A program made the translations under genes and the position numbers. A stretch of DNA of 36,520 nucleotides from the IMG/VR virus record IMGVR_UViG_3300008266_000206, positions 1 to 36,520 of that record, one strand, 5' to 3'. The DNA comes from a virus. The notes beneath the pieces are model-generated. The model searched no databases and was not told the origin of the DNA. It was given only the letters and a program-made list of their open reading frames with translations. Positions within the stretch are counted from its first letter, which is position 1; every line of letters begins with the position of its first letter. Positions 1-36,520 of this stretch are shown in pieces.

Positions 1-114
1 GAACGTATAGCCGAAGCCCGCGGCGAATTCGCAGGCCTGATCGTAACCGATAACGAAAACCAGGACGAAGCCGCCGACGTCGCGGCCGACGAAGAACCAG
101 GCGAAGACTGGAAA
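1..114. repeat. Terminal direct repeat, left copy (circular overlap)
   Basis: These 114 bases are identical to 36407-36520. Both copies lie inside the coding frame of the same primase-helicase, and joining the ends through one copy keeps that frame open. This is what an assembler leaves at the ends of a circular or circularly permuted molecule. A genuine short packaged terminal repeat is possible, but it would have to cut an essential gene in two, so I favour assembly overlap. Confidence 0.95.
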
Positions 115-1461
115 AGTAAACTAGAATTCGACCGCCTGGGTAACATGTACCCTACTATAAATAACATAGTACTGATCTTAGAAAACGACGTAGCGTTTAA
201 AAATAACATAGCCTACGACGACTTCGAAAAACGCGAAATAGCGCAGCGATCTTTACCCTGGCGTAAAGTTAACTACGGTACCAGGTTTTTAACTGACAGC
301 GACGACGATAATATAGAACACTACCTAGAAAGCGTATACAAAATAGCCGGTACGAAGTTATCGAAAGCGCTATCGGTTATAAGCGAACGAACTAAATTTC
401 ACCCTATTTGCAACTACCTAGACGGGCTGGCCTGGGATAAGAAGCCGCGGGTAGATACTTTATTCATAGACTACATGGGCGCAGAAGACAGCGACTATAC
501 CAGGGCAGTAACACGTAAAACGCTTTGCGCTGCAGTAGCCAGGGTATTTAACCCAGGCTGTAAATTCGACTACATGTTAACCTTTGTAGGCCCGCAGGGC
601 CTGGGCAAAAGTAGCCTAATAGGTAAACTGGGCCGGTACTGGTATAGCGATAGTTTTACAACGGTACAAGGTAAAGAAGCGTTCGAACAAGTGCAGGGCG
701 TCTGGATATTGGAAATAGCCGAACTATCGGCGCTGCGTAACGCCGACGTAGAAAGTATAAAGCATTTTATAACGAAGCGCGAAGACCGGTACCGCGTCGC
801 ATACGGTAAGCGGGTAGAGAATTTCCCGCGACAGTTCGTACCGTTTGGCAGTACGAATAAACTAGACTTCTTAAAAGATCGTACGGGAAATCGTAGGTTC
901 TGGCCGGTAAAGACCGGTACGCCCAGCAAAGACGTACATACAGAACTAACAGCCGAAGAAGTTAACCAGATATGGGCCGAAGCGTACGAACTTTTTATGG
1001 TCGGCGAACAGCTATTTTTAAGTAAAGAACTGGAAGCGGCCGCAAAGGTAGTACAGGAAAACCACGCAGAAGCCGACGAACGTATAGGCCTTATTATACA
1101 GTACCTAGATACGCCGCTACCTTTGAACTGGGCCAGTATGTCTATATACGAAAAGCGTAGCTATCTGGCCGGCGACGGGTTCGAATACGAAGGCGAACTG
1201 GAAGTACGGCAGCGGGTATGTGCCGCCGAAATTTACTGCGAAGTTCTGGGCGGTATGCAAAAAGATATGTCTAGCCATAATACCAGGTTTATACATGAGA
1301 TTTTAAGGGCCATACCTGGCTGGGCTGAATACGAAACGCGTACCGTTTTTAAAGGATATGGCAACCAAAAAGGCTACTACCGGTATACTACAGTAGACCC
1401 GAAAATAGTACTAAATACTACAGTAAGGCAGTTAAACGCCCGAACCAATTTACTACAGTAA
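1..1461 (+). CDS. VirE-family helicase half of primase-helicase (C-terminal part)
   Basis: This is the C-terminal part of a replicative primase-helicase whose N-terminus is at 35369-36520. The frame is open from base 1, and the first internal ATG (145) is not the real start. The P-loop lies around bases 589-615 (GPQGLGKSS). It is followed by the family signatures GKEAFEQVQG, WILEIAEL and IKHFITK, and by GNRRFWPV, the usual VirE/VapE (PF05272) endpoint. VirE-type proteins are SF3/AAA+-like helicases that unwind DNA at the phage fork. The last codons overlap the first ACTACAGTA iterons, so the end of the gene is part of the candidate origin. The joined protein would be about 832 residues. Family assignment is strong; origin-specific action is inference. 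Confidence 0.9.
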   Translation, partial: ERIAEARGEFAGLIVTDNENQDEAADVAADEEPGEDWKSKLEFDRLGNMYPTINNIVLILENDVAFKNNIAYDDFEKREIAQRSLPWRKVNYGTRFLTDSDDDNIEHYLESVYKIAGTKLSKALSVISERTKFHPICNYLDGLAWDKKPRVDTLFIDYMGAEDSDYTRAVTRKTLCAAVARVFNPGCKFDYMLTFVGPQGLGKSSLIGKLGRYWYSDSFTTVQGKEAFEQVQGVWILEIAELSALRNADVESIKHFITKREDRYRVAYGKRVENFPRQFVPFGSTNKLDFLKDRTGNRRFWPVKTGTPSKDVHTELTAEEVNQIWAEAYELFMVGEQLFLSKELEAAAKVVQENHAEADERIGLIIQYLDTPLPLNWASMSIYEKRSYLAGDGFEYEGELEVRQRVCAAEIYCEVLGGMQKDMSSHNTRFIHEILRAIPGWAEYETRTVFKGYGNQKGYYRYTTVDPKIVLNTTVRQLNARTNLLQ

Positions 1462-1533
1462 CTACAGTAATACTACAGTAAAAACGTATCTACTGTAGTA
1501 TCGTAAAACCTTATCTATAAAGCGTTCTAGCCG

Positions 1534-1558
1534 AAATACTACAGTAACTACAGTAAAA
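1534..1558 (+). repeat. 25-bp inverted repeat, left arm
   Basis: Contains two overlapping units (TACTACAGTAA then ACTACAGTAA) flanked by AAA and AAA. Its reverse complement is found base for base at 1653-1677. Confidence 0.9.
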
Positions 1559-1652
1559 TAACTATAAAGTATAAAAATAAGGTTTTAAGGGTAAATAGGG
1601 TATATAGTAGCCCCTAGCTGCCCTAATAGGAAAAAGTGTTAAGATTTTACGT

Positions 1653-1677
1653 TTTTACTGTAGTTACTGTAGTATTT
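1653..1677 (-). repeat. 25-bp inverted repeat, right arm
   Basis: Perfect reverse complement of 1534-1558. It lies immediately upstream of the nuclease-helicase gene pair, where a bound protein could also block or recruit transcription. Confidence 0.9.
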
Positions 1678-1694
1678 AGCAAAAAGTACGAAAT

Positions 1695-1970
1695 ATGAAA
1701 GAAAACAAAATAGAAGTATTTTTGAAGGCCGAAGTAGAAAAGCTGGGCGGGCTATGTATTAAATTTCTGGCTACCTATTTTACCGGTATACCAGATCGTT
1801 TAGTACTACTACCTGGCGGCCGTATGTACTTCGTAGAACTAAAGGCACCAGGTAAGAAACCGGCCCGCCGGCAGCCGTACGTAATAGCACTACTGCAGAA
1901 GCTAGGTTTTAACGTTTTGGTTATAGATACGATAGATAAAGTAAACGCGTTTATATTATGGGTAAAGTAA
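1695..1970 (+). CDS. VRR-NUC domain nuclease
   Basis: A 91-residue stand-alone VRR-NUC (PF08774) nuclease of the PD-(D/E)XK superfamily. The core is visible: GGLCIKF, then TGIPDRLVLLPGGRMYFVELKAP, in which the Asp of PDR and the Glu-x-Lys of VELK are the expected metal-binding/catalytic residues, followed by a Q-rich helix and a closing beta strand (NVLVID). The length is normal for phage versions. The start ATG follows an A-rich leader, and the end overlaps the helicase gene by 13 bases, so the two are translationally coupled. In many phages this nuclease is encoded beside an SNF2-type helicase and a VirE primase-helicase, as here. It probably acts on branched DNA during replication or recombination; the exact substrate is unknown. 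Confidence 0.88.
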   Translation: MKENKIEVFLKAEVEKLGGLCIKFLATYFTGIPDRLVLLPGGRMYFVELKAPGKKPARRQPYVIALLQKLGFNVLVIDTIDKVNAFILWVK

Positions 1971-3358
1971 AACAGTTCGTACCGCATGACTACCAGGCGC
2001 ATGCCATACAGCATATACTAGATAACGACGAAGCCGGCCTATTTTTAGACATGGGCCTAGGTAAAACCGTTATAACTTTAACGGCTTTAAATACTATGCT
2101 ATTCGATACGTTCGAAATAAGTAAACCGCTGGTTATAGCGCCGAAAAAAGTAGTAGAACATACCTGGCACGAAGAAGTATCTAAATGGCAACACCTAAAA
2201 GACCTGCGGCTAGTTAGAATTATGGGTAACGAACGGCAACGTATAGAAGCATTTAGAACCAGGGCCGATATTTATATAATAAGCCGCGATAACATAGAAT
2301 GGCTGGTTACATACCTGCAGGGCGCCTGGCCGTTCGATACCCTGGTACTGGATGAACTTAGCAGCTTTAAGAACCCGTCTTCGCGAAGGTTTAAAGCAGT
2401 ACGAATAATTCGACCACTTGTTAAAAAAGTTATAGGCCTTACCGGTACACCAGCGCCGAACGGGCTAGTAGACTTATGGGCGCCGGTATATTTACTAGAC
2501 CAGGGTAAACGCCTGGGCGCTACTTTTCCTTCATACCGCGAAAAGTATTTCAGAAAAGAAAACGAATACAGCCCACACAGTAAGTACATTATACACAACG
2601 GCGACGAAGTTATAGGCGCAGACTACTACAAAAATAAAATACTAAACAAGATCAGCGACATTTGTATAAGTATGAAGAAAGAAGACTACCTAGACCTACC
2701 GCCACGCGTAGACGTAGTTAAAAAAATAGACCTACCGGCTAAAATTATGCAGAAGTATAAAGACTTCGAACGCAGCCTGGTAATGCAAATAACAGACGAA
2801 AACGATATAACCGCAGTAAACGCGACGGTATTAATAGGTAAGCTGCTACAGTTCGCGAACGGCGCAATATACGACGCCGATAAAGTCTGGCACGAAGTAC
2901 ATACCGAAAAACTAGACGCCCTGGCCGAAGACATAGAAGCCGCGAACGGGAACCCTATACTAATTTTCTACCAGTATAAACATGACGTAGAACGAATTAT
3001 GCAGCGCTTTAAAAGTTTAAAGCCGGTATTTTTAAAAGGCGCTGCAGACGTAGACGCCTGGAATCGTAAAGAAATACCAATACTGGTAACGCATACGGCC
3101 AGCGCTGGGCATGGGTTAAACATGCAGTACGGCGGCCACTTTATAAGCCACTTCGGCACCGGCTTTAACTTAGAATGGTACCTGCAGGGCTGCGCCAGGC
3201 TAGACCGGCAGGGCCAGGTATACCCAGTTACGAACAGTAGATTAATAGTTACGGGTACCCAGGACGAAGGCGCGCTGGCCTGCCTAGACGATAAGACGAA
3301 CGAACAAGACTACGTTATGTCGGCCGTTAAAGCAATATTCAAACGCTATAAAAAATAG
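1958..3358 (+). CDS. SNF2-type DEAD/DEAH helicase
   Basis: A 466-residue superfamily 2 helicase. An N-terminal Q-like region (HDYQAHAI) is followed by the P-loop DMGLGKT (about residues 31-37), a DEAH-like box DELS (132-135), motif III-like LTGTPAPNG (161-169) and a second RecA domain ending in the arginine-finger motif QGCARLDRQGQ (about 410-420). This is the compact phage SNF2/DEAD helicase that travels with VRR-NUC, DUF2800, DUF2815, PolA and VirE. It likely remodels forks or recombination intermediates using ATP. The start overlaps the nuclease gene; the TAG stop is followed by a promoter for the next gene. Confidence 0.92.
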   Translation: MGKVKQFVPHDYQAHAIQHILDNDEAGLFLDMGLGKTVITLTALNTMLFDTFEISKPLVIAPKKVVEHTWHEEVSKWQHLKDLRLVRIMGNERQRIEAFRTRADIYIISRDNIEWLVTYLQGAWPFDTLVLDELSSFKNPSSRRFKAVRIIRPLVKKVIGLTGTPAPNGLVDLWAPVYLLDQGKRLGATFPSYREKYFRKENEYSPHSKYIIHNGDEVIGADYYKNKILNKISDICISMKKEDYLDLPPRVDVVKKIDLPAKIMQKYKDFERSLVMQITDENDITAVNATVLIGKLLQFANGAIYDADKVWHEVHTEKLDALAEDIEAANGNPILIFYQYKHDVERIMQRFKSLKPVFLKGAADVDAWNRKEIPILVTHTASAGHGLNMQYGGHFISHFGTGFNLEWYLQGCARLDRQGQVYPVTNSRLIVTGTQDEGALACLDDKTNEQDYVMSAVKAIFKRYKK

Positions 3359-3362
3359 TCTA

Positions 3363-3396
3363 TTTTGTAGTATAAGAAATAAAATTAACTTTGTGT
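3363..3396 (+). promoter_or_regulatory. Bacteroidota-type promoter for the sigma-like gene
   Basis: TTTTG at 3363-3367, an 18-bp spacer, then TAACTTTG at 3386-3393 fit the Bacteroidota -33/-7 consensus (TTTG ... TAnnTTTG). The -7 element ends only three bases before the ATG at 3397, so transcription would begin at or just inside the start codon. That implies a leaderless or near-leaderless transcript. Confidence 0.6.
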
Positions 3397-3954
3397 ATGA
3401 ACGCGCGAAACCTTATAACGGCCATATACGTTTCGAACGAAGTAAAAGAAGTACTGCAGCGCCTAGAACCTGCAGACCTTCGCGACGATATAAAGCAGCA
3501 TGTTTTTACCGAACTGCTAGTAATGGAAGAAGGTTTTATAGTTGATCTACATACCCGCGGTAAGCTAAAGCATTTTATTGTAAAAATGCTTTACAATACT
3601 TCGAAATGGCGCGACCGTTCGGCGTTTAAAAAACAGTACGGCTTTTTAGAAACTTCGGTAGAAGACTTCGAAAGAACCGCGGCAAATGAAGACGATATAG
3701 ACGAAGACGGTAAATTGTATTTTAGTACAGTAGTTACCGGTAGTATCGAAAATAACGAACGTAGCCAGAAAGAACTAGTAGAAGAAATACTACTGGCGCT
3801 TAAAAATATGTACTGGTATAAGGCCGAAGTATTTAAATTATACGTACGCCTGGGTACATACCAGAAAGTAGCAGACGCGACCGGTATAAATTTGTCTTCG
3901 ATCTTTCAAACAGTACGGCAGGCTAAAAATGAAATTAAAACCCATATAAAATAA
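3397..3954 (+). CDS. Sigma-factor-like HTH protein
   Basis: A 185-residue protein. Its C-terminal part (about 140-185) reads as a sigma region 4-like helix-turn-helix: KAEVFKLYVRLGTYQKVADATGINLSSIFQTVRQAKNEI has the layout of an ECF/sigma-70 recognition helix pair. The N-terminal half is helical and charged and could be a region 2-like part, but I see no firm motif there. I chose ATG 3397 over the TTG at 3391 because the latter lies inside the -7 promoter element. It sits alone behind a promoter at the border between replication genes and the terminase/structural operon, which suits a regulator of late transcription. That role is inference; a plain HTH DNA-binding protein is the alternative. 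Confidence 0.65.
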   Translation: MNARNLITAIYVSNEVKEVLQRLEPADLRDDIKQHVFTELLVMEEGFIVDLHTRGKLKHFIVKMLYNTSKWRDRSAFKKQYGFLETSVEDFERTAANEDDIDEDGKLYFSTVVTGSIENNERSQKELVEEILLALKNMYWYKAEVFKLYVRLGTYQKVADATGINLSSIFQTVRQAKNEIKTHIK

Positions 3955-3955
3955 T

Positions 3956-4255
3956 ATGAAAAAGCAAACAACTACAACCGCCGAAAAGCTGGTATTTTTA
4001 AACGACCAGCTATTCTTAAAAGAACGCGTAGACAATAGCGTAGACGTACACCCGTCTACCGCGGTTATCGAACAGTTCGAAAACCTGGCGCTAACGATCA
4101 GCCCTAAAAACGATTTTAGCTGGCGCGGGTGCCAGTCATGCGTAAACCACGTAGTAAAGTTCGTTTACGATAATCTGGGCCGCCTGGGCCTGGGCCTGGC
4201 AGAAGGTAAGATCGTAGAAGTAAAAAAAGCTACGGGTTTAAAAAACGATAATTAA
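3956..4255 (+). CDS. Hypothetical protein with a CxxC motif
   Basis: A 99-residue soluble protein of unknown function, starting two bases after the previous stop. The middle contains WRGCQSCVNHVVKFVYDN, with one CxxC pair and a His that could bind metal or form a disulfide. The protein ends in a lysine-rich tail. Its position between the sigma-like gene and the small terminase, with only 5 bases to the next start, places it in the same operon. I do not recognise a family. Confidence 0.7.
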   Translation: MKKQTTTTAEKLVFLNDQLFLKERVDNSVDVHPSTAVIEQFENLALTISPKNDFSWRGCQSCVNHVVKFVYDNLGRLGLGLAEGKIVEVKKATGLKNDN

Positions 4256-4260
4256 AAACT

Positions 4261-4710
4261 ATGGGCGTACATAAGAAAATAGAAGACCCAGAAATACTAT
4301 GGCAGCACTTTTTAGACTACGTAGATAAGGTAAAAGAAAAACCCATGCTGGTACATGACTTCGTCGGTAAAGACGGCGACAGCGTATACCGTAAAAAAGA
4401 AAAGCCGTTAACCTTTGTAGGTTTTCAGAACTACTTAGACGACATGGGCGTAATTTCGGACGTTACCGACTATTTCGAAAATAAAGAAGGGCGCTACGGG
4501 CTTTTCGTCCGTATCTGTTCGCGTATAAAGCGAACGATAGCCGAAGACCAGATAACCGGCGGCATGGTCGGCGTATATAATACTTCGATAACGCAGCGCC
4601 TAAACGGCCTGGTAGATAAAAGCGAAGTAGCGGTAAAGACCGAACAACCTTTATTTCCAGACGCGCCGGCGAAGCCGCCAGCCGAAGAAGACGAAGACGA
4701 TTTTATGTAA
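4261..4710 (+). CDS. Terminase small subunit (gp3-like)
   Basis: A 149-residue DNA-recognition subunit of the packaging motor. The pattern LWQHFLDYVDKVKEKP, then a mid-protein FENKEGRYGLF and the long helix ICSRIKRTIAEDQITGGMVGVYN followed by TQRLNGLVDKSEV matches the P22 gp3-like small terminase family that is common in Bacteroidota phages. It lies three small genes upstream of the large terminase. The C-terminus, EEDEDDFM, is an acidic tail ending in an aromatic residue, shared with the SSB-like protein at 29896 and the protein at 15188; this is unusual for a small terminase. Confidence 0.82.
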   Translation: MGVHKKIEDPEILWQHFLDYVDKVKEKPMLVHDFVGKDGDSVYRKKEKPLTFVGFQNYLDDMGVISDVTDYFENKEGRYGLFVRICSRIKRTIAEDQITGGMVGVYNTSITQRLNGLVDKSEVAVKTEQPLFPDAPAKPPAEEDEDDFM

Positions 4711-4784
4711 ATACCTGGGCGGTATGGTCGGGTAAAAAAAAGACCATTAAAGCTGGCATAGGGCAGCGCCGCTATTTTAAATTT

Positions 4785-4877
4785 ATGACGCCTAATAAAA
4801 TGGAAAACATAAGCATAGTTATATTCTGCGTAGTTACGATACTATCTACGCTAGCGGTTATTTTATGTACTTTATGA
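4785..4877 (+). CDS. Small single-span membrane protein
   Basis: A 30-residue ORF starting MTPNKMENIS and continuing into one hydrophobic segment (IVIFCVVTILSTLAVILC). It follows an ATTTATG-type leader, and its TGA overlaps the next start (ATGA), which supports translation. An open frame also extends upstream of the ATG to near 4710 but lacks an ATG. Function unknown. Confidence 0.5.
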   Translation: MTPNKMENISIVIFCVVTILSTLAVILCTL

Positions 4878-4999
4878 TAAGCATATACAACTATAAGACC
4901 GGCCAGTACGAACAGATCAGTACTGAAACTATGGGCTACCTTCTTATATATTTTTATAGCCAGTATTTTACAGAACCTATCTACATAAACTTAAACTAA
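4874..4999 (+). CDS. Small hypothetical protein
   Basis: A 41-residue, tyrosine-rich ORF (MISIYNYKTGQYEQ...) coupled by an ATGA overlap to the preceding micro-gene and followed five bases later by the next. The composition is mildly hydrophobic in the middle (GYLLIYFYSQYF). It is supported mainly by the tight spacing. Family unknown. Confidence 0.45.
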   Translation: MISIYNYKTGQYEQISTETMGYLLIYFYSQYFTEPIYINLN

Positions 5000-5004
5000 A
5001 AGAC

Positions 5005-5181
5005 ATGCACGAATTTATAGAACAGTTTTTACGCTGGTACTTCTGGGCCTTTATATTTATAACGATAGCCCAGACGATCTTTTCGGTACGACTAAAGGCC
5101 AAAGGTATGAAGCTAAAAGACCAGGGCTTTTTAGAACTTACCGTAGCTACTACCTTATTTTTACTTTCAATATTTTATTAA
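5005..5181 (+). CDS. Small two-span membrane protein
   Basis: A 58-residue protein with two hydrophobic segments (about 12-28, WYFWAFIFITIAQTIF, and about 44-57, LTVATTLFLLSIF) separated by a basic loop RLKAKGMKLKDQ. The TAA stop abuts the ATG of the large terminase, so it is expressed with it. Two-span proteins of this size can be holins or antiholins, but a holin is already present at 23885. Role unknown. Confidence 0.6.
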   Translation: MHEFIEQFLRWYFWAFIFITIAQTIFSVRLKAKGMKLKDQGFLELTVATTLFLLSIFY

Positions 5182-6516
5182 ATGGCGTTCGTACGTACTA
5201 CGGCCATAAATAAAATACTAGCTATGCGCGCCCGAAAAAAGGTAGTGCAGGGTTCTACGTCTGCAGGTAAGACGTACGGCATAGTACCGATACTAATAGA
5301 TAAGGCCTGCAAAATACCCAGGCTGCGTATAACGATCGTAGCCGAAACTATACCGGCCGTTAAAGACGGGCCGGTACGTATTTTTAAGAACGTTATGTAC
5401 GATACGGGCCGCTGGGTAGAAGACCGCTGGCTAGGCAACCCGCTACAGTATACTTTTAAAAACGGTTCTGTTATAGAATTTAGGGCGTTCGATAGCGTAG
5501 GCAAAGCGAAGGTAGCCGACAAACGCGACGTACTGTATATGGTCGAATGCAATAACATAACGTACGAAATAGCTAGCGCCTTAATGATAAGAAGTAAAGA
5601 AGTTTATATGTGCTTTAACCCAGAAGCCGAATTCTGGGCGCATACCGAAGTACTAACAGAACCGAACAGCGAACTACTGCTACTAACGTATAAAGATAAC
5701 GAAGCCTGCCCAGCCGAAACGATCGAAGACCTGGTTATAAAAATGAAGAAGGCGTACTACGACCCAGAAGGCGACGCCGACGACCCGAAGAACGTAAAGA
5801 ACGCGTACTGGGCGAACTGGTGCAAAGTTTATATTTTCGGCCAGCTGGGTATACTGCAGGGCGTAGTATACGAAAACTGGGCCCAGGTACCCGAACTACC
5901 GAAAGACCCGAAGACCGGTAAAATACTGGCCGAACTTATAGCCAGCGGGCTAGACTTCGGGTTCGTAAAGCCGGCGGCTATGTTAGACGTATACATGTAC
6001 CGCGGCGAACTATACGTAGACGAACGCATATATAAAACCGGTTTATCGAACGCGGCACTAGTAGACGAATTTAAACGCCTGGGCGTTAACAAAGGTACCT
6101 GCATAGTAGCCGATAGCGCAGAACCGAAAAGTATAGCCGACCTGCAGAACGCGGGCTACTATATCGAAGAAGCCGAAAAAGGCCCAGACAGCATACGCGC
6201 CGGTATTAAGATACTGCAGCAATATAAAATAAACGTTACGCAGCGATCTTTAAACCTTATAAAAGAACTGCGCCGGTACAAATGGGCGAAGAAGAAAAGC
6301 GGCGAAGAACTGGAAATACCGGTTAAATTTCTAGACCACTTACTAGACGCGCTGCGCTACGTAGCGCTGAATAAACTTTCACTATTTACGCCGTCTGGCG
6401 AATATTCGTTTATAGGTGGCAGCGAAGAAGAAGACCAGTTTTTACCGGACGCTACGCCAGAAAATATAGACGACGTTAACGACCGCTATAGCTTTGCCGG
6501 CGGCGACGAAGACTAA
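5182..6516 (+). CDS. terL: Terminase large subunit
   Basis: A 444-residue ATPase-nuclease of the DNA packaging motor. The Walker A is QGSTSAGKT (residues 23-31), and the Walker B region is VLYMVE with the catalytic Glu at about 122. The C-terminal RNase H-like nuclease shows the expected acidic residues in GLDFGF (D258), VADSAEPKSI (D311) and HLLDALRY (D389). The length and domain order are normal for phage-type Terminase_3/6 families. It is preceded by the small terminase and three micro-genes. The C-terminus is acidic (GGDED). Confidence 0.95.
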   Translation: MAFVRTTAINKILAMRARKKVVQGSTSAGKTYGIVPILIDKACKIPRLRITIVAETIPAVKDGPVRIFKNVMYDTGRWVEDRWLGNPLQYTFKNGSVIEFRAFDSVGKAKVADKRDVLYMVECNNITYEIASALMIRSKEVYMCFNPEAEFWAHTEVLTEPNSELLLLTYKDNEACPAETIEDLVIKMKKAYYDPEGDADDPKNVKNAYWANWCKVYIFGQLGILQGVVYENWAQVPELPKDPKTGKILAELIASGLDFGFVKPAAMLDVYMYRGELYVDERIYKTGLSNAALVDEFKRLGVNKGTCIVADSAEPKSIADLQNAGYYIEEAEKGPDSIRAGIKILQQYKINVTQRSLNLIKELRRYKWAKKKSGEELEIPVKFLDHLLDALRYVALNKLSLFTPSGEYSFIGGSEEEDQFLPDATPENIDDVNDRYSFAGGDED

Positions 6517-6528
6517 AAAAAATACAGT

Positions 6529-6636
6529 ATGAAATATTTAACACGTTTACTTCTTTATGTCGCTGTAGGTATTACGGCCTTTACGGCTGGGCTAGCTGCG
6601 GCGTATGCCTTCTGGTACATGGCGCTACGCCCGTAG
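6529..6636 (+). CDS. Small membrane protein
   Basis: A 35-residue ORF, MKYLTRLLLY followed by one long hydrophobic helix (VAVGITAFTAGLAAAYAFW), ending at TAG. It starts 12 bases after the large terminase stop, behind an A-rich leader. It could be a signal-anchor micro-protein; no family recognised. Confidence 0.5.
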   Translation: MKYLTRLLLYVAVGITAFTAGLAAAYAFWYMALRP

Positions 6637-6684
6637 CATAAAAGAAGCCCGCGTAGAAACGCAGGCCGGTTAACAAAACGCTAT

Positions 6685-6747
6685 ATGAGAAAAATCTTAC
6701 AGCCCAAAGCTAAGAAAAAATACTACAATTTTCGCCACTACTTTTAA
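6685..6747 (+). CDS. Possible 20-residue basic peptide
   Basis: ATG 6685 to TAA 6745-6747 encodes a very basic peptide (MRKILQPKAKKKYYNFRHYF). Its stop is immediately followed by the ATG of the next gene. The last third is part of a 22-bp sequence repeated at 17403-17424, so conservation here may reflect a DNA/RNA signal rather than the peptide. Low confidence as a real gene. Confidence 0.25.
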   Translation: MRKILQPKAKKKYYNFRHYF

Positions 6748-6750
6748 ATG
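6729..6750 (+). repeat. 22-bp start-codon-proximal repeat, copy 1
   Basis: Twenty-two bases with core CGCCACTACTTTTAA end exactly at the ATG of the 6748 gene. The identical sequence ends at the ATG of the 17422 gene. The TACTTTTA part resembles a weak -7 promoter element (TAnnTTTG), but no convincing -33 partner is seen. Confidence 0.85.
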
Positions 6751-7434
6751 ACAGTAAAACAATACCAGGACATAGCCCGTTCGTATGCCAGTACCGACGA
6801 CCAGACCGAACAGATAGCGCTAGCCGTTTGCCACGTATACGGGTTAACGCATGACGAAGTAGACGGTATGGGTAAAGCCGAATTCTTAAAGCATACGGCC
6901 GATATGACGCGAACGCTGCAGCGAATACATACGCGGCCCTGGTACTACCGGCGAATACTGCAGACCGACGCTACTAAAATTACCCTGGGCCAGTTCGTAG
7001 AAGTACAGCACTTCGCGAAAGAAGGCGAAGCCGATAGCGTACCACTTGTAGCGGCGTCTGTATTGCTTAAACGCAGTAAACACAAAGAAGACGTAGAACG
7101 TATTTTACGTATGAACGTACGAAGGGTTCGCCAGGACGTAACCGACTTTATGAATTCGTTTAACGATCTGGTTTTAAGCTACGCTGGGCTATTCGAAGAC
7201 GAAGAACTAGACCCAGAAGCTACAGACGAAGAAGTAGAAGCGTACGAAAAACAGAAGAAGTTAGCTATACACCCGTTTATAGACCAGTACGGCTGGATAT
7301 TTAGCGCGAAACAAATAGCTTTATTCGAAGGTATAACGTTAGACCAGGCGTACGAACTGCCGATAACCCAGGCGTTAAACGATCTGGCCTACTTAAAAAG
7401 CGAAGCCGACTATAAGAAAAAACAAGATCGTTAA
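6748..7434 (+). CDS. Hypothetical protein, first gene of the tail region
   Basis: A 228-residue soluble, mostly helical, acidic protein with a strongly acidic segment FEDEELDPEATDEEVEAYEKQ (around 150-170) and a basic C-terminus. I do not recognise a family. Its place at the head of the tail gene run, upstream of a gp10-like neck protein, suits a tail assembly chaperone or a tail completion factor, but no frameshift signal of the classical G/GT type is apparent and the tape measure gene is 4 kb downstream. It starts at the ATG that ends a 22-bp repeated leader. Confidence 0.75.
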   Translation: MTVKQYQDIARSYASTDDQTEQIALAVCHVYGLTHDEVDGMGKAEFLKHTADMTRTLQRIHTRPWYYRRILQTDATKITLGQFVEVQHFAKEGEADSVPLVAASVLLKRSKHKEDVERILRMNVRRVRQDVTDFMNSFNDLVLSYAGLFEDEELDPEATDEEVEAYEKQKKLAIHPFIDQYGWIFSAKQIALFEGITLDQAYELPITQALNDLAYLKSEADYKKKQDR

Positions 7435-7436
7435 TT

Positions 7437-8078
7437 ATGGGCGCAGTAAAACCGTTTAAAGAAGTACAGCACGCCGCGTTAAAAGACGGGTTCTTAGACC
7501 TACTGGGTACCGACCAGGCGAACTATACCGAAGTAAAGTTCGACGATACGGTAAACACGCTAGTAGCCCTGGCGGGCCAGTACATAGCAAAGCTGGCAGC
7601 GCTGATAAACGAACGCGACGTAGCCAGTAGCGGCAAAATGGCTGATCTTATACAGCCGACCGAAGTAACGATAGACGGTACAAAATATACGATAGGCGTA
7701 GAAGCGCCAGACTATGCCAGCTACCAGGACGAAGGCGTAGAAGGCTGGCACCAAAACGGGTTTAAGGGTAGCCGGTTTAAGTTTAAAACCCGCGGCGTAG
7801 ACCCAGAAGGCGAACACGTAAAAAGTATAAAAGACTGGCTGCAGCGCGAAGGCAGTAGCGCCCGTAACGTAAAAGTAGGTATAAGTAGCCGCGAAATAAA
7901 AGGTAAAGGGCTAGACGAAAAGACGCGTAACGCGGTAACGGTAGCGTACATGGTAAAGCGCCAGGGTATAAAGCCTACGTATTTTTGGCGCGACGCTACG
8001 GCGGGTATGCAATTATCTATACAAAAAGAATTCGGCAAAGCGTTTAAACTAGACATAATAAATTCTATACTAAAATGA
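7437..8078 (+). CDS. HK97 gp10-like neck/tail completion protein
   Basis: A 213-residue protein. The segment APDYASYQDEGVEGW with the following long insert, and the C-terminal block VAYMVKRQGIKPTYFWRDA, match the layout of HK97 gp10-type tail completion proteins (YY.YV..G ... I...GI.PT.F). Such proteins join head and tail at the neck. It starts two bases after the previous gene, and its TGA overlaps the next ATG. Assignment rests on the pattern only, so moderate confidence. Confidence 0.6.
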   Translation: MGAVKPFKEVQHAALKDGFLDLLGTDQANYTEVKFDDTVNTLVALAGQYIAKLAALINERDVASSGKMADLIQPTEVTIDGTKYTIGVEAPDYASYQDEGVEGWHQNGFKGSRFKFKTRGVDPEGEHVKSIKDWLQREGSSARNVKVGISSREIKGKGLDEKTRNAVTVAYMVKRQGIKPTYFWRDATAGMQLSIQKEFGKAFKLDIINSILK

Positions 8079-8404
8079 ATAATGAAATAGCCCGTAAATT
8101 AAACCAGATAGCCGACGGTATGCCCATACTATTTAAATGGGTAGAAGTACCAGAAGTTTTTACCGGTAAAGAATTAAACTTAACGCCGTTAGGCGAATTC
8201 GAACGGTTCGACCCTGCCGCGTCGTATACCGTTTTAATGCCAGCGCAAAAAGCTACCGAACACCGGCAGCAAATAAAAGACGCCTATAAACGCGGCGGTA
8301 TGGAAGCGGTAAAAGTTTATCATAGTAACTTTATGGCCCAGCTTAAAGCGCCAGGCGTTAAGGTAGACGCTAACTTCGAACTACATAAAAAGTATACAGC
8401 ATGA
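8075..8404 (+). CDS. Hypothetical protein in the tail operon
   Basis: A 109-residue soluble protein with no motif I recognise. It is tightly coupled on both sides by ATGA overlaps (start inside the previous stop, stop inside the next start), so it is certainly translated with the tail genes. Likely a minor tail or neck component by position. Confidence 0.75.
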   Translation: MNNEIARKLNQIADGMPILFKWVEVPEVFTGKELNLTPLGEFERFDPAASYTVLMPAQKATEHRQQIKDAYKRGGMEAVKVYHSNFMAQLKAPGVKVDANFELHKKYTA

Positions 8405-9564
8405 CTTTTGAAAGCGTACCGGCTGCGTATAGCAGCGTAAATAGTAATTTAGTGTATGTCGTTTATGACATACACGCTACCGACCCAGTACTATACCCGA
8501 ACTATAAGTACGTCGCAGAAGTGTACATAGACGCGGTACTAGTACATACTGATAAAGTTTTCCCGCAGCCAGACAGTCTGCGCGGTATATTCGACTTCGG
8601 TAGCGTTATACGTGAATACGTAATTAATAACCTGGATATAACCGGTACGGGCCTGGTAGCGCAGAACGGCCCGCCTGGTACCTGGGCGACGAAAGACGTA
8701 GTAGTAAAGCTGTACGAAGAATACGCAGGCACTATCGGCGCAGTAGTGTTAACAGACAGCGCCCGCGTATTCTATAATCATTACGAAGACGTTTTCGCCG
8801 GTACTACCTACCTGGCTAATTTTCCCGAAGAACTTTGTACGGCCCGCGACGTACGTAAAATACAGATAACGTTAAACGGTACCGGTAAATACTTCGTACC
8901 GTACTTCGCCGAAGTAGCGGGCAGTTTCGACGTAGAAATAACAGACAATTTTAACACCACGAACACGCATACCGTAACTACTTCTGGTAACAACTGGCTA
9001 GTACTTTTTAACTTTTCGCCGTTCGCTATTAACCAGGTTTTCCCTGGGTTTATATCTAGCGCTACTACTTCGTATAACGTCGCATTTTCTACCGGCGGCA
9101 GCCAGCTAGACTTCGAAATAATCTGCGCCGGCATGTACCAGAACTACTACGTACATTTTTTAAACCGGTTCGGCGGGTTCGAAAGTATGCTATTTAATAA
9201 GGTAAGTAAACGCAGTATAGATACGGAAAAGAAGACCTACCGGCAGCTACCGTACCGCGTTAGTTCTGCCGGCGTAGTATCGTACGAAAGCGCGTACCAG
9301 GTAAAACATGAACAAAATACTACGTTTGCCGGCAGGTTTAAAAGCAGCCTGCGAATATCTACCGACTGGCTAAGCGACATAGACTACGCCTGGCTAGCTG
9401 ATCTGGTCGCGTCGCCTATGGTATACCTGCAGTATGGTAGCATATTGTACCCAGCCCAGATAACCGATACGAACTACGAACTAAAGCAGCATGTAGTAGA
9501 CAGCCTGCAGAACCTAACTTTAAATATAGAATTCGGCACCACGTATAAAACCCAGTTTCGCTAA
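8401..9564 (+). CDS. Tail protein (distal tail/baseplate-like)
   Basis: A 387-residue beta-rich protein. It opens with a repeat-like beta layout (AAYSSVNSNLVYVVYD, YKYVAEVYIDAVLVHTDKVFPQPDSLRGIFDFGSVIREYV) that I associate with tail proteins of Bacteroidota siphophages, encoded just before a large tail-tip protein. The rest has immunoglobulin-like strand composition, with many Thr/Ser/Asn. It overlaps both neighbours by a few bases. Exact role (distal tail or tail tip) is inference from order. Confidence 0.6.
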   Translation: MTFESVPAAYSSVNSNLVYVVYDIHATDPVLYPNYKYVAEVYIDAVLVHTDKVFPQPDSLRGIFDFGSVIREYVINNLDITGTGLVAQNGPPGTWATKDVVVKLYEEYAGTIGAVVLTDSARVFYNHYEDVFAGTTYLANFPEELCTARDVRKIQITLNGTGKYFVPYFAEVAGSFDVEITDNFNTTNTHTVTTSGNNWLVLFNFSPFAINQVFPGFISSATTSYNVAFSTGGSQLDFEIICAGMYQNYYVHFLNRFGGFESMLFNKVSKRSIDTEKKTYRQLPYRVSSAGVVSYESAYQVKHEQNTTFAGRFKSSLRISTDWLSDIDYAWLADLVASPMVYLQYGSILYPAQITDTNYELKQHVVDSLQNLTLNIEFGTTYKTQFR

Positions 9565-11633
9565 TGTTTGAACTATTTATAGAAGGCCAGTTTATAGACG
9601 TTAACCCGACGTTTAGCACGCTACTAACGTTAGCTATAGACGATATTAAAGACTTCGGCGCTAAGAATACGACATTTAGTAAAACGATCGTAGTACCAGG
9701 CACCAAACGAAATAATATTAATCTAGGTAACATATACCGGCCGACCGGTTCGAATTCGTACGACCCAGCCCAGCCAAATATAGGCGCTAACTTTAACGCA
9801 GCTATGGGCGCTACCGCGTATATATTCAGCGGCAACATGCAAATATTTAAAGGTATTGCGCGGCTAATGGAAGTTATAGACGACGACGGGTTTATAGAAT
9901 ACGAACTGGTAGTCTTCGGCGAACTGGGCGGCTTTGTAGCGAAGCTGGGAAATAAAAAACTAGAAGACCTAGACTTCGCCGCGTACAATATGACGTATAG
10001 CCTGGCGAATATTGTAGCTAGCTGGGATAATACACCAGGTAGCGGCGTATATTTTCCGTTAATAGACTACGGTACGTATTCAACCGGTAAGCATGACTGG
10101 TCATACCGAACGTTTCGACCTGCGCTATACGCGAAAGAGTATATAGATAAAATATTCGCGGCCGCAGGTTATACCTACGACTGCGCCGAATTTAATACGG
10201 CCAGGTTTAAAACCCTGGTACACCCGTACAACCGTAAAGCGCTTACCAGGGTATCGGCTACAGCGTTCGACGTTTCGCCGTATATCGGTTCTAGTACGCC
10301 GCTGGCGAACCCTATATACTACCCGTTTCCTACCCAGACTACTTTAGGTAGCTTTACTTCGAACGTAGCAAATAACCGTTTTACATACGGCGGCGGTACC
10401 GCGTTAACCGGCACCCTGCAGCTAACGTTAAACGGTACCTACAGTAAAGACATGTACGCCGGTTCTATGCGTATAACGGTTTATAAAAACTATGGCATAG
10501 CCGGCCAGGCGACTATAGGCCAGTACACCTTCGGCGCTAATACTTTTAATGGTTCGTACGCCTGCAATATTACAGCGCCAGGCACTACCTTTAGTAGTGG
10601 CGACTATTTAGAAGTACACGTAACCGGCCCAAAAACGCCCATGCTAGGGTATACCTTTACGGTAGCATCTGGGCAAATGACTATAACCAGTTCTTCTGCG
10701 CTAGACGTCCAGATAAATCTAGGCGAACCGCTGGTAGTAAATAACACGCTACCGCGTAACGTACTGCAGACCGAATACTTAAGTAGTATTCTAAAGCTAT
10801 TTAACATGTACGTTTTTGCAGACTACGATAACGAATACAATTTAAAAATACAGCCCTTTATAGATTTTTACTACCTGGCCCCTACCGTAGACTGGTCGAA
10901 CAAAGTAGACCGAAGTAAACCGCTAAAGTATAAACCTATGGGCGAACTTAATAGTAGGTTTTACGAATTCAATTTTAAAGAAGACGGCGACTTCTATAAC
11001 GATCTATATAAAAAACGATATAACAAAAACTACGGTTCTTATATTTACGATAGCGAATACGAATTCGTAAACGAAAGTACTACGGTAGAATTAATATTCA
11101 GCGGTACGCCGATAGTAGGCTATAGCGGCGAAGACAAAGCATACAGCACTATTTTAAAGCAGACGGGTAGCGGTACGATAGTAGAAGAAAACGTAGACAG
11201 TAATATACGAATACTGCAGACTAAAAAGATAACCGGCGTATCTAGCTGGGATATTAAAAACGGCGCTACGGTACTGGGTAGCTATACTGTGTACGGCTAC
11301 GCGGGCCACTTCGACGACCCAGACGCGCCGGCCGACGATATACAATTCGGCGTACCAGAAGAACTGTTCTATACCCTGGCTACCGGCGCTTTAAACGTTA
11401 ACCAATTTAACGTATACTGGTCTACGTACATGGCCGAAATAACAGACAAAGACAGCCGACTACTAAAGTGTACTTTGCACTTATACAGCAAAGACATATA
11501 CCGGTTAAACTTTGCTACGCTGATCTATATAGACGGCTGCCTATACCGGATAAATAAAATTGCAGACTTTAACGCCACTAACGAAGACACCTGCGAAGGC
11601 GAATTTTTAAAAGTTATAAACCGAATATACTAA
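9564..11633 (+). CDS. Large tail-tip/baseplate protein
   Basis: A 689-residue beta-rich protein. The start, MFELFIEGQFIDVNPTFSTL followed by AIDDIKDFGAKNTTFSKTI and PGTKRNNINLGNIY, is typical of a tail protein family in Bacteroidota siphophages, where it assembles at the tail tip like a tail-associated hub protein. Residues about 200-450 hold a Thr/Gly-rich beta insertion that could be exposed. Its start overlaps the previous stop (TAATG). Placed directly before the tape measure gene. The hub role is inferred from order and size. Confidence 0.6.
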   Translation: MFELFIEGQFIDVNPTFSTLLTLAIDDIKDFGAKNTTFSKTIVVPGTKRNNINLGNIYRPTGSNSYDPAQPNIGANFNAAMGATAYIFSGNMQIFKGIARLMEVIDDDGFIEYELVVFGELGGFVAKLGNKKLEDLDFAAYNMTYSLANIVASWDNTPGSGVYFPLIDYGTYSTGKHDWSYRTFRPALYAKEYIDKIFAAAGYTYDCAEFNTARFKTLVHPYNRKALTRVSATAFDVSPYIGSSTPLANPIYYPFPTQTTLGSFTSNVANNRFTYGGGTALTGTLQLTLNGTYSKDMYAGSMRITVYKNYGIAGQATIGQYTFGANTFNGSYACNITAPGTTFSSGDYLEVHVTGPKTPMLGYTFTVASGQMTITSSSALDVQINLGEPLVVNNTLPRNVLQTEYLSSILKLFNMYVFADYDNEYNLKIQPFIDFYYLAPTVDWSNKVDRSKPLKYKPMGELNSRFYEFNFKEDGDFYNDLYKKRYNKNYGSYIYDSEYEFVNESTTVELIFSGTPIVGYSGEDKAYSTILKQTGSGTIVEENVDSNIRILQTKKITGVSSWDIKNGATVLGSYTVYGYAGHFDDPDAPADDIQFGVPEELFYTLATGALNVNQFNVYWSTYMAEITDKDSRLLKCTLHLYSKDIYRLNFATLIYIDGCLYRINKIADFNATNEDTCEGEFLKVINRIY

Positions 11634-11634
11634 T

Positions 11635-13734
11635 ATGCCGAACGAAGAAATAAACATAAAAGCGAAACTGCAGGTAGATACCGGCGACAGCGCCGCAAAT
11701 ATCGGCAAAGTAAAAGGCGAACTGGGCGGCGCGGGTAAAGAAGCGCAGGGTACCGGCGGTATGTTTAATAAACTTAAAAGCGAACTGGGCGGCGTCGCTG
11801 GGCCTGCGGCTGCAGCTACCGGTAGCCTGGGCGGCTTAAACGGCATGCTAAACGTACTAAAGGCGAACCCGATAATAGGCGTATTTGTTTTAATAGCGTC
11901 GCTGGTAGCTGCGCTATTTAGCCACTTTTCGAAAATGGAAAAAGTAAGCGACGCGCTAGGTAAGGCCTGGGCGTCTTTGTCCGGTATCTTTGAAGTGTTT
12001 ATGAATAATATTTTGAAGCCGTTAATAGACGCCTTCGTAACGCTGGTAGGCTGGATAACCGACGCGGCTACCTGGATAACGGGCTTATTTTCGCCGGCTA
12101 CGGCCGCAGCTGCAAAAGCGCTGGGTAGCCTAGAAGAACAAATGGACGACCTAAACGACGTAGAAGCGAAGAACAATATAACCAGGGCCGAAAGTAACAG
12201 ACGGCTACAAGAAGCCCGCGACGCGGCGGCCGACGCGAATATACCAATAAAAGAACGCATAAAATTTATATCCGAAGCAGCAAAGATCGAAAAAGAAGCG
12301 CTAGAAGAAAGTGTTAAACTTAATATGGATAGGGCGCGCATAGTACTACAGCAAATAGGTATAGAACTGGGCGTACGTCAGGAACTAATAGACAAGATAC
12401 GCGAAGGCAGCGCCGCAGAACTAAAGGCGGCCCGCGAAGAAATATATAACCTGGACGAAGTAGATAAAGAAAAAATAAAGAAATTCGACGAATACTTTAT
12501 AGCCGCAGAAGACCAGGGCGCCCAGCTGGCGAAGGTTAGTAAAAAAACAGAAAAGCAAATAACCCAGCTAGAAAAAGAAGAACAGAAAGAACGGGCCGAC
12601 GCGGCCAAAGCTGCAGCCGACGCAGCCAAAGCGGCCCGCGAAAAAGCAGCGGCCGAACGGGCTAAAGCGCTGGCGAATTTACGGGCCTTCGAAGCCCAGG
12701 CGTTAAAGAAAAGCCGCGACCTGCAGCTAGGCGAAATAACCGAAGCCCAGGAAAAAGAATTAACCGTACTTATGAACGGGTACCAGGACGAAGTAGCCGC
12801 GAATAAACGGGCGCTGGCCGAAAACCGAATAACCCGTACGCAGTTCTTTACTTTAATGACTGCAGACCTGCAGCTATTCAAACAGCGCGAAGCGGCCATA
12901 AATAAAAAGTTCGTAGAAGACGAAAAGAAAAAACAAGACGCCGACCAGAAAGAAAAACAGAAAAAGGCTGCAGCTGATCTACTAGAAAAGAATAAAGCGG
13001 CGGCGGCCGAATTCGCTATAATTCGTAAACTGGCGCTGGATAAAATAAACTTTCAAATGTCGCAAAATACCCGCGACCTGGCGCTAACGAAAAAACTTTT
13101 AAATGATAAGAAGGCGGCACTATCGGCGAACTTCTTAGCTGAAATACTACTAACGAAAAAGACGAACGCAGAAAAGCTGGCGGCCGAACAGAAGTATAAA
13201 GAAGACATGGCCGGCATACAAGCGGCCAAAGATGAAATAAAGCAAAAAGAAGTAGCCAGTACCCAGGCCCAGGTATCGGCGGTAGGCGATCTACTAGCCC
13301 AGGCGGCCGAAGTAGCCGGTAAACATACGGTAGCCGGTAAAGCGCTAGCCATAGCGTCTACGGCTATTAATACATACCAGGCGGCTATGGGCGCGTTCCG
13401 CGGTATGGTATCTACTATACCTGGGCCGGTAGGTATTGCCCTGGGCGTAGTAGCTGCAGGTCTGGCCGCGGCCGTCGGCGTAGCTAATATAAAAAAGATC
13501 GTATCTACCCAGGTACCAGGCCAGGGCGGTAGCGGCGGTTCGGTACCGTCTGTAGCAGAAGTACCGGCACCAGTTACGCCGCAGCGATCTAGTACGCAGT
13601 TAAACGCGGCGTCTATCCAGGGCGTCGGTAATGCAGCGGCCGGCGGCGTTAATAGGGTATTCGTTCTAGACGCCGACGTACGCAATAACGCAGAACGTAC
13701 GGCCCGTATAAATAGGGCGGCGCGCCTGGGCTAG
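11635..13734 (+). CDS. Tape measure protein
   Basis: A 699-residue protein. It has a Gly/Ala-rich N-terminus, two hydrophobic stretches (about 80-105, IIGVFVLIASLVAALF, and about 115-160), a very long Ala/Lys/Glu-rich coiled coil (about 170-540) and a C-terminal hydrophobic segment (GPVGIALGVVAAGLAAAVGV). That is the standard tape measure plan: the protein sets tail length and helps DNA cross the membrane. With the usual rule of about 0.15 nm per residue, the tail would be roughly 100 nm. Unusually, it lies upstream of the capsid genes. Two large antisense reading frames here are shadows. Confidence 0.88.
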   Translation: MPNEEINIKAKLQVDTGDSAANIGKVKGELGGAGKEAQGTGGMFNKLKSELGGVAGPAAAATGSLGGLNGMLNVLKANPIIGVFVLIASLVAALFSHFSKMEKVSDALGKAWASLSGIFEVFMNNILKPLIDAFVTLVGWITDAATWITGLFSPATAAAAKALGSLEEQMDDLNDVEAKNNITRAESNRRLQEARDAAADANIPIKERIKFISEAAKIEKEALEESVKLNMDRARIVLQQIGIELGVRQELIDKIREGSAAELKAAREEIYNLDEVDKEKIKKFDEYFIAAEDQGAQLAKVSKKTEKQITQLEKEEQKERADAAKAAADAAKAAREKAAAERAKALANLRAFEAQALKKSRDLQLGEITEAQEKELTVLMNGYQDEVAANKRALAENRITRTQFFTLMTADLQLFKQREAAINKKFVEDEKKKQDADQKEKQKKAAADLLEKNKAAAAEFAIIRKLALDKINFQMSQNTRDLALTKKLLNDKKAALSANFLAEILLTKKTNAEKLAAEQKYKEDMAGIQAAKDEIKQKEVASTQAQVSAVGDLLAQAAEVAGKHTVAGKALAIASTAINTYQAAMGAFRGMVSTIPGPVGIALGVVAAGLAAAVGVANIKKIVSTQVPGQGGSGGSVPSVAEVPAPVTPQRSSTQLNAASIQGVGNAAAGGVNRVFVLDADVRNNAERTARINRAARLG

Positions 13735-13767
13735 ATAATTAAATTTTAAACTTTAAACCTTCATAAA

Positions 13768-14436
13768 ATGAGTACACCAAACGAAAAACTACCAGTATAC
13801 GAACTGGTTATAAACGAAAAAGAAGACAGCGAACTAGAAGTAAATTTTATAGCCCTGGTAGACCGGCCGGCCATAGAAAAGAACTTTATGACGTTTAACG
13901 ACCAGCCGCGCTTAGAAATGAAGTTCGCAGCGATAGACGACGAACGGTTTATTATTTCTGGCCCTGCTATGCTGGCCGATATGCCCATATACCGCAAAGA
14001 CGAAGACGGTACCGAATACATGGTAGTATTTAAAGCCGATACGATCTATAAAATAGCCCAGAAATTCTTTGAAAAGAACTTTAATTCGAATTTTAACATA
14101 ATGCACGAAGCCGACATGGCCGTAGAAGGCGTCTGCGTTTTCGAAAGTTTTATAGTAGACGATACCCGCGGTATATCGGCTATGGCTGGGTACGAAGAAG
14201 CGAAGAACGGCAGCTGGTTTATATCGGCTAAAGTATCGAACCCTACCGTATGGCAGGCAATAAAAGAAGGCCTGGTTAAAGGTTTTAGCGTAGAAGGTAC
14301 CTTCGGTTTTACGCCGTCTACCGATAAATATTTAGAAATACTGCAGAAGGTAAAAGACGTTCTGGCGGCTGATCTTACCGGCGGCGAAGACGCGTACGAT
14401 AAGATCGTAGAAATTCTAAACGAAAAATCTATTTAA
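13768..14436 (+). CDS. Prohead protease (XkdF-like)
   Basis: A 222-residue head maturation protease of the XkdF/U35 type. The conserved catalytic regions are visible: NFNIMHEADMAVEGV holds the catalytic His, followed by CVFESFIVDD, and VKGFSVEGTF holds the catalytic Ser. It lies before a scaffold candidate and the major capsid gene, as in HK97-type head modules. The start follows an A/T-rich leader. Confidence 0.85.
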   Translation: MSTPNEKLPVYELVINEKEDSELEVNFIALVDRPAIEKNFMTFNDQPRLEMKFAAIDDERFIISGPAMLADMPIYRKDEDGTEYMVVFKADTIYKIAQKFFEKNFNSNFNIMHEADMAVEGVCVFESFIVDDTRGISAMAGYEEAKNGSWFISAKVSNPTVWQAIKEGLVKGFSVEGTFGFTPSTDKYLEILQKVKDVLAADLTGGEDAYDKIVEILNEKSI

Positions 14437-14483
14437 TAACTGCCACTATAAACCGAAGGCAAAAACCTAAATTTTAAAAGGAT

Positions 14484-15140
14484 ATGAAAAAATTAGATAA
14501 AAAGGCCGTAGTAGCCAGCATAAAAAAACTGATCTTTACCGAAGACCTGCCCATGTCCGACGCTACCGAATACACCCTACAAGACGGTACGAAATGTACT
14601 ATTGATAAAATGGAAGTAGGCGGCGCAGTTATGATAGCTGGCGTAGCCGCGGTAGACGGCGTATACACCTTAGAAGACGGTACCGCTATTACAGTAGTAG
14701 CCGGCCTTATTTCTGAAATAACCGCCGCAGCCGTAGAACCTACCGAACCTACCGAACCTACCGAAATGTCTACGCCCGAACAAATGCAGGCCGCTATAAA
14801 TAAATTTGCAGACGAAGCCGCAGCCGGTAAAACGCCAGACCTGGCGAAAATGGCCGTAGTTTTAAAAGCCGTTTTCGAATATACGTTCGGCTGGCAACTG
14901 CGCGAAGCGTCCGAAAAAGCTACCCGCGAAGCCGCCATAGCTACATACCAAAGCGGTTTTAAAGCGCTGGGCGAAAAAGTTAAAAGCACTAACGAAGCGA
15001 ATAAATTACTACTGGGCCTACTGGAAGAATTTATGGACGGCGAAACCGAAAAACCTACCGAAGTTACGCTACCAGAAAACTTCGAAAGTTTAACGCCGCT
15101 GGAGAAGCGCAGGGCTTTTAGGGCAGCGACTACAGCGTAG
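14484..15140 (+). CDS. Candidate capsid scaffold protein
   Basis: A 218-residue acidic, Ala/Glu-rich protein. The first 85 residues have a small beta domain (TLQDGTKCTIDKMEVGG, TLEDGTAITVVAG). A linker of three Pro-Thr-Glu repeats (EPTEPTEPTE, from tandem 9-base repeats near 14743) leads to a helical C-terminal half. Position between protease and capsid, low complexity and helical content fit a scaffold that the protease removes. I do not recognise the family. The leader contains AAAAGGA, one of the few Shine-Dalgarno-like sequences here. Confidence 0.6.
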   Translation: MKKLDKKAVVASIKKLIFTEDLPMSDATEYTLQDGTKCTIDKMEVGGAVMIAGVAAVDGVYTLEDGTAITVVAGLISEITAAAVEPTEPTEPTEMSTPEQMQAAINKFADEAAAGKTPDLAKMAVVLKAVFEYTFGWQLREASEKATREAAIATYQSGFKALGEKVKSTNEANKLLLGLLEEFMDGETEKPTEVTLPENFESLTPLEKRRAFRAATTA

Positions 15141-15187
15141 TACCGGCAAATAAAACAAATTAAAAAACCTATATAAAAATACTTTTT

Positions 15188-15655
15188 ATGAGTGCAAAGA
15201 ATACCAGCGACTATACCTTCGCCCCGCATACACCAGTACACGAAATAATCGGCTACCACGTAGACGAATCGCGCCAGGGTAAAGACGCGGGTATATTGGT
15301 GCATGGTATTAAACTGGTTAAAGGCCTGGCCGTATTCGGCCCGCAAGCTGGCGTAATTACCGAAGACGATCTAACGCCGGCTATAGTAGACTTCATAATG
15401 TCGAAGAAGAACGAAGACGGTAGCAAAATGTACGAAAGCTACCTGGTAAGAAAAGACGGTAAGAAGGTAACGCCGACAAAGGTAACGCCGCCAGTAGCTA
15501 CAGACGTAGCGGCCTTATTTAACGGGCCAGACGGTAAACCGTTAAAAGGTAAAGCCCTGATCGAAGCTAAAGCAAAAGCCGCAGAAGAAGCCGCAAAGAT
15601 CAAGCCGGCCGACGCTGCAGAAGGCGCCGAAAAGAAAGACGAAGACTTTATGTAA
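15188..15655 (+). CDS. Head-region hypothetical protein with DEDFM tail
   Basis: A 155-residue protein between scaffold and capsid. The first 90 residues are a mixed alpha/beta domain (HTPVHEIIGYHVDES...). Residues 95-155 are a low-complexity Ala/Lys/Glu segment that ends KKDEDFM, nearly the same acidic-Phe-Met C-terminus as in the small terminase and the SSB-like protein. It could be a head completion or decoration protein, or a scaffold partner. Unknown family. Confidence 0.6.
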   Translation: MSAKNTSDYTFAPHTPVHEIIGYHVDESRQGKDAGILVHGIKLVKGLAVFGPQAGVITEDDLTPAIVDFIMSKKNEDGSKMYESYLVRKDGKKVTPTKVTPPVATDVAALFNGPDGKPLKGKALIEAKAKAAEEAAKIKPADAAEGAEKKDEDFM

Positions 15656-15723
15656 AACCTGGGCCTACTACTTCGCCCTATAAAAATAAAGAAGTAAATA
15701 ATTAATCTAAAAAACCTAAAATT

Positions 15724-16743
15724 ATGGCAATAAGTTTAACTGCAGCAAGTTCTAGCGCCGCCGGCAAACAGTACGAACCAATACTGGAAGAACTGCTATT
15801 CGAAAATAAAACCGTAGGCGAACAGCTGGTAGCGTTCGAAGACGACGTTAAGGCGTCTACCGAAATTACCGAAGTAAGCGCGACCGTAGCTATGCAGGCG
15901 TATACTTCTGGCGTACCTTCGTCTTCGGGTTCGTTAACTTCTGCCGGTACTGCTATTACACCGGTTAAAGTTATGTACTACCAGGAATTCGACCCCAATA
16001 CTTTAAGGCCCAGCCGTTATGGTCTGTCTATGAAGAAGGGCGCCTGGGAAACCGCTAGTACCGAATTCGAACGCGTAGTACTGGGTTTATACGGCCGTAA
16101 AATTTCATACGATACCGAAGCTAAATGGTGGAATAACGCATTAAGCGCCACGAAAGTTTCTGTAGCCGCATTGACGCCAGGCGTAGGCCAGGGTAGCGTA
16201 GGCGCAGCAGAACAAACATACGTAGCGTCTTTAACTGCCGGCCAGTTCGACGGTATTATAACCCGCATTATTTATAACGGCGGCGCCCTGGGTACCCGTA
16301 TTAAAGTAGCCGGTACCACTATTACTTCTACAAATATAAAAGCTGAATACGATAAAGTATACGCCGCTATACCTGCAGTAGTTCTGGCCGACAAAAGCGA
16401 ACGCCCGCGTATCTATGCACCCTACAGCCATATACAACTTATTAACCAGTTTAATAACGTAGCGACTAACTACAAAGACGTATTCATAGTTACCGACCTG
16501 GGCAAACCAGAACAGAAGGTATATTTTTACGGTATCGAAGTAGTATTCGTACCGTCGCCCGAAAACTGCATAGTAGCCGCGAAGCCCAGCCACTTACTTT
16601 GGGCTACTGATCTACTGGCCGACGTTAATAAAATGGAAATTAACAAGATAGCGAACAACCGCGACGACATGTTCGTAAAGCATGTTTATACGATTTTCGC
16701 GCATGTTATGAACCAGGCGTACAACGTTTTGTACCTGGGCTAA
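15724..16743 (+). CDS. Major capsid protein
   Basis: A 339-residue protein that fits an HK97-fold capsid protein in size and place. An N-terminal helical arm (EPILEELLFENKTVGEQL) is followed by a long mixed domain with a central helix and the C-terminal strand/helix core (FYGIEVVFVPSP..., MFVKHVYTIFAHVMNQAYNVLYL). It follows the protease and scaffold candidates, has the typical Bacteroidota leader AAAATTATGGCA, and is followed by a strong hairpin terminator, consistent with very high expression. The fold is inferred; identity is well supported by context. Confidence 0.8.
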   Translation: MAISLTAASSSAAGKQYEPILEELLFENKTVGEQLVAFEDDVKASTEITEVSATVAMQAYTSGVPSSSGSLTSAGTAITPVKVMYYQEFDPNTLRPSRYGLSMKKGAWETASTEFERVVLGLYGRKISYDTEAKWWNNALSATKVSVAALTPGVGQGSVGAAEQTYVASLTAGQFDGIITRIIYNGGALGTRIKVAGTTITSTNIKAEYDKVYAAIPAVVLADKSERPRIYAPYSHIQLINQFNNVATNYKDVFIVTDLGKPEQKVYFYGIEVVFVPSPENCIVAAKPSHLLWATDLLADVNKMEINKIANNRDDMFVKHVYTIFAHVMNQAYNVLYLG

Positions 16744-16752
16744 GAAAACACA

Positions 16753-16790
16753 TTTAAAAGCCGGTACCTTAAACCGTACCGGCTTTAAAA
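16753..16790 (+). terminator. Hairpin terminator after the capsid gene
   Basis: Perfect 11-bp stem AAAGCCGGTAC (16757-16767) / GTACCGGCTTT (16776-16786) with an 8-base loop, flanked by T/A tracts. It sits between the capsid stop and the tail-tube start, so it probably attenuates rather than fully stops transcription, or protects the 3' end of capsid mRNA. Confidence 0.75.
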
Positions 16791-16806
16791 CTTTAAATTA
16801 AAAGAT

Positions 16807-17328
16807 ATGCCCTGCGCTTTAACTCAAGACTATAACCTAGACTGCCGCGGTAATTTTGGCGGCGTTAAGAAAAGCTACGTTATCGAATTCGAAAACATAG
16901 CCGGTATAACGCTAACGGCTGGCGTAATTACGACCATTACGAAGGTAGCTACTAAGTTTTTCAGAACGTACAACCTGGTAGCCCATACGGCCGAAGCCGA
17001 AGACGTAGTAACACGTAGCGCCGACGCGGGTACCAGTTCGTCTAAGCAGTCTATAAAGTTCCCTATTAATAAAATGACTACCGCCGTACGTAACGAACTT
17101 ATACTAATGGGCCAGAACCTTTTAGTATGGGTAGTAGTTGATAATAACGGTACTGGCTGGCTATACGGGTACGAATTCGGGTTAACCATGTCTAGCGCCA
17201 GCGCAAAGACCGGTAAAACCCTGGCCGATAAAAACGGCTACGATCTGGTATTCGAAGGCGTAGAAAAGACCTTCGCGTACGAAGTAGACGCCGCTACGCT
17301 AGCCGCGTTAACTACGCCAGGCGTATAA
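16807..17328 (+). CDS. Major tail (tube) protein candidate
   Basis: A 173-residue beta-rich protein (MPCALTQDYNLDCRGNFGG...). It has alternating strands and a long Ser/Thr loop around residues 70-85. Size, beta content and its position directly after the capsid gene between two strong hairpins fit an abundant structural protein, most likely the tail tube. An alternative is a head decoration protein. I do not see a decisive motif. Confidence 0.55.
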   Translation: MPCALTQDYNLDCRGNFGGVKKSYVIEFENIAGITLTAGVITTITKVATKFFRTYNLVAHTAEAEDVVTRSADAGTSSSKQSIKFPINKMTTAVRNELILMGQNLLVWVVVDNNGTGWLYGYEFGLTMSSASAKTGKTLADKNGYDLVFEGVEKTFAYEVDAATLAALTTPGV

Positions 17329-17352
17329 AAAATACTTAATACTGCAATACGG

Positions 17353-17385
17353 AAAAGCCAGGTATAAACGCCTGGCTTTTTCTAT
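17353..17385 (+). terminator. Rho-independent terminator after the tail-tube candidate
   Basis: Perfect 10-bp stem AAAAGCCAGG (17353-17362) / CCTGGCTTTT (17371-17380), 8-base loop, then a T-rich tract. Together with the hairpin at 16753-16790 it brackets a single gene. Confidence 0.85.
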
Positions 17386-17402
17386 TGTAAAAATATCTGG
17401 CT

Positions 17403-17424
17403 TTTTCGCCACTACTTTTAAATG
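17403..17424 (+). repeat. 22-bp start-codon-proximal repeat, copy 2
   Basis: Identical to 6729-6750, ending exactly at the ATG of the 17422 gene. It follows the terminator at 17353-17385, so it may carry signals for restarting expression of the downstream operon. Confidence 0.85.
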
Positions 17425-17805
17425 CTCATAATAACTAAAGGCCTAGCGGGCCAGACTTTTATAGTAACGCTTAACGAAGCGAAGACCGTACTAACGTCGT
17501 ACTACTTATTTCGCATACAAAGCGTAGGTACTAGCGACCTGGTAGAACTATTTTATAGTTCTGCCGAAGATACTAGCAGCTACCCAGAACGCTTTAACGA
17601 ATTTAACGTAGACGAAACGCTATTTGAAAGCGTAGCGGTAGGCCAGTATAAATATACCGTTTACGAAGCGTTTAGCCCGCGGTACGGTAATTACGAAGAC
17701 TTAAACATAGTAGAAACGGGCCAGCTAGAAGTACGGCCGGCCACAAACATAAACCGACTAGGATATGAAGCAACACCAGGACAAAGGCGCGGGTACGCCG
17801 GCTAG
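17422..17805 (+). CDS. Hypothetical protein upstream of portal
   Basis: A 127-residue beta-rich protein (LIITKGLAGQTFIVTLNEAKT, YYLFRIQS, SSYPERFNEFNVDE, QYKYTVYEA, LEVRP). I recall similar proteins next to portal genes in Bacteroidota phages and prophages, with no assigned function. Its 3' end overlaps the annotated portal start by 41 bases in another frame, so either the overlap is real or the portal starts later. Confidence 0.7.
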   Translation: MLIITKGLAGQTFIVTLNEAKTVLTSYYLFRIQSVGTSDLVELFYSSAEDTSSYPERFNEFNVDETLFESVAVGQYKYTVYEAFSPRYGNYEDLNIVETGQLEVRPATNINRLGYEATPGQRRGYAG

Positions 17806-19819
17806 TAACGAAGACACTACCACCGTTATAGTTAGCGCAAACGCTATGCAGTTCGCCGACAGCCATATACCCGAATTTAAAAAAGTAGCGGGCCTAAACT
17901 ATATACCGTTCGGCGAAGGTAATATCTACCCAGATTATTTAGAAATGCTATACAAAAAGTCTTCGAAGCATGCGGCCATAATAAATAACAAAGTAGTTTA
18001 TATAATGGGTAACGGGTTTAAAGATACCGACCCAAACATAAAAGCGTTTTTAGCGAAGGCGAACCCGAATAAAAGCTGGTACGCGGTAACTAAAAATATG
18101 TGCCGCGACATAGAAAAGAAGGGCGGCACGTACTTAGAAATAATACCGAAGAACGGCGGCGGGTATAACGTTTATAACATTAAGTACGACCGCATGCGTA
18201 CGAACGAAGACAACAGTAAATTCTGGTATAAAAAAGACTGGTCTAAAATATGGAATACGACCGGTTTAAAAGAATACCCAGCGTTCTACAACGGTATAAA
18301 AACGAAGTCTATATACTACTATAAAGAATGCGAAGACGACGTGTACGCTTTACCTGGCTGGGTAGCTGCCTGCAACTGGATAGAAAGCGATATAGAAGTA
18401 AGTAAATGTACTTTAACGAACGCGAAAACCGGTTTTAGCGCCAGTAAGTTTATTAACTTCTTTAACGGCGAACCCGACGAAGCGAAGAAAAAGTCTATAC
18501 AGCGCCGTATGGAAAACACCGCGACCGGCAGCCAGGGTAAAAAAATACTAATAGGTTTTAATAACGACCCATTAAAGGCGCCCAAAGTAGACGACCTGGG
18601 CCAAAGCGATCTAACTAAAGAAGACTTTAGCCAGGTTAACAACTTAATAACCGATAATATGTACGCAGGGCATGGCGTTACGCATCCGTTACTATTCGGT
18701 ATTCAGCAGGCAGGTAAACTGGGCAATAGCGCCGAACTAAAACTGGCCTTCGATATATTTAAAAATACCTACGCGAACGCAAAGCAGAAAAGTATAGAAG
18801 GCCTGGTAGCTAAATTCGCAGCGATAGCCGGCGTACCAGGCGAAATAAAACTACAAGATATCGAACCGGTAGGCCTAGAATTTACCGAAGCTACGCTACT
18901 GCAAATAGCGCCGCTAGACTGGCTACGCGAAAAGCTGGGTATAGACGCTACGCAGTACCCAGGGCCGCCAGCTAGCGGCGGTACCAGTACACCGGCAGGC
19001 CCAGGCGCAGGCCCAGGCCCAGGCGAAGAAAGTATGGTAAACAGTACGCTAACGAATTTAACCGGTAAGCAACACCAGCAACTAGCCCGCATAGTACGAA
19101 AGTACGGCCAGGGTAAACTAACGAAAGAGCAGGCACTACTAGAACTTAAAAACGGGTTCGGCTTTACAGAAGAAGACGCTAAAACCTACCTGGGTATAAA
19201 CGACGACGCGTTTAACGCCGACGACGAATATACAGAAGAAGCGGTAGCGTTTATGTTTACTGAAATAGGCGAAGCCCGCGAAGACTTCGATATAGTGGAA
19301 TTCGCTACGTACGAAGAAGGCGACGCGGCTATGCAGCTAGTCTTCGCTGCCGGCGAAAAGTTAACAGACCTGCAGGCTAAGATACTGGCAGTAATTAAGA
19401 AAGACAGCAAAGCTACGAACGAAGCTATAGCGACCAGTTTAGACGTACCGGTAGAACAGATAGACGCTGCAGTAAAAGCGCTGGTAAAAGCGAAGAACCT
19501 AGAAGTAGCCGAAGACGGTACGCGTAAAGTTTTAGTAGCTAAACCGACTAAAGCGCTGCCCGAAGTACTGGTACGGTATAGCTACGAAAAAAGAACCATA
19601 GCAGAAGGCGCAGACGTTATAGCTACTACGCGGCCGTTCTGTAAAAAGCTGATCGAATTAAACCGGTTCTATACCCGCGAAGAAATACAGAAAATAAGCG
19701 AACGTCTAGGCTATTCGGTATTTAAGCGGGCCGGCGGGTTCTGGAAAAGACCAGACGGCGTAACAGATTTTAAATGCCGGCACGAATGGCGGCAGAATAT
19801 TGTAATTAAGAAAAAGTAA
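17765..19819 (+). CDS. Portal protein with extra C-terminal domains
   Basis: A 684-residue portal, the dodecameric ring through which DNA passes. Residues about 45-400 have the usual portal layout (FGEGNIYPDYLEMLYKKS, KSWYAVTKNMCRDIEKKGGTYLEI, then the GHGVTHPLLFGI loop and a long C-helix). After a Pro/Gly linker (398-422) come a helical region, a winged-helix-like segment (about 531-588, LQAKILAVIKKDSKATNEAI...) and a C-terminal block TTRPFCKKL...FKCRHEWRQNIV (620-680), which resembles the end of MuF-type head morphogenesis proteins. No separate MuF gene is seen, so the functions may be fused. ATG 17765 gives a 41-base overlap; ATG 17846 is a possible alternative. Confidence 0.88.
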   Translation: MKQHQDKGAGTPASNEDTTTVIVSANAMQFADSHIPEFKKVAGLNYIPFGEGNIYPDYLEMLYKKSSKHAAIINNKVVYIMGNGFKDTDPNIKAFLAKANPNKSWYAVTKNMCRDIEKKGGTYLEIIPKNGGGYNVYNIKYDRMRTNEDNSKFWYKKDWSKIWNTTGLKEYPAFYNGIKTKSIYYYKECEDDVYALPGWVAACNWIESDIEVSKCTLTNAKTGFSASKFINFFNGEPDEAKKKSIQRRMENTATGSQGKKILIGFNNDPLKAPKVDDLGQSDLTKEDFSQVNNLITDNMYAGHGVTHPLLFGIQQAGKLGNSAELKLAFDIFKNTYANAKQKSIEGLVAKFAAIAGVPGEIKLQDIEPVGLEFTEATLLQIAPLDWLREKLGIDATQYPGPPASGGTSTPAGPGAGPGPGEESMVNSTLTNLTGKQHQQLARIVRKYGQGKLTKEQALLELKNGFGFTEEDAKTYLGINDDAFNADDEYTEEAVAFMFTEIGEAREDFDIVEFATYEEGDAAMQLVFAAGEKLTDLQAKILAVIKKDSKATNEAIATSLDVPVEQIDAAVKALVKAKNLEVAEDGTRKVLVAKPTKALPEVLVRYSYEKRTIAEGADVIATTRPFCKKLIELNRFYTREEIQKISERLGYSVFKRAGGFWKRPDGVTDFKCRHEWRQNIVIKKK

Positions 19820-19823
19820 CACT

Positions 19824-20426
19824 ATGGCAGACATAACATATTTTATTTTACCGTCGGTTATTAAAGATCGTACCGGCCTGCATAGTAACGTAGCAGACGA
19901 TCTTATATACCCAGAAATAGTAAACGCCCAGGTATCGTATTTACTACCGCTACTGGGTAGCAGGCTATACGATAAAATAATGCAGCAAATTACCGACGAC
20001 GGCCAGCCCAGCGGGTACTATAAAGAACTTACAGACATGTTTTTAGTTATGGCTATGTGCAACTGGGTAATGGCAGAACTGCCGCCGGCGTTAACCTTTC
20101 AGTACTGGAATAAGGGCGTATCTACGAAGACCGTAGAAAACGCAAACGAACCCAGTATGTCCGACATTTACGCGCAAATGGCTAGATACAAAGGCAGGGC
20201 CGAAAGTTACGCGAAACGGGCTAGAAACTACCTTATACAGAACGCGCCGGCTATGTTCCCAGAATACCTGCAGCCCATAGCTGGGCTAGATCAAATTATA
20301 CCGGACGCCCAGCAGTATACCTGCCCTATATTTTTAGGCGACGAAACAGAAACGCCGCCAGACGACTACAGCTTAAACAAACGTAAACCGAATAACTTTA
20401 ACAGTAACGACCCATACTATAACTAA
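19824..20426 (+). CDS. Head-tail connector (DUF6712-like)
   Basis: A 200-residue protein (MADITYFILPSVIKDRTGLHSN...) with a helical bundle layout. The pattern IYPEIVNAQVSYLLPLLGSRLYDKI fits the DUF6712-type head-tail connector that often follows the portal in Bacteroidota phages. The start is four bases after the portal stop. C-terminus acidic and Asn-rich. Connector role comes from family memory and order. Confidence 0.65.
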   Translation: MADITYFILPSVIKDRTGLHSNVADDLIYPEIVNAQVSYLLPLLGSRLYDKIMQQITDDGQPSGYYKELTDMFLVMAMCNWVMAELPPALTFQYWNKGVSTKTVENANEPSMSDIYAQMARYKGRAESYAKRARNYLIQNAPAMFPEYLQPIAGLDQIIPDAQQYTCPIFLGDETETPPDDYSLNKRKPNNFNSNDPYYN

Positions 20427-20430
20427 AGCT

Positions 20431-20544
20431 ATGCCCAAAAACGTAACTAAAAAGAACGAAAAAAAATTAATTAAGTTTCTAAATATCGAAAATGGCGTTA
20501 ACCTTAAACCAGGTAAAAAGGCGGCTAGAAAGTCTGGCAAATAG
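20431..20544 (+). CDS. Possible small basic protein overlapping the next gene
   Basis: ATG 20431 opens a 37-residue lysine-rich frame (MPKNVTKKNEKKLIK...) ending at TAG 20542-20544, overlapping the next gene by 53 bases in another frame. The first 61 bases are otherwise an unexplained gap between two coupled genes, which slightly favours translation. Unknown function. Confidence 0.35.
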   Translation: MPKNVTKKNEKKLIKFLNIENGVNLKPGKKAARKSGK

Positions 20545-21226
20545 CCATAAACAAATACGTACGGTTCGTTTTGTTGACTACGACGAAGCGCTAGACGATA
20601 GCGACGTAACGTACCCGCTATGCGTTATAGAACTGCAGGTAGATAATTTAATTAGCCTGCGCGAACGCCTAACATACTTTAGTTTTAAGGTCTATTTATT
20701 CGATCTTATAAACTTAAAAAAAGAAGCGCTGGGTAACGAATTCGAAGTTAAAAGCGATCTATCCAGCATAGCCCAGGATATAGTAGCTATGGTAAATTTC
20801 CACGAATACCAGGCCGACTGGCAGGTAGACGAAGAATATAACTTTAAGATAGCAAACTACCAGCTACAAGACCTGGCCGGCGGCGTACAGTTCGATCTAC
20901 GTATAGGCGTACGTTTCGACGCGAACCGCTGCCAGGTACCAGCCGAAGACGTAGAATTCGAAACCGATATAAGCCAAGACATGAAAATAATATCTAACTT
21001 CGTACACGACGTAACAGAAGAAGCCAGTACGTTAACGCTATCGGCTATGTATAACCGCGACATACTGCTATTTTACCTGGGCGACAAATTACTAAAACCG
21101 GTAACAGACCCAGTAGCAATATTAACACCGGACGAATACCGGTACACGCCCGCCGATAGTTTTTTCGAATTCGGTACCGACATACAACCAGAACAAGTAA
21201 TACAAATTTTAAACCGTTCTTTATGA
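20492..21226 (+). CDS. Neck/tail-terminator-like protein
   Basis: A 244-residue protein of mixed alpha/beta composition. N-terminal helix and strands (LNQVKRRLESLANSHKQIRTV, YPLCVIELQV, FSFKVYLFDLI, SIAQDIVAMV) have the arrangement of tail-terminator/tail-completion proteins. It lies between the connector and the fibre gene. Its TGA overlaps the fibre ATG. Role inferred from order and composition. Confidence 0.55.
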   Translation: MALTLNQVKRRLESLANSHKQIRTVRFVDYDEALDDSDVTYPLCVIELQVDNLISLRERLTYFSFKVYLFDLINLKKEALGNEFEVKSDLSSIAQDIVAMVNFHEYQADWQVDEEYNFKIANYQLQDLAGGVQFDLRIGVRFDANRCQVPAEDVEFETDISQDMKIISNFVHDVTEEASTLTLSAMYNRDILLFYLGDKLLKPVTDPVAILTPDEYRYTPADSFFEFGTDIQPEQVIQILNRSL

Positions 21227-23850
21227 AATTTTTAAAACTGGCCGTACTTTTTTTACTGGCGGCGCTTATACTAACTTTAACAACTTCGGCCCAGGTAGGT
21301 AACGATACTACGAAGTACTTTACTTCTAAAGACTATGGCTGGCTATGGCAGCGCGGCAAATTTCGCCAGCTGGTAGCGCCCAGCGATACCGTATACAATA
21401 AACAGGGCGTAGCCGTTAAAGGCGGTACCTGGTACTTCGGTAATGGTACTAGCTGGGCCAGCATGGGTTCGGGCGGCGGCGGTTCTACCGATACTACCAG
21501 TCTAAGTAGCCGCATAGACGCCAGGGTAAAGTATACCGATACTTCGGGTATGTTATCGGCATACCAGACAGCGTTAAACGCCAGGATAACGACAGCTACG
21601 GCCGCAGCTACGTACATACCGTTTACTGGGCTGGGCGGTTCGTCTTTATTCGGTAATACTACGGCTGGCGGCAATTTAACGCTACAAAGCACTTCGAACG
21701 CTACGAAGGGTAAAATACTATTCGGTACGTCGGCGTACGATCAACTTAATAACAGATTAGGTATAGGTCTGGCGAACCCTGCGAATACGTTAGACGTAGT
21801 GGGTACTGGCGTATTTACGGGTAGTCTGGCGTTCGGTAGCCAGCTGGTAGCGCAGCCGGCCAGCGGTAACTGGACGGACGGCTTTTTTAACATTGACGCT
21901 ATCGGCGGCATGGCGCAGATAGGCGACTATACAAATAACTGGAATAACACATACATAACGGTAGACGATCAAAACGACTATAGTATAAATTTATCAGCGC
22001 CAAACGGCGCTATAAACGTATACGGCCCTATATCGGCGCAGGGTTTATATTTAACTGGGCAGCTAGACGCGGACGGCCAAAATAATCTAAACGGCCTTAC
22101 TGACATATATGGCAACTTAGACCTACGTAGCACTACTACCGCATACGGTACATTTAACTTTAACGCTTTAACAGCGTCTTTACCTTTAAAGCTAGACGCG
22201 TCTAAAAACGCTACGGCGGCCGCTATAAATTTAAGCGGTAGCGAAGTAACCGGAAACCTGCCAGTATCGAAACTAAACAGCGGTACCGGCGCTAGCGGTA
22301 CTACGTTCTGGCGCGGCGACGGTACCTGGTCTACGCCTGCCGGTTCTTCTGGCTGGGCGTTAACGGGTAATAGTATAACTGCAGGTACCGATAAAATAGG
22401 TACTACAAATAACGCGGCACTACCTTTTATAACTAATAGTGTGGAAACTATGCGCCTGGATAGCCTGGGCGCCAGGTTATTTTTAAAAAATGGCGTAGAC
22501 CCGTTACTATCTTTAAAGCAAAGTTTTTCTAATCAAGAGTACCAGTTAAGGCTGGGCGTAGGTACGGGTCTGGCTAGTCAAAAATATAACGTATACGACG
22601 CTACGGCAGGTAAGATAATGTATTCGGCCGCCGCTAGCTACGGCGCAGGCGGCGCCCAGTTCGTAGTAGGTAGTAGTGCGCCGTACGCGGCCAGTACGCT
22701 TTATGTAGGTAATGGCGGTAGCGGCGGTACCAATATAGACGCCCAGCCAGATAGTACCGTAGGCGACGAAGCAAATATCGAAATAATGAAAAGCGACTAC
22801 AGTAGCGGCGAAGGGCTGGCGTTACGCGGCTGGGGTAACGTAGGCGTTATAGGCGGCGGTACCGTTATGGGCTATACTAAACGTAACCTGGGCGTACTAG
22901 ATTTTACAAACGAATACAATTTAATACGCGTATCTAATAACCGGTCGCTACGTATCGGTACGAATAATACCGAATACATGGTACTGGATAGCATAGGCCG
23001 GCTAAATTTAAACCAGTTAACCGCGTCGCGCCTGGTAGGTACCGACGCCAGTAAAAACCTAGCTACGTTAACGGCTACCACTACCGAAGCGAACTACCTA
23101 TCTGGCGTAACGTCTGAACTGCAGCCCCAGCTAGACGGTAAAAGCGGGCTAGGTTTTAAGCGTTTTAAATTACACTACGGTAACGGTAACGGTACCGGCG
23201 TAACTACGTTAGGCTGGACAGTTAGCGCCGTAGGTACTGCGACTACGTTAAACGTAGCGACTACGAACCGGTATACGCAGGCCGCAGGTATTGAATACCT
23301 GGTAACTACACCGGCTACGAATGCTATAGCCGGTTTTCGTGAAACGGCGCAACAGAACTTTTTTGGTAATAGCGCAGGTAACGGCGGTTTTACTTTTGTA
23401 TGCCGGTTCGGCCCAGCTACCGGCGTAGCGACTACTACTACCCGCTGCTTTACCGGTATGACCGCGTCGGGTGGCGTACCTACAGACGTAGAACCTTCTA
23501 CGCTAGTTAACGCCGTCGGCGCTGGCTGGGATGCCGCAGACGCTAATATACAATTTATTTGCTGGAACGGCGCCGGCGGCGCTACTAAAATAGACCTGGG
23601 TATACCCGTACCTACGGTAGACCGTACCAGCTTATACGAACTTAAAATGGTAGTACAACCTAACAGTAATACCGTTACGTATACATTTACCGATCTACAA
23701 GCCGGCGGCGCCAGCGTTACCGGTTCTACGTCTACCAGTACGCCTAGCACAAATATACTACTATCGGCTAGGGGCTGGATAAGCGCCGGCGGTACGTCTT
23801 CGGTAATAGGGTACGGGTTAAAGCATGTATACGTAGAATCTAATTTTTAA
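21223..23850 (+). CDS. Receptor-binding tail fibre with N-terminal signal peptide
   Basis: An 875-residue fibre-like protein. Residues 1-23 are a textbook Sec signal peptide: MKFLK, a long hydrophobic core (LAVLFLLAALILTL) and a TSA|Q cleavage site. The start is firm because it overlaps the previous stop (ATGA). The shaft includes NNRLGIGLANPANTLDV (near 177), the GIG...P...LDV repeat of Bacteroidota fibre/surface proteins, and VTGNLPVSKL...TFWRGDGTW (near 345-370). The C-terminal 230 residues are a Gly/Thr-rich beta domain, probably receptor- or sugar-binding. A cleavable export signal on a virion protein is odd and suggests capture of a host surface gene or an exported form. Confidence 0.8.
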   Translation: MKFLKLAVLFLLAALILTLTTSAQVGNDTTKYFTSKDYGWLWQRGKFRQLVAPSDTVYNKQGVAVKGGTWYFGNGTSWASMGSGGGGSTDTTSLSSRIDARVKYTDTSGMLSAYQTALNARITTATAAATYIPFTGLGGSSLFGNTTAGGNLTLQSTSNATKGKILFGTSAYDQLNNRLGIGLANPANTLDVVGTGVFTGSLAFGSQLVAQPASGNWTDGFFNIDAIGGMAQIGDYTNNWNNTYITVDDQNDYSINLSAPNGAINVYGPISAQGLYLTGQLDADGQNNLNGLTDIYGNLDLRSTTTAYGTFNFNALTASLPLKLDASKNATAAAINLSGSEVTGNLPVSKLNSGTGASGTTFWRGDGTWSTPAGSSGWALTGNSITAGTDKIGTTNNAALPFITNSVETMRLDSLGARLFLKNGVDPLLSLKQSFSNQEYQLRLGVGTGLASQKYNVYDATAGKIMYSAAASYGAGGAQFVVGSSAPYAASTLYVGNGGSGGTNIDAQPDSTVGDEANIEIMKSDYSSGEGLALRGWGNVGVIGGGTVMGYTKRNLGVLDFTNEYNLIRVSNNRSLRIGTNNTEYMVLDSIGRLNLNQLTASRLVGTDASKNLATLTATTTEANYLSGVTSELQPQLDGKSGLGFKRFKLHYGNGNGTGVTTLGWTVSAVGTATTLNVATTNRYTQAAGIEYLVTTPATNAIAGFRETAQQNFFGNSAGNGGFTFVCRFGPATGVATTTTRCFTGMTASGGVPTDVEPSTLVNAVGAGWDAADANIQFICWNGAGGATKIDLGIPVPTVDRTSLYELKMVVQPNSNTVTYTFTDLQAGGASVTGSTSTSTPSTNILLSARGWISAGGTSSVIGYGLKHVYVESNF

Positions 23851-23884
23851 ACTAAAACGTAAACCAATAAAACCACTAAACAAA

Positions 23885-24424
23885 ATGGGCACCACTACAA
23901 CTTCTTTACTTTTCGCTAAAATTACCTGGGCGTTTACGTTACTATGGTTCGACTTTTTTATGCAGCCGTCGGTATCTTTAATGGGCGTTATGATAGGCAC
24001 CGTAGCGCTAGACCTGGCTACCGGCATAATGAAAGCTAAATTTTTAAAACAAGATCGTACCAGTACGGGCCTTCGTCGTACCGTCGTTAAAATTTCACAA
24101 TACGCGGTACCCGTTCTGGTATTCTTCGTCGCTAGTAGATCAATACCCGAATATAAAGTACGGCTAGAACAAGCTGCGGGCTTTTTAATGATGTTTATAG
24201 TATACATAGAATGTACTAGCATTTTCGAAAACCTATACGCTATAGATAGTAAAACGCCTATAAGTAAATACATTTATAAACCTGCCCTGGTTATACTTAA
24301 ATTCGGTATCGAAAATAACCCAGTAGCCCAGGCGGCCGAAAAGATGAATAAAAAAACTACGGTAACGACGACCGACGAAACCAGCCACAAAAAGAAAACC
24401 GTAACCGAAAATATAAAACCGTAA
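23885..24424 (+). CDS. Holin (phage holin 4 family)
   Basis: A 179-residue membrane protein with about four hydrophobic segments (around 9-27, 31-54, 72-88 and 100-120). The second contains GVMIGTVALDLATGIMKAK, the conserved motif of toxin-secretion/phage lysis holins (PF05105). The C-terminus is a charged soluble tail. It forms membrane lesions that release the endolysin encoded two genes downstream. First gene of the lysis cassette. Confidence 0.85.
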   Translation: MGTTTTSLLFAKITWAFTLLWFDFFMQPSVSLMGVMIGTVALDLATGIMKAKFLKQDRTSTGLRRTVVKISQYAVPVLVFFVASRSIPEYKVRLEQAAGFLMMFIVYIECTSIFENLYAIDSKTPISKYIYKPALVILKFGIENNPVAQAAEKMNKKTTVTTTDETSHKKKTVTENIKP

Positions 24425-24427
24425 AAC

Positions 24428-25036
24428 ATGCGCTACCTATTAATATTTTTACTGGCCCTGGGCGCCGTACTGCAAAGCTGCAGCGTTACGAAGAAGTCTA
24501 AATACAGCGAAAAAACTACTGTAGATAGTACCGGTACGACCAGGCTAGATAGTTCGAATACGAAGACGCTAGATACTACCAGCGTTAAAAAAGATAACAC
24601 CGTAACGACGATCGAAACCGAAGGCGACTATACGAAGAAAACTACTATAGAATTCGATACCGCCGAACCGACGAAGCCATACGTAAAAGACCCGCCGCCG
24701 CTAGATACCGGATATATAAAGGTATGGCCTACCGACGCGGCCGACTACTTCGCCAAAAAACAAAGGGTTAAAAAAATAACGATAGAAGAACGCGGCCAGG
24801 TAAAGACCAAAGAAGTAAAGCAGGCCGCTACGTACGATAGTACCAGCAAACATACCAGCGACGATACCCAGCTAAATAAAGAACAAAATACGGCTGTAAA
24901 GAAAACGACGTCGGTAACGATCAAAGACAAAAAGACTACTAGCTACTGGGCCTGGCTATGGCTGCTACTGCTAATACCTGCCTACCTGGTATACCGGAAC
25001 TGGCCCAAAATAAAAATATTTTTAAAACTAGTATAG
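24428..25036 (+). CDS. Lipoprotein with C-terminal membrane anchor; u-spanin candidate
   Basis: A 202-residue protein with a lipoprotein signal (LLALGAVLQSC, lipidated Cys at 18) and a single C-terminal transmembrane helix (about 172-190, WAWLWLLLLIPAYLVY) followed by a basic tail. Between them is a Thr/Lys/Asp-rich, periplasm-type spacer. An outer-membrane lipid anchor plus an inner-membrane anchor in one protein is the plan of unimolecular spanins such as T1 gp11, which fuse the two membranes in the last step of lysis. Located between holin and endolysin, which supports this. Confidence 0.75.
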   Translation: MRYLLIFLLALGAVLQSCSVTKKSKYSEKTTVDSTGTTRLDSSNTKTLDTTSVKKDNTVTTIETEGDYTKKTTIEFDTAEPTKPYVKDPPPLDTGYIKVWPTDAADYFAKKQRVKKITIEERGQVKTKEVKQAATYDSTSKHTSDDTQLNKEQNTAVKKTTSVTIKDKKTTSYWAWLWLLLLIPAYLVYRNWPKIKIFLKLV

Positions 25037-25037
25037 T

Positions 25038-25445
25038 ATGGCCGATTTTAAAAAAGCGTACGCCCAGACCGCGAAAAACGAAGGCGGGTATAGTAACGAC
25101 CCAGTAGACGCCGGCGGCGAAACCTGGCGCGGTATAGCCCGTAAAAAGAACCCAGGCTGGAAGGGCTGGGCCATAGTTGATAAGTACCGGCACCAGGTAG
25201 AATTCAAACGATTTTTAGAACAAGACGTAGAACTACAACTACGCGTACTGGCGTTCTATAAAGCCGAATTCTGGGATAAGATAAAGGGCGACAAAATAGA
25301 CAGCCAGGACGTAGCGAATTCCATATACGACAGCGCCGTAAATATGGGCGTAACTGCAGCGGTAAAACTGGCGCAGCGATCTTTAAACATTAACGAAACC
25401 GGTATAGTTTCTTCGGCTATGCTGGATAAACTAAATAACAAATGA
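25038..25445 (+). CDS. Endolysin, GH108 N-acetylmuramidase
   Basis: A 135-residue lysozyme-like enzyme. The motif NEGGYSNDPVDAGGETWRGI (14-33) is the GH108 active site, with Glu15 catalytic. It is followed by WKGW, and the C-terminal part (YDSAVNMGVTAAVKLAQRSL...) is the peptidoglycan-binding helix bundle usual for this family. No signal peptide, so it needs the holin. It begins one base after the preceding stop. Its last bases overlap the next ATG. Confidence 0.92.
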   Translation: MADFKKAYAQTAKNEGGYSNDPVDAGGETWRGIARKKNPGWKGWAIVDKYRHQVEFKRFLEQDVELQLRVLAFYKAEFWDKIKGDKIDSQDVANSIYDSAVNMGVTAAVKLAQRSLNINETGIVSSAMLDKLNNK

Positions 25446-25813
25446 AAAGAGTAGACGCCATAATAGTTATTTGTATGGTCGGTTTAATTTTAACCGGTAT
25501 CGGTACGCATAACTTTTTAAGAACTAAACACCCAGAAACGATAGTAGTACGCGTAGATACGTTTTACCTTACTAACGATAAACCCGTAATAGTAGAACAG
25601 AAACTACCGGTACCGAATACCAGATACGATAGCCTGGTACTAGAACTTAATAAAAATATTTACGCCTTCGCAAAGCAGCGCGACAGTTTAAAAACTAAAC
25701 TTTTTCTGGCCCAGTACAAAATAGAAAAAGTAAAATATTACCTATCTATAGTAGACCGTAAACCGTCGCAAATAAAATATTTAAAGGGCTGGGTACGCCG
25801 CGCAGTAGAATAA
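25442..25813 (+). CDS. Membrane-anchored coiled-coil protein, possible second spanin (Rz-like)
   Basis: A 123-residue protein with an N-terminal transmembrane segment (6-24, AIIVICMVGLILTGIGT) and a helical, charged C-terminal part (ELNKNIYAFAKQRDSLKTKLFLAQYKIEKV). This is the layout of inner-membrane Rz-type spanins. It overlaps the endolysin stop (AATGA) and is the last + strand gene before the terminator. It may pair with the lipoprotein at 24428 or be redundant with it. Confidence 0.6.
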   Translation: MKRVDAIIVICMVGLILTGIGTHNFLRTKHPETIVVRVDTFYLTNDKPVIVEQKLPVPNTRYDSLVLELNKNIYAFAKQRDSLKTKLFLAQYKIEKVKYYLSIVDRKPSQIKYLKGWVRRAVE

Positions 25814-25833
25814 AAATAAAGGTTTAAAAACGT

Positions 25834-25863
25834 AAAACCCGACGTTAATAGCGTCGGGTTTTT
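25834..25863. terminator. Strong bidirectional terminator ending the late operon
   Basis: Perfect 11-bp stem AAAACCCGACG (25834-25844) / CGTCGGGTTTT (25852-25862) with a 7-base loop and T-tracts in both directions. It stops + strand late transcription after 25813 and minus-strand transcription coming from the lipoprotein gene. Confidence 0.9.
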
Positions 25864-25888
25864 GCGTATTTTAGTTCTGGCCCAGGCA

Positions 25889-26020
25889 CTACCTGGTCGG
25901 TCTTTTCGATACTGGTAACTGGTACCCAGGCTGGCTGGTATAGTTCGGGTTCGGGTTTTCTTTTTTACACGAAACGCAGGCCAGTACTGCGATTAAGGCT
26001 AATAACGTTAACTTTTTCAT
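25889..26020 (-). CDS. Small lipoprotein (only minus-strand gene)
   Basis: Read on the minus strand, ATG 26018-26020 to TAG 25889-25891 encodes 43 residues: MKKLTLLALIAVLACVSC, then KKENPNPNY and a short polar tail. It has a lipoprotein signal with a VLAC lipobox (Cys15; Cys18 is an alternative). It has its own consensus promoter at 26058-26088 and shares the terminator at 25834-25863. It is the only gene facing left. Small phage lipoproteins of this kind are often superinfection-exclusion factors or receptor blockers; an accessory lysis role is also possible. Function is inference, but the coding call is good. Confidence 0.7.
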   Translation of the reverse strand: MKKLTLLALIAVLACVSCKKENPNPNYTSQPGYQLPVSKRPTR

Positions 26021-26048
26021 ACTTTAAAATTTAGGTTTAAAAAATTTA

Positions 26049-26080
26049 TTTGGTTAGCAAATATACAGTTTATATATTTA
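26049..26080 (+). promoter_or_regulatory. Rightward early promoter
   Basis: TTTG at 26049-26052, a 20-bp spacer, TATATTTA at 26073-26080 (one change from TAnnTTTG). Predicted start about 26085, upstream of the early gene block beginning at 26132. Confidence 0.55.
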
Positions 26081-26088
26081 CAAAACAA
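26058..26088 (-). promoter_or_regulatory. Leftward promoter for the lipoprotein gene
   Basis: On the minus strand, TTG at 26088-26086, a 20-bp spacer, and a perfect TATATTTGC (26065-26057), the best -7 match in the window. It overlaps the rightward promoter almost completely, so polymerase binding on one should exclude the other. Confidence 0.65.
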
Positions 26089-26131
26089 TACAGCGAAATA
26101 CGGCAGCATACACATAACAAAAAGTTAACAA

Positions 26132-26380
26132 ATGAGAAAAAATAAAGTAAACGCCTACGGCCCACTACGGTTAAAGATACCCGCAGCTACCAGGCTACTA
26201 ATCGAAGCGCATAAAACAGACGGCGACTTCGCAGCGATCAGTAAAGAAATATTCGGCAGTAACGAAAATCGGCAGCTAATAAAAGCGGCGGTAGATAATG
26301 GCGAAGGCCGCGAAAGAATCGTTAACGCTATCGTTAAATTTTACAACAGAAAAAAACTGGCTACTAAAAAACTATCTTAA
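26132..26380 (+). CDS. Early hypothetical basic protein
   Basis: An 82-residue, lysine/arginine-rich helical protein, the first gene behind the early promoter. Segment DGDFAAISKEIFGSNENRQLIKAAV could form a helix-turn-helix, so a DNA-binding regulator is possible. No family recognised. Confidence 0.7.
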   Translation: MRKNKVNAYGPLRLKIPAATRLLIEAHKTDGDFAAISKEIFGSNENRQLIKAAVDNGEGRERIVNAIVKFYNRKKLATKKLS

Positions 26381-26394
26381 TATTTAATCACTTT

Positions 26395-26405
26395 AAAAAC
26401 TTTCA
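26395..26405 (+). promoter_or_regulatory. Early leader motif AAAAACTTTCA, copy 1
   Basis: Eleven-base motif three bases before the ATG at 26409. The same motif precedes the starts at 26664 and 27106 at 3 and 2 bases. Probably a translation-enhancing leader or a shared post-transcriptional signal. Confidence 0.6.
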
Positions 26406-26408
26406 AAA

Positions 26409-26639
26409 ATGAATACTTTTTCAGCACTACAAGACGCTAACGTATCAACAGTTAATTTTATTAAGCCACTAACAGTACGCATATACGAACGCGGGCTACG
26501 CGAACAAAGAAACGGCATATACCTATTTAACTACTACCCAGACGCGGTTAAACGCGTAGCGAAAAGCGTATCTGGTCTGCGCGAAACTTTGGCCGTATCT
26601 ATGGGCGTACGCAGGCCTTTAAAAAAGTCTTCTAATTAA
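26409..26639 (+). CDS. Early hypothetical protein
   Basis: A 76-residue basic protein (MNTFSALQDANVSTVNF...), with an alpha/beta start and a C-terminus ending RRPLKKSSN. Not recognised. Second gene of the early operon, with the AAAAACTTTCA leader. Confidence 0.7.
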   Translation: MNTFSALQDANVSTVNFIKPLTVRIYERGLREQRNGIYLFNYYPDAVKRVAKSVSGLRETLAVSMGVRRPLKKSSN

Positions 26640-26649
26640 TTCAAAAACT

Positions 26650-26660
26650 AAAAACTTTCA
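26650..26660 (+). promoter_or_regulatory. Early leader motif AAAAACTTTCA, copy 2
   Basis: Same 11 bases, three bases before the ATG at 26664. Confidence 0.6.
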
Positions 26661-26663
26661 GTT

Positions 26664-27080
26664 ATGCAAATTTCTAAACTAGATAAAAAAGTACTGGCGG
26701 CTTTTCCCGAACTTAGCCGTAAAGACCTTAACACGTGTACCGTTTTACGTTTCGACGAACTGCGGTACTTTCAGAAGAACCGAACCACTATACGCCGCGA
26801 AGAACTAAAGCTGGACGCTGTAGGCGTAACGCTGGCCGAAGCCGTAAAACTTACCGCCGCGTCGTTCGACGGTACCAGTACCGAACTAAATTTTATATCT
26901 ACTATGGGCCTTTTTAGAATGTTATATCTGGCCCAGGCTAGCCGCGAACGTAGGATAGCTAAGATAGCCGCCTACCGTAAAATAGTAGCCCTGGGTACGT
27001 CGGCTATTCTATTGTATAAGCGTAAAGCTGCGACGTACGGCCTAGACGTTAATACCTTCATAGCCGACTACGGGTACTAA
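26664..27080 (+). CDS. Early hypothetical protein
   Basis: A 138-residue protein of mostly helical composition, with a hydrophobic C-terminal helix (RKIVALGTSAILLYKRKA) that could be membrane-associated but is short and charged-flanked. Not recognised. Member of the early operon. Confidence 0.7.
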   Translation: MQISKLDKKVLAAFPELSRKDLNTCTVLRFDELRYFQKNRTTIRREELKLDAVGVTLAEAVKLTAASFDGTSTELNFISTMGLFRMLYLAQASRERRIAKIAAYRKIVALGTSAILLYKRKAATYGLDVNTFIADYGY

Positions 27081-27092
27081 TTATTTAATTCA

Positions 27093-27103
27093 AAAAACTT
27101 TCA
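27093..27103 (+). promoter_or_regulatory. Early leader motif AAAAACTTTCA, copy 3
   Basis: Same 11 bases, two bases before the ATG at 27106. An inverted part (TGAAAGTT) also appears after this gene at 27684-27691. Confidence 0.55.
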
Positions 27104-27105
27104 TT

Positions 27106-27675
27106 ATGCAAAACGAAAAACACCTACTAGACCTTCTGCAGTTCGCAGTAGATAACCCCGCCCAGTTAGCCAGCTGTAAAGCCGCCTACTATCTAGCCCA
27201 GAAATGGCCCGTAAAGCCTTCGTTAAAAGAAAAAGCCGCCTTCTACGAAAAGTTCGCCGTAGCCCTGGCGGCTGCAGAAAAAGCTACCGCCGATACCGTA
27301 GTACTGCAGAAGGGCGAAACGCTACGCTACCTAGACTACGACATAAAGAATTCTACGAATAACGACGGGCTAGTACTTCGCAAAGAAGGCGAACTATATC
27401 TGGGCAACTTCGGCCCAGGTACCGCAGCTAATCTGGAAACCGCAAAGCGTTACGCCGTTATCTATTTTATGCTGGCGCGGCCTTCTATCTTTGCAGGTAC
27501 CCTGGCTAATAAAATAGCTACGGCGCATAGCGGTACCGCGTCCGAATACGGGCTATTCTTTCACGCCTTAAAGGCCGAAGGCCTGGGCATGCCCAGCGAA
27601 GTAACACCAGGCGACGGTAGTAACCGTATGATATATTTTAACGGCGAACCTTTAACCAGAAGCCGTACTACATAG
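27106..27675 (+). CDS. Early hypothetical protein
   Basis: A 189-residue soluble alpha/beta protein (HLLDLLQFAVDNPAQL..., LRYLDYDIKNS, LYLGNFGPGTAANLETAKRYAVIYFMLARPS). I do not recognise it. It ends at TAG just before a weak hairpin region and the next transcription unit. Confidence 0.7.
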   Translation: MQNEKHLLDLLQFAVDNPAQLASCKAAYYLAQKWPVKPSLKEKAAFYEKFAVALAAAEKATADTVVLQKGETLRYLDYDIKNSTNNDGLVLRKEGELYLGNFGPGTAANLETAKRYAVIYFMLARPSIFAGTLANKIATAHSGTASEYGLFFHALKAEGLGMPSEVTPGDGSNRMIYFNGEPLTRSRTT

Positions 27676-27705
27676 TTTTGTTTTGAAAGTTCAAGACCGT
27701 ATAAA

Positions 27706-27735
27706 TAGCCGGTACGTAGGTCGGCTAATTTTTAA
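27706..27735 (+). terminator. Weak hairpin with T-run
   Basis: Six-base stem TAGCCG (27706-27711) / CGGCTA (27722-27727) followed by ATTTTT. It could be a partial terminator or attenuator in the 82-base gap between early genes. Weak evidence. Confidence 0.3.
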
Positions 27736-27757
27736 AAACTTTTAAACTATAAATATT

Positions 27758-28105
27758 ATGGCATCTTTAAAAAAGCATTTTTATACCGTTATGCAGGTAA
27801 CAAACAGCCAGAATAAAATAGTAGGCCGTCTGCATATATCCGGTATAGTTACGCTGCATTTTAACGCAGACCCAGACATAAAATATAACTGCGTATTTTT
27901 TGGCGGTATAGACATACTACCGCTACTAGAAAACCTACCTGGTAGCGACGAAGTTTTACAGGCTATCTATAAAACGTCGTACGATCATATACTAAAAACT
28001 TTTACACTAGATACCCTGGCAGCTAAAGACGACGCAGCTATAGAAGACGCGGTACGCAGCGAAGGCGGCGCAGTAGAAGCCCAGATCGAAAACTTAAACC
28101 CGTAA
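27758..28105 (+). CDS. Early hypothetical protein
   Basis: A 115-residue protein; beta-rich first half (VMQVTNSQNKIVGRLHISGIVTLHF) and an acidic helical C-terminus. No family recognised. The start has a typical AAATATTATGGCA leader. Confidence 0.7.
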   Translation: MASLKKHFYTVMQVTNSQNKIVGRLHISGIVTLHFNADPDIKYNCVFFGGIDILPLLENLPGSDEVLQAIYKTSYDHILKTFTLDTLAAKDDAAIEDAVRSEGGAVEAQIENLNP

Positions 28106-28109
28106 TATA

Positions 28110-28313
28110 ATGGACGTAGTACATACATTTAACACCCTGGCGTTATGGCTTAACAGCTGCCAGACGATCGAACAAATAGAACTTTTACAGAAGGTAGCCG
28201 ATAACTTTTTATTCGACCGCTGCAATAGCGAAAAACTGTATATACAGTTTTGCGAAGCTGCCGAAATAAAAAAAGTACTACCGGCGTCTATACTAGAACC
28301 GATAACACCGTAA
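28110..28313 (+). CDS. Early hypothetical protein
   Basis: A 67-residue helical protein (TFNTLALWLNSCQTIEQIELLQKVADNFLFDRC...) starting four bases after the previous stop. Not recognised. Confidence 0.65.
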   Translation: MDVVHTFNTLALWLNSCQTIEQIELLQKVADNFLFDRCNSEKLYIQFCEAAEIKKVLPASILEPITP

Positions 28314-28343
28314 CCAATTTTTAAACCATAAATTTTAATCAAA

Positions 28344-28688
28344 ATGGAAATTAACGTAACAGTTAACCACAAACTAGACGAAAGCGCTATAGCATTTATA
28401 CGCAGTCTATTTAGTGAAGACGGCGCAGCGCCCGTAAAAGCAAAACCCGCCGCAGGCAGTAAAGCCGCGCCGGTAAAACCCGCTGCAGAAAAAGAAACGC
28501 CAGGCGAAACCGACGTAGCTACCGAAGAAGTAACGATCGAAGCTATACGGGCGGTACTGGTAGAAAAGAAAGACGCCGGCAAATCTGACGCTATTAAAGC
28601 GCTACTGGCGACCTTCGACGTAAAAAGCGCTACGAACCTGGATAAAAAAGACTACGCGGCGTTTATTATTAAACTGCGTAAACTTTAA
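28344..28688 (+). CDS. Early protein with a linker and a C-terminal helical module
   Basis: A 114-residue protein. It has a short N-terminal segment and an Ala/Pro/Lys linker (28-60), then a helical module (TIEAIRAVL...AIKALLATFDVKSATNLDKKDYAAF, 64-114) of the type seen at the C-terminus of phage recombination-associated proteins (...LL..YGA..L..L....). A similar module is inserted in the nucleotidyltransferase-like protein at 33386. Located just before the DUF2800 nuclease, so a recombination or replication accessory role is plausible. Confidence 0.6.
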   Translation: MEINVTVNHKLDESAIAFIRSLFSEDGAAPVKAKPAAGSKAAPVKPAAEKETPGETDVATEEVTIEAIRAVLVEKKDAGKSDAIKALLATFDVKSATNLDKKDYAAFIIKLRKL

Positions 28689-28691
28689 ACT

Positions 28692-29870
28692 ATGGGTACC
28701 GGCCACGCATTTTTAAGCCCGTCTGGCGCTAGTATCTGGTTGAACTGTACACCTGCAGCCAGGCTAGCCGAACCGTTCGCAGATACCGCTGGCAGGGCTG
28801 CAGACGAAGGTACGCTGGCCCATAGGCTAGGCGAACTATTTTTACGGTATCGTACTGGTAAGATCACTAAAAAAGTCTACCAGAAAGACTTAAAAGAAAT
28901 ACAAGCCGACGAACTGTACGAAGCGTCTATGTATGAGTACTGCGATAACTACGCCGTATTCGTACTGGAAAAGTACGCCGAAGCCCAGGCGGTAAGTAAA
29001 GACGCACTATTAGTTTTAGAACAGCTGTACGACCTTACCGCGTTTATACCGGACGGGTTCGGTACCGGCGACGCTACGACTATCGGCGACGGCGTACTAA
29101 CTATCGTAGACCTAAAGTACGGTAAAGGCGTACCGGTATCGGCGGTAGAAAATAAGCAGCTACGACTATACGCCCTGGGCGCGTTACTGGCCTACGGTTT
29201 TATATTCGACATACATACCGTACGTATGTTTATCTACCAGCCGCGCTTAGAAAGCGTAACGGTAGACGAAATGGCCGCCGACGATCTACTAGCCTGGGCA
29301 GAAAACGAAGTAAAGGTTAAAGCGCTTATGGCCTTTAATGGCGAAGGCGACTTCGTACCTGGTACCCATTGTAGGTTCTGCAAAGCTGCAGGTATGTGCA
29401 AAGCAAATGCCGCGTATAACTTAGAACTAGCCCGCCACGAATTTAAAAGCGCGCAGCTGCTAAACGATACCGACATAAGCGAAATACTGCAGCGTACCGG
29501 CCTATTTACTACCTGGCTAAAAGCCGTTAACGACCACGCGTTTAACGAAGCGCTAAAGGGTAAAAAGTGGCCTGGGTTTAAACTGGTAGCCGGTAGAAGT
29601 AACCGTAAAATAGCCGACGAAAAGCTAGTAGCTGCGCGACTACTTAGCGACGGTCTAGAAGAAAGCGACATTTATAAAAAAGAACTTCTGGGCCTAACAG
29701 CGCTAGAAGGTTTACTAGGCGAAAAAACCGTAAAACTTTTACTGGGCGACCTAATCACTAAACCCGAAGGCAAACCGACGCTGGTAGAAGCTACCGACAA
29801 ACGCGAAGAACTAAATACCCTGGCGGCTGCGGTAGATGAATTCAAACATTTGATCGAACAAGACTTTTAA
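28692..29870 (+). CDS. DUF2800 RecB/Cas4-like nuclease
   Basis: A 392-residue PD-(D/E)XK exonuclease-like protein. The family start SPSGASIWLNCTPAARL is followed by DEGTLAHRLGE (motif I His), TIVDLKYGKG (the DLK core) and NKQLRLYALG (motif with Gln/Tyr). Cys19 together with Cys227, Cys230 and Cys236 (HCRFCKAAGMC) gives the four-cysteine pattern of Fe-S cluster RecB/Cas4 nucleases. It is encoded directly before the DUF2815 SSB-like gene, as in many phages. Likely a 5'-3' exonuclease or end processor in recombination-dependent replication. Confidence 0.9.
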   Translation: MGTGHAFLSPSGASIWLNCTPAARLAEPFADTAGRAADEGTLAHRLGELFLRYRTGKITKKVYQKDLKEIQADELYEASMYEYCDNYAVFVLEKYAEAQAVSKDALLVLEQLYDLTAFIPDGFGTGDATTIGDGVLTIVDLKYGKGVPVSAVENKQLRLYALGALLAYGFIFDIHTVRMFIYQPRLESVTVDEMAADDLLAWAENEVKVKALMAFNGEGDFVPGTHCRFCKAAGMCKANAAYNLELARHEFKSAQLLNDTDISEILQRTGLFTTWLKAVNDHAFNEALKGKKWPGFKLVAGRSNRKIADEKLVAARLLSDGLEESDIYKKELLGLTALEGLLGEKTVKLLLGDLITKPEGKPTLVEATDKREELNTLAAAVDEFKHLIEQDF

Positions 29871-29895
29871 TTTTTAAACTTTAAATTTTACAAAA

Positions 29896-30477
29896 ATGGA
29901 AAACAAAGAAAAGAACGCCGCCAGGTTTATAACCGGCCCAGCGCGTTTAGGGTATGCGAAGTTATGGGTACCCGAAGCTATGGAAGAAGGCCAGGAAAAA
30001 AAATACGGCGCCGTAGTTATGATACCGAAAACCGACAAAGCGACCGTTAAACTTTTACTGGCCGCATACGAAGCCGCGAAAGAGCAGGGCCAGGCTAAAT
30101 TCGGTAAGAAGTGGAATGTAGATAAATTAAAAAACTACGCGCTAAAAGACGGCGACGTAGACTACCCAGAAAAGCCCGAATGCGAAGGCATGTACTGTAT
30201 AAGTGCAAAGAACGCAAAGCAGCCCGAAATGATCTACCGTAACGGTAAAGCTATTACAGATAAAGACGAAATGTATAGCGGCGTATGGGCGTACGTTAGT
30301 TTAACGTTCTACGGCTACGAAAAAGGCGGCGGCGGTATCGGCTGCATGCTGAATAATTTAATGAAGGCTAAAGACGACGAAGCGTTCAGCGGGCAGACTT
30401 CTGCGGCCGACGACTTCGCCGACATAATAGACGTAGACGCCCAGGACGATAAACCGGACGAAGACGACTTTATGTAA
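29896..30477 (+). CDS. DUF2815 single-strand DNA-binding protein
   Basis: A 193-residue OB-fold-like ssDNA-binding protein (DUF2815). Signatures include RFITGPARLGYAKLWVPEAM near the start, KKYGAVVMIPKTDKAT, and YSGVWAYVSLTFYGYEKGGGGIGCMLNNLMK. The acidic C-terminus ends KPDEDDFM, like the partner-binding tip of bacterial SSB and T7 gp2.5. This tail is shared with the small terminase and the protein at 15188. Coats ssDNA and likely recruits polymerase, exonuclease or primase. Confidence 0.88.
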   Translation: MENKEKNAARFITGPARLGYAKLWVPEAMEEGQEKKYGAVVMIPKTDKATVKLLLAAYEAAKEQGQAKFGKKWNVDKLKNYALKDGDVDYPEKPECEGMYCISAKNAKQPEMIYRNGKAITDKDEMYSGVWAYVSLTFYGYEKGGGGIGCMLNNLMKAKDDEAFSGQTSAADDFADIIDVDAQDDKPDEDDFM

Positions 30478-30558
30478 TATCTTTTTTAATTGGTATCTAG
30501 AGTAATAATAAACGGGCTGGCCTTTCTAGGCCTGGCCCTAATTTTAAAACCTAATTTT

Positions 30559-30777
30559 ATGGCAGACGAATACATAAAAACCCTGGACGATCTTAAAGAA
30601 TACCTAGCGCAGTTTATACACGTAGACGAAGCGTTCGAAGCTATGCGACGCGTTAGCGTACGCCAGGACGTATCTAAATGGTTCGAAGAAAACTACGGCT
30701 ACGAAGGCATTAAACGACGTACCGGAAAACAGGCCTTTACTTTATTTTTTACTGATCTAAAAACTGGTAAAATATGA
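30559..30777 (+). CDS. Hypothetical protein
   Basis: A 72-residue acidic-to-basic protein (MADEYIKTLDDLKEYLAQFI...). I chose ATG 30559, with leader CTAATTTTATGGCA, over the upstream TTG 30490, whose extension reads as a non-protein-like hydrophobic stretch in a spacer. Its stop overlaps the next ATG (ATGA). Not recognised. Confidence 0.65.
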   Translation: MADEYIKTLDDLKEYLAQFIHVDEAFEAMRRVSVRQDVSKWFEENYGYEGIKRRTGKQAFTLFFTDLKTGKI

Positions 30778-30989
30778 AAGACGAAACACCCTTACCGCCT
30801 TTAACCGATAGCGATAAAATAACCTTCGGTAAACATAAAGGTAAAGCGCTGGCAAAGGTGCCGGCCCACTATCTACTATGGCTTTATAACGAAGGCTGTA
30901 ACGACGCCAGGGTAAAAGAATACATAGTAGCGAACCTGGACGAACTAGAAAAAGAAGCACACCGAAATAAACCGTATCGAAAATGGTAA
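30774..30989 (+). CDS. DUF3820 family protein
   Basis: A 71-residue protein with ITFGKHKGKALAKVPAHYLLWLYNEG, the DUF3820 signature. Such small proteins are common in phages near exonuclease and DNA metabolism genes and are thought to bind DNA or assist nucleases; the function is not established. Coupled to both neighbours by overlaps. Confidence 0.8.
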   Translation: MKDETPLPPLTDSDKITFGKHKGKALAKVPAHYLLWLYNEGCNDARVKEYIVANLDELEKEAHRNKPYRKW

Positions 30990-31240
30990 AGCCAAACAGC
31001 GAAGAACTGCAGACTATGTACGAACGTTTTAAAAAAGACGCTGTAGTATGCGATCTATACAATACGTTAACTTCGATCTATACAAAGGCAGTACCAGAAT
31101 TTAAACTGATCGTAACGCCTGCAGTAACAAAAGTAACGGCCGGCTACAACGTAGAAACCGTACGCGCTATAAACCACGTAAAAGCAGCGCTACTGGCGTA
31201 CGTAGAAATAAAATACCCGTTACTACCTTTACAACTATAA
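30983..31240 (+). CDS. Hypothetical protein
   Basis: An 85-residue helical protein (MVKPNSEELQTMYERFKKDAVV...). It overlaps the DUF3820 stop by seven bases and lies six bases before the polymerase. Not recognised. Confidence 0.65.
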   Translation: MVKPNSEELQTMYERFKKDAVVCDLYNTLTSIYTKAVPEFKLIVTPAVTKVTAGYNVETVRAINHVKAALLAYVEIKYPLLPLQL

Positions 31241-31246
31241 AAGAAA

Positions 31247-33358
31247 ATGCGCGAACTAAACATAGATATAGAAACCTACAGCGAAACGAACTTAAAAACG
31301 TCTGGCGTTTATAAGTACGTCGAAGACCCGACGTTTACTATACTACTGTTCGCCTACGCCTTCGACGGCGAAGAAAAAATAAAAATAATCGAACCCGAAA
31401 ATATGCTAAATAGCGGCGACGAATTCGACGCAGAACAACTGGCCGAAGTTCGCGCCTGGCTACTAGACCCTACAATAATAAAAACAGCCCATAACGCAGC
31501 GTTCGAAAGAACCTGCCTGGCTAAGTTCTTTAACATAACGTTAGACCCGTCGCTATGGTCTTGTACTATGGTTCGGGCAGCTATGCTGGGCCTGCCGTTA
31601 TCTTTAGACTTCGCAGCTAAAGCGCTAAACATACCGCAGCAAAAACTAGCGACCGGCAAAGCGTTAATAAAGTATTTTTGTACACCCTGCAAACCGACGG
31701 CTAAAAACGATATGCGTAGCCGTAACATGTCATACCACGCGCCCGAAAAATGGGCCGAATTTAAAACGTACTGCGTAGCAGACGTAGCAGCCGAACGCGG
31801 CATACGTAGACGCGTAGTACCGTTCGGCATAATACCGGTAGAAGTGGCGCTATGGAATCTAGACCAGAAAATAAACGATACGGGCCTACTAGTAGACGAA
31901 GTATTGATCGAAGGCGCTATCGAAATGGACGACATAAACCGCCGGCAGCTTATAGCCGAAGCGATCGAAATAACCGGCGTAGAAAACCCGAACAGCGCCG
32001 TACAGTTACGTAACTGGCTGGCGAACCATAAAGACCTAGACGTAGGCCTAGATACGCTACGTAAAGACGATCTACCCGTAATACGTAAAGCCGCTGCAGG
32101 TACATTAAACGAAGAACAGATCGTACGCGTACTGGATATTCGCGCCGAAATATCTAAAAGCAGTATAAAGAAGTACACGTCTTTAAATAACTACCGCTGC
32201 GCCGACGGGCGGGTACGCGGTCTACTACAGTACTACGCAGCAAACCGTACGGGCCGATGGGGTGGCCGCGGCGTACAGCCGCATAATTTAAGAAAGAATA
32301 ATTTAAAAGACCTAGAACTAGCGCGTAACCTGGTACGCCTGGGCGACATAGAAGCTATTAACCTGGCCTTCGGTTCGGTAAGCGAAATACTTAGCCAGTT
32401 AATACGTACCGCGTTTATTTCTGCGCCAGGCTGCAGGTTTATACCTGCCGACTTTTCGGCTATCGAAGCTAGGGTAATTAGCTGGCTGGCCGGCGAAAAC
32501 TGGCGGCTAGAAGTTTTTAAAACGCATGGCAAAATATACGAAGCGTCCGCGGCGCAAATGTTTAAAGTACCGCTGGATAGTATAAGCTATACCGACGCTG
32601 CAGGTAAGACGGTTAAAGGCCCGAATTTCGATATGCGTAGTAAAGGTAAGGTAGCAGAACTAGCGCTGGGTTTTCAAGGCGGCACCGCTGCCCTGGTCGC
32701 TATGGGCGCTTTAAAAATGGGTATTGTAGACGCTGCAGTAGAACGCGGTAAAGCGTACTACGATACGGGCGCTAAAGTAGAAACCTGGGCCGAATACAAA
32801 GAAGAAGTAATAACCGCAGAACTGCAGAAGCTAGTAGACGCCTGGCGCGAAGCGAACCCGAATATAAAGAAGCTATGGCGTACGGTAGGCGACGCCGCTA
32901 TAAAGGCGGTAGAAACCGGCCTGGCCGTTACTATACAGTTCGGTATACGTTTCGTCGTAGAAAAAAATATACTGTTTGTTACGCTGCCCAGTAAACGCCG
33001 GCTAGCATACATACGGCCGGTACTGCGCCCAGGTAAGTACGGCCAGGTACTTTGGTACGAAGGTCTAGACGATACAAAGCGCTGGACGCGTATACCTACC
33101 TACGGCGGTAAGCTGGTAGAAAACCTGGTACAAGCTATAGCCCGCGACTGCATGGCCGACGCTATGTTAAGGGTAGACGCTGCAGGCTACAGTATCGTAC
33201 TACATGTACACGACGAAATTATACCCGAAGTACCGGCGTTTAGTACTGGCAGCGTAGACGATCTAAATAAAATAATGTCGCAGCCGATAGCCTGGGCGCC
33301 TGGGCTACCTTTAAACGCAGACAGCTACGAAACCTTATACTATAAAAAAGACGATTAA
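31247..33358 (+). CDS. DNA polymerase, family A
   Basis: A 703-residue phage PolA-type polymerase with a 3'-5' exonuclease domain. Exo I is NIDIETYSE (residues 5-13), and the middle has the DEDD-type nuclease residues (CTMVRAAMLG..., YCVADVAAERGI). Polymerase motif A is PADFSAIEARVISWLAGE (Asp near 401), motif B RSKGKVAELALGFQGG (around 464) and motif C LHVHDEI (around 651). Synthesises phage DNA with the AEP primase-helicase and SSB. The large antisense frame opposite it is a shadow. Confidence 0.95.
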   Translation: MRELNIDIETYSETNLKTSGVYKYVEDPTFTILLFAYAFDGEEKIKIIEPENMLNSGDEFDAEQLAEVRAWLLDPTIIKTAHNAAFERTCLAKFFNITLDPSLWSCTMVRAAMLGLPLSLDFAAKALNIPQQKLATGKALIKYFCTPCKPTAKNDMRSRNMSYHAPEKWAEFKTYCVADVAAERGIRRRVVPFGIIPVEVALWNLDQKINDTGLLVDEVLIEGAIEMDDINRRQLIAEAIEITGVENPNSAVQLRNWLANHKDLDVGLDTLRKDDLPVIRKAAAGTLNEEQIVRVLDIRAEISKSSIKKYTSLNNYRCADGRVRGLLQYYAANRTGRWGGRGVQPHNLRKNNLKDLELARNLVRLGDIEAINLAFGSVSEILSQLIRTAFISAPGCRFIPADFSAIEARVISWLAGENWRLEVFKTHGKIYEASAAQMFKVPLDSISYTDAAGKTVKGPNFDMRSKGKVAELALGFQGGTAALVAMGALKMGIVDAAVERGKAYYDTGAKVETWAEYKEEVITAELQKLVDAWREANPNIKKLWRTVGDAAIKAVETGLAVTIQFGIRFVVEKNILFVTLPSKRRLAYIRPVLRPGKYGQVLWYEGLDDTKRWTRIPTYGGKLVENLVQAIARDCMADAMLRVDAAGYSIVLHVHDEIIPEVPAFSTGSVDDLNKIMSQPIAWAPGLPLNADSYETLYYKKDD

Positions 33359-33385
33359 TTTAAACCAAAAAACAAACATACAATT

Positions 33386-34126
33386 ATGGAAAAAATCGAA
33401 CAGTTAATAGCCGAACTACTAAAGGCGAACCCGCAGGCTATGTTAACGGGCAGCCGCGCTTTAATAGCGCAGGGTTTTAAAGTACGCCGCGAACCGGTAG
33501 ATATAGATATATGGGTACCGCATGGCGTAGCGTTTAATTTAATACCAGGTATGATCTACCCGAAGACAGCGGCCCAGGTTAAAGCCGAACTGGCCGCAGA
33601 AAAACCGGTAGATACCCAGGCGACAGCTGCAGCGTCTACGGCCAAAACTATAGACGAAATGTTAGACGTACTGCGGGCTATCGTACAAAATGCTAACAGC
33701 GAAAAGAAAATACGTATACGCGGTATACTGCAGACGTACGGCGCGTCTGCGCTACCGTCTTTATCTATAGACGCCGTAGCGAAAGCATACGCCGATATAG
33801 TGGCCCTAGATAGTATAACCGTAAAAAGTACCAGTAGCGTAGCTACGACCGGCCCAGAAGTTATGGCTATGGTTAACAAAGCTACCGAAGAAGACTACGG
33901 CGAAACCGACTACAAAATAGTACGATACATGTACGAAGGCCGTAAAGTAGAAGTACACTACGGCCGCGAAAACGAAGTACGTAAACCGGTTAAACTTATG
34001 CTGGGTAACGCCAGCTACTACGTAGATATTCTTAAAGAAAAACTGGCCTTCGTTCGCCAGGGTTCGCCTACGATACAGCGCCACAAAGACGACGTAATAT
34101 TCTTTTTAACCGCTAATTTTATCTAA
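33386..34126 (+). CDS. Nucleotidyltransferase-like protein with inserted helical module
   Basis: A 246-residue protein. The N-terminus MLTGSRALIAQGFKVRREPVDIDIW (19-43) has the GS...DxD signature of the nucleotidyltransferase fold (Gly22-Ser23, Asp39 and Asp41). The C-terminus HKDDVIFFL (232-240) also resembles NTase proteins. In between is an insertion (about 60-165) with a helical module TIDEMLDVLRAIV...GILQTYGASALPSL similar to the one at 28344. The third acid/histidine may be in RKVEVHYG. Could modify a nucleic acid or protein, or be inactive; no toxin partner is visible next to it. Confidence 0.6.
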   Translation: MEKIEQLIAELLKANPQAMLTGSRALIAQGFKVRREPVDIDIWVPHGVAFNLIPGMIYPKTAAQVKAELAAEKPVDTQATAAASTAKTIDEMLDVLRAIVQNANSEKKIRIRGILQTYGASALPSLSIDAVAKAYADIVALDSITVKSTSSVATTGPEVMAMVNKATEEDYGETDYKIVRYMYEGRKVEVHYGRENEVRKPVKLMLGNASYYVDILKEKLAFVRQGSPTIQRHKDDVIFFLTANFI

Positions 34127-34178
34127 ATAACCCTACCTTAGTAGGCCGTATTATTTCATTTTTAAAAAAGTTTAAACC

Positions 34179-34481
34179 ATGACGATAGAAGCCAGACGCG
34201 CTATACGCGTACCAGTTAGTAACGAACAGCATGTAACCTTCATGTTAAACGGCCTGCGCCAAAGCGAAGACGGTACGCATAACGTTACGATAATCTACGA
34301 AGACGCCGCCGGCGAAACGGTAGCGAACACCGTACCAATAACCGAAGCTGCAGAAAAACTGCAGACGATCTACCCAGGGCAGAACTTCGAAACGATACTG
34401 GCTTTACTGCGTAGCGAACCGCGCAAAGAAGAACCACGTAAAGAAACGCCCGTAAAAAGAATTATAACCGATATAAATTAA
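34179..34481 (+). CDS. Hypothetical protein
   Basis: A 100-residue protein; beta-rich first half (VTFMLNGLRQSEDGTHNVTIIYEDAAGETV) and a charged Glu/Lys/Pro tail. Not recognised. Follows a small CCTAC/GTAGG hairpin after the previous gene. Confidence 0.65.
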   Translation: MTIEARRAIRVPVSNEQHVTFMLNGLRQSEDGTHNVTIIYEDAAGETVANTVPITEAAEKLQTIYPGQNFETILALLRSEPRKEEPRKETPVKRIITDIN

Positions 34482-34486
34482 AACGT

Positions 34487-34906
34487 ATGGCCTTCAAAAC
34501 ATACAATAAAACCCAGCTGCTACTAGTCTGGAATTATGTACGAAATAACCACGCTATAAGCGATCTATGGAATATAGCCGGCTACGAAGAAGACGTAGCT
34601 AAAGAAATGTACTACCAGGCGTATAGTACGTTCGGGCTAGGTAAAACTGTTTTTAAAGCAAACGGTAGCGAAATGCCGAAGCCTACGCAGTTTAGGGCTG
34701 CGCCTAAAACAGTTAAGAACCCGAAGTCTGGCTGCAGGTACGTTAAGAAACCGAAGCCGGTAAAGGCCGTAGCGCCCAGGCCTGCTACCAGGTTATATAG
34801 CGCAGTAGAACCGCCAGACGAAAGTATATTCAGAAAGACGCCGCGGCCAGTAACCGAATACACGAACAGCGGGTACCTGGCCCTGCAGAAAAAATACGGA
34901 ACCTAA
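34487..34906 (+). CDS. Hypothetical basic protein
   Basis: A 139-residue protein. The first 45 residues are helical (TYNKTQLLLVWNYVRNNHAISDLWNIAGYEEDVAKEM). The rest is a Lys/Pro-rich basic region (KKPKPVKAVAPRP). Likely nucleic-acid binding by composition; family unknown. Confidence 0.65.
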   Translation: MAFKTYNKTQLLLVWNYVRNNHAISDLWNIAGYEEDVAKEMYYQAYSTFGLGKTVFKANGSEMPKPTQFRAAPKTVKNPKSGCRYVKKPKPVKAVAPRPATRLYSAVEPPDESIFRKTPRPVTEYTNSGYLALQKKYGT

Positions 34907-34941
34907 TTTTAATTAACAATAAAACTAAAACTGAAAAAAGT

Positions 34942-35316
34942 ATGAATATTTTTAAAAAGTTAAAAGCCGCTATTTTCGGAACCGGCAACCGTAAAAAAGT
35001 AAATATCGAAGCTGTAAATAAAATACCGCCGGTAGATAACAATTTAAACGTGTCTTCTTCGTTCGGCCGCGGTTCGCGCTGGCAGGGCTACAAAGGCCAA
35101 AGCGCAGCGCAGAAGCGTACGGCGGCACTAAACGCCTGGCGTAACGGCGGTACCCATAGCTGGGCTAAAGGTAAGAAAGGCCGGTTATTTGGTAGCCAGC
35201 CGCCAGCTGCTACGTTAATAGAAAAGCAGCAGCGCAGGTTAACGCGTTTAAATAAACACCTAGATAGCGTAACGCTGCAGGTTAAAAATAAAAGTGTAAT
35301 GAACGTAGGTAGATAA
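34942..35316 (+). CDS. Hypothetical basic protein
   Basis: A 124-residue, strongly basic protein (MNIFKKLKAAIFGTGNRKKV..., RGSRWQGYKGQSAAQKRTAAL, KGKKGRLFG). Aromatic-Gly-Arg composition suggests nucleic-acid contact. Not recognised. Directly upstream of the primase-helicase. Confidence 0.65.
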   Translation: MNIFKKLKAAIFGTGNRKKVNIEAVNKIPPVDNNLNVSSSFGRGSRWQGYKGQSAAQKRTAALNAWRNGGTHSWAKGKKGRLFGSQPPAATLIEKQQRRLTRLNKHLDSVTLQVKNKSVMNVGR

Positions 35317-35368
35317 AGTTCGTTTGTGCTTATTCAAACTTTATTTTACATTTTAACATTAACACTAT

Positions 35369-36520
35369 ATGCCCGAAAAAATTTACGACGGCGAACTAGA
35401 TATAGCCGTAGGCAAAAGCCGAAAAGAAACGAACTGGCGTAACAAAAGCTGGCTATGGTCTACCCTGGTAGATAAGCTAAAGACTACGCATTATACCGCC
35501 GAAACGCATACCGAATACATGCAGGCGAAGAAGACGCGCCAGGATGAAATAAAAGACATAGGCGGTTTCGTCGGCGGGTACCTGCAGGGCGGCCGCAGAA
35601 AGTCTACTAACGTTTTACACCGGCAACTAATTACGCTGGATATAGATTTTAGTACCGCCGATTTTTGGTTCGATTTTACCTGCGTATATGGCTGCGCTGC
35701 GGTATTGTATTCTACGCATAAACACGCGCCAGAAACGCCCAGGCTGCGACTACTGATACCTTTAGACCGGCCAGTACGCCCAGACGAATACGAAGCCATA
35801 GCCCGCTACATAGCTGGCGAAATAGATATAGAAGTATTCGACCCGACTACCTTCCAGCCCGAACGTTTAATGTACTGGCCCAGCACTTCGAAAGACGGTA
35901 CATACTTATACGAAGTACAAGACGGCCCGTTCGTCTGCGCCGACGACATACTAGCCCGTTATCATAACTGGCAAGATAGTAGCGCCTGGCCCGTTAGCGA
36001 ACGCGTAGATAAGGTACTACGTCGCGACATGGTAAAGCAGGGCGACCCGTTAGAAAAAGGCGGCGTAATAGGCGCGTACTGCAGAACGCATACGATACAC
36101 GAAGTAATAGAAAAACACCTGGCCGACGTATACGAACCCTGCGACATAGAAGACCGGTATACGTACCTGCAGGGTAGTACCGCTGCAGGCCTTATAACCT
36201 ACGACGATAAGTTCGCGTATTCGCATCATGGCAGCGACCCTATAAGCGGTAAACTTTGCAACGCCTTCGACCTGGTACGTATACATAAATTCGGGCTAAA
36301 GGATGAAGACGCCCGCGAAAACACGCCCAGCAATAAGCTACCGTCTTATTTAGCTATGACAGAATACGCAGTAAAAGACGCCGACGTACGGCTACTACTA
36401 ACGAACGAACGTATAGCCGAAGCCCGCGGCGAATTCGCAGGCCTGATCGTAACCGATAACGAAAACCAGGACGAAGCCGCCGACGTCGCGGCCGACGAAG
36501 AACCAGGCGAAGACTGGAAA
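35369..36520 (+). CDS. AEP-type primase half of primase-helicase (N-terminal part)
   Basis: The first 384 codons of an 832-residue primase-helicase that continues at base 115 of the window. The archaeo-eukaryotic primase signature is visible: ITLDIDF (Asp91 and Asp93), YSTHKH (the S-x-H motif at 115-117), PRLRLLIPL, and FDPTTFQPERLMYWPS with Asp158. It synthesises primers for PolA, while the C-terminal VirE helicase opens the fork. The ATG at 35369 follows an A/T-rich leader. The acidic linker (about 365-384) joins the two halves. Confidence 0.85.
   Translation, partial: MPEKIYDGELDIAVGKSRKETNWRNKSWLWSTLVDKLKTTHYTAETHTEYMQAKKTRQDEIKDIGGFVGGYLQGGRRKSTNVLHRQLITLDIDFSTADFWFDFTCVYGCAAVLYSTHKHAPETPRLRLLIPLDRPVRPDEYEAIARYIAGEIDIEVFDPTTFQPERLMYWPSTSKDGTYLYEVQDGPFVCADDILARYHNWQDSSAWPVSERVDKVLRRDMVKQGDPLEKGGVIGAYCRTHTIHEVIEKHLADVYEPCDIEDRYTYLQGSTAAGLITYDDKFAYSHHGSDPISGKLCNAFDLVRIHKFGLKDEDARENTPSNKLPSYLAMTEYAVKDADVRLLLTNERIAEARGEFAGLIVTDNENQDEAADVAADEEPGEDWK
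36407..36520. repeat. Terminal direct repeat, right copy (circular overlap)
   Basis: Exact copy of 1-114. Removing one copy gives a circle of 36,406 bp and restores a single 832-codon primase-helicase frame that runs 35369-36520 and then continues from base 115 to 1461. Confidence 0.95.

Follow-up and report, generated by a model that had tools for sequence, protein, structure and literature searches.

A putative iteron origin behind a phage VapE-type primase-helicase gene, with repeat units that covary with the helicase tail

A compact array of 9-bp iterons (1386-1677) directly behind a VapE-type primase-helicase gene is very probably the replication origin of the phage that carries it, and the primase-helicase is very probably its own initiator, predicted to read the iterons through a C-terminal winged helix. 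The VapE-type helicase is proposed as the initiator because the tail of this protein and the sequence of the iteron unit covary among related loci. All coordinates are positions in the window, by which we mean the whole 36,520-nt stretch of IMGVR_UViG_3300008266_000206 that was analysed.

The array and its genomic setting

The first and last 114 bp of the window (1-114 and 36407-36520) were identical, and the contig represents a complete phage genome of 36,406 bp, circular or circularly permuted. Because of this overlap of the ends, the VapE gene spans the contig join and encodes a protein of 832 amino acids, the helicase part of which matched PF05272 (E 2.8e-81; Table 1). The gene lies in a replication module with the order exonuclease, ssDNA-binding/annealing protein, PolA, VapE-type primase-helicase, nuclease and SNF2 helicase.

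The initial annotation had described about ten repeat units, direct and inverted, running from the end of the helicase gene into the gap before the VRR-NUC gene, and this description held: ten exact copies of the 9-mer ACTACAGTA were packed into 287 bp, seven on the plus and three on the minus strand, ahead of a nuclease gene that starts at 1695. A preceding T was present in seven array copies, giving TACTACAGTA, a near-palindrome of the form TACT-AC-AGTA. The array begins 3 bp past the last conserved helicase codon (codon 807, ending at about 1383), and the final ~25 VapE codons, which lack conservation, are iteron sequence in translation. The left group of units contains a tandem pair and inverted sites, which were matched in many relatives. 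The two inner tandem pairs, 1538/1547 (+) and 1656/1665 (-), each with 9-bp spacing, together form the 25-bp perfect inverted pair noticed before (1534-1558 and 1653-1677), which was confirmed as 100% complementary with arms 94 nt apart; the spacer that it encloses was, as claimed, AT-rich (69% against 54% for the genome), with a C-rich patch (GCCCC...GCCC) in mid plus strand.

Outside the array, exact ACTACAGTA occurred in the 36.5-kb window only at 22796 and 32224, and these lone copies are probably due to chance. One of the two lies inside the DNA polymerase gene. When up to one mismatch was allowed, 32 matches were found versus 13.7 expected (0 of 100 shuffles reached 32), and 730-bp control stretches of the window held at most four copies of any 9-mer. 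As a single strand the 25-bp stem folded strongly (z -5.8), but a cruciform signal was rejected, as the opposed iteron pairs account for this fold. A hairpin in the centre of the spacer was likewise rejected as a general feature, with z<-2 in 15 of 65 loci and a z of 0.4 in the window. An Rfam search for structured RNA gave no match, a blastn search found no plasmid relatives of the region, and the window unit searched alone in viral contigs returned many scattered matches. The main genes share one strand, GC skew was weak and mostly positive, and its minimum was uninformative for the origin.

Table 1. Features of the putative origin and flanking genes in the window
Feature	Position	Strand	Evidence or detail
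VapE-type primase-helicase, N-terminal primase-type part	35369..36520	+	phrog_256, phrog_9765; continues at 115 over the join
VapE-type primase-helicase, helicase part (PF05272), proposed initiator	115..1461	+	
C-terminal domain with predicted winged helix	1072..1404	+	pLDDT 91.7; best match 7pds
Wing segment, model residues 403-423, proposed iteron reader	1321..1383	+	secondary structure, variability, unit covariation
Iteron array, putative replication origin	1386..1677	.	ten exact ACTACAGTA: seven direct (1387, 1417, 1452, 1461, 1472, 1538, 1547), three inverted (1491, 1656, 1665)
Two outer iterons, within helicase gene 3' end	1387..1425 (1387-1395, 1417-1425)	+	
Left iteron group	1452..1499	.	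tandem pair 1452-1460/1461-1469 (+), 1472-1480 (+), 1491-1499 (-)
Inner left tandem iteron pair	1538..1555	+	9-bp spacing
AT-rich spacer, 94 bp, proposed melting region	1559..1652	.	69% AT; C-rich patch in mid plus strand
Inner right tandem iteron pair	1656..1673	-	opposite orientation to left pair
VRR-NUC-type endonuclease gene, downstream of array	1695..1970	+	phrog_93 endonuclease, E 1.4e-24
SNF2-type helicase gene	1958..3358	+	PF00176, E 6.8e-23

Arrays and their layout in relatives

Viral relatives were gathered first by VRR-NUC and then by VapE, giving 103 distinct regions downstream of the VapE core, and each was tested for a repeated 8-mer against 200 dinucleotide shuffles (a home-made EM motif finder gave unstable registers, and exact 8-mers with shuffles were used instead). 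A repeat array followed the VapE gene in 77 of the 103 regions at p<0.01 and in 85 at p<0.05. The 26 regions without one at p<0.01 had a divergent, relocated or absent array; the signal was marginal in three relatives of the window (L205, L212 and L007), and no array was found in the stretches fetched for phages BT34 and P2559Y. An independent set of 80 loci from bacterial and archaeal genomes (mostly Bacillota, with a few Bacteroidota and others) was chosen by helicase similarity alone. At least four copies of one 8-mer were present in the 420 bp behind the VapE core at 49 of the 74 usable genome loci, and in 2 of 781 control windows taken at these loci.

The unit varied by phage (TGTTACCAA, TGTCTACAA, TGTCAACAA, TGTAAACAA, GGCAACAAA, GTATACAC and others), and a common layout was found around it. 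Among the 82 loci that had five or more sites, neighbours on the same strand were spaced by 9 bp in 123 of 349 cases, the largest gap was flanked by sites of opposite orientation at 76 loci (median gap ~105 bp), and the spacer in that gap was richer in AT than its own locus at 81. The common layout is thus one of 9-bp tandem pairs followed by opposed sites over a ~105-bp AT-rich spacer, with a unit sequence that is not conserved, and the window (110 bp, +/-) matches it. Where the initial annotation had looked to related phages for the same place, spacing and unit, the array and its geometry proved to be kept and the unit sequence did not. Even the closest relatives by helicase core (~55-61%; L046, L203, L001, L211, L208, L206 and L207) had arrays with different units, and no second phage among the related loci had the window's own unit with a matching tail, the nearest being ACTATGCGA in L206.

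The position of the array was not invariant. In L008, L011 and L041 VapE is followed at once, or after a short array-free gap, by the nuclease gene, and the array lies ~2.2 kb downstream, behind the SNF2 helicase gene (at about 12166-12473, 6357-6710 and 12526-12892, respectively), with opposed sites over a gap of ~110-120 bp. In Staphylococcus phage P240 (L297) the helicase-endonuclease gap at 3820-4161 carries a similar kind of array, with unit TGATGCAAC, and no origin is annotated there. The region 3104-3742 of Clostridioides phage phiCDKH02 (L295) is empty of annotation, yet holds an array of type III (defined below) followed by nuclease-start-like sequence.

Spacers also shared a strand asymmetry. 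The plus strand of 46 non-redundant spacers was A-rich and almost devoid of C over the first third and contained 24-33% C at 40-70% of its length; in 41 of the 46, the 45-80% segment held more C than G. This asymmetry may serve to mark where primers start or which strand is chosen.

Covariation of the helicase tail with the iteron unit

The helicase part of the window protein was predicted with a pLDDT of 92.5, and its best solved relative was PriRep1 with dsDNA (PDB 7pds, 'Similar to D. nodosus vapE'), which aligned over 416 residues with a Z of 37.5 and 36% identity; a profile match (E 2.3e-125) ran through the C-terminal end including the wing. PriRep1 belongs to the same helicase family and has a C-terminal domain of the same kind, but its solved chain has 477 residues and is without the N-terminal primase-type part of the 832-residue phage protein. 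When the C-terminal domain was searched alone, 7pds was the only confident match; the rest were weak and included many winged-helix domains. From these weak matches and the order of helices and strands, the domain is predicted to be a winged helix. The variable tail (model residues 403-423) forms short strands after the last helix in the model, and this wing is variable at most positions from 404 to 414 and at 417 and 422, with W403, Y415, G416 and Q418 nearly fixed.

A natural swap experiment was provided by 22 contigs close to phiCDKH02, whose helicases are nearly identical save for the last ~26 residues. Between L241, L249 and L253, helicase DNA was 96-100% identical and fell to 64-70% in the last ~70 bp; identity was 60-71% in the left array, 79-92% in the spacer and ~99% in the nuclease gene. 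Type I tails (...WERYDKRLRFGKIYGSQRAFIRKK) paired with unit TGTTACCAA, type II tails (...WEPHSSHLRFGKVYGKQRAYIRTK) with TGTCTACAA and type III tails (...WISYNGNLRFGKIYGRQRAYVRKS) with TGTCAACAA. This pairing was pure in 21 of the 22 contigs, and the sole exception, L252 (2380-2720), is a natural hybrid origin, in which a type III tail is followed by a mixed array of four type III and three type II units, the right part being type II sequence. The tail-array block moves horizontally, because in L260 the gene body has diverged from that of L249 (92-96% over most of its length) but the tail and left array are near-identical to it (98.6-99.4%).

The association extended across deeper divergence. 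In a first, redundant set the partial correlation with unit similarity was 0.234 for the tail (0/500 permutations) and 0.159 for the helicase core (1/500). After redundancy was removed and genome loci were added (97 loci), the tail given the core retained an r of 0.213 (0/500), and the core given the tail fell to 0.040 (102/500), no longer significant. The 41 genome loci alone gave 0.176 (0/500) and 0.016 (197/500), respectively. In a held-out test, the unit of each genome locus was taken from its nearest viral locus: choosing by tail gave a mean similarity of 0.641 (random 0.582, p 0.003), and choosing by core gave 0.596 (p 0.87). Covariation over deep divergence is statistically clear and of modest size (r ~0.2). 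At the finest scale, two Clostridia-type loci resemble each other closely in their tails, with a YGR/YGK difference among the changes, and have units that are one base apart, L273 having YGR with CGGATACA and L270 YGK with CGGAAACA. The link between YGR and GGATACA was seen in L262, L268, L271, L273 and L274, and more weakly, with one copy, in L272; noticed post hoc in the data, it is a lead. The array, its layout and conservation, the covariation and the predicted fold are all read from sequence.

Proposed mechanism, alternatives and significance

Iteron origins are recognised by short repeats in regular register, an AT-rich neighbouring region and a cognate initiator encoded by the replicon. 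The window has ten exact copies with 9-bp pairs, a spacer whose AT excess has its counterpart in the relatives, and the VapE gene directly upstream, with covariation of tail and unit in relatives. Comparison with relatives thus strongly supports the iteron origin suggested by the initial annotation, and for the initiator, which it could not name, the covariation points to the adjacent VapE-type helicase and suggests that this protein binds iterons sequence-specifically. In the window itself the reader of ACTACAGTA is assigned by homology, because the window's unit was found in none of the related loci.

By analogy with PriRep1, SaPI Rep and SCCmec Cch2, we infer a course of iteron binding, double-ring loading, melting and priming. 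The C-terminal winged helix of VapE would bind the 9-bp iterons as double-stranded DNA, and the opposed inner pairs flanking the ~94-bp AT-rich spacer would position two helicase rings face to face. The spacer would then open, the rings would load onto single strands and unwind outwards, and the N-terminal primase-type domain would prime synthesis for the phage PolA. Reading of the unit would fall mainly to the wing, made up of the last ~25 conserved residues, and because of this the wing and iterons would change jointly with the geometry and helicase core kept.

Known systems share parts of this arrangement. In lambdoid phages the gene of the initiator O and its iterons are also adjacent, with specificity co-inherited, but O is not a helicase, recruits the host helicase and has the iterons inside its own gene. 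The iteron sets of the SaPI ori, in work of 2007 attributed to Ubeda, reportedly surround an AT-rich region. SaPI Rep, a self-loading helicase, uses its C-terminal domain to recognise iterons that immediately follow its own gene, and the isolated C-terminal domain of SCCmec Cch2 binds its downstream iterons (PMC7581432). The window array likewise lies directly downstream of a helicase gene, but SaPI Rep belongs to other helicase families (DUF927 or D5 type), and SaPI5 Rep (7ola/7om0) was a distant fold match to the window helicase (Z 13.6-14.1, 11% identity). In the PLE satellites of Vibrio cholerae phages, the DNA-binding domain of RepA_N covaries with the origin via repeated swaps, with specificity shown experimentally (PMC8263062); that initiator is unrelated, has an N-terminal specificity domain and uses three ~30-bp iterons. 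The PER element of Streptococcus thermophilus phage Sfi21, as far as its mention in PMC6356513 goes, would be a comparable origin, short, noncoding and located within the replication module of a phage.

The initial annotation had also offered the array as an operator, at which a phage regulator would govern the nuclease-SNF2 operon, whether or not the site also acts as an origin. The array does lie directly upstream of that operon, and initiators can autoregulate, so that a transcriptional side effect is possible. The operator reading is nevertheless disfavoured, because the array relocates behind the SNF2 gene in L008, L011 and L041, with none before the nuclease, as an origin could move, and because no Bacteroidota-type promoter match lies near the array; the unit moreover covaries with the helicase tail where the nuclease is ~99% identical. 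We consider this reading very unlikely. The sole match to that promoter consensus in the window, at 3364-3393, lies just before the ORF at 3391, and about one would be expected by chance. A packaging, partition or recombination site is extremely unlikely: repeats of this sort also act as partition sites, but the array is linked to the helicase and not to terminase or partition genes, no such repeats lie near the terminase small subunit gene at 4261, and its unit follows the helicase tail.

Other explanations accept an origin, or the covariation, and dispute the reader. Many iteron origins employ a separate initiator, and the iterons could be read by a small phage protein, host DnaA or the nuclease, with the helicase recruited. 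The small basic proteins at 26132, 34487 and 34942, earlier put forward as candidates, were rejected as initiators, as a search of the VapE/VRR-NUC viral loci detected no relative of them; the nuclease is almost unchanged where units differ, the units show a free variation that sets them apart from a host DnaA box, and the helicase tail is the part that changes. A separate reader is very unlikely on this evidence. Tail and array are also adjacent and are swapped as a block, and could change together merely as neighbours in one recombining segment, without the tail being the reader. This is very improbable as well, as the differences run in concert through every copy, also in the right-hand pair past a spacer that is 79-92% alike, covariation holds across unrelated cores in two sets and the held-out test, and variability is concentrated in wing positions between fixed structural residues.

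An origin read by the VapE wing would bear on many phages, since hundreds of named phages have VapE-family helicases (675 matching records), and the four named-phage records examined had no origin annotation. A simple search rule follows: 9-bp tandem pairs that face each other over ~105 bp of AT-rich DNA are to be sought immediately past the VapE core or downstream of the SNF2 gene. Applied to Staphylococcus, Clostridioides, Paenibacillus and Bacteroidota phages, this rule predicts origins directly. The unit-tail pairs are a natural data set on DNA reading by the wing, with near single-residue contrasts (L273 vs L270), and a source of orthogonal replicons. More tentatively, the VapE wing (the last ~25 residues) may be a portable DNA-reading module that forms, with the ~300-bp origin, specificity cassettes exchanged by recombination, giving many orthogonal replication types. 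If so, cassette swapping would possibly let phages escape origin decoys, satellites or origin-directed nucleases.

Follow-up and report, generated by a model that had tools for sequence, protein, structure and literature searches.

Three acidic tails in one phage genome

The window analysed here is the whole of a viral record of 36,520 bases (36.5 kb, 44 genes), which carries identical 114-nt direct repeats at 1-114 and 36407-36520 and, from these end repeats, is probably a complete circular assembly. Three of its proteins end in an acidic run followed by Phe-Met: the small terminase (TerS), a protein encoded in the head region and a single-stranded DNA-binding protein (SSB) of the Enc34 type (Table 1). 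A sequence-only reading of this DNA had reported such ends on these three proteins, and the translations of the open reading frames together with the DNA confirmed each of them. All three end in FM and not in F, and so do not have the acidic run with C-terminal Phe of the bacterial SSB tip. A search of the whole window found TTTATGTAA at the three tail sites only.

Table 1. Positions of the three tails, their genes and related features (window coordinates, except for the last two rows)
Feature	Position	Strand	Remarks
Small terminase TerS	4261-4710	+	Pfam GP3_package / phrog_606; related to P22 gp3 (PDB 3P9A)
EQPLFPD, ancestral TerS C-terminus	4642-4662	+	From homologue comparison
Added 15-residue TerS tail APAKPPAEEDEDDFM with stop	4663-4710	+	From homologue comparison; predicted disordered
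TerS C-terminus EEDEDDFM with stop	4684-4710	+	DNA GACGAAGACGATTTTATGTAA
TerL, large terminase	5182-6516	+	Expected TerS partner via EQPLFPD
Scaffold-like gene	14484-15140		Downstream of XkdF-type protease gene
Head-region protein	15188-15655	+	Between scaffold-like gene and capsid gene
Head-region protein tail KKDEDFM with stop	15632-15655	+	DNA GACGAAGACTTTATGTAA
Gene called the capsid gene here	15724-16743		phrog_11320; annotated structural protein in Cellulophaga phage phi46:1
DUF2800 PD-(D/E)XK nuclease, SSB neighbour	28692-29870	+	C-terminus HLIEQDF; weak candidate for a fourth tip
Enc34-type (DUF2815, T7 gp2.5-like) SSB	29896-30477	+	PF10991, E=4.6e-49
SSB acidic tip KPDEDDFM with stop	30451-30477	+	DNA GACGAAGACGACTTTATGTAA; family-typical SSB tail
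Phage DNA polymerase (family A, PolA)	31247-33358	+	Candidate tail receptor by analogy with T7
Record L413, Enc34-type SSB	3409-3978	-	Same gene in L424
Record L413, DUF2800 nuclease beside that SSB	4015-5622	-	Same gene in L424

Two of the carriers could be assigned by profile. TerS matched PF16677 above the cut-off (E=5.6e-8) in the profile search and PDB 3P9A (E=1.7e-5) in a profile comparison, which, together with its position upstream of TerL, identifies it as a small terminase like P22 gp3. The SSB matched PF10991 over its OB-fold domain (residues 11-183) as well as phrog_112, with 4JG2 (E=4e-33), 4KLK and 5ODJ as the closest solved structures; it is a clear member of the Enc34 ORF6/DUF2815 family, with a disordered acidic C-terminus, and its end, ...DDKPDEDDFM, has the acidic tail and hydrophobic tip of the Enc34 type.

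For the head-region protein no family match was found. Its reading frame is supported as coding by a codon adaptation of 0.71, against 0.61 and 0.52 in the other frames, and its structure was predicted with low confidence (pLDDT 52). Related phages carry a gene for 57-70 aa in the same pre-capsid position, mostly with Lys-rich ends, and none of these counterparts has the DFM tail. Residues ~42-82 of the window protein weakly resemble this small protein and are flanked by N- and C-terminal extensions; because hhalign gives a weak match to this family of pre-capsid proteins (probability 5%, E 0.008), homology rests mainly on the position and on an FGP...LTxxI motif. In one related record (L075 6871-7998), a single reading frame joins the protease/scaffold-like protein, at its C-terminus, to the small pre-capsid protein, which suggests that the two work together.

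Origin of the terminase, head and SSB tails

In the TerS family, 18 homologues, all from phages whose capsid gene is related, stop at EQPLFPD, EQPLFPEN or nearby, and the window protein runs on with APAKPPAEEDEDDFM exactly where homologues stop at EQPLFPD. The acidic-FM tip was present in none of 81 distinct C-termini of TerS homologues, a set that adds 80 viral loci, 11 genome loci and further prophages to these 18. By this comparison, the TerS tail is a new and clean addition of 15 residues after the ancestral C-terminus. A motif EQx[LF]F was then compared across the window site and the TerS homologues in L096-L113 and L297-L401, and it ended TerS in 29 of 39 cases with a window-type TerL as neighbour and in 0 of 18 without (p = 4e-8). 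Because the motif occurs only beside this type of TerL, and because TerL of P22 has been seen attached at the C-terminus of TerS (PMC11728703), EQPLFPD is probably a TerL-docking peptide. The added tail lies just past it, probably free for another role. The AlphaFold2 model is confident over roughly the first 100 residues of TerS, and residues 115-149, tail included, are mostly below pLDDT 50; the tail is thus predicted to be disordered.

Co-conservation of the three tails in related phages, which had been put forward as one test of a shared partner, fails: the 81 TerS C-termini and the head-protein counterparts lack the tail, and no second genome with a TerS or head tag turned up among 74 relatives by capsid gene, more than 100 by TerS and ~80 by SSB. 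Conservation of the tail among the homologues of each carrier, as expected of a T7-type arrangement, was accordingly absent for both TerS and the head protein. Among the relatives, a close TerS homologue (~54% identity) and a DUF2815 SSB were found together only in a Chitinophaga prophage and the viral record that corresponds to it (L377/G083), where TerS ends in ASGAGSE, with no tip. Among 44 searched contigs with a related capsid gene, a DUF2815 SSB was detectable in none, though most of these contigs are fragments and absence from them is not proof; the tags are found in a phage that carries such an SSB, unlike its nearest head-module kin. Since TerS homologues and head counterparts lack the tail, and since the untagged Chitinophaga prophage has both a TerS homologue and a DUF2815 SSB, the two tags are, as far as these comparisons reach, a lineage-specific addition seen in one genome and not a conserved three-way system.

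The tail of the SSB has a different history. About 80 SSB relatives have acidic tails, and most of their tips consist of an acidic run and F or L, often followed by L or M (DDFLG, DEDFLS, DDDLM, DEDDFM and similar). Judged from these relatives, the acidic-hydrophobic tip is old and standard for the family, irrespective of its presence on other proteins. Set against Enc34 ORF6 and the other DUF2815 proteins (PF10991; PDB 5ODJ, 4JG2, 4KLK), the window SSB is itself ordinary, and the oddity is that TerS and the head-region protein bear its tip. Crystals of T7 gp2.5, Enc34 ORF6 and two further DUF2815 proteins show the C-termini placed within the concave sheet of adjacent SSBs (PMC5686142). The same report implicates the gp2.5 tail in contacts with polymerase and helicase, and work cited there describes the T7 tail as competing with ssDNA for one surface.

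One alternative is that each acidic tail serves a local purpose, such as auto-inhibition of DNA binding in TerS, a charge tag inside the prohead or ssDNA selectivity in the SSB, and that the shared FM ending reflects coincidence or weak convergence with no common partner. Several observations fit it: some TerS homologues bear other short acidic extensions past EQPLF (NDDEDEEIDE, DVEENDSDQQDSEAEEA); the Enc34 SSB gained dsDNA binding once its tail was removed (PMC5686142), so that such tails have their own roles in relation to DNA; and the tags are known from one genome only. This explanation has to be weighed against how seldom such endings occur.

Rarity of the shared ending

Among ~3,775 distinct non-SSB genes of the fetched phage contigs, none ended in [DE][DE]FM and one in DFM; the single DEDDFM entry listed in this set is an SSB that slipped past the filter. 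The window phage has two non-SSB proteins with a [DE][DE]FM ending. When the last six residues were scored against the window SSB tip with BLOSUM62, TerS reached 34 and the head-region protein 20, compared with a background maximum of 18 among 1,772 genes of 32 other DUF2815 phages. The window therefore shows the T7-like pattern of a similar acidic tail on the SSB and on other proteins of one phage.

The same picture emerged when 2.9 million viral contigs were scanned: DEDDFM followed by a stop was found in 10 of them, in nine cases on an Enc34-type SSB. A wider scan of these contigs for [DE][DE]DFM-TAA returned 64. Pooling both scans gave 35 ORFs of at least 60 aa that end in [DE][DE]DFM, of which 30 are Enc34-type SSBs and five are others (L412, L421, L431, L464 and L013, two of them short and doubtful); no terminase was among the 35. 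In three of the five records (L421, L431 and L013), a PF10991 SSB was undetectable. The ending is close to a signature of SSBs. With the caveat that the likeness was noticed first and tested afterwards, the shared tails are a confirmed observation, and the case that they exceed chance is statistically strong. The absence of the ending from ~3,775 non-SSB genes, and its occurrence on only five non-SSB ORFs in 2.9 million contigs, argue against separate local purposes, since two such endings in a 44-gene genome with an FM-tipped SSB would be hard to get independently; we consider that explanation rather unlikely.

A second alternative is that the tails of TerS and of the head-region protein were copied by recombination from the 3' end of the SSB gene and are recent and neutral. 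At the DNA level, a single mismatch in 21 bases separates the TerS and SSB tails and the head tail matches except that it lacks one codon, and the lack of tails in homologues would also agree with recent copying. However, GAA makes up 98% of the Glu codons in the window, and codon bias alone predicts at least four of five wobble agreements with P = 0.46, so the likeness of the tail DNA is uninformative on common descent. Moreover, the likeness to the SSB gene does not extend into the flanking DNA, the linkers and the sequences after the stops differ, and a single selected event is more probable than two independent neutral ones. Neutral copying seems improbable on these grounds.

It is also conceivable that the signal lies in the nucleic acid and not in the peptide, with GACGAAGAC..TTTATGTAA acting as a stop-codon context or RNA element at the three gene ends. 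The confinement of TTTATGTAA to the tail sites and the presence of CCTGGGC after two of the three stops speak for this. On the other side, no Rfam match was found, the SSB copy has no downstream match, and other phages encode the same peptide by other codons and with other downstream DNA, which leaves this explanation with very little likelihood. As an RNA or DNA element in its own right, the downstream CCTGGGC was rejected, being a general word of this genome with 50 copies in the window (1.8 expected).

A possible docking role and its parallels

The sequence-only reading had proposed that, because acidic tips of the SSB type recruit partners, the three proteins may share or compete for one partner and thereby link replication, packaging and head assembly. 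What stands of this is that the tail is of the SSB type and is shared beyond chance by replication, packaging and head-region proteins; the idea of a co-conserved system does not stand, and a common partner of the three tails, or competition for such a putative partner, is plausible. The reading we prefer, at a probability of roughly 0.5, is that the tails of TerS and of the head-region protein copy or mimic the SSB tip of their own phage and dock where the SSB tail docks. Points against it are that the TerS and head tags are seen in one genome only, that the Chitinophaga prophage with a TerS homologue and a DUF2815 SSB has no tag, and that tip sharing is not significant over the other DUF2815 phages as a whole. 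By analogy, we infer that the tails would dock onto the receptor of the SSB tail and that packaging may benefit from this docking.

Under this copied-tip reading, the disordered tails of TerS and of the head protein would dock on the surface used by the SSB tail, for which there are two candidates: the groove in which the phage's own SSB binds ssDNA, and basic patches on the phage PolA, by analogy with gp2.5 and gp4 of T7. TerS rings, with perhaps nine tags each, might be recruited in this way to replicating or SSB-coated concatemers, which would help packaging to start beside the replication fork, and the tag of the pre-capsid protein could bring proheads, or the pre-capsid protein, to the same fork site. 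The tip imitated would be that of the phage SSB and not of the host SSB, because host SSBs end in F and the phage tip has M after F. Mimicry of the host SSB was considered and rejected as the main idea: host-family tips (DDLPF, DDALF) end in F, and a sample of 395 genomes of the class to which Chitinophaga belongs contained no DEDDFM with a stop. A more ambitious version, in which the tip is a transferable docking tag by which terminase rings and proheads assemble on SSB or PolA at the fork, with packaging coupled to replication and regulated by competition, is possible but doubtful.

A close parallel is T7, where gp2.5 is an SSB of the same fold class with an acidic tail and hydrophobic end, and a second phage protein, gp4, has a like tail. 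The gp4 acidic tails attach to basic patches on the gp5 DNA polymerase (PMC12593628), and the gp4 tail can use the same receptor as the gp2.5 tail, namely gp5; in the window the receptor is a candidate. Unlike in T7, where the sharers are replisome proteins, they are here a small terminase and a head-region protein, and the tip ends in FM. Shared acidic tails of the T7 style are thus already known, and what is new is a set of carriers, in one genome, that would tie packaging to replication. The bacterial SSB tip (DDLPF/DDIPF type) is likewise an acidic run with a hydrophobic C-terminus that serves as a docking peptide, but the window tips have Met after Phe, and the canonical partners of the host SSB may not accept tips that end in Met.

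A packaging enzyme that contacts an SSB has a precedent in T4, whose terminase interacts with the SSB gp32 and with gp55 (PMC3012670, PMC9026906); gp17 is linked there to gp32, gp55 and gp45, that is, to the SSB and clamp-linked factors. The T4 partner is the large terminase, whereas in the window it would be the small terminase, acting through a proposed copied SSB tip. In the literature searched, no shared SSB-like tail has been described for the T4 terminase, and no link between a terminase and an SSB tip was found. Beyond T4, the reading bears on how a phage terminase locates the replicating DNA of its own phage and on the timing of the change from replication to packaging. If a copied SSB tip recruits TerS, this change would depend on a short peptide open to deletion or exchange, and so to direct testing. 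SSB tips might then be portable addresses in phage genomes, and the idea could be exploited by seeking unrelated proteins that end in the SSB tip of their own phage.

A second case of tip sharing was seen in L413 and L424, which represent one lineage. Their DUF2800 nuclease has a C-terminal extension ending in SKQAPKAAEVNIDDFM (IDDFM), and the adjacent SSB ends in DGDEDFM; no third FM-tipped protein was seen in the 52-kb record of this lineage. As in the window, a second protein has an FM tip after a Pro/Ala/Lys linker in a phage with an FM-tipped Enc34-type SSB, but the carrier is a replication/recombination nuclease that adjoins the SSB gene and not a packaging protein. By its sequence, this nuclease is an independent analogue of the tip sharing in the window.

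Similar pairs were noticed in other DUF2815 phages. A primase-helicase (L183 5831-8125, minus strand; G087) ends in GEDFLD beside an SSB ending in GDDFLD. In G085, the primase-helicase ends in DDEDI, a neighbouring gene (L180 3333-3923) in DDEDL and the SSB of the same phage in DEDEDL. The C-termini of two further primase-helicases (L147 16161-18623, G069; L181 5183-7456, minus strand) resemble the SSB tip of their own phage, and the same listing holds the carrier/SSB tip pairs DDEEL/DDEDL and GDDFMS/DEDFLG. The likeness is suggestive for some primase-helicases, but we do not claim general tip sharing within genomes across DUF2815 phages, as a permutation test with the window excluded gave p = 0.12.

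Two further features of the window concern its word usage and a repeat region. CCCGG/CCGGG (46 expected) and CAGTG/CACTG (19 expected) are absent from it, as are the palindromes TGGCCA, AGATCT, AAGCTT and TGCGCA, a pattern that looks like restriction-site avoidance. Repeats of TACTACAGTAACTACAGTAA lie at 1451-1470 and 1534-1558, with a perfect 25-nt inverted copy at 1653-1677; this stretch (1451-1677), at and past the end of a VapE-like primase gene, folds strongly (z = -5), and the repeats are possibly origin iterons or an operator.

Follow-up and report, generated by a model that had tools for sequence, protein, structure and literature searches.

A Sec-type signal peptide on the tail fibre of a Bacteroidota phage and its possible bearing on virion assembly

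The 36,520-bp virus record analysed here (the window) encodes on its + strand an 875-aa protein (21223..23850) which, judging from its sequence, is probably a receptor-binding tail fibre and which starts with a Sec signal peptide (SP) followed by glutamine, an arrangement kept in nearly all of its complete relatives. The reading that we favour, with slightly more confidence than doubt, is that this fibre would be exported through Sec, cleaved by signal peptidase I, folded in the periplasm and attached to virions at lysis. It draws on the signal peptide and its agreement with the Q-rule, the fibre-type body, the position in the structural operon and the modules shared with fibres devoid of signal peptide; its support in virions comes by analogy, from MS/MS records on other families of SP-bearing tail proteins. 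The textbook assembly of tailed phages is wholly cytoplasmic.

The phage infects Bacteroidota. Its late region lies on the + strand, as is typical of tailed phages, and contains in order the terminase, the tail and tape-measure genes, the capsid, the portal, a DUF6712 protein, a 244-aa protein, the fibre and a holin (the names terminase, capsid and tape measure derive from the respective sequences and from gene order). The fibre gene is thus located between the structural and the lysis genes, as expected of a receptor-binding protein; no other gene of fibre type was recognised at that position in the window. As the initial annotation had pointed out, its start is joined to the preceding gene by a 4-base overlap: the fibre ATG shares ATGA with the TGA of the upstream head/tail-module gene (g20492; 20492..21226, + strand), which encodes the 244-aa protein. 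A g20492 homologue is found directly upstream of the fibre in 41 of 57 SP-fibre loci, and 18 of these 41 have the same overlap. In the SP-less fibre clade, the g20492 homologue of locus L109 (14716-15720) and of other SP-less relatives is a tandem duplication of about 334 aa.

The fibre is followed by a lysis cassette (23885..25813, + strand; Pfam and PHROG hits) made up of the holin, a lipobox/TM protein, a GH108 endolysin and a protein with TM and PG-binding regions. The second of these (202 aa, 24428-25036) combines the lipobox MRYLLIFLLALGAVLQS↓C with a TM segment at its C-terminus and looks like a single-protein spanin. The endolysin is apparently split (25038-25813) into the GH108 gene and an overlapping gene that encodes an N-terminal TM segment and a PG_binding_3 domain.

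The N-terminus of the fibre reads MKFLKLAVLFLLAALILTLTTSA↓QVGNDTTKYF. In the direct translation, residues 1-23 (21223..21291, + strand) correspond to a textbook type I signal peptide, with K2 and K5 in the n-region, a 9-residue hydrophobic core (mean Kyte-Doolittle value of 3.4) and the cleavage motif TSA↓Q. Cleavage at this site would leave Gln24 (21292..21294, + strand), an invariant column in alignment A1, as the new N-terminus, likely in the form of pyroglutamate. In Bacteroidetes, the substrates of signal peptidase I have Gln at +1, which is cyclised to pyroglutamate (the Q-rule; PMC5837995, PMC10653852). With its basic n-region, hydrophobic core, A/G/S-type site and Gln at +1, the fibre is a predicted signal peptidase I substrate. 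Signal peptides were called with a rule-based script, not with SignalP, and this script prefers Gln if several sites fit; the Gln at the fibre cleavage site is plain by eye, independently of that preference. The same scan detected no lipobox Cys in the fibre, the site being of type I, and the fibre is the sole ORF of the window in which a signal peptide precedes Gln; two other ORFs scored, one because of its lipobox (24428) and the other as a weak match with a TTG start (30490).

The classical, cleavable-looking Sec signal described in the initial annotation is therefore confirmed, makes export the natural reading and had, if anything, been understated, as the signal peptide with Gln at +1 (SP+Q) extends to the whole family. 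A scan with the first 130 residues of the fibre found 24 viral loci, and in all 24 the protein opens with an SP-like segment whose last residue is A, G or S, Gln coming next. A wider scan with conserved N-domain motifs reached some 80 loci, and nearly all those with the 5' end present have SP+Q, the exceptions being L241/L246, where Q is preceded by FSGFT, and L226/L243, which have no Q and an n-region that is long. The family comprises 69 distinct N-termini scored as SP-bearing, with signal peptides of 16-27 residues and a basic n-region; 68 of them have A, G or S at -1 and Gln at +1. Since SP+Q was found in 36 of the 1342 other distinct ORFs of at least 150 aa from the same loci (many of these 36 being fibre-like themselves), its occurrence on the fibre family, as read from these sequences, is not attributable to chance. 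Where the mature N-domains of two sequences share more than 60% identity (236 pairs), the mature domains have a median identity of 79% and the signal peptides one of 50%; in the most extreme pair (L086 and L197) these values are 95% and 22%. The signal peptide changes in its letters but keeps its charge, hydrophobicity and cleavage site, as a functional signal peptide would. A tblastn search with the fibre N-terminus against isolated phages returned no homologue. In L130 (15458-20990), three genes in a row start with a signal peptide and then Gln.

The signal peptide is followed by a mature N-terminal domain (21292..21558, + strand; DTTKYF..DYGW..R..P.DT.NK.G.A...W in alignments A1-A3) with a linker, GGGGSTDTTSLSSRIDARVKYTDT. 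This domain, the putative docking part on the virion, is shared with L130, L139, L170 and L178, where it occupies the same gene position. A pair of cysteines (CGxP...D[S/T]C) is distributed in an all-or-none manner within it: 25 sequences have both, 44 have neither and none has a single one, even close relatives differing in this respect (L219 has both, L222 neither). Such a pattern is suggestive of a disulfide, which would fit extracytoplasmic folding; the window's own N-domain has no Cys pair, and this counts against the favoured reading. Alignment A2 was too divergent to serve as a search query, and a structure model of the N-domain was unusable (pLDDT 58).

The rest of the protein resembles ordinary phage fibres. 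The body has a fibre repeat (..GTGASGTTFWRGDGTW) common to hundreds of viral contigs, and the repeat motif at residues 316-376 (22168..22350, + strand) is 70% identical to phage fibre L003. The repeats of the form GIG...P...LDV noted in the initial annotation come down to a single copy (residues 179-192), and this motif is found in 13 of 94 SP-bearing and 5 of 71 SP-less fibre-like ORFs. The C-terminal domain (23140..23847, + strand) is predicted by AlphaFold and Foldseek to adopt a ConA/legume-lectin-like fold and may be a glycan-binding head; the model is of modest confidence (pLDDT 65, pTM 0.70), and its Foldseek match to legume lectins (E 3e-7, TM 0.54) has to be read accordingly. Searches of Pfam, PHROG and NCBIfam gave no family match for a receptor-binding or chaperone domain in the window fibre itself; its relative L178, which matches it in N-domain and gene position, contains Peptidase_S74, a chaperone for the trimerisation of fibres.

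The C-terminal module of the window is present both in SP-bearing fibres (L002, L130) and in SP-less ones (L004, L107, Flavobacterium phage 11b). Similarly, body modules of SP-fibres are 62-73% identical over 237-284 aa to those of SP-less fibres (L216/L115, 73% over 284 aa; L182/L127, 69% over 237 aa; L244/L115, 68% over 277 aa), and in the lineage of the window phage it is these SP-less fibres that occupy the fibre position. Fibres of that lineage (L107, L113, L115, L117, L128, L129, L177) share the gene position and body modules up to 73% identical but differ in their N-terminus, MANKKINQLD.., which is not a signal peptide. In the capsid (MCP) tree, the window adjoins an SP-less clade, and L130, L139, L170 and L178 are placed elsewhere. 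The recurrence of the body modules in SP-less fibres of the window lineage suggests that the signal peptide and N-domain form a swappable front end on ordinary fibres. SP-fibres are common, not universal: isolates with similar body modules and no signal peptide include Bradyrhizobium phage ppBjS10J-1, Caudoviricetes MW202524, Flavobacterium phage 11b and Cellulophaga phi17:2, and the tail fibre of Cellulophaga phi18:1 likewise has none.

The evidence from virions comes from cultured Cellulophaga phages. Eleven adjacent tail-module proteins with signal peptides are encoded by phi10:1 (gp091-094), phi19:1 (gp101-104) and phi18:3 (gp085-087); 10 of the 11 have Gln at +1, and all 11 are labelled 'structural protein' on the basis of experimental MS/MS proteomics (record notes of GenBank KC821618, KC821607 and KC821620). 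The initial annotation had assumed that virion proteins stay in the cytoplasm, a premise that does not seem to hold for these three phages. Their proteins resemble the window fibre in the signal peptide followed by Gln, in being large and adjacent and in belonging to the distal tail module; they differ from it in their N-domains, and the record notes do not mention signal peptides. Since the two groups have only short body modules in common (59 aa at 49% between phi18:3 gp086 and L247), these records are evidence for the class rather than for the window gene. It also counts against the favoured reading that purified virions can carry co-purified exported proteins. Together with the recurrence of the signal on the fibres of about 70 distinct relatives, the records suggest that some of the virion is completed beyond the cytoplasm. 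One of the SP-bearing proteins has a homologue of its body without signal peptide in phi17:2. Nearly identical (97%) SP-bearing pectate-lyase-like tail proteins are encoded by phi19:3 (L254, 33899-42086) and phi10:1 (L257, 3101-6392), and their presence in two phage families that infect Cellulophaga baltica suggests an exchange of host-range modules.

According to the favoured reading, the fibre would be expressed late along with the structural genes and would pass into the Sec translocon of the host. Cleavage after Ala23 by signal peptidase I would expose Gln24, which a host cyclase would convert to pyroglutamate. The fibre would then fold and trimerise in the periplasm. No TM segment was found in the window's mature fibre, only 2 marginal ones appeared among the 79 SP proteins scanned, and the SP-fibres scanned gave no Pfam or NCBIfam match to a type IX secretion tail. 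Lacking a clear TM segment, lipobox or type IX tail, the protein likely goes through a soluble periplasmic stage, and a soluble periplasmic protein until lysis is its likely default state. Once holin, endolysin and spanin opened the envelope, the fibres would come into contact with virions built in the cytoplasm and would dock on them by way of the conserved mature N-domain; the particle would thus be completed outside the cytoplasm. T4 fibres and P22 tailspikes attach in vitro to finished particles, which makes such a late attachment possible. Two candidate correlates were rejected. Proteins of about 100 aa encoded directly after the fibre (L099, L139, L170, L144, L117, L128) gain or lose a signal peptide between phages; all 10 copies with a signal peptide accompany SP-fibres, yet in 7 phages with an SP-fibre the partner lacks one. 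An extra C-terminal domain of g20492 that seemed to track SP-fibres was seen in the MCP lineage, and the pattern is broken by L193. This lack of strict agreement with SP-fibres, in both cases, counts against the favoured reading.

Several other scenarios may explain an exported fibre. The main rival, to which we grant a small but appreciable probability, is that the protein is not, or not mainly, a part of the virion but a decoy or receptor mask which saturates the receptors on the dying cell, on debris and on neighbours, and which may thereby block superinfection or the re-adsorption of progeny. A signal peptide combined with a lectin-like head would suit an exported glycan binder, and in L144, L150 and L151 a short SP-less fibre gene precedes a distinct gene that does have a signal peptide. 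Nevertheless, the SP-fibres tested have no type IX tail, lipobox or TM segment and should stay in the periplasm until lysis, the window contains no second recognised fibre-type gene at the fibre position, and the records of the Cellulophaga phages list SP-bearing tail proteins among the virion proteins. The suggestion in the initial annotation that the fibre is exported to coat or block the cell surface consequently stands as regards export, which is possible, and is weakened as regards the surface, as no signal to reach or hold it was found. Its other suggestion, a membrane or assembly tag, comes nearest to the view favoured here. Taken as an uncleaved hydrophobic N-terminus that stays inside the virion for membrane penetration or as a trimer anchor, and is no real signal peptide, it would agree with the usual cytoplasmic assembly of tailed-phage virion proteins; we regard it as improbable, as it gives no reason for the conserved Gln after an A/G/S site (68 of 69), which argues for cleavage, and the basic n-region and variable letters and length speak against it as well.

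The two remaining scenarios fit poorly. A recent capture from a secreted host protein, of which the signal peptide would be a passive remnant devoid of function in the phage, seems very unlikely. Bacteroidota do secrete proteins with similar GIG..P..LDV motifs; yet the signal peptide has been kept over about 70 distinct phage genes despite the turnover of its letters, and the body modules belong to phage fibres. The N-domain has 157 relatives in viral contigs, and a scan of the genome collection with a single 8-residue pattern, hence not exhaustive, found 1, on a contig of a Sediminibacterium MAG in which the fibre is followed by genes of holin and lysis type. The descent from a host surface protein proposed in the initial annotation thus finds little support. 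Least probable of all is an adhesin or surface protein for lysogenic conversion, which a prophage would express and which would have nothing to do with virions. Prophages of Porphyromonas gingivalis do encode Q-rule proteins of unknown function (PMC10367356), but no integrase was recognised among the translated ORFs of the window, and a gene whose start overlaps a structural gene and which precedes the lysis genes should be expressed late.

Virion proteins with cleavable Sec signals are known from filamentous phages, whose coat proteins pIII and pVIII differ from the case proposed here in that assembly takes place at the inner membrane and the particle leaves by extrusion, without lysis; these are not tailed phages. 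Llp of phage T5 is a phage-encoded envelope protein with a signal sequence and, unlike the proposed exported fibre, is not known to be a virion component. The same distinction applies to lambda Lom, a phage-encoded envelope protein with a signal sequence whose gene lies between the tail spike and tail fibre genes (PMC12309495). A close precedent is the description by Matrishin et al. (2023) of Q-rule SP proteins in P. gingivalis phages (PMC10367356): these are also phage-encoded in Bacteroidota phages and have a Sec signal peptide and then Gln, but they were thought to modify the host outer membrane and were not recognised as fibres or virion parts. A search of largely open-access literature found no report linking signal peptides with tail fibres of Bacteroidota phages.

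A widespread family of Sec-exported fibres would give tailed phages a two-compartment assembly route, in which one virion part, disulfide-bonded and capped with pyroglutamate by the host, would be produced in a different compartment and added to the rest at lysis. This would bear on how fibres avoid the cell's own glycans and how progeny escape debris. It also matters for the annotation of receptor-binding proteins, where a signal peptide could be taken as grounds for calling a gene 'host' or 'cell surface'. The cultured Cellulophaga phages make the idea of Sec-exported fibres directly testable. As a wider proposition, which we put just short of evenly balanced, export of receptor-binding fibres or spikes through Sec, with completion of the virions in the periplasm or at lysis, would be found in many tailed phages that infect Bacteroidota and perhaps in those of other phyla. 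The body motif was the sole criterion for collecting 73 fibre ORFs, a sample that is a lead and not a survey; 19 of them scored as SP-bearing, roughly 16 convincingly by eye, and several do not look like Bacteroidota, some having a proteobacterial look. SP-bearing fibre-type proteins were observed in phages that look unlike those of Bacteroidota (L018, L023, L027, L045, L073 and L015).
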